Shown here: in pieces, positions 1 to 52,560 of the stretch
How positions within the stretch are numbered: the first letter of the stretch is position 1
Layout of the letters: each line of letters starts with the position of its first letter
From: Oscillospiraceae bacterium
GTDB taxonomy: Bacteria; Bacillota; Clostridia; Oscillospirales; Oscillospiraceae
Direction: 5' to 3'
Assembly: GCA_902793285.1 (NCBI GenBank)
Contig: CADBCV010000012.1
Coordinates: 1 to 52,560, forward strand
DNA: 52,560 bases
Program-made: the position numbers and the translations under genes
The notes under the pieces: model-generated
The model's input: the letters and a program-made list of their open reading frames with translations, nothing else
Databases searched by the model: none
What the model was told of the DNA's origin: nothing

Positions 1-91
1 GAGAAACAGGCTTATTTGACGTGCCTTACATGTGGCCTGCCACAAATTCTACTTATTGCACAAATCCGGCAGGATTTGCCCGCTGAACTGA

Positions 92-445
92 ATAGTTACA
101 GAAATTGTTGAAAACCCCAGCATTTATGAAGCATGGCACACAGCATTATCCTCTGTTTATGCGATCTATTTAATTGTTGACAGGGAAAACGGTAAGCAGT
201 ATGTCGGTTCGGCCTATGGAGAAGGCGGCTTGCTTGGGCGCTGGTCCTGCTATGTGAAAACACACCATGGTAACAACAAGCTTATGAAAGAAGTAATTTG
301 TAACTACCCGGATAGGTATCACAACTTTCAGTTTTCGATCCTGCAGATATTGCCTAAAACCTTAACACCAGAGGAAGTCATCAATACAGAAAGCCGCTAT
401 AAAAGAAAACTGCTTAGTATTGATTTCGGAATGAATGACAACTGA
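92..445 (+). pseudogene. GIY-YIG nuclease-domain protein, 5'-truncated remnant
   Basis: The open frame encodes a C-terminal GIY-YIG nuclease-like domain. The segment AIYLIVDRENGKQYVGSAYG supplies the GIY/YVG pair in a slightly varied form, followed by GRW, the HGNNKLMKE helix and ESRYKRKLLS near the end. A TGA at 89-91 interrupts this frame, and the preceding bases in another frame look like a plausible but unproven continuation, which suggests a frameshift or 5' loss. No start codon with a ribosome binding site is visible upstream, although a TTG at 230 is open. I treat it as a decayed fragment. The rest of the gene may lie outside the window. Confidence 0.6.
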
Positions 446-543
446 TTTACGTAAGCAACCGTCACGCGCGCCGCTGTGCGAAGCAAATAGGCCGGGCTAA
501 AAATTATTAAATATGAAAGCATTGTCCCAATAAAAGCTCGATT

Positions 544-1260
544 TTAAGTCACATTACTGTGGCCCAGAATCCAGATTTTATGCGAGTCCGCTGTGTTTCT
601 CAAAAGGGCTGTGATTGCTGTCAAAATTGCTGCCAGCAGCATGGTCACAGCGGCAAAAAGGACCGCTGCAAGCAGGTAATTCCTGCGTACACCCCCAGCA
701 TTTGTCCGAGCGTATACGGAAGCATGGACCACGGCTTCACCAGTTGCAGCATTTCCTCCATCCCTTCCATCCCGTAAACGAAGGAATAAGGGGTGAATAT
801 CGCAAGAAGCAAAAGGAATGCCGCCGCCAGAATCCAGGTAAGGCCAGCAGCAAATTTGATCAGATACAGTTCTTTCTTTCCGTATCGGCTGCACAACAGA
901 AGCTGATTCATGTTATCTGCCGTTTCTCTGGCATAGACGCCTGACAGTCCGACAGTAGACAGAAGAAAGATAAAGAATCCAAGTACCTGAAAGGCTTTGA
1001 GCAGGTTCGCGGGCCCGCTGTGAAAATGATAAACAAAAGGTTTGGAAACCTGCGCCTCCTGGCTGCGCCAGAATTCCTTTTCTGTTTCTGAGAGTCCCTG
1101 TTTTTCGATTCGCTGCTTCAGTTCCTGCTCACGCAAGGCATAAAACTCTGAACCATCAAAGCGGGTAAGATCACGGTCATAACCGGTCGGTGAATGACAT
1201 CCGGTCAACCGCAATCTTGTTTTTATACTGTTTGGTGATTCTGTCTGCTATTAGTTCCAT
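544..1260 (-). pseudogene. ABC transporter remnant: ATPase start joined to a permease fragment
   Basis: Reading leftwards, a GGAGGAAG ribosome binding site precedes ATG at 1260. The first 20 or so codons (MELIADRITKQYKNKIAVDR) look like the N terminus of an ABC ATPase, ending at a stop at 1177-1179. In another frame, from about 1214 to 645, runs the interior of an ABC-2-type permease: a soluble segment, then membrane spans around FFIFLLSTVGLSGVYA and LTWILAAAFLLLLAIF. Near a run of five C at 692-696 the frame shifts again. The final span (YLLAAVLFAAVTMLLAAILT) continues in the frame ending at 544. A deletion between two adjacent transporter genes plus a frameshift explains this. It is non-functional as it stands. 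Confidence 0.7.
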
Positions 1261-1326
1261 ACCGCTTCCTCCAACGCGCAAATCCATCTGCGTACCCTCA
1301 TTCTGTTATTTTGGCAATCTTTTGCT

Positions 1327-1365
1327 AAAGAGAAAGCCGCTCCGGTTGGAGTGGCTTTCTCTTTT
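1327..1365. terminator. Bidirectional intrinsic terminator
   Basis: A 17-base stem (AAAGAGAAAGCCGCTCC with GGAGTGGCTTTCTCTTT, one mismatch) encloses a four-base loop. A/T runs on both sides let it work on either strand. It lies just downstream of the minus-strand exported-protein gene. Confidence 0.75.
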
Positions 1366-1411
1366 CGCGCCGGGGTTTGTCGATTTTCTGTGCGATCTGC
1401 CGCCGGAGCTG

Positions 1412-3082
1412 TTATTTCATGCCGGCCTTTTCCGCGGCGGCGTGGTACCAGTTTCGCATGATGGCCGAGACGGGCATGGCGTCGTCGCTCCAGAGGGCCT
1501 GATAGAGGGTCTCCCGCCCATCATGGACAAGGCGCACATAGTCGCCCGGGGCGGTGAAGAAGTCAAGGCGCATATCCTCCTCCGGGAAGGCGAGGACGAC
1601 ATACTCCCCGTCCGGGGCCTCCTCGCCTTCCACGACGGAGAAGCCGGATTGGAGCGCGGCCTCCGCCCAGTCGCTGCCGTCGACGAGACCCGCGTCCACA
1701 GGGCCGAACTCGGTGGTGCTGAGCGTCGCCTTCCCGCCGCCCCAGGCCGCGCGGGCGATGAGCATGTCCACCTCGCTGTTGCCGTAGGAGACAAAGTCCA
1801 GGCCGTTCTGCTCCTGGAAGTTCCAAATCGCGGTCTCCACCCACTCGCAGAGCATGGTCCACTGTGCCTGATCCCGGGCCATCTCTTCCGCGGTTTCCCG
1901 CTCATAGCGGACATCGGTGGGGTGCCAGCAGAGGTAATACTGCCCCGCTTCGTCCTTTGCGAAGGCGTAGACGCCGGACATGTCCTGCCCCAAAAGCTCG
2001 CGCAGGCGGGCCCGGTCCACAGCCTCGATGGAGAAGAGCCAGCCGGCCCCCTCGTGCTTCCCGGCCTCAAGGGAGGCGGTCTCCGACACGGTGAAGAGGG
2101 CGCCCTCCGCCGGGGTTTCGACGGTGACAAGATCGTTGTACTTGGGCTTGATTTCGAGCTTCAGGCCGCGGTTTTCATACTCCCCCCAGTGCTGGGACGG
2201 GTACTGGATGGTGACGGGGTCGAGGGCTTCGCCTTCAAGCTGCCAGACTGCGTCCCAGGCGTCTGTCCGGGCGAGGGCAAAGGAAAGCGTGAGAGTTTCA
2301 AAGCCTTTGAGCTCCCGGATCCCCGGCCCGAAGGACACGGCCGCGGCGGCACGCCTGCCGGGGGCGGCATAGGCGGAGAAGTACACTTCCTCGCAGGGAT
2401 TCCCGTCCGCCTCGGCAGAGTTGGCGGTGAGGGCGAGATATCTGTCCGTTTTGTTGTCGAGATAGAGCGTGACCACGGGGCCGCCCCAGTCCTCATAGTC
2501 CTGGGGGCCGAGGGCGACGGTCAGCTCGTCATTGTCGAGAACAACGGTGCCGAGAGAGGCGATGTCCGGGCGCGCCGTCCGCTCGCCGCAGGCGATGACC
2601 ACGGGGTCGGTCGCAAAGCTCGGCCAGGCGTACTGCGACTCCGCGAGCGTGAAGCGCAGCGCGATCTCCTCGAGCGGGAGGAGGCTGAGCCCGGGGAGCT
2701 TCATGAAGCCGAGGGCATAGCGGTGCTGACTTCCGGCGGGGACGGTGACGTCATACTCGTAATCACCGCCGTAATACTCCCCGTCCTCCGTGTAAAAATC
2801 GATGATCCAGACATCGCATGTGACGCCGTTGACCGCGCCGTCGTGCACGCCGAGAAAGGCGTCCTCCGCGCCGCTGTTTTCCACGTCGATCCAGAGGATG
2901 GGGTCCTCGTCCGCGGAGGTGGGGTCCATGGCGAGGCCCGCGGTCGTGATCTTGAGGCCGTCCTTTTCAAAGATGACGCTCCCGTCCGGGGAATATGCTT
3001 CCGCGAAGGCCGCGCCGGATGTGAGCGCCGCAAGGCCCGCGAGCAGAAGGACGGTGAGCAGAAGGGCGATGGTTTTTTTCAT
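1412..3082 (-). CDS. Exported protein of unknown function
   Basis: A 556-residue protein with a clear Sec signal peptide: MKK start, hydrophobic LLLTVLLLAGLAALT, and an AFA-type cleavage site near residue 27. There is no lipobox Cys and no later membrane span, so it is probably secreted or wall-associated. The mature part is acidic and rich in aromatic residues and beta-prone segments. Two similar stretches (around DEDPILWIDVENSG and GGPVVTLYLDNKTDRYLAL) suggest repeated immunoglobulin-like sandwich domains, which is inference. I recognise no catalytic motif. The start is set by GGAGG ten bases upstream. The gene looks monocistronic, with its own promoter and the terminator at 1327-1365. Confidence 0.8.
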   Translation of the reverse strand: MKKTIALLLTVLLLAGLAALTSGAAFAEAYSPDGSVIFEKDGLKITTAGLAMDPTSADEDPILWIDVENSGAEDAFLGVHDGAVNGVTCDVWIIDFYTEDGEYYGGDYEYDVTVPAGSQHRYALGFMKLPGLSLLPLEEIALRFTLAESQYAWPSFATDPVVIACGERTARPDIASLGTVVLDNDELTVALGPQDYEDWGGPVVTLYLDNKTDRYLALTANSAEADGNPCEEVYFSAYAAPGRRAAAAVSFGPGIRELKGFETLTLSFALARTDAWDAVWQLEGEALDPVTIQYPSQHWGEYENRGLKLEIKPKYNDLVTVETPAEGALFTVSETASLEAGKHEGAGWLFSIEAVDRARLRELLGQDMSGVYAFAKDEAGQYYLCWHPTDVRYERETAEEMARDQAQWTMLCEWVETAIWNFQEQNGLDFVSYGNSEVDMLIARAAWGGGKATLSTTEFGPVDAGLVDGSDWAEAALQSGFSVVEGEEAPDGEYVVLAFPEEDMRLDFFTAPGDYVRLVHDGRETLYQALWSDDAMPVSAIMRNWYHAAAEKAGMK

Positions 3083-3117
3083 TGGCTGTTCCTCCGAGTT
3101 TTTTCGTTTGCGGGCCC

Positions 3118-3146
3118 ATTATACCGTTTTTTCGGACCGCCGACAA
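3118..3146 (-). promoter_or_regulatory. Sigma-A-type promoter for the exported-protein gene
   Basis: On the minus strand, TTGTCG (3141-3146) and TATAAT (3118-3123) are separated by 17 bases, about 35 bases upstream of the ATG at 3082. Confidence 0.6.
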
Positions 3147-3172
3147 TATACGGAATTCTGAATAATTCTTAA

Positions 3173-4789
3173 TCACGCTGTCGCGCGGTGCTTGGTGGTC
3201 CACTTGTTCTCGTACATGCTCTTGTCCGCGCGGCGCACCGCGTCGTTTGCCGTCTCGTCCTCCTGCGGGTCGTAGGCCGCCATGCCGCGGGCGACGTCCA
3301 CCTGCTCCCAGACCTCCGCCTCCTCCAGGCGCTTTTGGGCGCACTTCTCGTCGAAGAGGGAGAGGAGCTCCTCCCGGCGCTCATAGTCGTGGTCCGTGAG
3401 CAGGGCCGCAAACTCGTCCCCGCCGATGCGGAAGACGGGGCTGTGGTCAAACACCTCGCAGATGATGGCGGCGGTCTCCTTGAGATACACGTCGCCCTTG
3501 TCGTGGCCGCTCCGGTCGTTGATCTGCTTGAGATTGTTGCAGTCGAAGATGCAGACGGCGAAGGCCGGCGTCTCCCCGGCTTCGATGAGATCCTGCATGT
3601 CCCGGATGTAGATATCGAAGGCGCCCTTGTTGCGCAGGGAGGTGAGCGCGTCGGCATAGGCGAGATCGTTCAGGTCGCTGATATACGTCTTCAGATGGGC
3701 GGTAACGGTTTTGAAGGTGCGGGTGAGGATACCGACCTCGTCCCTGCCGTCGTAGTCGAGGTCGATGTCATAGCTTCCCCTGTCGATCTGCTCCGCCGCG
3801 GCGGTCAGCTCACGCAGGGGCTTTGTGATGCGGCCCGTGAAGGTCATGATGACGGCGGCAAAGGCCACAAGGAGCACGGTAAAGGTCAGGTCGATGATCC
3901 GGCTCCAGCGCTGCCATTCGGCGTTGATCTCCCGGACGGGGACCGTGACGTTGAGGTGCATCCCGTTTTTCAGCGGCAGCCACACCGCCTGCTTTTCCAC
4001 GCCCTCGTAGGTATAGCGGATGAACTTCTCCCCGCTCAGAAGCCCCGCGGGAACCGTGGGCTGCACGGCCATGGTCGTCACGTCCATGCGCGGGTGGTAG
4101 ATGAGCTTCCCCTCCGCGTCGTTGAGGAAGGCGTAGCCGCTTTCATAGAGGGTGATATGATTGATCTCCTCCGCCATGGTGGAGTAGTCGATCTCAATGC
4201 CGATCACGCCGACGAAGCGGCCCCGGAAGTAGATGGGGACATTGTAGGAGATGACGCGGGCGTTGAGATTGTCTGTGATGTACGGCGGGAGCCACACGGC
4301 CTTCCCCGTCGCCTTCGGGACTGTGTACCAGACGAGGTTTGATGTATCCGCCGTATCGTAGAGGGTGATGTCCGTCACCTCATGGGGCAGGAACTCCTCC
4401 CCGTCCATGTTGACGTACCAGAAGCCCTTCACGTTCTCCGACACCGTGGGGTCGATGCGGTAGTAATAGGTCAGCACCCCGTAGGTCCGGTAGCTCAGCT
4501 TTCTGAAAAAGCCGCTCACACGGTTGAGGTGGGCCTGGAGGCTCTCATCGTCCAGCCCGCTCAGATCAGACTCGGTATAGGCGGCGACCATCTCCACGGA
4601 CTGTGCCACGCTCTCAAAATAGTGGTCCAGGTTTTTCTCCCCGGTCTCACACAGGAGCAGGAGGGTCTGCTCGGCGCTGCGCGTGCCGATATTACGGATG
4701 GCGGCGCTGCCGAGCCCCGCCGCGGCAGCCATGGCGATCACAATGACGCAGAGCGTGACCGCCGTGATTTTTGTTTTGATTGAGTGCAT
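3173..4789 (-). CDS. Membrane diguanylate cyclase (Cache-HAMP-GGDEF)
   Basis: A 538-residue sensor that should make cyclic di-GMP from two GTP. Order: membrane span about 8-30; extracellular double-Cache-like sensor about 31-297 (YRIDPTVSENVKGFWYVNMD, GVIGIEIDYSTMAEEI); second span about 298-318; HAMP about 319-370; GGDEF domain about 375-538. The active-site motif RIGGDEF (GGDEF at 456-460) and the metal-binding Asp of CIFDCNNLKQIND are intact. The RxxD product-inhibition site expected before GGDEF is missing; the equivalent residues read DHSP. The start at 4789 is chosen because AAGGAGATTCC precedes that ATG. An in-frame extension to 4873 has no ribosome binding site. No EAL domain is fused, and no c-di-GMP gene is adjacent. 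Confidence 0.9.
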   Translation of the reverse strand: MHSIKTKITAVTLCVIVIAMAAAAGLGSAAIRNIGTRSAEQTLLLLCETGEKNLDHYFESVAQSVEMVAAYTESDLSGLDDESLQAHLNRVSGFFRKLSYRTYGVLTYYYRIDPTVSENVKGFWYVNMDGEEFLPHEVTDITLYDTADTSNLVWYTVPKATGKAVWLPPYITDNLNARVISYNVPIYFRGRFVGVIGIEIDYSTMAEEINHITLYESGYAFLNDAEGKLIYHPRMDVTTMAVQPTVPAGLLSGEKFIRYTYEGVEKQAVWLPLKNGMHLNVTVPVREINAEWQRWSRIIDLTFTVLLVAFAAVIMTFTGRITKPLRELTAAAEQIDRGSYDIDLDYDGRDEVGILTRTFKTVTAHLKTYISDLNDLAYADALTSLRNKGAFDIYIRDMQDLIEAGETPAFAVCIFDCNNLKQINDRSGHDKGDVYLKETAAIICEVFDHSPVFRIGGDEFAALLTDHDYERREELLSLFDEKCAQKRLEEAEVWEQVDVARGMAAYDPQEDETANDAVRRADKSMYENKWTTKHRATA

Positions 4790-4886
4790 GGAATCTCCTT
4801 CTTTCCTCTCGTTATGAAGGGATATTTCCATTCTCATATATACCACAGCTTGTAGGGAATTACCATCCCCCAATCGCAGATTGCGG

Positions 4887-4925
4887 CAAAAAATCCCACC
4901 GTTTTGAAAGGAAAACGGTGGGATT
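4887..4925 (-). terminator. Intrinsic terminator after the sigma/membrane-partner pair
   Basis: A perfect 14-base stem (AATCCCACCGTTTT with AAAACGGTGGGATT) with a six-base loop, followed by a T run when read on the minus strand. It sits directly downstream of the gene ending at 4944. Confidence 0.8.
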
Positions 4926-4943
4926 CTCTGTGAACGCTCTATA

Positions 4944-5861
4944 TCACCCGACGGCGTGGACGGTTCCGAGCATCAGCGTCACGAAGCCGGGGAACTGATG
5001 GAGCTGGATATACATGGGCGCGCCCGGCTGATCCCCCTCGAAGAAGACCGTGAGATAGTAATTTTCTCCGGGGTGGCTGTTCGTCATATCCTTGAGGAGG
5101 GTGTCGGGATCGGCGGGGGGCTGGGGCTCGTCAAAATACATGGGATCTACGGTCTCCGCGAGGCGATAGCCCGTGAAGCCCCAATACTGTGCCAGCAGCT
5201 CGCAGAAGCGGCCCACCGTCATATCCGCGGGGAAGATGTCTTCAAAATTGTTGTAGAAATACATGGGCTCCCGGTCGACGCTCCCGGCCTCCGGATGCTG
5301 GGGGTCGATGGGCTCTTTTCGGGGAGTCACCCACACGGGCTCGTCGTCCTCGTCCGCCATGGCGTCGATGGAGGCCGCCACGATCTTGCCGGATAGAGTG
5401 TCGATGCTGAGATTGCAGCCGTATTTGTGCCGTTCAACCTGCTCCGCGCCTTCCTTCACGCGGATCGGCCCCACATACCAGCGCACGTCATAGTGGTGCG
5501 GGAAGAGACGACCGTACCAGCTCCTGCTGCCCTGCTGTGCCTGAATCTCATAGATCGCGCGGGGCTCCCCATCGAAGGAGACCGCCGGGTTCAGAAGGCC
5601 AAGCTCCTTCCAGCGCTCGATCTCCTGCAGCGCTACGCGCTGCGCCGCCTCGGGCGTGCCCACCGCCTGATTCACCGCATAGGCTGCGGCGCCCAGGGCC
5701 AGTACCAGAACCGCCGCAAGGGCGAGGGTGACGATGCGTTTCTTCTTCATATATCCGATCCTTTCCGAAGGACCCGCTGTATGGGCAGCCGGGCGGTACG
5801 CCTCCGCGACATAGCGGTCGTCAATCGCGCCGAGCGCCTTTGACAACAGTTCCCGTTTCAT
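4944..5861 (-). CDS. Single-span membrane protein, likely partner of the ECF sigma factor
   Basis: A 305-residue protein with a short cytoplasmic N terminus (about 40 residues), one membrane span (RIVTLALAAVLVLALGAAAYAV, about 42-64) and a large extracytoplasmic domain. Its ATG overlaps the stop of the sigma-factor gene by four bases, so the two are translationally coupled. Topology and position match an anti-sigma factor or sigma-associated membrane sensor, but no ZAS-type His-x3-Cys-x2-Cys motif is visible and the N-terminal tail is short for sigma binding. The outer domain, rich in acidic and aromatic residues, resembles no family I can name. Role by context only. Confidence 0.75.
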   Translation of the reverse strand: MKRELLSKALGAIDDRYVAEAYRPAAHTAGPSERIGYMKKKRIVTLALAAVLVLALGAAAYAVNQAVGTPEAAQRVALQEIERWKELGLLNPAVSFDGEPRAIYEIQAQQGSRSWYGRLFPHHYDVRWYVGPIRVKEGAEQVERHKYGCNLSIDTLSGKIVAASIDAMADEDDEPVWVTPRKEPIDPQHPEAGSVDREPMYFYNNFEDIFPADMTVGRFCELLAQYWGFTGYRLAETVDPMYFDEPQPPADPDTLLKDMTNSHPGENYYLTVFFEGDQPGAPMYIQLHQFPGFVTLMLGTVHAVG

Positions 5862-6415
5862 ACCGGATAGCCCTCCTTCTCCAATGTTTTTTTGAGCTTT
5901 CCCCTGAGTCGGAAGAGCCGGACCGAGACGCGGTTTGCGCTCTCCCCCCGCTCGGCCGCGAGCTCCGCGACGGAGTCCGCGTAAAAATAGCGCCGCACGA
6001 AGAGGACGCGGTCCTCCCGGCGGAGACCTGCGAGAAAACGGTCGATGGCGGCGGTGAGCTCCTTCGCCTCCGTCTCCGTCTCCACATCCGCCGCGGCGGG
6101 GATAGATTCCTCGAGTTCGTCCAGGATGAGGTCATAGGCTCCGTTTCGCTTCGCGGCCCTGTTCGCATGGTAGCGGTTCACCGCAAAATTGCGGGCGATT
6201 TTGCACACATAGCTCACGAGCGGGTCCGGGCGCTGCGGCGGGATGCTGTTCCAGCAGCCGAGGTATGTATCGTTCACGCACTCCTCCACATCCAGCGGGT
6301 CGCCCAGAATGTTCGCGGCGGTTTTGGTCACGGTATGGCCGTATTTTCTCTCCAGCTCCTCAAGGGCCCGTTCCGAACGTGCGAAGAAGAGGCCGATGAT
6401 CGTACTGTCTTCCAA
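5858..6415 (-). CDS. ECF-type RNA polymerase sigma factor
   Basis: A sigma-70 family factor of about 185 residues. The region 2 helices (DVEECVNDTYLGCWNSIPP) are followed by an acidic linker and a region 4 helix-turn-helix (SVAELAAERGESANRVSVRL, then RLRGKLKKTLEKEG). Length and two-domain layout are typical of extracytoplasmic-function sigma factors, which redirect RNA polymerase to a small regulon. I place the start at TTG 6415 because AAAGGAAG lies eight bases upstream and the protein then begins MEDSTIIGLFFARSE, a usual N terminus in this group. An in-frame GTG at 6439 is the alternative. The downstream membrane-protein gene overlaps by four bases and may control its activity. Confidence 0.88.
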   Translation of the reverse strand: MEDSTIIGLFFARSERALEELERKYGHTVTKTAANILGDPLDVEECVNDTYLGCWNSIPPQRPDPLVSYVCKIARNFAVNRYHANRAAKRNGAYDLILDELEESIPAAADVETETEAKELTAAIDRFLAGLRREDRVLFVRRYFYADSVAELAAERGESANRVSVRLFRLRGKLKKTLEKEGYPV

Positions 6416-6496
6416 GCGTGTCACTTCCTTTCGCCTCACCCTGTAACACAGGATTTCGGCGCGGATCTTACATGGCTTTGGGAAAAAATTGATCTC

Positions 6497-7447
6497 TTAT
6501 TTCTCTCGGCGTTCTGTTTCCAGAAGGCGGAGGACCTGGTCCCGGCTTTGGAGGGCCGTGCCCGCGCCGACCGCGCTCGCACAGATGGCCCCGCAGGCGT
6601 TGGCAAAGCGCAGCGCGTCAGGCTCCGGGGCCCCGCGTAGGAGCTCGGCGGCGAAGCCCGCGACGAAATTGTCCCCCGCCCCGGTGGCGTCCACCGCGCG
6701 GACATTGCAGGCGGGGAGACGGATCTCCGCCCCGGCGTTTTTGAAGTAGCAGCCTGCGGCCCCGAGCTTGATGACCACATTTTTGATGCCATAGCGCAGG
6801 AAAACATCCGCCATGTCCTCGGGCCTGTCCTTGCCGGAATAATAGCGCGCCTCGTCCTCGTTCGGGGTGATGCAGTCGATGAGCGGCAGGCACTCGCGCA
6901 GATCCTCCAGCGTGAGAGAGCGGAAGTTCGGCAGCTTCGTGTCCGCGAAGACAAGTTCACCCGCGGCTTTCGCGGCCTCCAGAACGGCGGCGATGATCGC
7001 GGGATCGTCAAACGGCGCGCGAAAGAGCGAGCCCAGGATGAGCGCCCTCGCGTCGGTAAAGCGCGCCGTGTCCCGCTCCGGGTGGAAGTTATGCCGGTGC
7101 GCGCCGTTGGTGATGGATTTGCGCGTCCCGTCGGCGTTGACGAACATGGTGGTGACGGGCGTCGTGTGCGCCCCGTCGCGCAGGACACGGCCCGTGTCCA
7201 CCCCGCAGCGGCGCAGGGCGGAGACGATCATCTCCCCCGCCTCGTCCGTACCGAGTGAGCAGAGGATGCCCGTGCGCGCGCCGAGCTTTGCGGCGGCCAT
7301 GGCCTCGTTCACGGCTTCGCCCCCCACGTTCAGGGAGCCGGATTCCGCGCGAAAGCCGGAGGCCGAGACGGGGTTTGGGTCAAAGCCGCGGATGATCGAG
7401 TCCACCAGTGCCGTGCCGATGCAGATGAGATCGAAGCTGCGCTCCAT
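6497..7447 (-). CDS. PfkB-family carbohydrate kinase
   Basis: A 316-residue ribokinase-fold kinase, close to the family's usual length of about 300. The first PfkB signature region is GGEAVNEAMAAAKLGA (about 42-57). The second, DATGAGDNFVAGF (about 253-265), contains the GAGD anion hole and catalytic Asp. Such enzymes phosphorylate a sugar or nucleoside hydroxyl with ATP. The substrate cannot be told from sequence; the ITPNEDEARYYSGK segment is typical of sugar or ketoacid-sugar kinases. AGGAGGC precedes the ATG. No sugar transporter or isomerase is adjacent, which leaves the pathway open. Confidence 0.88.
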   Translation of the reverse strand: MERSFDLICIGTALVDSIIRGFDPNPVSASGFRAESGSLNVGGEAVNEAMAAAKLGARTGILCSLGTDEAGEMIVSALRRCGVDTGRVLRDGAHTTPVTTMFVNADGTRKSITNGAHRHNFHPERDTARFTDARALILGSLFRAPFDDPAIIAAVLEAAKAAGELVFADTKLPNFRSLTLEDLRECLPLIDCITPNEDEARYYSGKDRPEDMADVFLRYGIKNVVIKLGAAGCYFKNAGAEIRLPACNVRAVDATGAGDNFVAGFAAELLRGAPEPDALRFANACGAICASAVGAGTALQSRDQVLRLLETERREK

Positions 7448-7490
7448 GTGAAAATGCCTCCTGTAACAGTTTTTTCAAGCAGAAATTTGC

Positions 7491-7528
7491 AAAATAATAG
7501 CTCCGCCGAATGGCGGAGCTATTATTTT
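7491..7528 (-). terminator. Terminator of the tRNA-Glu/Met unit
   Basis: A perfect 17-base stem (AAAATAATAGCTCCGCC with its complement) with loop GAAT, immediately 3' of tRNA-Glu on the minus strand. Its outer base touches the CCA end. Confidence 0.75.
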
Positions 7529-7602
7529 GGTGACCCGTACGGGACTCGAACCCATGTTACCGCCGTGAAAGGGCGGTGTCTTAACCACTTGACCAACGGG
7601 CC
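7528..7602 (-). tRNA. tRNA-Glu (TTC)
   Basis: Seventy-five bases including an encoded CCA. Acceptor arms GGCCCGT and ACGGGTC pair with one G-U. The anticodon loop CTTTCAC gives UUC. The T loop is GGTTCGAGTCC. Confidence 0.93.
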
Positions 7603-7635
7603 TAATAAAGGCGCAGCGTGGTTGCTGCGCCTTAC

Positions 7636-7712
7636 TGGTAGCGGCACCTGGATTCGAACCGGGGACACTTCGGGTATGAACCGAATGCTCTGGCCAACTG
7701 AGCTATGCCGCC
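7636..7712 (-). tRNA. tRNA-Met (CAT), elongator type
   Basis: Seventy-seven bases including an encoded CCA. The acceptor GGCGGCA pairs with TGCCGCT, and the anticodon loop reads TTCATAC. The fully paired first base pair and the lack of three G-C pairs in the anticodon stem argue for the elongator rather than the initiator form. Co-oriented with tRNA-Glu 33 bases downstream; probably one transcript. Confidence 0.9.
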
Positions 7713-7848
7713 ATTTGAACAGCAAGAGAAATATACCAGATTCGCGCCCGCTTGTCAACACCCAAGACGCCTCTTTTCCCGATTTTTTCATTTTGCGAAA
7801 AATAATACTTGAAATTGGGAAATACCTGTGGTAATATATACGGGCTAT

Positions 7849-7925
7849 GGAGGGTTAGCTCAGCTGGTTAGAGCGTCCGCCTCACACGCGGAAGGTCGAC
7901 GGTTCGAGTCCGCCACTCTCCACCA
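7849..7925 (+). tRNA. tRNA-Val (CAC)
   Basis: Seventy-seven bases including an encoded CCA. The acceptor GGAGGGT pairs with ACTCTCC (one G-U). The anticodon loop CTCACAC gives CAC. The D loop has AGCTCAGCTGG and the T loop GGTTCGAGTCC. A terminator follows at once. Confidence 0.92.
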
Positions 7926-7966
7926 AAGAGGAAAGCCACCGCACAAAAGCGGTGGCTTTCCTCTTT
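7925..7966 (+). terminator. Terminator of tRNA-Val
   Basis: A perfect 18-base stem (AAAGAGGAAAGCCACCGC and its complement) with loop ACAAAA, ending in CTTT. It begins at the last base of the tRNA. Confidence 0.8.
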
Positions 7967-8053
7967 GATATAAGGTGCGGACGAGAAGGGCGCGGGAGTG
8001 AATGACCTGCCGGGGGCAGGTCAGAGCCGCGCCCCGGCCCGCCCGCAGGCGGG

Positions 8054-8074
8054 CGAGTCCGCCACTGTCCACCA
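8054..8074 (+). repeat. Copy of a tRNA 3' end (T arm to CCA)
   Basis: Twenty-one bases (CGAGTCCGCCACTGTCCACC plus A) repeat the 3' end of tRNA-Val at 7905-7925 with one mismatch. No D arm or anticodon arm is recognisable in the GC-rich, hairpin-forming bases before it. It could be a decayed second tRNA or an attachment-site scar. Confidence 0.6.
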
Positions 8075-8077
8075 TAG

Positions 8078-8245
8078 AAAAAGCATCGCCTGTTGGGAAC
8101 CTCTAAAAACTCAGGTCTGGTGATGCGTCGAGAGATTTTGTTCCAGATTGAAGGGCAAAAAACGCAGGAATCCTTTGTGGCTTTCAAGTTTTTCGTAGCG
8201 CCGGGCAGGAGTTTTTAGAGGTGACCTGTTGGGGCGATGCTTTTT
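8078..8245. terminator. Bidirectional terminator hairpin split by an insertion
   Basis: The outer arms AAAAAGCATCGCC (8078-8090) and GGCGATGCTTTTT (8233-8245) are perfect complements with terminal A/T runs. Removing 8098-8224 plus one duplicated CCTGTTGGG leaves a compact hairpin with loop TGTTGG, a normal terminator between tRNA-Val and the convergent transporter operon. Confidence 0.7.
8098..8224. mobile_element. MITE-like element with 14-bp inverted ends and 9-bp target duplication
   Basis: A 127-base segment whose ends ACCTCTAAAAACTC (8099-8112) and GAGTTTTTAGAGGT (8209-8222) are perfect inverted repeats. It is flanked by direct repeats CCTGTTGGG at 8089-8097 and 8225-8233. It encodes no transposase, so it is a non-autonomous element moved by an unidentified enzyme. 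The exact edge is uncertain by one or two bases because one extra base (left) and two extra bases (right) sit between inverted repeat and target duplication. It interrupts a terminator loop. Confidence 0.75.
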
Positions 8246-8250
8246 TGCGC

Positions 8251-8994
8251 TTACCGGTCCTCGAGATAGCGGCTGAGGAAGGCGCGGGTGCGCTCGTTCT
8301 TCGGGTTTCCGAAGAGCTCGGCGGGGCTGCCCTGCTCGAGGATGACGCCCTGGTTCATGAAGACCACGCGGTCGCTCACCTCGCGGGCGAAGGCCATCTC
8401 GTGCGTCACCACCATCATGGTCATCCCCTCGGCGGCGAGGGCCTTCATGACATCCAGCACCTCCCCCACGATCTCGGGATCGAGGGCCGAAGTCGGCTCG
8501 TCAAAGAGCATGATGTCCGGCTCCATGCAGAGGGCCCGGGCAATGGCTACGCGCTGCTTCTGCCCGCCGGAGAGGCGCGTCGCGTCCGCGTAGATAAAGT
8601 CCTGGAGCCCGACGGCCGTCAGGTGCTTTTTGGCGGTCTCCTCGGCCTGGGCTTTGGGGATCTTCCGCACCGACATGGGGGCGAGGGTGCAGTTATCGAG
8701 GACGTTTTTATTATTGAAAAGGTTGAAGCTCTGAAACACCATGCCGATCTTCTGGCGCAGGGCGTTCAGATTCACCGAGAGGTCCATGAGATCCTGCCCC
8801 TCAAACAGGATACGCCCCGCGTCCGCCTCCTCCAGGAGGTTCACACAGCGCAGAAGCGTGGACTTGCCGGAGCCGGAGGCCCCGATGACGCACACCACCT
8901 CGCCGCGGCGGATCTCGAGATCGACCCCCTTGAGGACCTTGAGCTCCCCGAAGGACTTCTCAAGCCCCTCGATGCGCAGTACCGTGTCACTCAT
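8251..8994 (-). CDS. Amino-acid ABC transporter ATP-binding protein (probably lysine)
   Basis: A 247-residue ATPase of the polar amino-acid (GlnQ/HisP) class, full length. Walker A is GASGSGKST (38-46). The signature LSGGQKQR, Walker B with catalytic Glu ([12 protein letters not shown]) and the switch His of VVTHEM are all intact. It powers uptake through the permease encoded 13 bases upstream and is third in the operon binding protein-permease-ATPase. The lysine riboswitch in the operon leader is the only evidence for lysine as substrate. Confidence 0.92.
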
Positions 8995-9007
8995 ATCGCC
9001 GCCTCCT

Positions 9008-9901
9008 TCAGTTTGAGCTGGGGATACCGCGCACCGGCATGTCGAGCTTCCTGCCGAGCCACTTGAGAAGCAGGGACGAGAGCCACGTCAGCACGAGGTA
9101 CAGAAGCGCCGCCACGCAGTAGATCTCAAGCGAGCGGAAGTAGATGCCGCTGACGGACTTGGTGGCGTACATGAGATCCATCACGCCGATGACGGAGAGG
9201 ACGGAGGAGTCCTTGATGTTGATGATGAACTCATTGCCGATGGCGGGGATGGAATTTTTCACGGCCTGGGGGAAGACGACCTTCAGCATGGTCTGCCAGT
9301 TCGTCATGCCGAGACTGCGCGCGGCCTCGGTCTGGCCCTTGTCCACGGCGAGGATGCCGCCGCGCAGGACCTCCGTGAGGTAGGCCGTGGAGTTGAGCGC
9401 CACGGTGCAGAGACCCGAGACGAAAAAGCTCCAGACGTGGTTGATCTCCGTGACGGTCATACCGGTACGCTTAAAGAGATTGAAGCCGAAGTAATAGAAG
9501 ATCAGGGCCTGGACCATCATGGGGGTGCCGCGGATCACGAAGACATAGAAGCGCGCAAAGGCCGACGCCGCCCACTTGAGGGCCTTCACGGCGTCCTTGT
9601 CGCGCTTGTTCGGCTCCTGGATGCGCAGGAACACCAGCAGGATCGCAAGCACGAAGGCGATGGCCGTGCCCAGGAGCGCGATGCGCACCGTCGTCCACAC
9701 GCCGGTGATGAGGATGTCCTTCCCCTTGAGCGTCATATAGACCATGGACGCGCCGAAGCTCTGTGGATTTTTATCCAGGTTCTGACAGATGCGCACGGTC
9801 TCGGCAAAGCGGATGCCGCCCCAGATCAAAAGCGCGATGCCCGCGATCAGGGCCGCGGCCTTCAAAAGCCGCAGGCGCGTGTCCGTCGTCTTTTCCTTCA
9901 T
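9008..9901 (-). CDS. Amino-acid ABC transporter permease (probably lysine)
   Basis: A membrane permease of about 297 residues from the His/Glu/Gln/Arg/opine family. A first span ([18 protein letters not shown]) is followed by an extracellular stretch and the BPD-type core with five further spans. The ATPase-coupling loop reads [20 protein letters not shown], matching the EAA consensus. I use the ATG at 9901, preceded by GGAAGGAAG; an upstream in-frame extension has no comparable site and would run through the hairpin at 9923-9951. It is second in the transporter operon. Confidence 0.9.
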
Positions 9902-9922
9902 GGCTGATCTTCCTTCCGTAAA

Positions 9923-9951
9923 GGGGGAAGCCGCGTCTGCGCGCTTCCCCC
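9923..9951 (-). terminator. Intercistronic hairpin between binding-protein and permease genes
   Basis: GGGGGAAGC and GCTTCCCCC form a nine-base stem followed by only TTT on the minus strand. Such partial terminators or mRNA-stabilising hairpins often keep binding protein in excess over permease; that role is inferred here. Confidence 0.5.
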
Positions 9952-9975
9952 GGGTTTCTGTTTTGCCGTGTCGGA

Positions 9976-10824
9976 TCAGGCCGGGGCCTTCTCGGCCGCG
10001 GTGTTCCACATCTCGTCGCGCTGGGCCTGCTCGACGCCGGCCAGCGCCTCGTTCACGCGGGCGACGAGGTCGTTGTCGTCATAGCGGATGCCCACGCAGG
10101 AGCCCTTGGCCGGGAGCTCAAAGCCGTCCCCCTCGGCAAAGGTGATGAGCACGAAATCGGGGTTTGCGGCCATGTAGGCCGGGGCGTTCTCCACGTTCAC
10201 GGTAATGGCGTCGCAGGCGCCCTGCTGGAGCCTTGCGATCATGTCGGGGATGCTGGAGACGGCGGTCAGGTGCTCGACGCCCTCGATCTGGTCGATGACG
10301 GTGTCAAGCGCGGTGTCCTTCTGGCCGAGGACGGAAGCGCCCTTGAAGTCCTGGATGGTCTTCGCGTTTTCAAAGGGGGAGCCGGCGTTGACCATCATGC
10401 CGTACTCCGTGGCATGGTAGGGGGTGGAGAAGTTGATCGCCTCGCGCCGCGCGGCGGTGTCCATCATGCCGGCGATGATGGCGTCGATCTGCCCCTCGTT
10501 CAAAGCGGGGATGAGGCCGTCCCAGTCCATCTTCACGATGACGAGCTCAAGCCCCAGATAGTCCGCGATGATGCGGGCCCACTGCACGTCGTAGCCTTCG
10601 GCGTAGGCGCCGGGGACGTTCTCGATGGGGACGTTGGTGTCGCTGGGTTCGGACTCCTGCCAGTTGTTCGGGGCGTAGGCACACTCCATACCGACGCGGA
10701 GCTGGCCGTTCAGGTAGGCGAGTTCTTCGTGCTTCGGCGCGCTGTCGGCAGAGGCAAAGGCCGGGAGGGAGAGGACGAGCATCAGGGCGAGCAGCAAGGC
10801 CGCCATTCTTCTCATGTTGTTCAT
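9976..10824 (-). CDS. Amino-acid ABC transporter substrate-binding protein (probably lysine)
   Basis: About 282 residues with a signal peptide (MRRMAALLLALMLVLSLPAF, cleavage near ASA-DS) and a family 3 solute-binding fold: LRVGMECAYAPNNW, then YDVQWARIIADYLGLELVIV, then GLIPALNEGQIDAIIAGM. The START is ATG 10824, eight bases after AAAGGAG; the in-frame extension to 10908 would read through the leader terminator. There is no lipobox cysteine, which is unusual for a binding protein in a single-membrane organism. It is the first gene behind the lysine riboswitch, so lysine is the inferred ligand. Confidence 0.9.
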   Translation of the reverse strand: MNNMRRMAALLLALMLVLSLPAFASADSAPKHEELAYLNGQLRVGMECAYAPNNWQESEPSDTNVPIENVPGAYAEGYDVQWARIIADYLGLELVIVKMDWDGLIPALNEGQIDAIIAGMMDTAARREAINFSTPYHATEYGMMVNAGSPFENAKTIQDFKGASVLGQKDTALDTVIDQIEGVEHLTAVSSIPDMIARLQQGACDAITVNVENAPAYMAANPDFVLITFAEGDGFELPAKGSCVGIRYDDNDLVARVNEALAGVEQAQRDEMWNTAAEKAPA

Positions 10825-10862
10825 GTTGTATTCTCCTTTTAGTAGGATTTGACAGGGGCACG

Positions 10863-10896
10863 AAAAAAGCCGCAGACGCGATTTTGCGTCTACGGC
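10863..10896 (-). terminator. Riboswitch expression-platform terminator
   Basis: GCCGTAGACGC and GCGTCTGCGGC form an 11-base stem (one mismatch) followed by TTTTTT on the minus strand. It lies about 50 bases after the lysine aptamer and 39 before the start codon, as expected for transcription attenuation when lysine is bound. Confidence 0.8.
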
Positions 10897-10944
10897 ACAA
10901 GAAAGCATTCAAAAGCCGGGGGCCCGGCTCAAAATCCTGTACTC

Positions 10945-11101
10945 GATAGCGCTCCACTCGCGTGACAGTCCGGCGGATCTTCTCCGACGGCCCAGCAGAG
11001 AAACGCGCAGCTGCGCCCCTCCACTTCGGCGATGTCCCCTTTCCGCACCCGCGAAAGCTGCTTTCTTGCGGGGGCGTACTGATGAACCTCGCGCCTCTAT
11101 C
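10945..11101 (-). ncRNA. Lysine riboswitch (L-box) aptamer
   Basis: The minus strand carries the conserved lysine-aptamer blocks in order: GATAGAGGCGCGAGG, CATCAGTA, GAAAGGGGACATCGCCGAAG, GCTGGGCCGTCGG, GGACTGTCACG and GTGGAGCGCTATC. The first and last close the P1 stem (GATAG with CTATC). Order, spacing and total length of about 157 nt agree with the RF00168 family as I know it. A terminator follows at 10863-10896, so high lysine should switch the transporter operon off. A sigma-A promoter begins transcription just before P1. Confidence 0.93.
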
Positions 11102-11110
11102 TTGCGCACG

Positions 11111-11139
11111 ATGATAACGGTAAAAAATCCATTTGTCAA
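11111..11139 (-). promoter_or_regulatory. Promoter of the riboswitch-controlled transporter operon
   Basis: TTGACA (11134-11139) and TATCAT (11111-11116) on the minus strand, 17 bases apart. The predicted start site lies a few bases before the riboswitch P1 stem. Confidence 0.8.
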
Positions 11140-11254
11140 GGCGGTTTTGCATTTTCTTTCATCTTGTGCAACATCTCTCAAACCTCGCCATACTTTTTTG
11201 TGGTAAATTGCTAAATCGTGTTTTTTTACTCCCGCGGGACGTCCGGCGCGTTTC

Positions 11255-11283
11255 TTGACTTGCCTGCATAGGAATGGTAGAAT
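11255..11283 (+). promoter_or_regulatory. Promoter of the MNT/HEPN pair
   Basis: TTGACT (11255-11260) and TAGAAT (11278-11283), 17 bases apart, about 25 bases upstream of the nucleotidyltransferase start. Confidence 0.65.
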
Positions 11284-11306
11284 AACAGTAGAATACAGGA
11301 GAGGCG

Positions 11307-11645
11307 GTGAGCGGAATGACATTGAGCGCAGCGCTTGAGAGACTGGTCAAGGGCGTGATCGATATTTACGGCGAGCTGGTGGAGCGCGTGGTGTTATACG
11401 GCTCCACGGCCCGGGGAAGTGCGAGCGCGGAATCGGACGTGGATATCGCGCTGCTGCTGCGCGCCGCCCCCACCAGGGAAATGAACGAGCGGATGCTGGA
11501 ACTGACCGTGGATCTGGAGCTTGACTGCGGCAAGGTTTTGTCCGTGGTCAAGATCGACTATCCCAGATATATGGAGTGGCAGTATGTGCTTCCCTTCTAC
11601 AGGAATATTGAGCGGGAAGGAGTGGTTTTATGGCAGGCAGCCTGA
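11307..11645 (+). CDS. MNT-type minimal nucleotidyltransferase (antitoxin-like)
   Basis: A 112-residue protein with the Pol-beta nucleotidyltransferase signature: VVLYGSTARGSASAESDVDI has the GS motif and the Asp pair that bind Mg-NTP. MNT proteins paired with HEPN proteins form type VII toxin-antitoxin systems in which MNT modifies (AMPylates) and silences the HEPN ribonuclease. The next gene is a HEPN-domain gene overlapping by 16 bases, as usual for that pairing, but it is truncated. The start is GTG 11307, five bases after AGGAG; ATG 11316 is an alternative. The gene itself looks intact. Confidence 0.88.
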   Translation: MSGMTLSAALERLVKGVIDIYGELVERVVLYGSTARGSASAESDVDIALLLRAAPTREMNERMLELTVDLELDCGKVLSVVKIDYPRYMEWQYVLPFYRNIEREGVVLWQAA

Positions 11646-11839
11646 GAGAACTTTCGGCGCACCGCATGAGCCGGGCCGCGGAAGAACTGACCACAGCCCG
11701 GCTGCTGCTTTCAAACCGGATGTACCGTTCCTCCATCAATCGCGCGTATTACGCCATTTTTCACGCGATCAGAGCGGTCAATGCGCTGGACGGCTTTGAC
11801 AGCAGCAAGCACAGCAAGGAGCTGTCTCAAAACATATAA
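11630..11839 (+). pseudogene. HEPN-domain protein, C-terminally truncated by a small element
   Basis: Only 69 residues remain of a domain normally near 120-130. The retained part has the first HEPN helices, MSRAAEELTTARLLLSNRMY and SINRAYYAIFHAIRAVNAL. The last residues (LSQNI) and the stop are supplied by the inverted-repeat end of the element starting at 11821. Nothing resembling the missing C-terminal helices is found after the element, where the hflC stop follows directly. An R-x6-H string is kept (RAYYAIFH); whether it equals the RNase motif of characterised HEPN toxins is unclear. Probably non-functional as a toxin. Confidence 0.75.
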
Positions 11840-11974
11840 AAATGCAAAGCCGTAGGGGTCGATCCCCAGATCGACCCGCCGAGCAACATATACTGTTGAC
11901 AAATGGCGGGCCGATGAGGGCATCGGCCCCTACGACATACATTTTATGCAGGGGTTATCTCATTTTGAGACAGC
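11821..11974. mobile_element. Small palindromic element with 12-bp inverted ends
   Basis: GCTGTCTCAAAA (11821-11832) and TTTTGAGACAGC (11963-11974) are perfect inverted repeats enclosing 130 bases. Inside are two halves of the GTAGGGG...CCCCTAC palindromic family (11852-11880 and 11905-11934). No reading frame and no clear target duplication are present. It truncates the HEPN gene and fills the space up to hflC. Confidence 0.6.
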
Positions 11975-11986
11975 CTCTTTTGTTTT

Positions 11987-12868
11987 TTACTCCTGCGGGA
12001 CGTTTTGGAAGATGCGGGCGATGGGGGAGTCGGAGGAGACGACGAGGGTCTTGTTCCCGCCCGCGAGGGCGCTGCGGGCCATGTCGAGGGCGCGCATGAA
12101 CTCATAGAAATCCGCCTCCTCCGGGGTGTCGTACACCTCGGAGAGGATGCGCATATACTCGGCCTCGCCCTCGGCCTTGAGCATTTCGGCCCTGGCGTTT
12201 GCCTCGGAGAGGGTGATGGAGACGGACTTGTCGGCCTCGTTGCGGATCTGCTTGGCCTCGGCCTCGCCCTCGGCGGCGTAGGAGGCGGCGATGTTGTCGC
12301 GCTCGGAGATCATGCGCTCATAGACGGCGGACTTGTTCTCATCCGGCAGGTCGATGCGCTTGGTCTCAATGGCGAGGAGCGTGATGCCGTAGTTATCGAA
12401 GGTGGCGCCAACGTTATCCATGATGCGCTGGGCGAGGAGCCCGTCGCGCCCGGAGATGACCTCCTCCTGCCGCATGGAGGAGATGACGGTTTTGAGGCTG
12501 TTGTAGACCACGGTGTCGATGCGGTATTCGGCGTTGGAGAGATTGCCGGAGAGGGTCTGGATAAATTTGAGGGGGTCGCTGATGCGCCAGAGGACGAAGG
12601 AGTCGGCGACCATGGATTTTTTATCGCTCGTGATGACATCGCTCACGGCGAGGTCATAGAGCATCTCGGTCTTCGGCAGGGTGCTGACAGACTGGATGAA
12701 GGGGAGCTTGACCGAAAGGCCCGGCTCGTCCACGATCTTCACCACGGCCCCGAACTGGCGCACGATGGTGTATTCATTCTGCCGCGTGGTGACAAAGCAG
12801 GCCGAGGACAAAAGCAGCACCAGCGCGAGGATCAGCACGGGAAGGGCGATTTTCACGCCTTTTTTCAT
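11987..12868 (-). CDS. hflC: HflC-like SPFH/band 7 protein
   Basis: A 293-residue SPFH-domain membrane protein. An N-terminal span (IALPVLILALVLLLSSACFV) is followed by the band 7 domain (NEYTIVRQFGAVVKIVDEPG) and a C-terminal helical segment rich in Ala, Glu and Arg (AAEGEAEAKQIRNEADKS, then ARAEMLKAEGEAEYMRILSE). In known systems HflC and HflK form a membrane cage around the FtsH protease and modulate it. The ATG overlaps the hflK stop by four bases. No ftsH lies in this window. Last gene of its operon. Confidence 0.88.
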   Translation of the reverse strand: MKKGVKIALPVLILALVLLLSSACFVTTRQNEYTIVRQFGAVVKIVDEPGLSVKLPFIQSVSTLPKTEMLYDLAVSDVITSDKKSMVADSFVLWRISDPLKFIQTLSGNLSNAEYRIDTVVYNSLKTVISSMRQEEVISGRDGLLAQRIMDNVGATFDNYGITLLAIETKRIDLPDENKSAVYERMISERDNIAASYAAEGEAEAKQIRNEADKSVSITLSEANARAEMLKAEGEAEYMRILSEVYDTPEEADFYEFMRALDMARSALAGGNKTLVVSSDSPIARIFQNVPQE

Positions 12869-13851
12869 TGTTCCTCACCTCCCAGATTGACGCTTGCAAA
12901 CTGCTCGAGCGGGAGCGCGGTCTGCACGTCCGTGTCGCTGTTGAGAATATAGAGCTTCATGTCGGGCAGGACGGTCTCCATCGCCTCATAGAAAAGGCGC
13001 TGCTTCGTGATGAGGGGGTACTTCTGGTACTCCTCAAAGAGGGCGGCGAAGCGGGAGGCCTGGCCGTTTGCCTCGTTGATGCGGCTGGCCTTATACGCCT
13101 CGGCGCTCTTGACGATCTGGTCGGCGTCGGCGGCCGCGGCGGGGATGACCTCGTTCGCGTACTTTTTGGCGTTATTGACCTTGGTATCGGCGGACTGCTT
13201 GGCGGTCTCGACGGCGGTGAAGGCGCGCTGCACCTCAGCCGTGGGGGGCTCCGCGTCCTGGATGCGGATGTTTGCAAGCTGCAGGCCGATATCCTCCGCC
13301 TCGAGGCGGGCCATGACCTTCTCCTTGATGGCGGCCTGGATCTCGCTCTTGCCGGTGGTAATGACGGTGTCCACGTTGTAGAGACCGATGGTGTCGCGGA
13401 TATAGCTCTGGCAGAGCATCTTGAGGATGCCGACGGGGTCCTGCGAGTTATAGAGGTACTTGATGGGGTCCGTGACGCGGTACTCCACATAGAAATCCAC
13501 ATTCACGAAGTTGTAGTCGTAGGTGATCATGAGGGACTCCTCGTCCACGCTCTGATTGTTCCCGATGCGGTAGCCGAGGGGGAAGCCCTGGATGGTCTTG
13601 GAGACCTTGGTCACATGCTGGATGAAGGGCAGCTTCAGCTTGAGGCCCGAGGTGGAGACCATGGTGGGCTTGCCGAAGGTGGTGATGACGGCGTACTGAT
13701 CCTCCTTGAGGGTGTAGTAGGAATCGAGCACGGCCAGGAGCAGGAGCACGAGGACCAGGATCAGCACGACCCCTCTGCCGGGCAGCCTCAGCTTCGGGCG
13801 CGGCTTTTTCGCCGGGCCGCTGGAGTAGCTGCCATCCGGGTTGATGTTCAT
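12865..13851 (-). CDS. hflK: HflK-like SPFH/band 7 protein
   Basis: A 328-residue partner of HflC. A short proline- and lysine-rich cytoplasmic N terminus precedes one span (RGVVLILVLVLLLLAVLDSY). The band 7 domain (EDQYAVITTFGKPTMVSTSG) is followed by an Ala/Lys/Glu-rich coiled region and a C-terminal tail. ATG 13851 is chosen because AAAGGAG precedes it; an open upstream extension overlaps the gene for the 103-residue protein and is implausible. Co-transcribed with hflC. Confidence 0.88.
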   Translation of the reverse strand: MNINPDGSYSSGPAKKPRPKLRLPGRGVVLILVLVLLLLAVLDSYYTLKEDQYAVITTFGKPTMVSTSGLKLKLPFIQHVTKVSKTIQGFPLGYRIGNNQSVDEESLMITYDYNFVNVDFYVEYRVTDPIKYLYNSQDPVGILKMLCQSYIRDTIGLYNVDTVITTGKSEIQAAIKEKVMARLEAEDIGLQLANIRIQDAEPPTAEVQRAFTAVETAKQSADTKVNNAKKYANEVIPAAAADADQIVKSAEAYKASRINEANGQASRFAALFEEYQKYPLITKQRLFYEAMETVLPDMKLYILNSDTDVQTALPLEQFASVNLGGEEQ

Positions 13852-13892
13852 AGGCGTTTCTCCTTTATTTTTTATTCGATTGCAAACAGGGT

Positions 13893-14204
13893 TCAGATGA
13901 TCTCGCTCACGGGGTCGGCGTTCATGACGCGGCCCGTGATGAGGCGGATGGTGCGGTTCGCGTCGAGGAAGTTCTGCCGGTCGCGCCGGGCCACGTCGAT
14001 ATGATAGACCTTGCGCAGGCGCCGCTCCCGCCGCCCCATGAGGCGGGGGTCCCAGCGCGTCCAACCGAAGACCGGGTATTCCGACGTGGTCCACACGCGG
14101 TAGCGCAGGCCCGCCTCCCGGAGGGCGGCCTCCACGCGCTGAAACTCCGCCTCATTGTTGGAGATATAGAGGGTCACCTCAGCCTCCGCGGGTTTGAAGA
14201 GCAT
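13893..14204 (-). CDS. Conserved-looking 103-residue protein between GH13 and hflK
   Basis: A small soluble protein with no signal peptide or span. It starts with a beta-alpha-beta pattern (VTLYISNNEAEFQRVEAALR, then AGLRYRVWTTSE), followed by a basic, Trp-rich middle (GWTRWDPRLMGRRERRLR) and KVYHIDVARRDRQNF. The fold hints at a small two-layer signal-transducer or DUF2007-like protein, but I do not recognise the family. It sits three bases after the glucosidase gene and 41 before hflK, so it belongs to the same transcript and could link to SPFH function. Confidence 0.75.
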   Translation of the reverse strand: MLFKPAEAEVTLYISNNEAEFQRVEAALREAGLRYRVWTTSEYPVFGWTRWDPRLMGRRERRLRKVYHIDVARRDRQNFLDANRTIRLITGRVMNADPVSEII

Positions 14205-14207
14205 GTC

Positions 14208-15875
14208 TCACCCCCTGCGGCGATAGACCGCGGCCTCCCAGGGGCGGAGCGTGCCGGCAGGGGCGGGGCTTTCATAATTTGCGATCAGGATCTCCGCGCC
14301 CCGGTATTCTTCCGGGATCTGATACGCCTGCTCCGACTCTGAGAAGTTGCAGACGACAAGGAGGCTCTCCTCCCCGAGGGTGCGGGTGTAGACGAAGAGC
14401 GCGGGGTGCTCCGGCTCCAAAAGCCGGTAGTGCCCGTAGACCACGACATCGAGCTCTTTTCGGAGGGCGATGAGCTTTTGATAGTAGTGGAACACGGAGT
14501 CGGGGCGTTTTACCTGCTCGGCGGCGTTGATAAAGGTGTGGTTCGGGTTCACGGGAAGCCACGGCGTCCCTGTGGTGAAGCCGGCGTTCTCCCCCGCGTC
14601 CCACTGCATGGGGGTGCGGGCGTTGTCGCGGCTGCGGCGGCGCATCATCTCGACGCCCTCCGCCTCGGTCATGAGGCCGCGGGCGTGCAGGTCACGGTAG
14701 TTGCCGAGCGATTCGATGTCGTTGATCTGGTCGATGCTCGTCCAGGGGTAGTTTGTCATGCCGAGCTCCTCCCCCTGGTAGATATAGGGGGTGCCCTGCA
14801 TCATATGCAGGCACGTGGCGAGCATCTTGGCCGAGCGCTCCCGGTACTCCTCCTTTTCGCTCCCGTAGCGGGAGACGATGCGGGGCTGGTCGTGGTTATC
14901 CCAGTAGAGGCTGTTCCAGGCGACGCCGTCCAGCTCCCGCTGCCAGCGGCTCAGGATCTCCTTGAGCTTCGGGAGGTTCTTGCACTGCTCGGCATAGCGG
15001 CCGAGGACCGGGTGGAAGTCCGCGCCCATATGTTCAAACTGGAAGACCATGGAGAGCTCCGACCCGTCGAGATTGGCGTAGGACTTGGCCTCCTCGAGCG
15101 TGACGCCCGCGCACTCCCCCACGGTGAGAAGATCGTACTTCGACAGGACGCGGCGGTTCATCTCCCGGAGGTATTCATGCTCGTGCGGGCCGTTCGCGCA
15201 GAGCTCGAAGGAGGCGTAGCCCGTTGGGCCGGGCACGCCGTCGGGCAGGCCCGCGGGCTTGGAGATGAGGCTGATGACATCCATGCGGAAGCCGTCGATT
15301 CCCTTTTGGAGCCACCAGTCCATCATGCTGAAAACCTCATCCCGCACCACGGGGTTATCCCAGTTGAGGTCGGGCTGTTTTTTGGAGAAGAGGTGCAGGT
15401 AGTACATGTCCGTCTTCTCATCGTAGGCCCAGGCGCTGCCGCCGAAGCAGGAGCCCCAGTTGTTGGGCGCGGCGCCGTTTTTCCCCGCGCGCCAGATATA
15501 ATAATCGCGGCGGGGGTTATCCTTGGACGCGCGGGATTCGACGAACCAGGCGTGTTCGTCCGAGGAGTGGTTCACCACGAGGTCCATCACGATTTTGAGC
15601 CCCAGAGCGTGGGCCTTCTCGAGCATGGCGTCGAAGTCCGCCATGGTGCCGAACTCCGTCATGATGTCCTGATAATCGCTGATGTCATAGCCGTTGTCGT
15701 CGTTCGGGGATTTGTAGACCGGGGAGAGCCAGATCGCGTCCGCGCCGAGCGCGCGGATGTATTCGAGCCGGCTCGTGATGCCGGGGAGATCGCCGATGCC
15801 GTCGCCGTTGGAGTCCTGAAAGCTGCGCGGATAGATCTGATAGACCACGCTCCGCTGCCACCATTTTTCTGCCAT
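14208..15875 (-). CDS. GH13 alpha-glucosidase, oligo-1,6-glucosidase type
   Basis: A 555-residue cytoplasmic GH13 enzyme (subfamily 31-like), full length. The catalytic set is intact: nucleophile Asp199 (DGFRMDV), acid/base Glu254 (TVGECAG) and Asp329 (WDNHDQPR). A valine follows the nucleophile (V200). That residue marks alpha-1,6-specific members such as oligo-1,6-glucosidase, whereas alpha-1,4 enzymes usually have Ala, Gly or Thr there. It should release glucose from isomaltose-type oligosaccharides; trehalose-6-phosphate hydrolase is a less likely alternative. There is no signal peptide and no sugar transporter nearby. It is the second gene of an operon with an exported protein upstream and hflKC downstream. 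Confidence 0.92.
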   Translation of the reverse strand: MAEKWWQRSVVYQIYPRSFQDSNGDGIGDLPGITSRLEYIRALGADAIWLSPVYKSPNDDNGYDISDYQDIMTEFGTMADFDAMLEKAHALGLKIVMDLVVNHSSDEHAWFVESRASKDNPRRDYYIWRAGKNGAAPNNWGSCFGGSAWAYDEKTDMYYLHLFSKKQPDLNWDNPVVRDEVFSMMDWWLQKGIDGFRMDVISLISKPAGLPDGVPGPTGYASFELCANGPHEHEYLREMNRRVLSKYDLLTVGECAGVTLEEAKSYANLDGSELSMVFQFEHMGADFHPVLGRYAEQCKNLPKLKEILSRWQRELDGVAWNSLYWDNHDQPRIVSRYGSEKEEYRERSAKMLATCLHMMQGTPYIYQGEELGMTNYPWTSIDQINDIESLGNYRDLHARGLMTEAEGVEMMRRRSRDNARTPMQWDAGENAGFTTGTPWLPVNPNHTFINAAEQVKRPDSVFHYYQKLIALRKELDVVVYGHYRLLEPEHPALFVYTRTLGEESLLVVCNFSESEQAYQIPEEYRGAEILIANYESPAPAGTLRPWEAAVYRRRG

Positions 15876-15892
15876 AATCTTTTCCTCGCTTT

Positions 15893-17440
15893 TTATATCA
15901 TTCTGTCTGCCCCGGATGGGATCAGATTTACGCTCTCGCCGGTAAGGAGATCCACGCCGACGCCGTTTACGCCCACCGTGTACCAGGCGGAGGTCGCCGT
16001 GTGGGCGCCGCCGTCGAGCTTCACGTTCTCATAGAGGTGGATTGTGAAGCTGCCGTTGGGGTTTTTCTCCGCGTCCGCCTCCGGGGGATAGAAGCCGGTG
16101 GTGATAAAGTAGTGGATCTGGGCAAGTCTCGCAAGCTCCTCGCCGGTGAAGGGCCCGCCGGAGAGGGGGCGGAAGAAGGTCTTCGGTTTAAAGAGATAGC
16201 GGCCTGTGAGGATATTGTCCCCCGCCCCGCCGGCGAGCGTGCTCTCGTCCCGCTCGACGTCCATCACGATGCCGTCCTCCGCCACGCTAAGGCGGAGGGA
16301 TTCAAACCAGTTGGAGACGTCCCGCCCGTTCGCGTCCCGGACGCGGGTGATGCGAAGCGCCCTGTCATCCTCCCGCACGGCGCTTTCGCGCTCAAGCGTG
16401 AAGACCGCCTCATAGGGCTCGGGATCGCCGGAGACGAAGAGGGCGTGCAGCTCGATATCCTTCCCGTCCAGATTGAGCCAGTACTTGAGCGCTCCCTTCT
16501 CCGTCCGGTACTGATAGGCAACGCCCACGTCCACCGGCTCCATGCGGTAGCTGCCGGTGAGGATATTGTCCTCCGACCCGCCGGCGAGCGTGCTCTCGTC
16601 CCGCTCGACCGTCATCACGAGCGCATCGCCGTCAAAGGCGAGGCGGAGCTCCTTGAACCAGCTCGAGCAGTCGAAGCCATAGGCGCCCGTGACCCTGGGG
16701 AAGAGGGCGCCGTCCGGCGCCGTCTGCTGCGCGGCGTCCAGATGCAGGACAAAGGCGCTTGAATAGAAGCTGGGGTCGCCGGAGCGGAACCAGCAGTGGA
16801 GCACCACATCGTCCGCCTCTTCGCCGCTGAAATCCACGAAGTACTTGGGCATCCCGTTTGGAAGCGTGTAGAGATAGCCGGGGGAATAGACCGTCTCCTC
16901 CGGGGCATCCGGCGTCACGGCGGGCTCCGCGAGGAAGGTGCAGTCCGCGACCACCTCGTCGAGCATCCCGTCCACGGTCTGGCCCAGGGCTTCGATCTCC
17001 TTGGAGGCGAACATGTAGACCCGCTCCCCGTGCTGGATCGCGACGCGGCGGTCCGCCGCATCGTAGCCGCTGATCTGGTAGCTGTAGCGGACCTCGAGCC
17101 CGTCCTTGCCCCCGATCGTGACCGGGGTCGGCTCCTGCGTGACAGTGAGGTCTGCGTACTGCCCGCGCATGTAGTCCGTGAAATCCGCGAGGAAGCCCTC
17201 CGCAGAGTCGTAGCGGTAGGCGCGCAGCATGACATAGGGGATATAGCCCTCGGCCCCGGCGTAGATGTAGTATTCCCCGCCCTGGAGGACGGCAGTCTTT
17301 CCGTCCGGGACCTTTACGCGGATGTCCCAGTCGGCAAGCGTGTCATAGTTCTCCTCCGCCCAGGCCGCCGGCGCAAGCATGAGGGCAAGGGCCAGCAGCA
17401 GGCAGAGCGCCAGGCGCTTTTTCGATCGGTTTCTTCGCAT
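15893..17440 (-). CDS. Exported protein with two internal repeats, function unknown
   Basis: A 515-residue protein with a signal peptide (KKRLALCLLLALALMLAPAA, cleavage near AWA-EE). An N-terminal domain (about 30-160) precedes two copies of a domain of about 130 residues, each ending in nearly the same block (VERDESTLAGGSEDNILTG and VERDESTLAGGAGDNILTG). The underlying DNA is also nearly identical there, indicating recent duplication or gene conversion. The start is ATG 17440 after AAAGGAG; an ATG six codons earlier is weaker. The gene is 17 bases upstream of the GH13 gene and begins that operon. Function unknown. Confidence 0.8.
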   Translation of the reverse strand: MRRNRSKKRLALCLLLALALMLAPAAWAEENYDTLADWDIRVKVPDGKTAVLQGGEYYIYAGAEGYIPYVMLRAYRYDSAEGFLADFTDYMRGQYADLTVTQEPTPVTIGGKDGLEVRYSYQISGYDAADRRVAIQHGERVYMFASKEIEALGQTVDGMLDEVVADCTFLAEPAVTPDAPEETVYSPGYLYTLPNGMPKYFVDFSGEEADDVVLHCWFRSGDPSFYSSAFVLHLDAAQQTAPDGALFPRVTGAYGFDCSSWFKELRLAFDGDALVMTVERDESTLAGGSEDNILTGSYRMEPVDVGVAYQYRTEKGALKYWLNLDGKDIELHALFVSGDPEPYEAVFTLERESAVREDDRALRITRVRDANGRDVSNWFESLRLSVAEDGIVMDVERDESTLAGGAGDNILTGRYLFKPKTFFRPLSGGPFTGEELARLAQIHYFITTGFYPPEADAEKNPNGSFTIHLYENVKLDGGAHTATSAWYTVGVNGVGVDLLTGESVNLIPSGADRMI

Positions 17441-17503
17441 GGTGTACTCCTTTCTCAAAGCTGTGTATCGCGTTTTGCTCTTCTGTGCGTTGTAGACATG
17501 TTT

Positions 17504-17532
17504 ATTATATCATTCATCCCGGCGCTTGAAAA
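17504..17532 (-). promoter_or_regulatory. Promoter of the exported-protein/GH13/hflKC operon
   Basis: TATAAT (17504-17509) with a weak -35 TTTTCA (17527-17532) 17 bases away on the minus strand, about 65 bases before the start codon. Confidence 0.55.
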
Positions 17533-17600
17533 GATGCAAGATGCGATACCGGGCGATATCGGGCCGTTGTCCGCCGATAGATGAGAGCCCGGCGCGGCAC

Positions 17601-17629
17601 TTGCATTTTTCATCCTTGAGGCGTATTAT
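17601..17629 (+). promoter_or_regulatory. Promoter of the MMPL/GLUG operon
   Basis: TTGCAT (17601-17606) and TATTAT (17624-17629), 17 bases apart. A TATAAT overlapping two bases further on is an alternative -10. It drives the genes from 17716. Confidence 0.5.
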
Positions 17630-17715
17630 AATAAAATATAGATTTTGCATCTTGGCATAATAGAGAGCGGCGGGTGTTTCGCCGCTGAAAAATTCATAAA
17701 GGACCGTTTTTTGAC

Positions 17716-20214
17716 ATGGATTACGAGAACGAGAATCGGGGCGGCTTCATGACGAAGCTCGCGGCGTTTATCGTGGATAAGCGCAATCTGGTCTTCCTGC
17801 TTGTCGGGATCTCCATGGTTTTCTCCCTCTTCTCCCGCAACTGGGTGGAGGTGGAAAACGACCTGACCGCCTACCTCCCCGCGAACTCCGCGACAAAGGA
17901 GGGGCTGGAGGTGATGGAGCAGCAGTTCATCACCTACGGTTCGGCAAATCTGATGGTGGCCAACGTCTCCTATGAGGAGGCTGAGGCCCTTTTTGACGCG
18001 CTCAAAGAAATCGACGGGGTGCAGAGCGTGACCTTTGACGACACGACCGAGCACTACAACAAAGCCTCCGCCCTGTTCTCCGTGACCTTCGACTACTCCG
18101 AGACGGACGACGCGTGCCTCAGCTCTCTCGCGGCGGTGCGCGCGGCGCTTGCCCCGTACGACACCTATGTGTCCACAACGCTCGGCGATACGAGCGCGGA
18201 GCTCATTGAGAAGGAGGTCAGCATGATCACGGCCTTCGTCGCGGTCATCGTGGTGGTGGTGCTGACCTTCACCTCCCAGACCTACGCGGAGGTGCCCATC
18301 ATCGGCCTCACCTTCATCACGGCGGCGGTGATGAATCTCGGCACGAACTTCCTGCTCGGGAAGATCTCCTTTGTGTCAAACTCCGTGACCACGATTCTGC
18401 AGCTCGCCCTCTCGCTCGACTACGCGGTCATCTACTGCAACCGCTTCAAGGAGGAGCACGAGACGCATGAGCTCCGGGACGCGGTGGTCATCTCCCTCTC
18501 GAAGGCCATCCCGGAGGTCGGAGCCTCGAGTCTCACCACCATCGGCGGTCTCATTGCGATGATGTTCATGCAGTTCAAGCTCGGCCCCGACATGGCCATC
18601 TGCCTTGTCAAGGCGATCTTCTTCTCGCTTCTGTCGGTGTTCACGGTGATGCCGGGACTTTTGATGCTGATGGGCGAACTCATGGAGAAGACGCGGCACA
18701 AGAACTTTGTCCCCAAGGTGCCCTTTGTGGGGCGCTTTGCCTACGCGACGAGACGGATCATCCCGCCGATCTTTCTTCTCCTTCTGGTGGGGGCCATCTC
18801 GTATTCCAACCGCTGCCCCTATGTCTACGGCTACGACACGCTCGTGACGCCGAAGCTCAACGAGATGCAGATCGCCGACCAGATGATCGCGAACACCTTC
18901 TCCTCCCGGGCGATGGTGGCCGTGGTCGTGCCCGGGGGCGACTACAGCGAGGAGCAGAGCCTTATACGCGATCTGGAGAGCTACAGCCAGGTCGACTCCG
19001 TCACCGCCATCGCAAACGCCGACGCCATCGGCGGCTACACGCTTGCCGACAAGCTCTCCCCCCGGCAGTTTGCCGAGCTCATGAAGCTCGACTACGAGAC
19101 GGCGGAGCTCCTCTATGCCGCCTATGCCGTGCACGGGACGAGCTACGACAAGCTCATCAGCGGCATCTCCAAGTTCAACGTCCCGCTTGTGGATATGCTG
19201 CTCTACGTGGTGGACAAGGTGGACGAGGGGTATATCACCCTCGACGCCGACCAGGCCGACACGCTCGCCGACGCGAAGGCCCAGATGCTCATGGGCAAGC
19301 GGCAGCTTGAGGGCGCGGACTTTGACCGGATGCTCGTCTACCTCACCCTGCCCGAGGCCGGGGACGAGACCTACCGCTTCACGGACACGATCCGGAGCGT
19401 CGCCCAGGCCCACTACCCCGACGGGCAGGTCTACGTGGTGGGCAACTCCACCAACCAGTATGAGTTTGAAAAGTCCTTCGAGATCGACAACATCGTCGTG
19501 AGCGTGGTGTCGATCCTGATCGTGCTCGCGGTGCTGCTCTTTACCTTCCAGTCCGCGGGGATGCCGCTGCTCCTTATTCTGGTCATCCAGGGCGCCATCT
19601 GGATGAACTTCTCCTATCCCACGCTTGTACATAAGGACGTGTTCTTCCTCACCCAGCTTGTGGTGAGCTCCATCCAGATGGGCGCGAACATCGACTATGC
19701 CATCGTGATCGCAAACCGCTATACCGACGATGTCAAGACCATGAGCCCGAAGGAGGCCATCATCGAGGCCATGAACTTCGCCTTCCCGACGATCCTGACC
19801 TCCGGCACCATCCTTGCGACCTCCGGCATCCTCATCAGCTTCCTCACGACCGAGTGCACCATCAACGGCATCGGCGACGCGCTGGGCCGGGGCACCATCA
19901 TCTCCATCGTGCTCGTCATGTTCGTGCTGCCGCAGATGCTGATTCTCGGCGGGAAGATTTTGGAGAAGACCTCCTTCTCCATGCCGAAGGTCACGCTTGA
20001 GCGCCACGCGAGCGGCACCGTGGCGGTGGACGGTCTCATCACGGGCGAGATCCGCGGCACGGTGAACGGCGTGTTTCGCGGCACCATTGAGGGGGACGTG
20101 AACGTGCGCCTTCTCTCCGGCAGCATCGACGAGGCCGGAGACAGTGCCCCGCCCCCGCAGGAGACAATACCTGCAGAGAACCCGACGGGAGAGGAGGTCC
20201 GCGCTGATGTCTAA
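17716..20214 (+). CDS. MMPL/RND-family transporter with repeat tail
   Basis: An 832-residue RND-superfamily exporter of the MMPL type: two similar halves, each with one span, an outer loop domain and five more spans. Proton-relay Asp-Tyr pairs lie in matching helices (LSLDYAVIY, D235-Y236; GANIDYAIVI, D660-Y661). Such proteins export lipids, lipid-linked molecules or other hydrophobic substrates using the proton gradient. After the last span there is an odd tail of about 60 residues with a short-period pattern (GLITGEIRGTVNGVFRGTIE), resembling bactofilin beta-helix turns, then a Pro/Glu-rich end. The stop overlaps the start of the GLUG protein by eight bases, so the two are probably made together. 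Confidence 0.88.
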   Translation: MDYENENRGGFMTKLAAFIVDKRNLVFLLVGISMVFSLFSRNWVEVENDLTAYLPANSATKEGLEVMEQQFITYGSANLMVANVSYEEAEALFDALKEIDGVQSVTFDDTTEHYNKASALFSVTFDYSETDDACLSSLAAVRAALAPYDTYVSTTLGDTSAELIEKEVSMITAFVAVIVVVVLTFTSQTYAEVPIIGLTFITAAVMNLGTNFLLGKISFVSNSVTTILQLALSLDYAVIYCNRFKEEHETHELRDAVVISLSKAIPEVGASSLTTIGGLIAMMFMQFKLGPDMAICLVKAIFFSLLSVFTVMPGLLMLMGELMEKTRHKNFVPKVPFVGRFAYATRRIIPPIFLLLLVGAISYSNRCPYVYGYDTLVTPKLNEMQIADQMIANTFSSRAMVAVVVPGGDYSEEQSLIRDLESYSQVDSVTAIANADAIGGYTLADKLSPRQFAELMKLDYETAELLYAAYAVHGTSYDKLISGISKFNVPLVDMLLYVVDKVDEGYITLDADQADTLADAKAQMLMGKRQLEGADFDRMLVYLTLPEAGDETYRFTDTIRSVAQAHYPDGQVYVVGNSTNQYEFEKSFEIDNIVVSVVSILIVLAVLLFTFQSAGMPLLLILVIQGAIWMNFSYPTLVHKDVFFLTQLVVSSIQMGANIDYAIVIANRYTDDVKTMSPKEAIIEAMNFAFPTILTSGTILATSGILISFLTTECTINGIGDALGRGTIISIVLVMFVLPQMLILGGKILEKTSFSMPKVTLERHASGTVAVDGLITGEIRGTVNGVFRGTIEGDVNVRLLSGSIDEAGDSAPPPQETIPAENPTGEEVRADV

Positions 20215-23200
20215 ACGCTTTTCCATTTTGATCGCCCTGCTGCTTCTGCTCACGCTCGCGCTCTGCCCCGGGGCCGCGGCGGAGGAGACGGCAGAGCAGG
20301 CGCTCACCGTCATCCACATCCGCACGGCGGAGGATCTCATGGACCTTGCGCGTGAGTGCGCGCTCGACACCTGGTCAAACGACAAGAAGGTCGTGCTCGA
20401 TAACGACCTGTCCCTCTCCGGGGTGATGTTTGACTCCATCCCCATCTTCAACGGCGAGTTTGACGGCGGCCACCACACCATCTGCGACCTGGAGCTGCGC
20501 TCGGCCCAGTCCCCCTGCGGCTTCATCCTGGAGACGGGGCCGGACGCCAACATCTATGATCTCAACATCAGCGGCACGGTCTACACCAGCGGGGACGACA
20601 GCGTCGTCGGCGGCATTGTGGGCCTCAATCGCGGCGTGCTCGCAAGCGCGAGCTTTTCCGGCGACGTGTACGCCGTGTCCAGGGTGGGCGGCCTTGTGGG
20701 GCGCAACGACGTGAGCGGCATCATCCACAACTGCACGGCCTCCGGCAGCATCCGGGGCCTGAGTCAGACCGGCGGCATCGTGGGGGAAAACGCGGGGGGC
20801 GTCTCCGACTGCGAGAGTTTGTGCTTTGTGAACACCGAGAGCGTCGACCCCTCCCTGCGCCTTGACGCCATCGACACAAGCTCCATTTTGAACTTTGTGC
20901 GCTCGCTCCGGACAGACAACGCCGGCATCACGACGGACACCGGCGGCATTGCGGGCGCGTCCAGCGGCTTTATCGAAAACTGCGTCAACGGCGGCACCGT
21001 GGGCTACCTGCACCTGGGCTACAACGTGGGCGGCATCGCGGGCCACTCCGACGGCTATGTGTGTGCCTGCCGCAATCTGGGCGAGGTCTACGGCCGCAAG
21101 GACGTGGGCGGCATCGTCGGCCAGGGCGAGCCCCTGCTGGAGCTCGGCCAGGTGCAGGATCTGCTGGGCGGGATCTCCTACCGCCTGTACGCGCTGCAGC
21201 GCTCGCTCAACGACGCGGTCAATGACGCGCAGAGCGTGGCCGACGATATCGCCGTCCGCTTCTCGGTCCTGTCGGACTATCTCGACCCTGTGACCGAGGC
21301 GATCAGCGGCCTTGACCTGAGCGATCCGGAGTCCGCCTATTACCTGCACGGCGTCATCACCGACAACATGGAGAACATCCAGAACGAGCTCAACGCCATC
21401 AGCTACAGCGTGTCCGGGCAGTCCGGCATCCTGTCGGACGACCTGAAGGACATCAACGACAACGCCGCCGCCCTCTCCGACACGGCCATCCAGGCCGTGA
21501 ACATGCTCTCGAGCGCCCGCTCCGCGGACGATATCCTGGTGGATAACTCCGAGGAAGAGGAGGAGCTCACCTTCGGCAAGATCACCCGGAGCGAGAACAG
21601 CGCCGCCGTCAACGGCGACAGCAACGTCGGCGGCATCGTGGGCAATCTCTCCGTGGAGGACGACGTGGACCCCGAGAGCGAGCTTCGCACCGGCGGCAGC
21701 CGCCTTGTCCAGACAGAGCTTGATCTGCGTGCGGCGGTCACGGACTGCGTAAACCGCGGCGGCATCACCGCAAAGCATGAATGCGCGGGCGGCATCGTCG
21801 GCAAGATGGACTTCGGCTTTGCCGCGCGCTGCGCCTCCTACGGCCCAGTCACGCTGGAGGACGGGGACTACGCCGGCGGCATTGCCGGTCTCTGCTACGG
21901 CAGGATCCGGCGCTGCTGGGCCAAGTGCGAGCTCGGCGGCAAGCGCTATATCGGCGGCGTGGCGGGCAACGGCTACAGCGCCGAGAGCGGCGAGGAGAAG
22001 TCAAGCCTTGTCGCCGACTGCTACACGCTCGTTCAGATCCTCGGGACACCTCAGTTCGCCGGGGCGATCTCCGGCGGCGCGGCCGGCGTATATGAGAACA
22101 ACTTCTTTGTCCCGGACGGCTTTGCGGGGCTTGACCGCCTCTCCATCCAGGGAAAGGCGGAGCCTGTCAGTTTTGAGGAATTTGCCGCGGCGGAGGGCAT
22201 CCCCGCCGAGTGTACGCGCTTCACGCTGCGCTTTGTGGTGGAGGGGGCCGTGCTCAAGGAAGTGCCCTTCCGCTACGGGGAGAGCTTTGACCGCTCCGTC
22301 TTTCCCGAGGTGCCGCGCCGCGGCGGGGCCTACGCCGTGTGGGATGTGAGCGAGCTCAAGGATCTGCGCTTTGACACCACGGTCACGGCCGAATACCGCA
22401 TGGACGAGACGGTTTTGCGCTCGGAGCCTGTGCGGGAGGACGGGCGCGCCTGCGTCTATGTGGACGGGCAGTTCCAGCACGGGGACGCCCTCACGCTTGA
22501 GTTCGTCCCCGTGAGTGCAGACGATCTGCGAAACGTGTCGGGCGGCTGGCGGGAGACCGTGAAGGAGCATCTCTACTCCATCTTCCGCGAGCATGAGCCG
22601 GACTACTCCATCCCCGTCGCCGTCGCGGAGAGATTACACGTACTTTTCCCGGAGGACGGGCTCCCGGTCCACAGTCTCCGCTATCTCGCCCCGGAGGGGC
22701 GGACGGAAAATTGCCGGCTCTACCTCATCGGCGAGGACGGCTGGCAACGCATCCGCCCCACCCTCTTCGGCAGCTACTTCCTCTTTGACGTGCCCGGGAC
22801 CGAGGCGGAATTTGCCTTCGTGACCACTATCCAGTCCTGGTGGATCGTGGCCTATATCGCGGCGGCCGTGCTGCTTTTGGCGCTTCTCATCGTGCTGCTC
22901 GTAAAGCTCAGGAAGTTTCTGCGCGCACACCCGAAAAAGCCGCGCGCGCCCTTTGCCGCGCGCCCCCTCCCCCGCTGGCTCCGCGCCCACCGCAAGGGCG
23001 TCTTCATTGCGCTGCCCATTGTGCTGCTCGTCACGGCGGCGGCGGTGGCGGCGCTGCGCGTGGGGAGTGTGGGCTCCGCCTTCTCGGCCTACCGGGCTTT
23101 GAAGAGCTACGCAAACCGGGAATGCGACATCCGGGCCGAGGTCAGTATCCGCTCCGAGGAGCGCGAGGTGCGGATGGACACGCTCGTCCACCGGGTACGC

Positions 23201-24283
23201 GAGAACGGGACCACCATCCGCTGCATCGAGCAGTACGGCGTGCCCCTCTACAGCGCCGGCGGGATGGTGTGCCTTGAAAACGGGCGCGTGTTCCGCCTGG
23301 CCGACGGGCAGCTCAGCCCCGCGAAGCTCCTGGATCTCGCGGTGGACGTGTTTCTGTACGAGCAGCTTCAGAAGACGGAGGACGGCGCCCTCACCCGCTA
23401 TGAGGCGCTGATCGGCGGCGAGACGGCGGACCGCATTCTGCAGCTCTTCCTCTCCGCGAGCAGCGACGAGCTTTTGCGCGCCGAGAATATGTATGTGGAC
23501 ATGGTCACGGAAAACGGCGCGCTCACTTCCCTCTCCTTCTCCGGGAACGCGGGCGCCGCGAGCGGCAAGGTCTACGCCTTTGATATCACGCTCACACCCC
23601 AGCCCATGGCCGAGCGCCCCGTCATCCCCCGCGCCGTTCTCGACGCCCTCGCAAGCGGCGGCGGGGAGGACGCCCAGGTCCTCACCGCGGATTTCCTCAG
23701 GCTCCTCGCCGCCTGGGTCAAGATGGAGAGCGCGGAGACCGCCTCCGCCGACATCAGCGTGAACGCCGACTGCGGCTCTCTCCGGCTCACGCCGTACTAC
23801 CGCTACTCCCGCCGCACGGTGGAGGGGACGGACATCGCCTGCATCGAGAACGCGCTTTTCAAGCTCTACTTCACGGACGACGCCGCCTGCACCGCCGCGG
23901 GCCTCGATCTCAGCGAGGCGCAGAAGCGCGTGGTGGACACGGCAAAGCTCATCCCCCTGGCAAGGGAGCTGTTTCTGAACGGCACGTTCGACGCCGCCGT
24001 CGGCGCGGAGCGGAGCGTCTTCACCCTCACGCTCGAGCGTGAGCGGGCGGAAGAGCTTGTCTCCACCCTCCTGCCGGAGCTCTCGCGGCTCAGCATCCGC
24101 TATGACGACTGCCGCCTGCGCATCACGCTGAAGGGCGACGCTCTCGACAGCATCGAGCTCGACTGCGGCGGGAGCGTGCATGTGGTGGCGCGGGACGTCG
24201 ACGCCTCCGTGGTGGTCTCCGTCCGCTTCAACGACGACGAGGCGGCCGCGATCCCCGACGCCGTGAAAGACGCGCTGGCGTAA
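20207..24283 (+). CDS. Giant GLUG-motif surface protein with two membrane spans
   Basis: A 1358-residue protein starting at ATG 20207 after GAGGAGG. Signal peptide 1-25 (ILIALLLLLTLALCPGAAA). GLUG motifs, as in adhesins and predicted to form beta-helix turns, occur at about 130-310 (VGGIVGLNRGVLASASFSG, VGGLVGRNDVSGIIHNCTA) and about 470-590. Between them lies a helical, coiled-coil-like stretch (about 311-445). Span 1 is near 878-903 and span 2 near 931-953, with a basic loop of about 27 residues inside. The C-terminal domain (about 955-1358) should again lie outside. This topology is unusual for an adhesin. Overlap with the MMPL gene suggests a joint envelope function. The C-terminal half matches nothing I know. 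Confidence 0.85.
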   Translation: MSKRFSILIALLLLLTLALCPGAAAEETAEQALTVIHIRTAEDLMDLARECALDTWSNDKKVVLDNDLSLSGVMFDSIPIFNGEFDGGHHTICDLELRSAQSPCGFILETGPDANIYDLNISGTVYTSGDDSVVGGIVGLNRGVLASASFSGDVYAVSRVGGLVGRNDVSGIIHNCTASGSIRGLSQTGGIVGENAGGVSDCESLCFVNTESVDPSLRLDAIDTSSILNFVRSLRTDNAGITTDTGGIAGASSGFIENCVNGGTVGYLHLGYNVGGIAGHSDGYVCACRNLGEVYGRKDVGGIVGQGEPLLELGQVQDLLGGISYRLYALQRSLNDAVNDAQSVADDIAVRFSVLSDYLDPVTEAISGLDLSDPESAYYLHGVITDNMENIQNELNAISYSVSGQSGILSDDLKDINDNAAALSDTAIQAVNMLSSARSADDILVDNSEEEEELTFGKITRSENSAAVNGDSNVGGIVGNLSVEDDVDPESELRTGGSRLVQTELDLRAAVTDCVNRGGITAKHECAGGIVGKMDFGFAARCASYGPVTLEDGDYAGGIAGLCYGRIRRCWAKCELGGKRYIGGVAGNGYSAESGEEKSSLVADCYTLVQILGTPQFAGAISGGAAGVYENNFFVPDGFAGLDRLSIQGKAEPVSFEEFAAAEGIPAECTRFTLRFVVEGAVLKEVPFRYGESFDRSVFPEVPRRGGAYAVWDVSELKDLRFDTTVTAEYRMDETVLRSEPVREDGRACVYVDGQFQHGDALTLEFVPVSADDLRNVSGGWRETVKEHLYSIFREHEPDYSIPVAVAERLHVLFPEDGLPVHSLRYLAPEGRTENCRLYLIGEDGWQRIRPTLFGSYFLFDVPGTEAEFAFVTTIQSWWIVAYIAAAVLLLALLIVLLVKLRKFLRAHPKKPRAPFAARPLPRWLRAHRKGVFIALPIVLLVTAAAVAALRVGSVGSAFSAYRALKSYANRECDIRAEVSIRSEEREVRMDTLVHRVRENGTTIRCIEQYGVPLYSAGGMVCLENGRVFRLADGQLSPAKLLDLAVDVFLYEQLQKTEDGALTRYEALIGGETADRILQLFLSASSDELLRAENMYVDMVTENGALTSLSFSGNAGAASGKVYAFDITLTPQPMAERPVIPRAVLDALASGGGEDAQVLTADFLRLLAAWVKMESAETASADISVNADCGSLRLTPYYRYSRRTVEGTDIACIENALFKLYFTDDAACTAAGLDLSEAQKRVVDTAKLIPLARELFLNGTFDAAVGAERSVFTLTLERERAEELVSTLLPELSRLSIRYDDCRLRITLKGDALDSIELDCGGSVHVVARDVDASVVVSVRFNDDEAAAIPDAVKDALA

Positions 24284-24348
24284 CCCCCGCCTCATCGCAG
24301 GGGCCGTTCACGAACGGCCCGCGCGATACCCGATACACAACAGAAAAG

Positions 24349-24387
24349 CCCCGGGCGAAAACGTACAGGGTACGGATTCGCCCGGGG
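24349..24387. terminator. Covarying hairpin element, copy A, between convergent genes
   Basis: CCCCGGGCGAA (24349-24359) and TTCGCCCGGGG (24377-24387) pair perfectly around a loop with GTAC...GTACG. On the minus strand it is followed by GCTTTTC and would terminate the nadE-like gene. Related copies are at 42865-42910 and 46065-46106. Confidence 0.6.
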
Positions 24388-24429
24388 TTAATGTATATTC
24401 GGCTTTTTTCTCTGCCCTTCAGCCCGTCT

Positions 24430-26313
24430 TTATCCCAGCTTCTCCAAATCCTTGAGGAACAGGGCCGCCTCGCCGTCGGAGGGGATGCGGTAGCCCGTGC
24501 GCGGGGAGACCGTGAAGGACTGCACCGCGGGACCGTCCATGAGGCAGGAGCGTTTAAACTGCTGGGAGAAGAGGCGCTTGCACCAGCTTGTGAGCCAGCG
24601 CTTTAATTCCTCGTCCGAAAACTCGTCCCCGTAGGCCGCCTTCGCGAGGCGGAAGACCTTGGAGGGGGCAAAGCCGTTTATCAGGATGTGGTGGGTGAAG
24701 AAGTCCTGGAGGGCGTAGGAGCCGACGGCGTCCTCGCTCTTCTGCTCGATCATGTCGTCATGGATGGGCAGAAGCTCCGGGGTCACCGGGCAGTCCAGCA
24801 CATCGTAGAGCGCGGCCTTGAGGACCTTATCGTCGGTCTGCGCCGCGATGTGGCTCACATTCGCGCGCACCTGGGTCTTCGTGAGGCCGAGGTTCACATC
24901 GTACATGCTGGTGTGATCGCCGTTGTAGGTGCACCAGCCGTCGATGAACTCGCTGAGATCCTCGGTACCGACGTCGAGGCCGTTAACCTTATTGGCGATG
25001 TCCATGAGGACCTGCGTCCGCTCGCGCGCCTGGGCATTTTCAAAGGCGAGGGAGTAGTCGTCATGCGCATGTCCGATATCGTCAAAGTGCTGCAGGACGG
25101 CCTTCGTGATATCGATGACGCGCACGTCGCAGCCCCACTGCTCGGCGACGATCACGGCGTTGGACTTTGTGCGGGACGATGTCCCGAAGCAGGGCATGGT
25201 GCAGGCGATGACGTTCTCCGCCGGAAGGCCCATGCGCCGCACCGCCATGGCCGAGACCATCACGGCGAGCGTCGAGTCCACGCCGCCGGAGATGCCCACG
25301 ACGCAGTGGTCGAGCCCCGCGTAGCGCATCCGCTTGACCAGCGCCGAGACCTGGATATCCAGCACCCGCTCACAGTAGGCGGGAAGGTCTGCGGGATCGG
25401 CGGGCAGATGCGGGTGCTTGTTGAACCTTCTGGCAAGGCTGGTGTCGGCCAGCTCCTCACGGCCCCAGAGCCGCACGCCGTCGAATTCACTGTCGCGGTC
25501 AAAGCCGCCGCGCTCCCGGCGCAGATTCAGAAGATATTCCACGTCGATCTCCGTGACGGCAAAGCTGTCCTCTCCCTCGGTTTCACTGAGGATGGCCCCG
25601 TTTTCCGCAGCCATGCAGAGGCCGGAATAGCTGTTGTCGGTGCTGCTCTCCCCTTTGCCGGGGGCAGCGAGAAGCATACCCGCCGCAAGGCGCTTCGACT
25701 GATACCGGAGGTTCAGCGCCGCGTCCGCGGTGGAGCTCACCGTCTGCGGGAAATCCGCCATCTGCACGATCAGCGTCGCGCCCTCGAGGACAGCGTCCAC
25801 GCAGGGCGGGGTCACTGCCCTCAGGTCTGCGCCCAGCTCCGCCGCGACCTTGAGCCCCGGCAGCGCCCGGTGCTCAAACAGCAGCCCCGCCGAGACAGGG
25901 AACGCCTCGTCATCCAGCGCGGCGGGATACTTCGGCGCCTGCCGGAAGCGGGAACCGTCTGCCCGTGACTGGGGGACAAGGCCGAGGATCTCCCCATCGT
26001 ATACTGCGGCGGCAGCACTCAAAAGCGTTGTGCCGAGTTCATAAGGCAGGCCCACGAAGGCCAGCACGTCTTTGCCCCTGGTGGCCTCGCGTACCTTCTC
26101 AAGCGCAGCCCTGGCCCCGTCGAGCAGGACGCGGTGGCGGAAGAGATCGCGGCACTCCACGCCCGTGAGCGTGAGGGCCGGGAAGGCCAGCACCTTCACG
26201 CCGAGTCTGTCGGCCTTTTCGATCGTCTCGATGACCCGGTCCGCGTTATAGTCGCAGTCGCAGACCCGGATCACGGGCGCGGCGGCGGCGACCTTGATAA
26301 ATCCGTTTTTCAC
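24430..26313 (-). CDS. nadE: NAD+ synthase, glutamine-type architecture, glutaminase triad lost
   Basis: About 627 residues: N-terminal nitrilase-like amidase domain (about 1-290) and C-terminal NAD synthetase domain (about 330-627). The synthetase half looks active: the ATP-binding loop GISGGVDSTLAV, then MPCFGTSSRTKSNA, SQQFKRSC and SPRTGYRIPSD are present. In the amidase half all three catalytic residues appear replaced: the usual Glu is Ala46 (FPALTLTG), Lys is Gln115 (GLVPQSR) and Cys is Gly161 (AAELGADL). The enzyme may therefore depend on free ammonia, or be a divergent paralogue. GTG 26313 is chosen because the protein then begins MKNGFIKVAAA, the usual family start; a longer frame begins inside a palindromic repeat. 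Confidence 0.85.
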   Translation of the reverse strand: MKNGFIKVAAAAPVIRVCDCDYNADRVIETIEKADRLGVKVLAFPALTLTGVECRDLFRHRVLLDGARAALEKVREATRGKDVLAFVGLPYELGTTLLSAAAAVYDGEILGLVPQSRADGSRFRQAPKYPAALDDEAFPVSAGLLFEHRALPGLKVAAELGADLRAVTPPCVDAVLEGATLIVQMADFPQTVSSTADAALNLRYQSKRLAAGMLLAAPGKGESSTDNSYSGLCMAAENGAILSETEGEDSFAVTEIDVEYLLNLRRERGGFDRDSEFDGVRLWGREELADTSLARRFNKHPHLPADPADLPAYCERVLDIQVSALVKRMRYAGLDHCVVGISGGVDSTLAVMVSAMAVRRMGLPAENVIACTMPCFGTSSRTKSNAVIVAEQWGCDVRVIDITKAVLQHFDDIGHAHDDYSLAFENAQARERTQVLMDIANKVNGLDVGTEDLSEFIDGWCTYNGDHTSMYDVNLGLTKTQVRANVSHIAAQTDDKVLKAALYDVLDCPVTPELLPIHDDMIEQKSEDAVGSYALQDFFTHHILINGFAPSKVFRLAKAAYGDEFSDEELKRWLTSWCKRLFSQQFKRSCLMDGPAVQSFTVSPRTGYRIPSDGEAALFLKDLEKLG

Positions 26314-26343
26314 AGAGAATACCTGACTTTCGTTTTTCGATAT

Positions 26344-26496
26344 GGCTCCCTCTCTGAGGGAGCTGTCACGGCGCGTCCCCCGCAAGCGCCGTGACTGAGG
26401 GAGTCAAGCCCGGGTTTTCGCCGGGCTCATGTCGGGGGAACACTCCCTCCGCCCCAGTGTTGCGACACTGGGGCACCTCCCTCAGGGAGGGAGGCG
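26344..26496. repeat. CTCCCTC/GAGGGAG palindromic repeat, copy 1
   Basis: Nested palindromes including GGCTCCCTCTCTGAGGGAGC, an inverted CACGGCGC/GCGCCGTG pair, GCCCGGGTTTTCGCCGGGC and GCCCCAGTGTTGCGACACTG, ending CCTCCCTCAGGGAGGGAGGC. The outer ends and the CGGCGCG...GCGCCGTGACTGAGGGAGTC core recur at 31413-31536. It lies between two co-directional genes. Confidence 0.65.
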
Positions 26497-26498
26497 AT

Positions 26499-27923
26499 TC
26501 AGAACTTCACTCTCTCGGCGATGTAGTCCCTGACCTCGGAGATGGGGATGCGGACCTGCTGCATGGAGTCGCGCTCGCGGATCGTGACGCAGTGGTCGGC
26601 GACATCCGTCTCGGTGCCGACGGTGTTGAAGTCGAAGGTGATGCAGAAGGGGGTGCCGATCTCATCCTCGCGGCGGTAGCGCTTGCCGATGGAGCCGGTC
26701 TCGTCGTAGTCGCACATGAAGTCCTTCGAGAGCTCGCGGTAGAGCTCCATGGCGGGGCCGGTGAGCACTTCCTTCTTGGAGAGCGGCAGGATCGCGCACT
26801 TGAAGGGGGCGAGCGCCGGGTGCAGGTGCAAAACGGTGCGGACATCGTCGTTCCCCTTCTTATCCTGCCCGACGACCTGCTCGTCATACGCCTCGCAGAG
26901 GAACGCGAGGGCGACGCGGTCACAGCCGAGGGAGGGCTCGATGACATAGGGGATATAGTGCTCGTTCGCGTCCTGGTCGTAGTAGGTGAGATCCTTGCCG
27001 CTGGCCTCCTGATGGCGGCCGAGGTCGTAGTCCGTGCGGTCGGCAATGCCCCAGAGCTCGCCCCAGTCGGTGAACGGGAAGGCGTACTCGATATCGGTGG
27101 TGGCGCGGGAGTAGAAGGCAAGCTCCGCCTTCTCATGGTCGCGCAGTCTCAGGTGCTCCTCCTTGATGCCGAGGGAGACGAGCCAGTTTTTGCAGTAGTC
27201 CTTCCAGTAGGCAAACCACTCAAGGTCGGTGCCGGGCTTGCAGAAGAACTCGCACTCCATCTGCTCAAACTCGCGGGTGCGGAAGGTGAAGTTGCCCGGG
27301 GTGATCTCGTTGCGGAAGGCCTTGCCCACCTGGCAGACGCCGAAGGGGAGCTTGCGGCGGGTAGTGCGCTGGATGTTGGCAAAGTTGACAAAAATGCCCT
27401 GCGCGGTCTCGGGTCTGAGATAGCAGACGGCGGAGGAGTCCTCCGTCACGCCGATGGCGGTTTTGAACATGAGGTTGAACTTCCGGATGGGAGTGAAGTC
27501 ATGCTTGCCGCAGACGGGGCAGATGATATCGTTGTGTTCGGCAATGAAGGCGTCCATCTCGTCAAAGCTCATGGCGTCGACGTTGACCTCGGGATGCTCG
27601 TCCCCGATGAGCTTGTCGGCTCTGTGGCGGGCCTTGCAGGCCTTGCAGTCGAGCAGGGGGTCAGAGAAGCTGGAGACGTGGCCCGTGGTGACCCAGGTCT
27701 GGGGGTTCATGAGGATGGCGGCGTCGAGGCCGACGTTATACTCGCTCTCCTGCACGAACTTTTTGAGCCATGCCTTCTTCACGTTGTTCTTGAACTCCAC
27801 GCCGAGAGGGCCGTAGTCCCAGGAGTTGGCGAGGCCGCCGTAGATCTCGCTGCCCGCGTACACAAAGCCGCGGTTTTTGCACAGGGCGACGATCTTGTCC
27901 ATTGTCTTTTCGTTGTGTTCCAT
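26499..27923 (-). CDS. glyQS: Glycyl-tRNA synthetase, single-chain dimeric type
   Basis: A class II synthetase of 474 residues that charges tRNA-Gly with glycine. N-terminal block [20 protein letters not shown] with DYGPLG; motif 2 region [21 protein letters not shown]; motif 3 region [14 protein letters not shown]; and a C-terminal anticodon-binding domain ([32 protein letters not shown]). It is slightly longer than the usual bacterial single-chain form of about 460. ATG 27923 is chosen; the further open frame upstream spans the promoter. Expressed from the promoter at 27994-28022. No T-box leader is visible in the short 5' region. Confidence 0.94.
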
Positions 27924-27993
27924 GTTTTTTCTTCCTTTCCCACGGCTGGATGCCGCAGAGATGATATAGTCTGTCGTGTTCCGACAAAAGAGT

Positions 27994-28022
27994 ATTGTAG
28001 CAGAGTCGCGCCCAGGTTTCAA
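27994..28022 (-). promoter_or_regulatory. Promoter of glyQS
   Basis: TTGAAA (28017-28022) and TACAAT (27994-27999) on the minus strand with a 17-base spacer. Confidence 0.7.
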
Positions 28023-28039
28023 TATGCTTTTCTTTCAAA

Positions 28040-28197
28040 TGTTGAACCATCAAATACCGCCTGTGTGCTCCACACAGACTTTGCCCGATCTGGCGGATTC
28101 CGCCGCCCGCTGCCTGCTCCAGTGCATGGAGGGCAAGCCGGTCGAGAAAGAGACCATCATCCCCGTGAGCATCTGCAAGCGGGATTCCACGAGATAA
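28040..28197 (+). pseudogene. C-terminal remnant of a LacI-family regulator
   Basis: The frame ending at 28197 reads like the last 45-50 residues of a LacI-type repressor: PPVCSTQTLPDLADSAARCL, then LQCMEGKPVEKETIIPVSIC and KRDSTR, matching the usual pattern of sugar-domain C termini. There is no helix-turn-helix or the remaining 280 residues; upstream bases are the glyQS promoter region. It is a deletion relic, and its left edge is uncertain. Confidence 0.55.
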
Positions 28198-28238
28198 AGG
28201 CAAAGGGCTGTAAAGAAAGTCAATATGATAGCGGGAGG

Positions 28239-28376
28239 GGCTTGCCCCTCCCGGCAGTACAGAGTAATCATTGAAAAGTAATGTACGGCGAAATCGTAAC
28301 TTTCTACGAATTTGCCGTACATTTTTGCGATATTAACATTTCTGCGCGCGGGAGGGGCAAGCCCCTCCCCTACGGT
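28239..28376. repeat. Composite repeat: GGGAGGGGC palindromes flanking a TGTACGGCGA hairpin
   Basis: The outer palindromes GGGAGGGGCTTGCCCCTCCC and GGGAGGGGCAAGCCCCTCCC flank an inner hairpin at 28280-28323 (AATGTACGGCGAAATCGTA with its near-complement). The same three-part layout is at 52040-52203. It sits between the LacI relic and the convergent exported-protein gene. Confidence 0.7.
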
Positions 28377-28419
28377 GCCAAATGACTTTTTTCACGGTCC
28401 AATTGCCATGCTGTGCTTT

Positions 28420-29007
28420 TTACTTTTCGGCGGCGGGGGCCTCCTCCGCGGCGGGGGCGGCGGGGGCGAGCTTTTCGGCGAGGTCCTGGAAGGAGATAGT
28501 CTCCTTGCCGTCCATGAGGGCGGCGAGATCCGTGCCGGCGGGGATGGTGAGACTCAGGCGCGCATCCGTCGGATAGTCCGGATAGTCAAACTCCACGCTC
28601 ACGTCCTGGCGCTCGGCGATGGCCTCGGCCACGTAGACGTTCAGGGTGTACCAGTTCTCGGCGTTGATTTTGAGGGCGCCGTTTTCCTCGGCATTGCGGA
28701 TGCGCTTGGCCCAGATCTCATTGATGTAGAGGAACTGGTCGTCGATGTTGTTGCGGACATAGATCGTCGTGGTGCCGGAGCCGGTCGGGATATCCACAAG
28801 CTCGCCGGGGTTGCCGTTGCAGAGGACCTCCCCGTTCCACTCGCCGGGAAGGACGCAGACATGGGGGTTATTGTCCGCGTCGACCTCGACCCAGGTTTGA
28901 AGGGGCGGCTCGACCTTGGTGATCTCGGCAAAGGCGGCGGCAGGCAGGAGCGCTGTGAGCATCAGCACCGCGAGAAGCGCGCAGAGCAGCTTGAGAGTCT
29001 TATTCAT
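28420..29007 (-). CDS. Small exported protein, function unknown
   Basis: A 195-residue protein with a signal peptide (KLLCALLAVLMLTALLPAAA, cleavage near AFA-EI), a compact beta-rich middle (WVEVDADNNPHVCVLPGEWN, GTTTIYVRNNIDDQFLYI) and a low-complexity Ala/Pro/Glu tail (APAAPAAEEAPAAEK). The Cys pair in the mature domain could form a disulfide. GGAGG lies seven bases before the ATG. Monocistronic. I recognise no family. Confidence 0.75.
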   Translation of the reverse strand: MNKTLKLLCALLAVLMLTALLPAAAFAEITKVEPPLQTWVEVDADNNPHVCVLPGEWNGEVLCNGNPGELVDIPTGSGTTTIYVRNNIDDQFLYINEIWAKRIRNAEENGALKINAENWYTLNVYVAEAIAERQDVSVEFDYPDYPTDARLSLTIPAGTDLAALMDGKETISFQDLAEKLAPAAPAAEEAPAAEK

Positions 29008-29045
29008 AAAAATATCCTCCGATTTCAAATATTGGTGATACTGTC

Positions 29046-29074
29046 AGTATAAGAGAAACCGCGACCCGGGTCAA
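29046..29074 (-). promoter_or_regulatory. Promoter of the small exported-protein gene
   Basis: TTGACC (29069-29074) and TATACT (29046-29051) on the minus strand, spacer 17. Confidence 0.7.
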
Positions 29075-29112
29075 GCGCGTTTTGCAGTTTTGTGGTTTTT
29101 TATCAAAAAGGC

Positions 29113-29142
29113 TTGTCAGGACGGGGCGGTCTGTGCGATAAT
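29113..29142 (+). promoter_or_regulatory. Promoter of the flavodoxin-fold gene
   Basis: TTGTCA (29113-29118) and GATAAT (29137-29142), spacer 18, about 37 bases before the ATG. Confidence 0.5.
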
Positions 29143-29179
29143 AAAGTATTATCGATAATGTACTGTAAAGGATCATGCC

Positions 29180-30505
29180 ATGAACATTCTCTTCATCCAC
29201 GGCTCTCCGCGCGGGCGCTTCAGCGTCACGCTGCAGACCTGTCTGTACCTGGAAAAGCGCTTTCCCGGGCAGAGCTTCCGTTCTCTCAACGCGGGCGCGG
29301 GGCTCGACGGCTTTGAGCGGGACATGGCCCCGGCCGCCGAGGCGCTCGGCTGGGCGGAGCTTGTGATCTTCGCCTACCCGGTCTACTCCTTTCTCGTCCC
29401 CTCGCAGCTTCACCGCTTTGTGGAGCTTTTGAAGGAGAGCGGGATCAATCTCCGGGGCAAGTACGCGACGCAGCTATCCACCTCCAAGCACTTTTTTGAC
29501 GTGACGGCCCACCGCTTTTTAGAGGAGAATTTTCACGATCTCGGGATGCGCGTCATCCACGGGCTCTCCGCCGACATGGAGGATCTGCTGGAGGAGCGGG
29601 GAAGGCGGGAGGCCGAGCAGTTTCTGGAATACGCGCTCTTCTGCGCGGAAAACGGCGTCTATGAAAAGGCACCGGCCGCCCGCGCCTCCCTCTGGAAGCC
29701 CTACGTGAGCACGCTGGAGGGCTGCAAGAAGGAGGACGGCTTTGACGTTGTGATCGTTTCGGATCTCCGGGAGGGGGACGAGGGGCTGCGCGCCCTCATC
29801 AAGGACTTCGGCGCGGCCTTCCCCTACCGCACGCGCTTTGTGAATCTGCGGGACTTTCCGTTCCGGGGCGGCTGTCTCGGCTGCCTGAGCTGCGCCACGG
29901 GCGGGAAATGCGTCTACCGCGACGGGTTTGACGCCTTCCTGCGGGAGAATATCCAGAGCGCCGACGCCATCGTCTATGCCTTCACCCTGCGGGACCACAG
30001 CATGGGCTCGCGCTTCAAGATGTATGACGACAGGCAGTTCTGCAACGGCCACCGCACCGTGGCGGAGGGCAAGCCCTTTGCCTACTTGGTAAACGGAGAT
30101 CTCAGCGGGGAGGACAATCTCAAAACCGTGCTGGAGGCCCGCGCCTCGGTGGGGCACAGCTATCTTGCGGGCTTCGCGTCGGACGCGGACTCCCTGCGCG
30201 CCCTCTCCCTGCGCCTGGCCTGGGCGCTCGAGCACGGCTATACCCCGCCGCGCAGCTTCTGGGGCGTCGGCGGGATGAAGATCTTCCGGGATCTCGTGTG
30301 GCTGATGCGCGGCATGATGCGGGAGGACCATCTCTACTACCGGGCCCACGGGCTCTACGACTTCCCGCAGCGGCGCTTTGTGCGGATGCTGGGGATGAGT
30401 CTTCTCGGCGCGCTGCTCAGAAGCCGCCGGCTCAGGCGCGTGATCGGCGGCAGGATGAACGAGGGGATGCTGGCCCCGTATAAAAAAGTCCTGGACAAGG
30501 CGTGA
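29180..30505 (+). CDS. Two-domain flavodoxin-fold oxidoreductase
   Basis: A 441-residue protein with two NAD(P)H-dependent FMN reductase-like units. The first begins MNILFIHGSPRGRFSVTLQT, a classic FMN-binding loop, followed by FAYPVYSFLVPSQLHRFVEL. The second (from about residue 188) has VVIVSDL and the Cys-rich GCLGCLSCATGGKCVY near 230-245, as in iron-sulfur flavoprotein relatives, then AIVYAFTLRDHSMGSRFK. A basic C-terminal tail of about 90 residues follows. The single-domain enzymes are usually 180-250 residues, so this looks like a tandem fusion. The electron donor and acceptor are unknown. The TraX gene follows after 15 bases. Confidence 0.82.
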   Translation: MNILFIHGSPRGRFSVTLQTCLYLEKRFPGQSFRSLNAGAGLDGFERDMAPAAEALGWAELVIFAYPVYSFLVPSQLHRFVELLKESGINLRGKYATQLSTSKHFFDVTAHRFLEENFHDLGMRVIHGLSADMEDLLEERGRREAEQFLEYALFCAENGVYEKAPAARASLWKPYVSTLEGCKKEDGFDVVIVSDLREGDEGLRALIKDFGAAFPYRTRFVNLRDFPFRGGCLGCLSCATGGKCVYRDGFDAFLRENIQSADAIVYAFTLRDHSMGSRFKMYDDRQFCNGHRTVAEGKPFAYLVNGDLSGEDNLKTVLEARASVGHSYLAGFASDADSLRALSLRLAWALEHGYTPPRSFWGVGGMKIFRDLVWLMRGMMREDHLYYRAHGLYDFPQRRFVRMLGMSLLGALLRSRRLRRVIGGRMNEGMLAPYKKVLDKA

Positions 30506-30520
30506 CGGGAGGGATCACTT

Positions 30521-31405
30521 TTGACTGTATTCTGGATGAAGCTCATCGCCATGGTGTCCATGGTGACAGACCACACGGCGGTTTTTCTGTACCCGCAGTT
30601 TATCGACAAGTCCCTCTATGAGGCCCTGCGCGCCGTGGGGCGCCTCGCCTTCCCCATCTACGCCTATCTCATCGTGAACGGCTACCAGAAGACGAGCAGC
30701 GTCAAGCGCTATCTCACGCGCCTTGTGGCCTTCGCCCTCGTGTCGCAGGTCCCCTGGGTGCTCGCGGAGGATTTCACCTATCTGCCGAACGACAGCGGGC
30801 TCATGGTCTCCCTCGGGAGCCGGTGGTTCGTGTGTCTCATCTTTATCCTGGTGGCCTGCGTCGGGTGGTACTGCACCGTCCGCGCGGACTGGAGCACCGC
30901 GATTCTGGGTCTCGCCCTCCTCGCGGCGGTGCTGCGCGTGGAGTACGCGGGCATCCGCATTTTCAGCGACAGCCTGAACGTCTTCTACACCCTCGCCCTG
31001 GGGCTCTCGCTCATCGCCCTGCTGGACGCCGCCATGCGCCCCGGGCGGGACATCATACGGCTTCTGATGCAGGGGCTCGCCCTCTTCGGGGCGTTTTTCC
31101 TCATTCAGGACAACGCCGACTACCGCTCGCTCGGCGCGGCGCTCATCGTGGCGATCTGGCTTGCCCGCGAGAGCCGCTGGTCCCAGGCCGGGGTGATCGC
31201 CCTCTGGTGCGTGGCGGAGTACATCATCGACCCCCTGCCGCACCCCATCTCCCACTTCATCGCGGCGATGCTCTCCCTCGTGCCGATCCTGCTCTATAAC
31301 AGCAGGCAGGGAAAGCCCCTCAAGCTCGCCTTCTACACGGTCTACCCCCTGCACCTTGCGATCCTCGGCATGGCGACGGTGTTCCTCGCCTTGACCGGGG
31401 CATGA
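30521..31405 (+). CDS. TraX-family integral membrane protein
   Basis: A 294-residue polytopic protein (about eight spans) of the TraX family. The N terminus reads KLIAMVSMVTDHTAVFLYP, then GRLAFPIYAYLIVNGYQKTS, the usual family opening. TraX proteins include F-pilin N-acetylase, but most chromosomal members in Clostridia have no known role and may be acyltransferases. TTG start with GGGAGGG eight bases upstream; an ATG at 30536 is possible. It probably shares a transcript with the flavoprotein gene. Confidence 0.85.
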   Translation: MTVFWMKLIAMVSMVTDHTAVFLYPQFIDKSLYEALRAVGRLAFPIYAYLIVNGYQKTSSVKRYLTRLVAFALVSQVPWVLAEDFTYLPNDSGLMVSLGSRWFVCLIFILVACVGWYCTVRADWSTAILGLALLAAVLRVEYAGIRIFSDSLNVFYTLALGLSLIALLDAAMRPGRDIIRLLMQGLALFGAFFLIQDNADYRSLGAALIVAIWLARESRWSQAGVIALWCVAEYIIDPLPHPISHFIAAMLSLVPILLYNSRQGKPLKLAFYTVYPLHLAILGMATVFLALTGA

Positions 31406-31412
31406 TGATAAA

Positions 31413-31536
31413 GGCTCCCTCCCTGAGGGAGCTGCCGCGGCGCGTGTACGGCCGCGCCGTGACTGAGGGAGTCTGCTCCTTCCGGCTCATCCCTCGCGGG
31501 GGATCGGGACGAGCCGCCTCCCTCAAAGAGGGAGGC
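31413..31536. repeat. CTCCCTC/GAGGGAG palindromic repeat, copy 2
   Basis: GGCTCCCTCCCTGAGGGAGC and a GCGGCGCG/GCGCCGTGACTGAGGGAGTC block match copy 1 (26344-26496), ending CCTCCCTCAAAGAGGGAGGC. A further half copy, GGCTCCCTCCCTGAAAGAGG, follows at 31544-31563. Confidence 0.65.
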
Positions 31537-31576
31537 TTTAAACGGCTCCCTCCCTGAAAGAGGCTTTACAAATTTG

Positions 31577-31605
31577 TTGTAAACAGGCCCTTTTTATGCT
31601 ATACT
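31577..31605 (+). promoter_or_regulatory. Promoter of the polysaccharide operon
   Basis: TTGTAA (31577-31582) and TATACT (31600-31605), spacer 17, about 38 bases before the first gene. No other promoter is evident within the tightly packed genes that follow. Confidence 0.6.
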
Positions 31606-31642
31606 TATCTAATTACTTGATCTATTGAAGGAGCGGACTGCC

Positions 31643-32533
31643 ATGATTCTTGCGGTAACCGGCATCACGGGGCACACCGGCCGTTATTTTCTGGAGGAGC
31701 TTGTGCGCGGCGGCTTTGACGGGACGCTGCGCGTTTTGGTGCGTGCGAGCTCCGACACCCGCCTGCTCGACGCATCGGGCCTCAGGGTGGAGAAGGTGGT
31801 GGGGAATCTTCTAAACAGCGAAGACCTCTTCCGCCTTGTTGACGGGGCGGACCGGGTGATGCACATTGCGGGCATCCGCGTGACGCTGCCCCTTCTGGCG
31901 GCGGCGGAGCGCGCGGGCTTCCGGGGCCATATGGTGCTTGTCCACACCACCGGCATCTACTCCAGGCACCGCATGGCAAGCGGGGAATACAAGGACATTG
32001 AGGCGAAAATGCAGCCATATCTTGCGCGCGGCATGAACGTCACGATCCTCAGACCCACGATGATCTTCGGCGACATGTGCGACCACAACATCCACAAGTT
32101 CATCCGCATGGTGGACGTCTTCCCCGTCATGCCCCAGATCGACGGGGGCCGCGCCTTCATCCAGCCGGTGAACGCCCGCGATCTCGGCCGCGCCTATTAC
32201 CAGTGCGTCATGAAGGAGCGCCTGCCGGAGCTCGACTACATCTGCTCCGGCTCCCGGCGGCTCAGCGTGCGGGAGCTCTGCAGCCTCATCGGCATCTACC
32301 TCGGCAAAAAGACCCGCTTTGTGAGCGTGCCGATGGCCGTCGGCGCGGCGGGCGCGTGGGGCGTCAAGACACTCAGCGGCGGGCGGATCGACTATGTGGA
32401 GAAGGTGCTGCGCCTCGGGGAGGACCGCAGCTTCAGCCATGAGAAGGCGACCCGGGACTTCGGCTTTGAGCCGGAGATCTTTGAGATCGGCCTGCGGCGC
32501 GAGGTGGAGGAGTATCTGCATGGGAAACGCTAA
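31643..32533 (+). CDS. NAD-dependent epimerase/dehydratase
   Basis: A 296-residue extended SDR-type protein: Rossmann loop TGITGHTG at residues 6-13, catalytic-type TTGIY, YKDIEAKM in place of YxxxK, and RPTMIFGD. In polysaccharide operons such enzymes interconvert nucleotide sugars; the exact sugar cannot be told. Its divergence from the GalE core may mean another substrate. Start at ATG 31643 after AAGGAG. First gene of the operon; the next gene overlaps its end by 14 bases. Confidence 0.8.
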   Translation: MILAVTGITGHTGRYFLEELVRGGFDGTLRVLVRASSDTRLLDASGLRVEKVVGNLLNSEDLFRLVDGADRVMHIAGIRVTLPLLAAAERAGFRGHMVLVHTTGIYSRHRMASGEYKDIEAKMQPYLARGMNVTILRPTMIFGDMCDHNIHKFIRMVDVFPVMPQIDGGRAFIQPVNARDLGRAYYQCVMKERLPELDYICSGSRRLSVRELCSLIGIYLGKKTRFVSVPMAVGAAGAWGVKTLSGGRIDYVEKVLRLGEDRSFSHEKATRDFGFEPEIFEIGLRREVEEYLHGKR

Positions 32534-33617
32534 GACCGTCCTCTTTCTCTCGAACCACTTCATCACGCTCTACGCCTTCCGGCGGGAGCTCATTGAGCGG
32601 CTTCTCGCGCGCGGCCATCGGGTCGTTCTCTCCATGCCGGCGGACGAGCAGAACGCATATTTTGAAAACCTCGGCTGTGAGATCATCGACACGCCCATGT
32701 CCCGCCGGGGCTTAAACCCCTTAGAGGACTTAAAGCTCCTGCGCCGGTATAAAGAAATCATGCTTGCGGTGCAGCCGGACATCATTTTCAGCTATACCTC
32801 CAAGCCCGATATCTACGGCTCCATGGCCTCAAACGCCCTGGGCTTCAAGCAGGTCTGCAACATCACGGGCCGCGGCAACGCCCTGGCCTATGACAATCTC
32901 CTCGCCGCGACCGTGCGCGCCCTCTACCGGGCCTCCATCCGAAACTGCTACAAGGTCTTCTTCCAGAACGCCGACGACCGGGACTACTTTCTCCGCCACG
33001 GGATCGTGAAGGAGAACTGGGCCCTGATCCCCGGCTCCGGCGTGAATCTCAAGCAGCACACGCTCGCCCCCATGCCGGACGACGGGGAGATCCGCTTTCT
33101 CTACGTCGGGCGCATCATGCGCGTCAAGGGCATCGACCAGCTTCTGGACTGCGCCGTGGCCGTGCGCCGCCGGCACCCGAACACCCGCTTCTATCTCGCC
33201 GGGTGGATCGAACAGGACGAATACAAGGACAAGCTCGCAAGGTATCAAGAGCAGGGTTATATTGAATATCTCGGCTTTCAGAAGGATGTGGACGCCTGGA
33301 TTCGCCGCTGCCACTGCACGGTGCTGCCCTCCCACGGCGGGGAGGGGGTGCCGAACGCGGTGCTCGAATCCGCGGCGGCGGGCAGGGCCTGCATCGTGTC
33401 CGACGTGCCCGGCTCCCGCGACGCGGTGGAGGACGGCGTGACGGGCTATCTCTTCGAGGCCGGCAGCAGCGCCGCGCTCATTGAGAAGGCCGAGCGCTTT
33501 CTCGCCCTCACGCGGGCCGAGCGGGAGCGCATGGGCCTTGCGGGGCATGAGAAGGCCGCGCGGGAATTCGACCGCGAGCTCGTCATCGACGCCTATCTCC
33601 GGGAGGTTGAAGCGTGA
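32520..33617 (+). CDS. Glycosyltransferase family 4 (first of three)
   Basis: A 365-residue GT-B fold transferase. N-terminal half: TVLFLSNHFITLYAFRRELI and ITGRGNALAYDN, resembling WbpA/PglA-type N-acetylgalactosaminyltransferases. C-terminal half: LYVGRIMRVKGIDQLLDCAV, with the donor-binding block LPSHGGEGVPNAVLESAAAG. It should add a sugar from a nucleotide donor to a lipid-linked glycan at the inner membrane face. Start ATG 32520, inside the end of the previous gene. Confidence 0.88.
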   Translation: MGNAKTVLFLSNHFITLYAFRRELIERLLARGHRVVLSMPADEQNAYFENLGCEIIDTPMSRRGLNPLEDLKLLRRYKEIMLAVQPDIIFSYTSKPDIYGSMASNALGFKQVCNITGRGNALAYDNLLAATVRALYRASIRNCYKVFFQNADDRDYFLRHGIVKENWALIPGSGVNLKQHTLAPMPDDGEIRFLYVGRIMRVKGIDQLLDCAVAVRRRHPNTRFYLAGWIEQDEYKDKLARYQEQGYIEYLGFQKDVDAWIRRCHCTVLPSHGGEGVPNAVLESAAAGRACIVSDVPGSRDAVEDGVTGYLFEAGSSAALIEKAERFLALTRAERERMGLAGHEKAAREFDRELVIDAYLREVEA

Positions 33618-34177
33618 ACAAGTACATCCGCGCCCTCGGGGTCTACCCGACGGGCCTTGTGAAAATGGGGCTTTTGAAGCTCCTGCACGGGGCGAAGTTT
33701 GAAGGCCCCGCGCTCTGCCAGGTGTCGCCGCACACGGAGATCACCCTGGACCGCGGCGGCAGGCTCCAAATCGGGCAGGGCTTCAAGATGCGCGCGGGGG
33801 CCATCCTCCGGGTGCGCCGGGGGGCCGTCTGCCGCATCGGAAAAAACGTCTCCCTCAACACGAACAACATGCTCGCCTGCCAGGAGAGCGTCACGCTGGG
33901 GGACAACGTGCTCCTCTCCCCGAACGTGCAGATCTACGACCACGACCACGACTACAAGGCCGCGGGCGGCGTCGCCGCGATGAAATACCGCACGGGGCCC
34001 GTGGTGATCGGCAGCAACGTCTGGATCGGGGCAAACTGCGTCATTCTGCGCGGCGCCACCATCGGCGACAACTGCGTCATCGGGGCGAACACCGTGGTGC
34101 GCGGGAACATTCCCGCGAACGCCGTCGTCACCCAGAAGCGGGAGACCGTGCTCGAGATCCGGGAGGCGGAGAGATGA
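33614..34177 (+). CDS. Left-handed beta-helix acyltransferase
   Basis: A 187-residue hexapeptide-repeat acyltransferase. Repeats run from about residue 40 to 170 (VIGSNVWIGANCVILRGA, IGDNCVIGANTVVRGNIP), with the His loop YDHDHDYKAAGG. This resembles maltose/galactoside O-acetyltransferases and probably acetylates a sugar of the polymer or its precursor. GTG start overlapping the previous stop (GTGA). Confidence 0.85.
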   Translation: MNKYIRALGVYPTGLVKMGLLKLLHGAKFEGPALCQVSPHTEITLDRGGRLQIGQGFKMRAGAILRVRRGAVCRIGKNVSLNTNNMLACQESVTLGDNVLLSPNVQIYDHDHDYKAAGGVAAMKYRTGPVVIGSNVWIGANCVILRGATIGDNCVIGANTVVRGNIPANAVVTQKRETVLEIREAER

Positions 34178-35277
34178 TCCGCGTGCTGCACATGATCGCA
34201 AGTCTCGATGTGGGCGGCTCGCAGACCATGATGATGAACATTTACCGGAACATCGACCGGTCAAAGCTCCAGTTCGATTTTATCATCGACCATCCGGGCG
34301 AGACCTATTTTGCCCCGGAGATCGAGGCCATGGGCGGCAGGGTCTACACCCTTGCGGGCTTTCACGGCACGAACGCCGGGGAGATCCGCCGCGACTGGAA
34401 CAATTTCTTCTACACCCATCCCGAGTACCGCATCCTCCACTCCCACGCGCGCAGCTACGCCTCGCTGTACTTGCCGGTGGCGAGAAAGCACGGGCTCAAA
34501 ACCATCATCCACAGCCACTCCACCAATTCCGGCAGCGGCCTCAAGGGCGCGGTGAAGGCCGTGCTCCAGCTCCCGCTGCGCGATCAGGCCGATATCCTGA
34601 TGGCCTGCTCCCGGGACGCGGGCGAGTGGCTCTACGGAAAGCGCGCCTGCGAGAGCGAGCGCTTTATCCTCCTGCCGAACGGCATCGATATGCGCCGCTT
34701 CGCCCTCCCGCCGGACGTGCGCGAAAAGTACCGCCGTGAGCTCGGGATCGAGGGGCGTTTCGTGATTGGCCATGTGGGCCGCTTTCGGGACGTAAAAAAC
34801 CATACCTTCCTGCTCGACGCCTTTCAGAAGGCGCACGCGCAGAACCCGAACGCCGTGCTGCTGCTTGTGGGCGCGGGGCCCCTGCAGCAGGCCATGGCGG
34901 AGAAGGCGGCGGCGCTCGGCGTGGCGGATCAGGTGCTCATGACCGGAAACCGCGACGATGTGCCGGCGCTCATGCAGGCGATGGACGTGTTCGCCTTTCC
35001 CTCTCTTTGGGAAGGGCTTCCCATGACGGTGGTGGAGGCGCAGGCGGCGGGGCTGCCCTGCGTTTTGTCCGACACCATTACGCGCGAGGTGGACATCTCC
35101 CCGTTGGTTCAGGTTCTGCCCCTGGGCGATCCCGACCAATGGGCCGGGGAGCTCATAAAGCCCCGGAAGCGCCTGGACGTATCAAAGGCGATCCGGAAGG
35201 CGGGCTTTGACATCCGGGACAGCGCCGCGAGGCTCACCGAGCTCTACACCCGCCTTGACCGGGAGGGGCACGCATGA
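34174..35277 (+). CDS. Glycosyltransferase family 4 (second)
   Basis: A 367-residue GT-B transferase. MIRVLHMIASLDVGGSQTMM is the usual acceptor-domain opening; GHVGRFRDVKNHTFLLDAFQ and FPSLWEGLPMTVVEAQAAGL are the donor-domain motifs (E-x7-E). The whole protein resembles capsular/EpsF-like enzymes. It overlaps both neighbours by four bases (ATGA). Confidence 0.9.
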   Translation: MIRVLHMIASLDVGGSQTMMMNIYRNIDRSKLQFDFIIDHPGETYFAPEIEAMGGRVYTLAGFHGTNAGEIRRDWNNFFYTHPEYRILHSHARSYASLYLPVARKHGLKTIIHSHSTNSGSGLKGAVKAVLQLPLRDQADILMACSRDAGEWLYGKRACESERFILLPNGIDMRRFALPPDVREKYRRELGIEGRFVIGHVGRFRDVKNHTFLLDAFQKAHAQNPNAVLLLVGAGPLQQAMAEKAAALGVADQVLMTGNRDDVPALMQAMDVFAFPSLWEGLPMTVVEAQAAGLPCVLSDTITREVDISPLVQVLPLGDPDQWAGELIKPRKRLDVSKAIRKAGFDIRDSAARLTELYTRLDREGHA

Positions 35278-36359
35278 ACACACAGAAAACGCTTTTGTTT
35301 TACATCAACTCCCTGCGCCGCGGCGGGGCCGAGCGGGTCCTGCTGCAGCTTGCGGAGCGCTTTTCCCGCGCGGGCTGGCGCGCCGTGTTCGTGACGAGCT
35401 TTCGCGCCCCGGACGAATACCCCGTCCCGCCCGGCGTCGAGCGCGTGAGCCTTGAGGACGAGCAGATCCCGCAAAACGCCCTGCGGCGCAACGTGGGCCG
35501 TATCCGCGCCCTGCGCGCCCTGTGCCGGCAGTACCGGCCCGCGGCGCTCATCAGCTTCATGGCGGAGCCGAACTTCCGCGCCGTGCTCGCGGCGCGGGGG
35601 CTGCCTGTCAAGACCGTGATCTCCGTGCGAAATGTGCCGGAGAAGGAATATTTTAACCGCGTCTTCCGCTTTGTGGCCCGGCATATCCTGCCGCGCGCCG
35701 ACGGCTGCGTCTTCCAGACCGAGGACGCGCGCGCCTGGTTTCCCCCGAAGCTGCAAAAGAAATCGACCGTCATCATGAACCAGGTGAGCGAGGCTTTTTT
35801 TGATGAGCCGCCCGCCGGGGCACAGCGCGGCATCGTCGCCGTCGGGAGACTGAGCGCGCAGAAAAACCACGCCCTGCTGATCCGCGCCTACGCCGCGCTG
35901 GGGGAGACCGACGAGCCTCTCACGATCTACGGCGAGGGGCCGCTGCGCCCGGAGCTTGAGGCGCTGGTGCGAAAGCTCGGCCTCTCAGGGCGGGTCTTCC
36001 TGCCCGGGCAGAGCGGGAATGTGGCGCGCGACATCAAGGGCGCGAAGCTCTTTGTGCTCCCCTCGGACTATGAGGGGATGCCGAACGTGCTGCTGGAGGC
36101 CATGGCCCTCGGCCTTGCGTGCGTCTCCAGCGACTGTCCCTGCGGCGGCCCCGCCGCCGTGATCGAGGACGGCGCGAGCGGTCTGCTCTTCCCCGTGGGG
36201 GACGAGGGGGCGCTCACGGCCTGTATGCGGCGCCTGCTCAAAGAGGAGAGTGAACGCAAGACCCTCGCCGAAAACGCGCGGCGCGCGGCCCTCGCCTTCC
36301 GGCCGGACGCCGTGTTTGCAGAGTGGAAGGACTATGTGGAAAACGTGATCGGAGGCTGA
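35274..36359 (+). CDS. Glycosyltransferase family 4 (third)
   Basis: A 361-residue GT-B transferase: LLFYINSLRRGGAERVLLQL, AVGRLSAQKNHALLIRAYAA, and LPSDYEGMPNVLLEAMALGL with the conserved E-x7-E pair. Closest in look to WbpH/PelF-like or amylovoran-type glycosyltransferases; acceptor and donor unknown. ATGA overlap with the upstream gene. Confidence 0.9.
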   Translation: MNTQKTLLFYINSLRRGGAERVLLQLAERFSRAGWRAVFVTSFRAPDEYPVPPGVERVSLEDEQIPQNALRRNVGRIRALRALCRQYRPAALISFMAEPNFRAVLAARGLPVKTVISVRNVPEKEYFNRVFRFVARHILPRADGCVFQTEDARAWFPPKLQKKSTVIMNQVSEAFFDEPPAGAQRGIVAVGRLSAQKNHALLIRAYAALGETDEPLTIYGEGPLRPELEALVRKLGLSGRVFLPGQSGNVARDIKGAKLFVLPSDYEGMPNVLLEAMALGLACVSSDCPCGGPAAVIEDGASGLLFPVGDEGALTACMRRLLKEESERKTLAENARRAALAFRPDAVFAEWKDYVENVIGG

Positions 36360-36366
36360 GAAAAAC

Positions 36367-37296
36367 ATGACCATTGAAGGGATCAAAAACTACCTCACAA
36401 TGCCGCACGGCTTTTTCTTCTTTCTGGACAGCCGCGGCCTTTTCGCGAACATGCCGGATGAGCGCTACCTCCGCCGCGCCTACCGCTACCGGCTCGGATG
36501 TGAGCCGGATTTTGAGCATCCGAAAAATCTCAACGAGAAGCTCAACTGGATGAAGCTCCACGACCACAACCCCCTCTATACCACGATGGTGGACAAGGCC
36601 GCCGTCAAGCAGTATGTGTCGGAGCGCATCGGCGCGGAGCATGTGATCCCCCTCGTCGGGGGGCCGTGGGAGAGCCCTGACGACATCGACTTCGACGCCC
36701 TGCCGGAGCAGTTCGTGCTCAAGTGCACCCACGACAGCGGCAGCATCCTCATCTGCCGCGACAAGGCGAACTTTGACCGGGAGGCCGCCAAGGCCCACCT
36801 GCGCAAAAAGCTCCGCCAGAATTATTATCTGAAGCATCGGGAGTGGGCCTACCGGGACGTGCCGCGCCGCATTATCGCGGAGAAATACATCCCCACGCTC
36901 GGAAACCCGGACTCCTTTGAATACAAGCTCACCTGCTTTGACGGTGTTGTGAAGATCATCACCGTCTGCCGCGGCGTGCCGCACGCGAGTCTGAACGCGC
37001 GCACGAACGATAATTTTGACCGGGAGGGCAGGCACCTCCCCTGGTATGCGTTCTACAGGAACGCCGCCGTGCAGCCGCAGCTCCCGCCCGAAATCGACGA
37101 GATCATCGCCTTTGCCGAGAAGCTGAGCGCCGGCCTGCGGCAGGTCCGCTGCGACTTCTATATCATCGACGGCACAGTCTACTTCGGCGAGTTTACCTTC
37201 TACACCTGGGGCGGGTGGATTCAGTTCACCCCGCCCGAGTGGAACGACATCATGGGCGGCTGGCTCCGGCTGCCGACGGACGGGGCGGAGCCATGA
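36367..37296 (+). CDS. TupA-like ATP-grasp protein
   Basis: A 309-residue protein matching the TupA-like ATP-grasp family. It has YRLGCEPDFEHPKNLNEKLN with WMKLHDHNPLY and VDKAAVKQYV in the N-terminal part, FVLKCTHDSGSILICRD as the ATP-binding strand, and EKYIPTLG and RCDFYIIDGTVYFGEFTFY as the metal-binding end. TupA is implicated in teichuronopeptide synthesis in an alkaliphilic Bacillus, so this protein may join an amino acid or amine to the glycan by an acyl-phosphate route. That reaction is inference. Same operon; GGAGG precedes the start. Confidence 0.85.
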   Translation: MTIEGIKNYLTMPHGFFFFLDSRGLFANMPDERYLRRAYRYRLGCEPDFEHPKNLNEKLNWMKLHDHNPLYTTMVDKAAVKQYVSERIGAEHVIPLVGGPWESPDDIDFDALPEQFVLKCTHDSGSILICRDKANFDREAAKAHLRKKLRQNYYLKHREWAYRDVPRRIIAEKYIPTLGNPDSFEYKLTCFDGVVKIITVCRGVPHASLNARTNDNFDREGRHLPWYAFYRNAAVQPQLPPEIDEIIAFAEKLSAGLRQVRCDFYIIDGTVYFGEFTFYTWGGWIQFTPPEWNDIMGGWLRLPTDGAEP

Positions 37297-38309
37297 GCGA
37301 CAGTGTTTTTTTCAGCGTCCTCATCCCGGTGTACAATGTGGAGCCCTATGTGCGCGCGTGTCTCGATTCCATCCTCGGCCAGGGCTATGAGAAGCTCGAG
37401 CTTCTGGTGGTGGACGACGGGTCCACGGACCGAAGCGGCGCGATCTGCGACGAGTATGCCGCCCGGGATGCGCGCGTAAAGGTCTTCCACAAGCCGAACG
37501 GCGGCGCACTCTGTGCCAGATGCTATGCCATCGAGCGGGCGCGGGGCGACTATGTCCTCTTTGTCGACTCCGACGATTCGCTCCTGCCCCATACCTTTGA
37601 GACGCTCGACCGGGCCGTGCGGGAGAGCGGGGCGGACTGCGTCATCTACGGCGCGCGCTCCGATACCCCGGGCGGGGTGCTGAAGGCTTCAAACCCCGGC
37701 CCGCTCTGCAATCAGGTCCTGCGGGATAAGCGGCAGGTGACCGGCATCGTTTTGAGCGACAGCAGCTACAACGCCCTCTGGCGCAAGTGCGTGCGGAGGA
37801 GCTGCTTTGACGGGCGGGACTTCTCCCCCTGGTTTCACATCAGCCGGGGCGAGGATCTTTTGCAGAGTACCGAGATCCTGGAAAATGCGGAGAGCTTTCT
37901 GTTCATCCCGGACGAGCTCTATCTCTACCGCTACAACAGCGCGAGCATCACCCACTCGCTCCGCTTCACGGGCTACCGGGCGGACTTTACGCTGGATGAA
38001 TTCGTCTATGCCTGGCTCCGGCGGCTCGCGCTCTTTGACGAGGCGGACTACGCCCGCTACCGGGATCACCTGCTCGACACCCTCGTCATTGAAATCAAGC
38101 GCATCTGCCGCGGCTGCCCGGACCGGGAGGATCGGAACGCCGCCCTGCAGAGCATCCGGGACGCGGCATTTTACCGGGACTTTTTATCCCGGGGCTACAG
38201 CGGCGGCGGCCTGCGCGGGGCGCTGAACCGCCATGTCCTCCGGCTTCTGGACCGGGGGAGCTTTGACGCGCTGGGCCTCTTCTGCACCCGGATCTACCGG
38301 GGAAGGTGA
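37293..38309 (+). CDS. Glycosyltransferase family 2
   Basis: A 338-residue GT-A enzyme. FSVLIPVYNVEPYVRACLDS, LLVVDDGSTDRSGAICDEYA and the DxD-type VDSDDSLLP motif are standard for nucleotide-sugar binding. The C-terminal third is helical and specific to this protein. The start, ATG 37293, overlaps the TupA-like stop by four bases. It extends the repeat unit of the polymer. Confidence 0.9.
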   Translation: MSDSVFFSVLIPVYNVEPYVRACLDSILGQGYEKLELLVVDDGSTDRSGAICDEYAARDARVKVFHKPNGGALCARCYAIERARGDYVLFVDSDDSLLPHTFETLDRAVRESGADCVIYGARSDTPGGVLKASNPGPLCNQVLRDKRQVTGIVLSDSSYNALWRKCVRRSCFDGRDFSPWFHISRGEDLLQSTEILENAESFLFIPDELYLYRYNSASITHSLRFTGYRADFTLDEFVYAWLRRLALFDEADYARYRDHLLDTLVIEIKRICRGCPDREDRNAALQSIRDAAFYRDFLSRGYSGGGLRGALNRHVLRLLDRGSFDALGLFCTRIYRGR

Positions 38310-38315
38310 GGCGGC

Positions 38316-39770
38316 ATGGAAAAGAATACCATTGTCCGCTCCCTCGCCTATAAGTTTACGGAGCGCTTCGCGGTCAAGGGTCTCGGCTTTGTCATCAGCA
38401 TCGTGCTGGCGCGCCTCCTCGCGCCGGAGGTCTTCGGCCAGGTCGCCCTGCTCACGGTGTTCACAGACCTCTCCCTCACGCTCATCGACAGCGGGCTGAG
38501 TACCGCCCTTGTCCAGACGCGGGAAGCAAACGAGCGGGACTACTCCACCGTGTTTCTCATCACGCTCGCCCTCTCGTGCGTGATGATCGGCATTCTGCAG
38601 CTTACGGCCCCCGCCATCGCCCGTTATTTTCGGAGCGAGGAGCTTTTACGCCCGCTGCGCTTTTTCTCCTTCTCCCTGCTTTTGAGCGCCTTCAACTCCA
38701 TCCAGGTGGCCCGGATGCAGCGGGAGATGCGCTTTCGGGAGATGATGTTCTGCAATCTCGCGGCGACGGTGCTGGCGGGCTCTCTCGGCGTATATCTCGC
38801 CTTCCGGGGCGCGGGGCTCTGGGCCCTGGTGGGCTACTTCTTCGCCCAGATCGCGGTGAGCTCGGCCGCGATGCTGTATGTGCTGCGCTGGTTCCCGCGG
38901 GAGCGCTTCTCCCTCGAGAGCGCAAAGCGGCTCTACGGCTTCGGGCTCAAGATGCTCGCGGCCTCCATCGTCACGACCGTGTACAACAATCTCCGCCCGC
39001 TCATCATCGGCCGGCGCTTTTCCACAGCCGAGCTCGGCTACTTTAACCGCGGCCAGACCTTCGCGAGCACCGTCTCCCTCAACCTCGACGCCGCGATCCA
39101 GTCCGTGATGTTCCCGGTGCTCTCCCGCGCCCAGGATGAGCCGGCGGCCCTGCTCGCCCTTCTGCGGCGGACCAAAAAGCTCGGCTGCTTTCTCATTTTT
39201 CCCGTCATGTTCGGCATGGCGGCGGCGGCGGAGCCCATTGTGCGCGTGGTGCTGACAGACAAGTGGCTGCCCGCGGTCCCCTTCCTCATCCTCATGAGCG
39301 TGGGGGAGGCGCAGGTCCCGCTCACAAGCTCGAACCTCGTGGCGCTCAAGTCCCTGGGGCGCAGCGACCTCTACGCAAGGCAGGAGGTTTTGCGCCGGGT
39401 GCTGATGCTCCTTGTGCTCGCAATCAGCGTGCTGGGCTTTCACACGGTACCGGCCATTGCGGCGGGCTTTGCCTTCTCCGCGTGGCTCGACGCCTGGGTG
39501 ACCTCCCTGCCGCTCAAAAAGCTCCTGGGCTACGGCGCGCGCGACCAGCTCCGGGACGTGTGGAAATCGCTCCTTTCGTCCCTTCTCATGGCGGGTGCGG
39601 TGCGGGCCTTCGGGCTGCTGCCGCTGCCGCAGATCTTCAAGCTCCTTGCCCAGATCATCCTCGGCCTTGCCGCCTATCTGCTTACAAACCGCCTGCTCGG
39701 AAACGAGAGCTTAAACACCGTGCTCTCGCTCCTGCGGCCAGGGCGTCCGAATCCGGAGGAAACACCATGA
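38316..39770 (+). CDS. Polysaccharide flippase (Wzx-like, PST family)
   Basis: A 484-residue polytopic protein with 12-14 predicted spans, opening with KFTERFAVKGLGFVISIVLA and LLAPEVFGQVALLTVFTDLS, the usual start of lipopolysaccharide/teichuronic-type exporters of the MOP superfamily. It should flip the lipid-linked repeat unit to the outer face. A Wzx implies a Wzy-type pathway, but no polymerase is in this cluster. Confidence 0.9.
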   Translation: MEKNTIVRSLAYKFTERFAVKGLGFVISIVLARLLAPEVFGQVALLTVFTDLSLTLIDSGLSTALVQTREANERDYSTVFLITLALSCVMIGILQLTAPAIARYFRSEELLRPLRFFSFSLLLSAFNSIQVARMQREMRFREMMFCNLAATVLAGSLGVYLAFRGAGLWALVGYFFAQIAVSSAAMLYVLRWFPRERFSLESAKRLYGFGLKMLAASIVTTVYNNLRPLIIGRRFSTAELGYFNRGQTFASTVSLNLDAAIQSVMFPVLSRAQDEPAALLALLRRTKKLGCFLIFPVMFGMAAAAEPIVRVVLTDKWLPAVPFLILMSVGEAQVPLTSSNLVALKSLGRSDLYARQEVLRRVLMLLVLAISVLGFHTVPAIAAGFAFSAWLDAWVTSLPLKKLLGYGARDQLRDVWKSLLSSLLMAGAVRAFGLLPLPQIFKLLAQIILGLAAYLLTNRLLGNESLNTVLSLLRPGRPNPEETP

Positions 39771-40345
39771 TCCCTGAGGAAAAACGCATCCACACCAAAG
39801 AACAGCTCCGCGAGTGGCTCGCCATTGAGACGGCCCGCTATCCCCTGAACGCCAAGCACATCGTCCCCTACCTCTTTCAGCTCAACCAGGGGGCCGTTCT
39901 CCGCCGCCACATGGTGCTGCTGCGCAAGACCGAATATTATCTCAACACCGGAAAGCGCCTGCGGGCCAAGTTCTATCTCGCGCGGCTGACAAAGCTGCAG
40001 CTGCGCTACGGCATGTATTTCCCGCCCAACACCTGCGGCAAGGGGCTCTACATCTCCCACATCAACACGGGCGGCGTGAACCCCAACGCCTGCGTGGGGG
40101 AATACTGCCGCTTCATGCCCTATGCCGTGCTCGCGGGGGACGACGTGCAGGATCTCGCCCCGACGATCGGCGACCATGTGACGCTCGGCCTCCGGTGCAC
40201 GGTGATGGGCGGCGTCACGCTGGCGGACGGGATCACCGTGGGCGCCCACGCCCTTGTCACGAAGAGCTTTCTGGAGCCCGGCATCAAAATTGCCGGCGTG
40301 CCCGCCAAAAAGCTCGGCGGCGGGGGGCAGGAGAAGGCAACATGA
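39767..40345 (+). CDS. Serine-acetyltransferase-like hexapeptide acyltransferase
   Basis: A 192-residue protein with a helical N-terminal part (about 1-80) and a hexapeptide-repeat C-terminal domain (IGDHVTLGLRCTVMGGVTLA, then AGVPAKKL). This matches the CysE/WcaB-like pattern used for acetylating capsule sugars. ATGA overlap with the flippase stop. Second acyltransferase in the operon. Confidence 0.85.
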   Translation: MIPEEKRIHTKEQLREWLAIETARYPLNAKHIVPYLFQLNQGAVLRRHMVLLRKTEYYLNTGKRLRAKFYLARLTKLQLRYGMYFPPNTCGKGLYISHINTGGVNPNACVGEYCRFMPYAVLAGDDVQDLAPTIGDHVTLGLRCTVMGGVTLADGITVGAHALVTKSFLEPGIKIAGVPAKKLGGGGQEKAT

Positions 40346-41343
40346 AAAGTCCCGTCCTCTCCTGGCTCGGCCGGGCGTTTTTCGCGGGGCTTCTCGCGTT
40401 CGTGCTGCTGTGCCTTTTCTGCGCGCTCTATTTTAACATCCCCGTGCACTTTGAAAACCCCACCGGCGCCACCGAATACAAGTATGAGCCGGGGCGCTTC
40501 TATTCCCGCGGGACCGAGGGCTTTGGTGCGGGCCGCGTCAACAACGACGGCTTCAACAACCTCCGCGACTATACCCCCGGGGAGGAGATCGACCTCTTGC
40601 TCATGGGCTCCTCCCACACGGAGGGCTTCTGCATCTTCCAGGTGGATAACGCCGCCAATCTTCTCAACGAGTTTTTTGCCGGGGAAAAATACACCTACAA
40701 CATCGGCATGGCGGGGCACACCTTTCTCTATGCCGTGAAGCGCCTGGACAAGGCCCTTGAGACTTACCGTCCCAGGGACGCCGTGATCTTTGAGCTTGCC
40801 ACCCTGAGCTACGATCCCGCCGCGATGGACGCCGCGACAGACGGCAGCCTGCCGGACATCCCTTCCCACTCAGGTGGGCTTCTCACGGCGCTGCAGAAGC
40901 TGCCCTACCTGCGCCTTCTCTATACCAAATACTTCAAGGGCACGAACGAGGCTGTCGCGGCCGCGGCGGTGAGCGCGGCGCCCGTCACGCGGGAGGCGTA
41001 TGAAGCCGCGCTCGCCCGGCTCTTGGAGAAGACCGGAGAGCTCTGCGCGGCGCACGGCGTGAAGGGCATCCTGGTCTACACGCCCACGGTGCAGCCGGAC
41101 GCTGCGGGCCATGGCGTCACGGACGCGCGCCCCGGCGAGCGCGAGGCCTTTGCGAGGCTCTGCGCGGAAAACGGTCTTGTCTTCCTCGATCTGACGGAGG
41201 AGAACATCGCCGCGATGGAGGAGGACGGTGCCCTCCCCTTCGGCTTTGCCAACACCGCGCCCGGCGAGGGGCACATCAACAGTCTCGGCCACCGGATCTT
41301 TGCCGAGGGCGTGTACGCGCATCTCACCGGAGAGGGGGCCTGA
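40342..41343 (+). CDS. Membrane-anchored SGNH-like esterase/acetyltransferase partner
   Basis: A 333-residue protein with one N-terminal span (FFAGLLAFVLLCLFCALYF) and an extracellular SGNH-like domain. The block-I serine sits in LLLMGSSHTEG and the C-terminal catalytic pair probably in GEGHINSLGH. With the MBOAT gene four bases downstream it resembles AlgJ/AlgX or DltD next to AlgI/DltB: MBOAT passes acetyl across the membrane and the SGNH protein transfers it to the glycan. Start at ATG 40342, overlapping the previous stop. Confidence 0.8.
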   Translation: MKSPVLSWLGRAFFAGLLAFVLLCLFCALYFNIPVHFENPTGATEYKYEPGRFYSRGTEGFGAGRVNNDGFNNLRDYTPGEEIDLLLMGSSHTEGFCIFQVDNAANLLNEFFAGEKYTYNIGMAGHTFLYAVKRLDKALETYRPRDAVIFELATLSYDPAAMDAATDGSLPDIPSHSGGLLTALQKLPYLRLLYTKYFKGTNEAVAAAAVSAAPVTREAYEAALARLLEKTGELCAAHGVKGILVYTPTVQPDAAGHGVTDARPGEREAFARLCAENGLVFLDLTEENIAAMEEDGALPFGFANTAPGEGHINSLGHRIFAEGVYAHLTGEGA

Positions 41344-41347
41344 GCGG

Positions 41348-42781
41348 ATGCTGTTCAACAGTTTTACCTTTGTGATCTTCTTCGCCCTGGTCTGCCTCGC
41401 CATGGCGCTGACAAAGCTGCCCGCGTTTGAGGGGTTTAAAAAGGAAAAGCGCCTGCGCCTGCGGCACATCGTGCTGCTTTTGGCAAGCTATGTGTTCTAC
41501 GGCTGGTGGAACTGGCTCTGCTGCCTATTGATGCTCGCCCTCACGCTGGCGGCCCATGTGTCCGCCCTCCAGATGGACAAGCCCTGGCGGCGCACGGCCC
41601 TCGTGCTCGGCGTCGCGGTGCCGCTCTTGGTGCTCGGCGTATTCAAGTATTTTAACTTCTTTGTGGACTCCTTCTGCGCGCTCTTCGGCATCGCGCGGGC
41701 GGGGACGCTCCGCATCCTGCTGCCCGTGGGCATCAGCTTCTACACCTTCCAGTCCCTGAGCTACACCATCGACGTGTCGCGCGGCAAGCTCGCGCCGGAG
41801 CGCGACTTTGTGCGCACCGCCCTCTACATCGCCTTTTTCCCCCAGCTTGTGGCGGGGCCCATCGTGAAGGCCGGGGAGTTTCTGCCCCAGCTCCGGGAGG
41901 AGCGCTGCATCTCCCTCGCGGGGCTTGAGCAGGGCGTGCAGATCTTCGTGTTCGGCCTTTTCAAGAAGATCGTCATCGCGGACAATATCTCCGCCTTTGT
42001 CGACGCCGTGCACCGCGCCCCCGCGGCCTACAGCGCGGGAACCCTGCTGCTCATGGTCTACGCCTACTTCGTCCAGCTCTACTGCGACTTCTCCGGCTAT
42101 TCAGACATGGCGGTGGGCTGCGCGAAATGTCTCGGCTACGACCTGCCCAGAAACTTCAACCTCCCCTTCATCTCCCCGAACGTCAACGAGTTCTGGCGGC
42201 GCTGGCACATCAGTCTCTCCACCTGGCTCACGGAGTACCTCTACTTTCCCCTCGGCGGCAGCCGGAAGGGGGAGGCGCGCACCTATTTCAACATTCTCGT
42301 GAACATGACCGTCTGCGGCCTCTGGCATGGCGCGGCCTGGACCTTCGTGCTCTGGGGCTTTCTCAGCGGCGTGGCCCAGTGCGTCTTCCGTCTGAGCGCA
42401 CCGCTGCGCAAAAAGATCAAAAAAACGCCGCTGCTCACGGCGGTGAACGTGTTTCTGACCTTCACGTTCATCTGCTTTACGGCGGTCATTTTCCGGGCAA
42501 GCTCCATCGGGGAGGCCCTGCGGATCATGGGCTATATCTTCACGCTGCACCGGGGCATCCGCTATGTGAGCTTCTGGGGCGTGTTCGGCCTCGCCCTCAC
42601 CTGGGGGGCGCATCTCATCGCCTGCGCGCGCAGCCGGCGTCTCGGCACCGTGCCGACGGGCTTTTACCCGACGGTGAGTCTCCGGAGCTTCTGGGGACTG
42701 CTTGCCTTCTTCTGCTTCACGGGGCTCACCCTCGCCCTCGGCTACACCGGCCAGAGCCCCTTTATCTATTTCCAGTTCTGA
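41348..42781 (+). CDS. MBOAT O-acyltransferase (AlgI/DltB-like)
   Basis: A 477-residue polytopic MBOAT protein. Conserved segments are FNFFVDSF, GISFYTFQSLSYTIDVSRGK, FFPQLVAGPI, EFWRRWHISLSTWLTEYLYF and PLGGSRKG, with the catalytic histidine in GLWHGAAWTFVLWG. It should move acetyl groups from acetyl-CoA across the membrane for O-acetylation of the extracellular polysaccharide, with the preceding SGNH protein. Last gene of the operon. Confidence 0.92.
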   Translation: MLFNSFTFVIFFALVCLAMALTKLPAFEGFKKEKRLRLRHIVLLLASYVFYGWWNWLCCLLMLALTLAAHVSALQMDKPWRRTALVLGVAVPLLVLGVFKYFNFFVDSFCALFGIARAGTLRILLPVGISFYTFQSLSYTIDVSRGKLAPERDFVRTALYIAFFPQLVAGPIVKAGEFLPQLREERCISLAGLEQGVQIFVFGLFKKIVIADNISAFVDAVHRAPAAYSAGTLLLMVYAYFVQLYCDFSGYSDMAVGCAKCLGYDLPRNFNLPFISPNVNEFWRRWHISLSTWLTEYLYFPLGGSRKGEARTYFNILVNMTVCGLWHGAAWTFVLWGFLSGVAQCVFRLSAPLRKKIKKTPLLTAVNVFLTFTFICFTAVIFRASSIGEALRIMGYIFTLHRGIRYVSFWGVFGLALTWGAHLIACARSRRLGTVPTGFYPTVSLRSFWGLLAFFCFTGLTLALGYTGQSPFIYFQF

Positions 42782-42809
42782 AGATCTGCGAGAAAAGTCA
42801 ATGGACATC

Positions 42810-42963
42810 GTAGGGGGCGGCCTCCCGGACGCCCCGCGCGATACCGCCTGAAAAAAGCAAGAATGCCTTCGGCGAAAAGGTACACACCATGGTACGAATT
42901 CGCTGAAGGCTGATTCTTTCTTTTACGCTTTCTTCGCCGGGCGGTCGAGACGCCCGCCCCTAC
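42810..42963. repeat. Composite palindromic repeat with covarying hairpin, copy B
   Basis: The outer GTAGGGGGCGGCCTCCCGGA and CGCCCGCCCCTAC arms are imperfect inverted repeats. Inside, GCCTTCGGCGAA (42865-42876) pairs with TTCGCTGAAGGC (42899-42910) around a loop containing GTAC...GTACGAA. It fills the convergent gap between the MBOAT gene and the MBL-fold gene. From 42961 to 43052 a further segment repeats 52199-52286. No gene is seen in 42782-43081. Confidence 0.7.
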
Positions 42964-43081
42964 GGAGATGCGGGAACGTTTTTGCATCGTGGTACGCCTG
43001 TACCGCGCCGCAGGTTTGCGGGCTGATGAGGGCATCAGCCCCTGCGGCTGCGATTGATACGCTTCTCTGCTGTTTCCCGTT

Positions 43082-43714
43082 TTACCCTATCTTGAGGCAG
43101 ACCTCAATGCCGCGGTCGAGGCGGCGGACAAACTCGCGCGCGTCGTTGAGGGAGCCGACGATGCTGCCGTAGTGCGTCGGGATGACGGCGCGGGGGCGCA
43201 TGGCGTTCACGAAGGCGGCGGCCTCCGCGGCGTCCATGGTGTAGGTGCCGCCGATGGGGACGAGGGCCACGTCGCACTGGACCGCCTCCCCCTCCGGGAT
43301 GCGGTCGGTGTCGCCCGCGACATAGACCATGTGGGGGCCGATCTCCAGCACGTAGCCGAGCCAGCCCTTCTCCTTCGGGTGGTTGGGCTTATTGGTGTTG
43401 TAGGCGGGCACGCCCTCGATCTCGATGCCGAGGATGCCGAGATTTTCCTCCGCCTCGAGGGTGCGAAGCTGCGCGGGCGCGATGCCGGCCTCCAGCGCCT
43501 CCCGCTTCATGGAGAGGGGGCAGACGAAGAGCGTGTCCGGCTTTGCGGCCTTGCGGAAATCCTCGGGCGAGAAGTGGTCAAAGTGCGGGTGCGTGAAGAG
43601 GATGAGGTCCGCGTCGTGCCGCGCCTCCTTCAGGCGGAAGGGGTCGATGCAGGCGATGATCTTATCGTCGATGCGGATGCTGCTGTGTTCGTTGACGCTG
43701 ATGTTGTCGAGCAT
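43082..43714 (-). CDS. MBL-fold metal-dependent hydrolase (UPF0173-like)
   Basis: A 210-residue beta-lactamase-fold protein. The metal ligands are in LFTHPHFDHFSPED, AGDTD and TMDAAEAA, with the final His in IPTHYG. Length and the early SSIRID strand fit the UPF0173 (YtkL-like) group. The substrate is unknown. The ATG lies one base after the tdk stop with GGAGGCC as ribosome site, so it is third in the udk-tdk operon. A nucleotide-related role is possible by context only. Confidence 0.85.
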   Translation of the reverse strand: MLDNISVNEHSSIRIDDKIIACIDPFRLKEARHDADLILFTHPHFDHFSPEDFRKAAKPDTLFVCPLSMKREALEAGIAPAQLRTLEAEENLGILGIEIEGVPAYNTNKPNHPKEKGWLGYVLEIGPHMVYVAGDTDRIPEGEAVQCDVALVPIGGTYTMDAAEAAAFVNAMRPRAVIPTHYGSIVGSLNDAREFVRRLDRGIEVCLKIG

Positions 43715-43715
43715 G

Positions 43716-44306
43716 TTATCGGCCTCCCTCCCGCGCCTCGCGCGCGAGCTGTTCTTTCCAGCATTTGTGGCACATGGCGACATAGCTGTCGTTGCCGCCC
43801 AGGAGGACCTGGCTGCCCTCGGTGACGATGCGGCCCCGCCCGTCGATGCGGGCGTTGACTGTGGCCTTGCGGCCGCAGGCGCAGACGGTCTTGATCTCGG
43901 TGAGGGAGTCGGCGAGCTCCATGAGGCGCTGCGCCCCGGGGAAAAAGTGCGTGAGGAAATCCGTCCGCAGGCCGAAGCACAAAACCGGCAGGTCCTCCTC
44001 ATCCACGAGCGCGCGCAGGCCGTCGATCTGGGCGGGGGTGAAAAACTGCGCCTCGTCCGCGATGATGACATCGTGCCGGCCCGCCGCGTGATAGGCCGCG
44101 GCGATATCCTCCTCCGGAGTGATGACCTGGGCCTCGGCGCTCAGTCCGATGCGGCTTTTGATGATGTTGGCCCCGTCCCGCGTGTCGATGCTGGGCTTGA
44201 TGAGCCAGACCGTCATCCCGAGCTCCTCATAGTTGAACTTGGTGATGAGGGCCTGGGCCGATTTGGAGGAGCCCATGGCCCCGTATTTGAAATAGAGCTT
44301 AGCCAT
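43716..44306 (-). CDS. tdk: Thymidine kinase (type II)
   Basis: A 196-residue thymidine kinase that phosphorylates thymidine with ATP in salvage. P-loop GAMGSSKS near residue 10, the VIIADEAQFF motif with the catalytic Glu, and structural zinc ligands CACGRKA and CHKCW. Full length. It overlaps udk by eight bases and is followed by the MBL-fold gene. Confidence 0.95.
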   Translation of the reverse strand: MAKLYFKYGAMGSSKSAQALITKFNYEELGMTVWLIKPSIDTRDGANIIKSRIGLSAEAQVITPEEDIAAAYHAAGRHDVIIADEAQFFTPAQIDGLRALVDEEDLPVLCFGLRTDFLTHFFPGAQRLMELADSLTEIKTVCACGRKATVNARIDGRGRIVTEGSQVLLGGNDSYVAMCHKCWKEQLAREAREGGR

Positions 44307-44931
44307 CGACGTTCTTTCCCTCCAGGTGGGCCTGCACGCGCTGCATCAAAAGCTCCAGCGCGACCTTGTTGTGGCCGCCCTCGGGCACGATGATGTCGGC
44401 GTTGCGCTTGCTGGGCTCCACATACTTCTCGTGCATGGGCTTGACGGTGCTGAGATACTGGCTCACCACGCTCTCGAGACTTCTGCCGCGGTCGCGCACG
44501 TCGCGCACGATGCGGCGGAGGATGCGCACGTCGGCGTCCGCGTCCACGAAGACCTTGATGTCCAGGAGCGAGCAGAGCTCCTTGTTCTCAAAAATCAGGA
44601 TGCCCTCCACGATGACGACGCGGGCGGGCTGTACCGTGACCGTCTTCTCCGAGCGGTCGTGGATGGAGTAGTCGTAGACCGGGCAGATGACGCTGCGCCC
44701 CTTCTTGAGGGCGCGCACCGCCTCGATGAGCTGGTCGGTGTCAAAGGCGTCGGGCTGGTCATAGTTGAGCTTGGCCCGCTCCTCATAGGGCATGTTGTGG
44801 TGGGCCTTGTAGTAGTTGTCGTGATAGATGACGGAGACGTCCGCCCCGAAGCGCTGCATGAGCTTGCGGGTGATGGTGGTTTTGCCGCTGCCGGTGCCGC
44901 CGGCGATGCCGATAACCAGTACGCTGTCCAT
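44299..44931 (-). CDS. udk: Uridine/cytidine kinase
   Basis: A 210-residue uridine kinase: P-loop GIAGGTGSGKTTITRKL near 7-23, YHDNYYKAHHNMPYEERAKL with NYDQPDAFD, VEGILIFENKELCSLLDIKV and RRIVRDVRDRGRSLESVVSQ. It phosphorylates uridine and cytidine. First gene of the salvage operon, preceded by AAAGGAG and the promoter at 44962-44990. Confidence 0.95.
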   Translation of the reverse strand: MDSVLVIGIAGGTGSGKTTITRKLMQRFGADVSVIYHDNYYKAHHNMPYEERAKLNYDQPDAFDTDQLIEAVRALKKGRSVICPVYDYSIHDRSEKTVTVQPARVVIVEGILIFENKELCSLLDIKVFVDADADVRILRRIVRDVRDRGRSLESVVSQYLSTVKPMHEKYVEPSKRNADIIVPEGGHNKVALELLMQRVQAHLEGKNVDG

Positions 44932-44961
44932 GGTGGCAACTCCTTTCTCTTTCTCGGGCCC

Positions 44962-44990
44962 ATTTTACCATACTCCGCGCCGGGTTTCAA
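44962..44990 (-). promoter_or_regulatory. Promoter of the udk-tdk operon
   Basis: TTGAAA (44985-44990) and TAAAAT (44962-44967) on the minus strand, spacer 17. Confidence 0.7.
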
Positions 44991-44991
44991 T

Positions 44992-45019
44992 TTGACTTTT
45001 CGGATTTCTGCTATATAAT
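44992..45019 (+). promoter_or_regulatory. Promoter of deoD
   Basis: TTGACT (44992-44997) and TATAAT (45014-45019), spacer 16. It is back-to-back with the udk promoter, their -35 boxes two bases apart. Confidence 0.75.
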
Positions 45020-45070
45020 AAAAAGTACATTTTTACATGTACGCACACACTTGATTAAGGAGGAATATTC

Positions 45071-45790
45071 ATGACCCCCCACAACAACGCAAAGCCCGGC
45101 GCTTTTGCCAAAACCGTGCTCATGCCCGGCGACCCCCTGCGCTCCAAATTCATCGCGGAGAACTTTCTGACCGACCCCGTCCTTGTCAACAACGTGCGCG
45201 GCGTCCAGGGCTACACCGGCAAGTGGAAGGGCGTGCCCGTGAGCGTGATGGCCTCCGGCATGGGTATGCCCTCCATCGGCATTTACAGTTGGGAGCTCTA
45301 TGAGAGCTACGGCGTGGAGAACATCATCCGCGTGGGCTCCGCCGGCGCGCTGCAGGACAACGTGAACGTGATGGACATCGTCATCGGCCAGGGCGCCTGC
45401 ACAAACTCCCACTACGCGGACCACTTCAATTTCCCGGGCACCTTCGCCCCCATCGCGGACCCCACGCTGATGCAGAACGCGATGAAGGCCGCCATCGAGC
45501 TCGGCACGAAATGGCACGTCGGCAACATCTACTCCTCAGATAACTTCTACCACCCCAAGGACTATGAGGGGACCCTTGCCGTGCGCCGTATGGGTGTGCT
45601 CGCCGTGGAGATGGAGGCCGCGGCCCTCTACGCGAACGCCGCCTATCTCGGCAAGCGCGCGCTCTGTATCTGCACCATTTCCGACCACCTCTTCAAGCAG
45701 GAGGAGCTCAGCCCCGAGCAGCGCCAGACCGGCTTCAACGAGATGATCACCATCGCCCTCGACACCGCGGCAAAAATGGCGGAGGAGTAA
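45071..45790 (+). CDS. deoD: Purine nucleoside phosphorylase, DeoD type
   Basis: A 239-residue hexameric-type phosphorylase that cleaves purine nucleosides with phosphate. KTVLMPGDPLRSKFIAENFL (phosphate loop), GVQGYTGKWKG, MGMPSIGIYSWELYESYGV, GVLAVEMEAAALYANA (ribose-binding Glu) and CTISDHLF with the catalytic Asp are all present. AAGGAGG precedes the ATG. Divergent from the pyrimidine salvage operon, so purine and pyrimidine salvage are neighbours here. Confidence 0.95.
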   Translation: MTPHNNAKPGAFAKTVLMPGDPLRSKFIAENFLTDPVLVNNVRGVQGYTGKWKGVPVSVMASGMGMPSIGIYSWELYESYGVENIIRVGSAGALQDNVNVMDIVIGQGACTNSHYADHFNFPGTFAPIADPTLMQNAMKAAIELGTKWHVGNIYSSDNFYHPKDYEGTLAVRRMGVLAVEMEAAALYANAAYLGKRALCICTISDHLFKQEELSPEQRQTGFNEMITIALDTAAKMAEE

Positions 45791-45815
45791 AAATTTGTAT
45801 AAAGTCCCCGTCTCT

Positions 45816-45932
45816 CCGTAGGAGAGGGGCTTGCCCCTCCCGTGCGGGGAAAGCTGCGTTTTTCCTCAACGCCCGGGCGAGTGCGTAAACCGACATCGTG
45901 CTGCCGGGCGGGGCAAGCCCCGGCCCCTACGG
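45816..45932. repeat. GTAGG...CCTAC palindromic repeat
   Basis: The arms CCGTAGGAGAGGGGCTTGCC and CCGGCCCCTACGG, with GGGCGGGGCAAGCCCCG, bound a spacer without a reading frame. Same family as the outer parts of 28239-28376 and 52040-52203. Confidence 0.6.
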
Positions 45933-46008
45933 AATCGTCAGACATTTTCGCCTTGATACACACGTTTCCGATGCGGTAAGGTTCCGGGCGGAAGCCGAAC
46001 CCGTGCAC

Positions 46009-46159
46009 TGTAGGGGCCGACGCCCTCGGCGGCCCGCGCGGGTTAGACCGAAATCAAACAAAAAGCCCCCGGCGAAAGCGTATCATGGTACGAATTCGCC
46101 GGGGGCCAATGTATTTTTAGGTTTTCTATGCCGGGCCGCCGAGGGCGTCGGCCCCTACA
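46009..46159. repeat. Composite repeat with 28-bp perfect inverted ends and covarying hairpin, copy C
   Basis: The first 28 bases (46009-46036, from TGTAGGGGCCGACG) are the exact inverse complement of the last 28 (46132-46159). Inside, GCCCCCGGCGAA (46065-46076) and TTCGCCGGGGGC (46095-46106) enclose GTATCATGGTACGAA. On the minus strand a TTTTT run follows the stem, so it can terminate nagB. With 45816-45932 it fills the gap 45791-46192; no gene is seen there. Confidence 0.75.
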
Positions 46160-46192
46160 AGGTTTGCCGGACTTTTTTCACAGCCCCATTTC

Positions 46193-46984
46193 TTACAGCC
46201 TCTCGCCCTTTTCGATATCGAGGAAGTATTTGTAGGTATCGACGGTGAGCTCGCCGCAGGCGGCCTCGTCGCAGGCGATGATGGCGGCGTTGTGCATCTG
46301 GAGGGCGCTGCAGGTCCACTTCTGGCTCACGCCGCCCTCGACCGTGGCGGCCAGGGCGCGGGCCTTGTTGTGGCCGCTGATGAGGACCAGGACCTCCTTC
46401 GCGTCCGTCACGGTGCCGATACCGACGGAGAGGGCCTGCGTCGGGACCTTGGCGGGGTCGTTATCGAAGAAGCGGGAGTTTACGAGGATGGTGTCGGTGG
46501 TGAGATTGCGCAGCCCCGTCCGGGAGGCGAGGGAGGTATAGGGCTCGTTAAAGGCGAGGTGGCCGTCCACGCCGATGCCGCCCATGAAGAGGTCGATGCC
46601 GCCGTAGGAGGCGATCTTCTCCTCGTAGCGGGCGCACTCGGCCTCGGGGTCCTCGGCCATGCCGTTGAGGATGTTGATGTTCTCGGGCTTCATGTCCACA
46701 AGATGGTCGAAGAGATTGTCGTGCATGAAGTACCAGTAGCTCTGGTCATGCTCGTGGGGAAGGCCGACATACTCGTCCATATTGAAGGTGACGACGTTTT
46801 GGAAGCTGAGCTCCCCGGCCCTGTTCATGCGGACAAGCTCTTTATACACGCCGATGGGCGAGGAGCCGGTGGGAAGGCCCAGGACGAAGGGGCGCGCCTC
46901 CTTGTGGGCGCGGATCTTCGCGGCGATGTAGTCCGCCGCCCATTTGCACATTTTATCGTAATTATCCTGAATAACAACTCTCAT
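46193..46984 (-). CDS. nagB: Glucosamine-6-phosphate deaminase
   Basis: A 263-residue NagB that reversibly converts glucosamine-6-phosphate to fructose-6-phosphate and ammonia. FVLGLPTGSSPIGVYKELVR (phosphate loop), VVTFNMDEYVGLP, GIGVDGHLAFNEP with the catalytic His, and TVTDAKEVLVLISG are all canonical. AAGGAG lies eight bases before the ATG. What is odd is its leader: a glmS-type ribozyme lies between the promoter and the start codon, so the mRNA should be cut when the enzyme's own substrate accumulates. That suggests control of a biosynthetic direction, or of a GlcN6P set point. No nagA or glmS is in the window. Confidence 0.95.
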   Translation of the reverse strand: MRVVIQDNYDKMCKWAADYIAAKIRAHKEARPFVLGLPTGSSPIGVYKELVRMNRAGELSFQNVVTFNMDEYVGLPHEHDQSYWYFMHDNLFDHLVDMKPENINILNGMAEDPEAECARYEEKIASYGGIDLFMGGIGVDGHLAFNEPYTSLASRTGLRNLTTDTILVNSRFFDNDPAKVPTQALSVGIGTVTDAKEVLVLISGHNKARALAATVEGGVSQKWTCSALQMHNAAIIACDEAACGELTVDTYKYFLDIEKGERL

Positions 46985-46999
46985 GTCGATTCTCCTTCA

Positions 47000-47150
47000 T
47001 TGAATGTCATTCAGTGTAAAACAGGCCTCTGTTGCGGTCTTGATTCCGTTTTTCTTCCTGTCCTTTCGACCCACTGTGAGCCGTGGCGGCATCCGCCGAA
47101 TCCTTCGATCACCGCCAACCTCGTCAACCCGTTACGGTCCCGGCGCTAAC
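47000..47150 (-). ncRNA. glmS-type self-cleaving ribozyme in the nagB leader
   Basis: The minus strand carries the glmS ribozyme core: cleavage context TTA/GCGCC (cut predicted between 47147 and 47146), a short P2 hairpin (GACCGTAACGGG), then the invariant GTTGACGAGG, P3 arms GGCGG and CCGCC, and between them TGATCGAAGGATTCGGCGGA, matching the known UAUCGA...UCGGCGGAUG block. A P4-like AAAAACGG...CCGCAACAGAG follows. In known cases glucosamine-6-phosphate acts as cofactor for cleavage and the cut mRNA is degraded. The 3' edge is approximate. A 7-bp stem (CAGACTC with GAGTCTG) precedes the cut site. Confidence 0.9.
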
Positions 47151-47196
47151 AGACTCGCAGCCTACCTCCGTGGGGAGTCTGTTTTAATACGGACCC

Positions 47197-47224
47197 ATTA
47201 TAGCGATTTTCGCGCGCTTGTCAA
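47197..47224 (-). promoter_or_regulatory. Promoter of the ribozyme-nagB transcript
   Basis: TTGACA (47219-47224) and TATAAT (47197-47202) on the minus strand, spacer 16, both consensus. The -35 box overlaps the stop codon of the lysR gene. The start site would fall about 45 bases before the ribozyme cleavage point. Confidence 0.8.
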
Positions 47225-48180
47225 GAAAACTGCTGTCGGGCCTTGTAGTCCTCGAAGAAATCCCGCACGGCTTCAAAGAGCTCCTGCGTCACGCCGCTGA
47301 TGCCGGCCTCCCGGTTATAGTAGGCGCACACATCCTCGATATCCGGCAGGTACGGCAGGGGGAAGATGTAGATATGCTTGAGATAATCCGCCTGCAGCTC
47401 GGGCGAGAGCATGTCCCAGAAGACCTTCGCGTAGATGAAGACGCCGATGCCGGAGTTTGCGAGCTGAAAGGCGTTTTCGATATTGGTGAGCTCACAGACA
47501 AAGCGGGGGCTGATGTCATAGTACTTGAGATAGCTGCCGAGGGCGCGCCCGCCGGAGGACTGGCGCGGGATCTTGATGAAGGGGGCGGACTCAAAAAAGC
47601 TCAGATCGGCGCTGCGGGAAAAGCGCTCCACCAGCTCCGGCAGGCGATCCCCCGCGAGCGCCGCCATAAGATTTTTCGGCACGACAAGCAGATGCTCCTT
47701 TCGGCAGAGGGGGATGGCCTCAAACTTCTCCGGGACGCTGCCGAGCGAGCCGATCACGAGATCCACCCCCTCATAGGAGATGGACTTCTGCATCACGTCC
47801 GGCGACTCCTCGCTCAGCTTGACGAAGGTGTCCGGGTGGGCGCTCAGAAAGCGGGGCAGCACCCGGGGGAGGATGGCGCGGGCGATGGTGTGCTCGATGC
47901 CGAGATGGATGTAGTGCGCGCCGCTGAAGCTCTTGCTGGAGCTCTCCTCAAACTGCTGCTTGAGCTGGAGGATCTCCTTGGCGATGGGCAGGAGCCTGCC
48001 CCCGTCCGGCGTGAGACTCAGGGGTCTGCTGCGGATGAAGAGGGTGGTGTCCAGGTCCTCCTCCAGCTTTGCCACCTGCTTGGAGAGCGTCTGCTGGGAG
48101 ATGAACAGATTTTTGGCGGCGGAGGAAAAGCTCTTCTCCTCGGCCACCGCGATAAAGCTCTTTAAGAGTGTGAAGTCCAT
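47221..48180 (-). CDS. LysR-family transcriptional regulator
   Basis: A 319-residue LysR protein. The N-terminal helix-turn-helix (LLKSFIAVAEEKSFSSAAKN, then FISQQTLSKQVAKLEEDLDT) is followed by a linker helix and a ligand-binding domain (HYIHLGIEHTIARAILPRVL, GVDLVIGSLG). It is divergent from the TRAP transporter operon, so it most likely controls that operon and itself, with the transported carboxylate as a candidate co-inducer. The co-inducer is inference. Confidence 0.92.
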   Translation of the reverse strand: MDFTLLKSFIAVAEEKSFSSAAKNLFISQQTLSKQVAKLEEDLDTTLFIRSRPLSLTPDGGRLLPIAKEILQLKQQFEESSSKSFSGAHYIHLGIEHTIARAILPRVLPRFLSAHPDTFVKLSEESPDVMQKSISYEGVDLVIGSLGSVPEKFEAIPLCRKEHLLVVPKNLMAALAGDRLPELVERFSRSADLSFFESAPFIKIPRQSSGGRALGSYLKYYDISPRFVCELTNIENAFQLANSGIGVFIYAKVFWDMLSPELQADYLKHIYIFPLPYLPDIEDVCAYYNREAGISGVTQELFEAVRDFFEDYKARQQFS

Positions 48181-48459
48181 GGCTTGCGCCTCCGTATGGC
48201 CCCTCCCCGCGCCGGCTCAGGCTGCGGCGGAAGGGCCGTTTTTTGCAGAAAATGGGCATTCGTGCCGTTTTGTTTATCGCTTTTTCATAAAAGGCGCAAA
48301 AGCTGCCCCGGCAAAATTGGCAAAACAGCAAAAAAAGAAAAAGCGTCTTGTCAAAATCAACTTTTGGTTGTAGTATAACACCAGAACAGGCGTAAAGCAA
48401 GCCCCCGCCTGCGCTTATTTTTTCGAGAGAAATTAAAAATAACATATGGAGGTATTCAC
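48181..48459. promoter_or_regulatory. Divergent control region between lysR and the TRAP operon
   Basis: 279 bases without a gene. AT-rich around 48290-48380. A TATAAC with a preceding TGTAG (48369-48379) is a possible -10 for the TRAP operon; the best -35, TTGTCA (48348-48353), is 20 bases away, so the promoter may need an activator, as LysR targets often do. GGAGG precedes the binding-protein ATG. Confidence 0.4.
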
Positions 48460-49416
48460 ATGAAAAAGCTCGTCTCGTTCCTGCTTGTCGCAGTCATGCT
48501 CTTCTCGCTCTGCGCGGTCAGCGCCTTTGCCAAGGGCCCCGCAAAGCTCAACTACGCCACCGGCGGCACCTCCGGCACCTACTATGGCTTCAGCGGCGTG
48601 ATCGCAAACGTCCTCAATGAGAAGCTGAAGGACAGCCTGAAGATCAAGGTGGAGTCCACCGGCGCTTCCAAGGCCAACATCCAGATGCTCTCCATCGGCG
48701 ATGCCGACATCGCCATCGTCCAGAACGACGTCATGTACTACGCCTACACCGGCACCGACCTCTTCGCCGGCGGCGAGCCCATCACGAACTTCTCCGCCGT
48801 CGCCTCCTGCTACCCCGAGTACGTGCAGATCCTCGCAAAGAAGGACATCACCTCCATCGAGCAGCTCGCCGGCAAGAACGTCTCCGTCGGCGACGCGGGC
48901 AGCGGCACCGAGTTCAACGCCAAGCAGATCCTCGCGGCCTACAACCTGTCCTTTGACGACATCAAGGTCTCCAACCAGAGCTTTGCCGACTCCGCCGACG
49001 CCCTGAAGAACGGCACCATCGACGCCGCCTTCGTCGTGGCGGGCTACCCCACCACCGCCGTCACCGAGCTTGCCACCAACTTTGACTTCAACCTCCTCTC
49101 CATCGACGAGGCCCACGCCGAAGCCCTGCAGAAGGATTACGGCTTCTACTACTACGGTGTGATCCCCGGCGGCACCTACAGCCCCGTGGCGGAGGATGTC
49201 CCCGCCGTCGCCGTCATGGCCACGATCGTCGCCTCCAACAGCGTCTCCGAGGATGTGATCTACGCCTTCGTCAAGGGCCTCTTTGACTACAAGGACGACA
49301 TCAGCGCGGGCCACGTCAAGGGCAACGAGCTCGACCTCAACACCGCAGTCTCCGGCGTCTCCATCCCCTGGCACGCGGGCGCCGCGAAGTTCTACACCGA
49401 ACAGGGCCTCATGTAA
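48460..49416 (+). CDS. TAXI-family TRAP transporter solute-binding protein
   Basis: A 318-residue exported binding protein: signal peptide (FLLVAVMLFSLCAVSAFA), then LNYATGGTSGTYYGFSGVIA, the standard TAXI opening, VESTGASKANIQMLSIGDAD and VGDAGSGTEFNAKQILAAYN. It captures a small organic acid, often a C4- or C5-dicarboxylate or glutamate, and delivers it to the fused permease encoded downstream. The Cys in the signal region does not fit a lipobox well, so a soluble form is likely. First gene of the operon facing lysR. Confidence 0.93.
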   Translation: MKKLVSFLLVAVMLFSLCAVSAFAKGPAKLNYATGGTSGTYYGFSGVIANVLNEKLKDSLKIKVESTGASKANIQMLSIGDADIAIVQNDVMYYAYTGTDLFAGGEPITNFSAVASCYPEYVQILAKKDITSIEQLAGKNVSVGDAGSGTEFNAKQILAAYNLSFDDIKVSNQSFADSADALKNGTIDAAFVVAGYPTTAVTELATNFDFNLLSIDEAHAEALQKDYGFYYYGVIPGGTYSPVAEDVPAVAVMATIVASNSVSEDVIYAFVKGLFDYKDDISAGHVKGNELDLNTAVSGVSIPWHAGAAKFYTEQGLM

Positions 49417-49431
49417 GCCGCTGAGAGCGCT

Positions 49432-49911
49432 TTGAAAAGTCCTTTCAAAACCATGATGATAGCCGCGGCGATCCTTGTGGTCGCTGCGGCCGTCATCTTT
49501 TTGCCCGCTCTTCTGCGTGAGCCGGGCCTGTGCCTGTCTGACGCCGAGACCGGGCGCGTCTTCGCCCGCCTCCCCCTTGCGGATGGGGAGAGCTTTTCCG
49601 TCACCTTCCGCCACAGCGTCAACAAGAGCGACGTCACCGAGATCTATGAGCGCCGGGGCCGGGAGATCTGGCTCACGGGCTGCGTGTACTACAGCTTCGG
49701 CGCGGGCGTGGCCGAGGTGCTGGACCCCGGCTGGACGCTCGAGAAAGGCGAGAACGGGGAGATGATCCTCGGCAATATCGAAACCAGGATGACGGATCTG
49801 ACCTACATCGTCGGGACGGTCTATGACCACATCCTCGACATCGGCGGGCAGAGGATCATCCTGAACGAGCTCTGCGGAAAAAACGCGAAGGTTCATTTTT
49901 CCGTGAAATAA
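49432..49911 (+). CDS. DUF1850 protein of the TRAP operon
   Basis: A 159-residue protein with an N-terminal span or signal anchor (MMIAAAILVVAAAVIFLPAL) and a DUF1850-type domain (FSVTFRHSVNKSDVTEIYER, with AEVLDPGWT). DUF1850 genes commonly sit between TAXI binding-protein and fused-permease genes, as here, but their function is unknown. TTG start with a weak ribosome site; an ATG at 49453 is an alternative. Confidence 0.8.
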   Translation: MKSPFKTMMIAAAILVVAAAVIFLPALLREPGLCLSDAETGRVFARLPLADGESFSVTFRHSVNKSDVTEIYERRGREIWLTGCVYYSFGAGVAEVLDPGWTLEKGENGEMILGNIETRMTDLTYIVGTVYDHILDIGGQRIILNELCGKNAKVHFSVK

Positions 49912-49923
49912 GGGAGTGAAAGA

Positions 49924-51957
49924 ATGCCGGAATTTGAGAAAAAGTATAAAAAAACACCGCATGAGCTCCACGACGAGGAGCTGATCGCAAAGGACGACTT
50001 CGGCGAAACGCCGGAGGAGATCGAAAAGAACACCACCGCCGTGCTGGAAAAGTACGACCGCGAGGCGAATGTCCGCGTGTACAAGGGCATCTCGCGCCGC
50101 ATTGTGCGCCTGCTTTTCGTGCTCTTCTCCCTGTACGCCGTGTTCCTCCTCTTCTATCCCGGGGAGATACGCATGGAGCGCGCCTCCTTTGTGGGGCTGA
50201 TCGTGCTGCTGGTGTTTGTGAACTTCCCCGCGACGCGAAACGCGAAGCTCAAGAAGGTCAACTTCATCCCCTGGTACGACATCATCCTGATGGCGCTGGG
50301 GCTCGTGTCCTACCTGTACTTTGTCATCAACTACCGGACCATCATCAACCGCGGCATCATGCTCACGCAGCTTGAGGTCTGGCTCGGGGTGATCGGCATT
50401 CTGGTCACGCTGGAAGCCTGCCGCCGCGCGGTCGGCCTGCCGATCGTGGTGGTCGCCTCCGCCTTCATCGTCTTCGCCATGACGCAGAAGTCCCTGCGCA
50501 TGAACGTGTATAACCTCTTCTACACCGCAGACGGTATCATCGGCACCCCGATCCGCGCCTGCCTGAACTTCATCGTGCTGTTTGTCATCTTCGGCGCGTT
50601 TCTCGACAAGACGGGCATCACGCAGTTTTTCATCGAGCTTGCAAACTCCCTCGCGGGCGCGTCCTCCGGCGGCCCGGCGAAGGTTGCGGTCATCTCCTCC
50701 GCGCTCTGCGGCATGGTGTCCGGCTCCTCCGTCGGCAACACCGTGACCACGGGCTCCGTCACGATCCCGATGATGAAGAAGACCGGCTACAAGCCGGAGT
50801 TTGCCGGCGCTGTCGAGGCCGCGGCCTCCACCGGCGGGCAGATCATGCCGCCCATCATGGGCGCGGCGGCCTTCCTGATGGTCGAGTACGTGACCATGCC
50901 GGACGTTGTGGTGAACTACGGCTACATCGCCCTGCGCGCCATCCTGCCCGCGGCGCTGTACTTTGCGGGCATCTTCATGATGGTCCACCTGGAGGCGAGA
51001 AAGAACGGCCTCACCGGCATCCCGCGCGAGCGCCTGCCGAAGTTCTGGCCCCTCTTCCTGCGCAAGGGCTTTCTGCTCCTGCCGCTGGTCGCCCTGGTGT
51101 ACTTCCTCATGACGCGCACCATGGCCTTCGCCGCCATTGCCGCGACCTGCCTTGCCATGGCGGTCAGCATGGTGTTCAAGGACACCCGCATCGTCCGCAT
51201 CAGCTACAACGACGATCAGGGCTACCGCATCGACTTCTCCCGCTTCATCGACGCCCTGGAAAACGGCGCGAAGAGCACCCTCACCGTCGGCATCGCCTGC
51301 GCAGTGGCGGGCATCATCGCCTGCGTCATCACCACCACCGGCATCGGCTCCTCCCTCATCTCCATCATCATCGGGGCCTCCGGCGGGTATAAGATCGTGG
51401 CGCTCTTTCTCACGATGCTCACCTGCATCATCCTCGGCATGGGCGTGCCCACCACCGCAAACTATGTCATCATGGCCACCACCTGCGCCCCCGTGCTGAT
51501 CCGCATGGGCATCCCGAGCATCGCGGCCCACATGTTCGTGTTCTACTTCGGCATCGTGGCGGACATCACCCCGCCGGTGGCGCTCGCGGCCTACGCGGGC
51601 TCCGCCATCGCCCACGCAAGCCCCATGAAGACCGGCGTCAACGCGACGAAGCTCGCGATCGCGGCCTTCATCGTGCCCTACATCCTCGCGCTGAACCCGG
51701 CGATGGTCTTTGTGAACACCACCGCGCTGGAGGTCGTGCTCATCGTGCTCACGTCCCTCGTCGGCATGTTCGCCCTGTCCATGGCGCTGGAGGGCTTCTA
51801 CCGCGGGACGCTCCCGGCAGCTTTGCGCATCGTCGTCGCCGCCGGCGGCCTGATGCTCATCTACCCCGGCGCCCTCACCGATGTCATCGGCCTCGCGCTG
51901 GTCGGCGGCGTGATCGCCTTCCAGGTCCTGCGGGAGAAAAAAACCGCCAGGGCGTGA
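49924..51957 (+). CDS. TRAP transporter permease, fused 4TM/12TM (DctQM type)
   Basis: A 677-residue permease. The N-terminal cytoplasmic 55 residues are followed by a DctQ-like four-span part and a DctM-like part of about 12 spans. Conserved stretches: AKVAVISSALCGMVSGSSVG, FAGAVEAAASTGGQIMPPIM, LGMGVPTTANYVIMATTCAP and HMFVFYFGIVADITPPVALA. It moves the ligand with sodium or proton co-transport. GGGAGTG precedes the ATG. Third gene of the operon. Confidence 0.94.
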   Translation: MPEFEKKYKKTPHELHDEELIAKDDFGETPEEIEKNTTAVLEKYDREANVRVYKGISRRIVRLLFVLFSLYAVFLLFYPGEIRMERASFVGLIVLLVFVNFPATRNAKLKKVNFIPWYDIILMALGLVSYLYFVINYRTIINRGIMLTQLEVWLGVIGILVTLEACRRAVGLPIVVVASAFIVFAMTQKSLRMNVYNLFYTADGIIGTPIRACLNFIVLFVIFGAFLDKTGITQFFIELANSLAGASSGGPAKVAVISSALCGMVSGSSVGNTVTTGSVTIPMMKKTGYKPEFAGAVEAAASTGGQIMPPIMGAAAFLMVEYVTMPDVVVNYGYIALRAILPAALYFAGIFMMVHLEARKNGLTGIPRERLPKFWPLFLRKGFLLLPLVALVYFLMTRTMAFAAIAATCLAMAVSMVFKDTRIVRISYNDDQGYRIDFSRFIDALENGAKSTLTVGIACAVAGIIACVITTTGIGSSLISIIIGASGGYKIVALFLTMLTCIILGMGVPTTANYVIMATTCAPVLIRMGIPSIAAHMFVFYFGIVADITPPVALAAYAGSAIAHASPMKTGVNATKLAIAAFIVPYILALNPAMVFVNTTALEVVLIVLTSLVGMFALSMALEGFYRGTLPAALRIVVAAGGLMLIYPGALTDVIGLALVGGVIAFQVLREKKTARA

Positions 51958-52019
51958 GGGAATAGGACATAGAAAAAGGCCCCCGAGGGATCGATCCCTC
52001 CACCGCTGACGCGGTCCCC

Positions 52020-52064
52020 CTCCCTTTTTCCAAAGGGAGGTTAGCAGGAATCCGTAGGGGCGGC
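52020..52064 (+). repeat. 45-bp direct repeat, copy 1
   Basis: CTCCCTTTTTCCAAAGGGAG followed by GTTAGCAGGAATCCGTAGGG. The same 45 bases recur at 52293-52337. Confidence 0.75.
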
Positions 52065-52203
52065 GGCTTGCCCCGCCCGCGCGGTGAACGCTTGCAATAC
52101 GCAAAAAATGTACGGCGATTTCGTAGAGACTTACGATTTCGCCGTACATTGCTTTTTAAAGATCCCCTTATGCTGCCGGGAGGGGCAAGCCCCTCCCCTA
52201 CGG
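52040..52203. repeat. Composite repeat with TGTACGGCGA hairpin, second copy
   Basis: The outer palindromes GGGGCGGCGGCTTGCCCCGC and GGGAGGGGCAAGCCCCTCCC flank an inner hairpin at 52107-52150 (AATGTACGGCGATTTCGTA with its near-complement). Compared with 28280-28323, bases change on both arms while the stem is kept. Confidence 0.7.
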
Positions 52204-52292
52204 CAGGCGGGAACATTTTCGCATTCTGGTACGCGTGTACCGGATCGCGGGCTTGCGGGCCGATGAAGGCATCGGCCCCTACGGCTTCTAAG

Positions 52293-52337
52293 CTCCCTTT
52301 TTCCAAAGGGAGGTTAGCAGGAATCCGTAGGGGCGGG
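52293..52337 (+). repeat. 45-bp direct repeat, copy 2
   Basis: Second copy of 52020-52064, 273 bases downstream, again running into a GGGGCGGGGCTTGCCCCGCC palindrome. No gene is seen between 51958 and 52560. Confidence 0.75.
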
Positions 52338-52380
52338 GCTTGCCCCGCCCGGCAGTACAAAAAACGCTTACAAAAAATGT

Positions 52381-52560
52381 AGGGCGAATTCGCAATGTCG
52401 TTAAGTTAGTGTCATTCTGAGGAGCATAGCGACGAAGAATCCCGCACCTCCTGCAACCAAGCACGGGATCCTTCGCTTGCGCGAAGCCATGACATTCCTT
52501 TTAATGACATAGGGCGAATTCGCAATGTCGATAAGTTAGTGTCATTCTGAGGAGCATAGC
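52381..52560 (+). repeat. 130-bp tandem repeat at the window edge
   Basis: Fifty bases beginning AGGGCGAATTCGCAATGTCG at 52381-52430 recur at 52511-52560 with one difference. The unit contains GTCATTCTGAGGAGCATAGC and a hairpin (GGGATCCTTCGCTTGCGCGA region). The second unit runs off the window. Confidence 0.75.

Follow-up and report, generated by a model that had tools for sequence, protein, structure and literature searches.

A glmS-type ribozyme in front of nagB in an Oscillospiraceae genome and its relatives, and a probable GlcN6P-producing role for NagB

What is a glmS-type ribozyme, known for shutting off the synthesis of glucosamine-6-phosphate (GlcN6P), doing in front of nagB, whose product is usually thought to consume GlcN6P? 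In the 2011 survey of McCown, 461 of 463 glmS ribozymes reportedly lay in glmS mRNAs, with two exceptions. The ribozyme of Clostridioides difficile stands before glmS in the available text of PMC11477304, which, with the accessible parts of PMC10043782, describes for the family a cleavage by GlcN6P that leads to mRNA decay. No account of a ribozyme-nagB pair was found in published titles and abstract openings, and an earlier report is possible. The window, i.e. the whole stretch of 52,560 nucleotides analysed here, belongs to an Oscillospiraceae bacterium (GCA_902793285.1). An earlier note, made from the letters alone, had read in it a ribozyme core in the nagB leader, a consensus promoter ahead and the deaminase gene behind, and had called this the reverse of normal catabolic logic. 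It offered two explanations: a NagB running in the aminating direction as the GlcN6P source of the cell, or a lost glmS gene replaced by nagB behind the old switch.

On the minus strand, from 47224 to 46193, the window carries in this order a promoter, a leader, a glmS-class ribozyme, an AAGGAG motif and nagB (Table 1). The elements claimed in the earlier note were all recovered: the ribozyme core by the RF00234 covariance scan that it had proposed, the promoter at every consensus position, the deaminase gene by TIGR00502, and the cleavage-site sequence, where the predicted cut between A47147 and G47146 is followed by CGCC. A scan of 1.9 kb (45700-47600) returned 3 promoter-like sites against a shuffle mean of 0.6, and 4 terminator-like sites against 1.7. 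None of the latter lies on the minus strand between the promoter and nagB; a transcript end there is an outcome that the earlier note had set against its own reading. The window nagB is a single-gene unit, the next gene, deoD, being convergent.

Table 1. Features of the nagB locus in the window, and family genomes sharing the arrangement
Feature	Position	Strand	Basis
Sigma-70-type promoter, TTGACA-N16-TATAAT	47197..47224	-	consensus match 12/12
5' leader, upstream of the cleavage site	47147..47185	-	sequence and centroid fold; hairpin AACAGACUC/GAGUCUGUU
glmS-type self-cleaving ribozyme, RF00234	47009..47158	-	62.2 bits vs gathering 37
Shine-Dalgarno-like AAGGAG and nagB start	46984..47001	-	sequence; ATG at 46984
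nagB, E. coli-type (long) glucosamine-6-phosphate deaminase, 263 aa	46193..46984	-	TIGR00502 376.6 bits
Intrinsic-terminator-like site, 3' of nagB	46065..46079	-	sole minus-strand site in 45700-47600
Family genomes with ribozyme-nagB (9): G000 (the window's genome), G004, G131, G174, G060, G199, G181, G178, G090			

About 40 nt of leader separate the promoter from the ribozyme, including the hairpin of Table 1, which has a GGAGG-like purine stretch in its loop; a resembling hairpin was seen by eye in the aligned leaders of 9 nagB-linked ribozymes. GGAG(G)-like purines 5' of the cleavage site (47161-47171 in the window) were likewise seen by eye in many nagB- and glmS-linked leaders, where they might serve in 5'-end protection or ribosome binding.

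The RF00234 match has an E-value of 5.2e-12 in the window search and 5.7e-14 in the whole-genome search, with no second match at E 0.001 in this genome, whose assembly is 79.5% complete. Its core (AGCGCC, with the predicted cut after the A, GACGAGG, UCGA and UCGGCGGAUG) is kept in the window and in a 9-sequence alignment, with the variant AACGAGG in G090. The ribozyme has a short P1 and an L4 loop of AAUNA type in place of GNRA, a peripheral feature that is unneeded for RF00234 membership. The minimum-free-energy fold of the leader gave no support (z -0.65; 52 of 200 shuffles were equal or better) with a program that cannot form the pseudoknots of the glmS ribozyme. We consider the RNA almost certainly a genuine, GlcN6P-responsive ribozyme. 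Elsewhere, the window contains a lysine riboswitch (RF00168, 10939-11107, minus strand, 94.8 bits) and a cluster of 3 tRNA genes (7531-7922), two on the minus strand and one on the plus strand.

The protein behind the ribozyme is a NagB: its 263 aa do not match the GlmS profile TIGR01135 (glutaminase and SIS), while they pass the TIGR00502 cut-off of 236.9 bits over the full length, including the C-terminal stretch. The best PDB chains are 7lqm, 3hn6, 7lqn and 1cd5. As in the E. coli-type NagBs 1cd5, 7lqm and 3hn6, the motifs NMDEY and DGHxAFNEP are present, being kept in all 95 long NagBs compared (one row is a duplicate); we take them to hold the catalytic residues, D72, D141, H143 and E148 in E. 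coli. The same 95 rows differ from those three chains in having SRTG(V/L/I)R instead of SRTRIK, with Gly aligned to Arg158 throughout. They do not show the Arg158/Lys160 pair, presumably the allosteric-site residues of the GlcNAc6P-activated NagB. The available text of PMC9812318 names GlcNAc6P as a regulator of hexameric NagBs, and a Gly at this place would fit the loss of a catabolic signal. This is a weak argument, because catabolic NagBs without GlcNAc6P activation are known from the accessible parts of PMC5902328 and PMC9812318, the former describing no such activation for the NagB of Akkermansia.

A comparison with related genomes, which the earlier note had recommended, extended the arrangement to at least 47 non-redundant genomes in which the ribozyme precedes nagB within a single unit (9 from the window's family and 39 named genomes, one being shared: L104 and G178 are the same genome, with identical nagB). 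For the family, 200 genomes were drawn from the larger group and searched with strict filters by which weak matches are lost. RF00234 matched in 27 of them, 26 above gathering; 17 matches lie before glmS and 9 directly before nagB, and the remaining one, in G036, heads a run of glmM, the acetyltransferase gene and nagB. The single match below gathering belongs to G131 (33.6 bits), with an intact core and a long insertion in the P3 region; G004 scores 42.4 bits. All 9 ribozyme-nagB genomes are among the 15 with a NagB above 350 bits, and the ribozyme was found at nagB in none of the 85 other genomes with a NagB above the cut-off (Fisher 2.6e-9, kinship ignored).

Among the matches listed for named genomes, the best 80 loci by likeness to the window NagB were taken, and 39 have a ribozyme upstream of nagB, a fraction that is not a prevalence. 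Nearly all these records are metagenome assemblies by their titles; one whose title does not say so is L097 ('Ruminococcaceae bacterium P7'), with the order ribozyme-nagB-acetyltransferase-glmM and a GlmS in the same genome. The model used (R1, built from the 9 leaders) was a finder only, and its RNAalifold structure differs from the canonical pseudoknotted fold; retested with RF00234, 38 of the 39 genomes scored above gathering and one at 36.4 bits. Six other long NagBs (L032, L033, L034, L038, L044 and L046) have no RF00234 match before them up to E 1. In a NagB tree with still unsettled bootstrap values, the rows with a ribozyme group together without making up a single clade, with 12 changes for 48 labelled rows against a shuffled mean of 35.5. 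R1 also matched 119 of 391 genomes in a survey of the class. The best 30 of these 119 comprise 25 before glmS, 4 (the window itself included) before nagB or acetyltransferase/glmM, and one without a recognised gene. In G374 (L201, 3287-4047), the ribozyme is followed by a nagB that runs for about 114 codons before a foreign stretch, transposase-like as judged by eye, interrupts it.

Compared with the glmS ribozymes of Bacillus subtilis and C. difficile, the nagB-linked ones are alike in core, cleavage site, P1/P2a, position in the 5' leader and score; they differ in the gene served, which there is glmS and here nagB, either by itself or in a unit with glmM and the gene of a GlmU-like acetyltransferase. 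For a finer comparison, 47 of 48 nagB-linked rows (duplicate included) and 16 of the 18 glmS/glmM-linked rows of the family were parsed; the only nagB-linked failure, L107, has a G in UCGA, and a slightly wider pattern fits 47/47 non-redundant rows. AGCGCC, (G/A)ACGAGG and UCGGCGG occur in all 47 parsed rows, the same words having anchored the parsing. P1 is paired at four fixed positions in 46-47 of 47, with changes on both sides, and P2a in 47/47, in a register picked per sequence for best pairing, which favours pairing. Positions in P1/P2a show 1-3 standard pair types each; P2.1 and P2.2 were taken from sequence alone.

The periphery is where the two groups part. The spacer from AGCGCC to (G/A)ACGAGG measures 14-20 nt (median 16) in nagB-linked ribozymes versus 19-36 nt (median 25.5) in glmS/glmM-linked ones. 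L4 is of AAUNA type in 46 of the 47, the window included, and the last one (G090) looks alike by eye with an altered flank, whereas 17 of 18 glmS/glmM-linked ribozymes of the family have GNRA, the L4-P1 motif described in the available text on the glmS ribozyme (PMC11602151). Both types meet in G234: read by eye, L4 is GNRA in its ribozyme before glmS and of AAUNA type in the one before nagB. Among the best 30 of the 119 class matches, the AAUNA type was seen by eye in G000, G615, G497, G597 and G374, and it reaches beyond nagB, standing before glmS in G615 and before an acetyltransferase-glmM pair in G597. Judging by these features, the nagB-linked ribozymes form a subtype that is set apart by its periphery, shared with the glmS of G615. 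The base before UCGA, presumably A50 near the ligand, is A in 16/16 parsed glmS/glmM-linked rows and G in 8/47 nagB-linked ones; a strict covariation of this base with the loop end was rejected (G-C in 8 rows, A-U in 27, A-C in 12).

The genes around nagB were searched by tblastn with three queries: GlmS, glmM and an acetyltransferase-like protein of 219 aa. GlmM passes TIGR01455. The 219-aa protein scores 142.7 bits with TIGR03992, below the full-length cut-off of 292.1, and has 5z09 and 2ggo as PDB relatives; it appears to be the acetyltransferase half of an archaeal-type GlmU and would presumably catalyse that reaction. In the best-80 set, 31 of the 39 ribozyme loci have glmM and/or the acetyltransferase gene on the same strand at a distance of at most 1.6 kb (27 have both); among the 41 loci that share the NagB type and lack the ribozyme, the count on these terms is 21 (11 with both). 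The 8 ribozyme loci with neither gene nearby are in some cases ended by contig ends. Several unit orders occur, such as ribozyme-nagB-acetyltransferase-glmM, ribozyme-acetyltransferase-nagB-glmM, ribozyme-acetyltransferase-glmM-nagB and ribozyme-glmM-nagB-glmS. By contrast with E. coli-type NagB, the neighbours are thus biosynthetic, and the context of the nagB unit (31/39 loci) is UDP-GlcNAc synthesis rather than GlcNAc breakdown. The gene nagA was found in one (L086) of the best 80 long-NagB loci and in 8 of 15 loci with a shorter NagB (L047-L061), with a flank of only about 1.5 kb. There are two kinds of nagB, one often by nagA and without ribozyme, the other often by glmM and often with ribozyme.

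The window's genome has its glmM and acetyltransferase gene on another contig (C16), behind a distant NagB paralogue (L063, 4996-7906). This paralogue has 120 bits with TIGR00502, 28% identity to the window NagB and GVTEL in place of NMDEY, and from this motif may be no deaminase; a similar one precedes glmM in G174. In G036 (L062, 1484-4554), a ribozyme with GNRA L4 is followed by glmM, an acetyltransferase-like gene and the gene of a short, divergent NagB (208.8 bits, under the cut-off), while glmS is on another contig without a second ribozyme match. G148 (L053) has a short NagB directly 3' of glmM, no NagA match, a GlmS match of only 2.7e-5 and no ribozyme match, and is possibly a second recruitment.

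The earlier note had also called for a search of the genome for glmS and a second nagB. No GlmS match was found in the window's genome, in an assembly 79.5% complete, and beside the window nagB there is the distant paralogue. Over the 47 ribozyme-nagB genomes, GlmS is above the cut-off in 34, fragmentary in 2 and absent or weak in 11. The family part of this count has no match in G000, G004 and G131, one of only 2.3e-4 in G090, and E-values of 8e-181 or lower in the other 5, among them G174, a relative in the same genus holding GlmS and ribozyme-nagB together. The named part has 30 genomes above the cut-off (one being the duplicate), 2 fragments of 383-403 bits, and 7 with none or a weak partial match (6e-32 or weaker), their assembly completeness being ungiven. 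NagA is above the cut-off in G000 (298 bits), G174, G181 and G090, without match in G004, G131, G199 and G178, and at only 1.4e-4 in G060. Two assemblies, G004 (94% complete) and G131 (100%), therefore have ribozyme-nagB and GlmM and no match to GlmS or NagA at E 0.001; they could import glucosamine as its 6-phosphate. In the family survey at large, the best GlmS match was 4e-57 or weaker in 43 of 200 genomes, and NagB was matched in 35 of these 43 versus 88 of the 157 others (Fisher 0.0025, hand-counted), an excess that assembly gaps and salvage users could explain.

In the mechanism that we infer, from the ligand through cleavage and mRNA decay to the direction of NagB, abundant GlcN6P would trigger the predicted self-cleavage, the nagB mRNA would decay and less NagB would be made; with scarce GlcN6P the transcript would stay uncut and NagB would be produced. 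By analogy with the family, the ribozyme very probably controls nagB through mRNA decay. Turning NagB off at high GlcN6P makes sense only for an enzyme that produces GlcN6P, and so NagB would be a producer, converting fructose-6-P and ammonia into GlcN6P beside or in place of the glutamine-dependent GlmS. Its product would pass through GlmM and the GlmU-like acetyltransferase to UDP-GlcNAc for the cell wall, and the ribozyme would exert product feedback on GlcN6P. The neighbouring glmM and acetyltransferase genes, the double ribozyme of G234 and the genomes free of GlmS and NagA agree with this. G234 has one ribozyme ending about 30 nt before glmS and another before nagB, which puts NagB in the regulatory class of the GlcN6P maker GlmS. 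We regard a GlcN6P-sensing ribozyme as product feedback on a mainly GlcN6P-producing NagB as the probable and best explanation, and a chiefly synthetic NagB, deduced from gene order and regulation, as likely too. The aminating reading of the earlier note is in this way its best supported part, near-complete G004 and G131 included, and the supposed reversal of catabolic logic arises only if NagB is catabolic here, against which the gene neighbourhood argues. An ammonia-rich gut would presumably favour amination, and many of the named records have titles with ruminant gut sources.

Against a synthetic NagB stand several facts: GlmS is kept in 34/47 genomes, so that NagB is not the sole source of GlcN6P there; the window's genome has nagA, and its nagB lies apart from glmM; and G131, the key GlmS-free genome, is below the RF00234 gathering threshold. 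The strongest contrary fact comes from Akkermansia muciniphila, which is similar in that it lacks GlmS and has NagB as the sole named enzyme between fructose-6-P and GlcN6P. As described in the available text of PMC5902328, which makes no mention of a ribozyme, its NagB makes no GlcN6P at physiological conditions, where it only deaminates, and GlcNAc is required, although aminating activity is known there for NagBs of other organisms.

These facts leave some room, though little, for a NagB that is still a catabolic deaminase and is limited for another reason, e.g. as a passenger under a brake on co-transcribed genes. Besides Akkermansia, the nagA of G000, G174, G181 and G090 makes GlcNAc breakdown possible in those genomes. 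On the other hand, a breakdown enzyme switched off at high substrate would be regulated in the wrong direction, nagA is nearly missing from the best 80 loci while glmM and acetyltransferase genes are frequent, and the ribozyme before a lone nagB in the window speaks against a mere passenger. Displacement, in which glmS disappeared in an ancestor and nagB took its place at the old switch as the only GlcN6P source, appears similarly improbable. The minority without GlmS (G000, G004, G131, G090 with its trace, and 7 of the 39 named genomes) and the AAUNA-type ribozyme before glmS in G615 agree with it. As a general rule, it conflicts with the 34/47 genomes keeping GlmS, the 2 more with long fragments, the presence of both in G174 and the two ribozyme subtypes of G234; moreover, the short P1 and AAUNA L4 against the local GNRA indicate that the nagB switch was not copied directly from the glmS switch of the same family. 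This second explanation of the earlier note may thus apply to a minority. A decayed or ligand-changed ribozyme, blind to GlcN6P and acting as a constitutive or otherwise triggered RNA processing site, is very improbable: the unusual L4 and P1 and the G before UCGA in 8/47 could be taken that way, but the core words are unbroken in the parsed rows (which they also anchored) and 38 of 39 named genomes exceed RF00234 gathering.

Returning to product feedback on a synthetic NagB, the RNA and enzyme classes are known, and what appears to be new is their pairing and its implication. We lean slightly towards a broader proposal: in many gut, largely ruminant, Bacillota, a dedicated NagB would make cell-wall GlcN6P from ammonia under the same RNA switch, represented by a distinct peripheral subtype, and would be the sole route in some lineages, so that GlmS would not be universal among peptidoglycan makers independent of outside amino sugar. 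If this is true, the glmS ribozyme controls GlcN6P production generally, and more than one gene, and the loci support a synthetic NagB with genetic evidence from nature. The in vivo direction of NagB, an old question, is made testable by them. Drugs against GlmS or the glmS ribozyme may face a second source of GlcN6P, and the bacteria would have a glutamine-saving path to cell-wall sugar, one that fits guts rich in ammonia.
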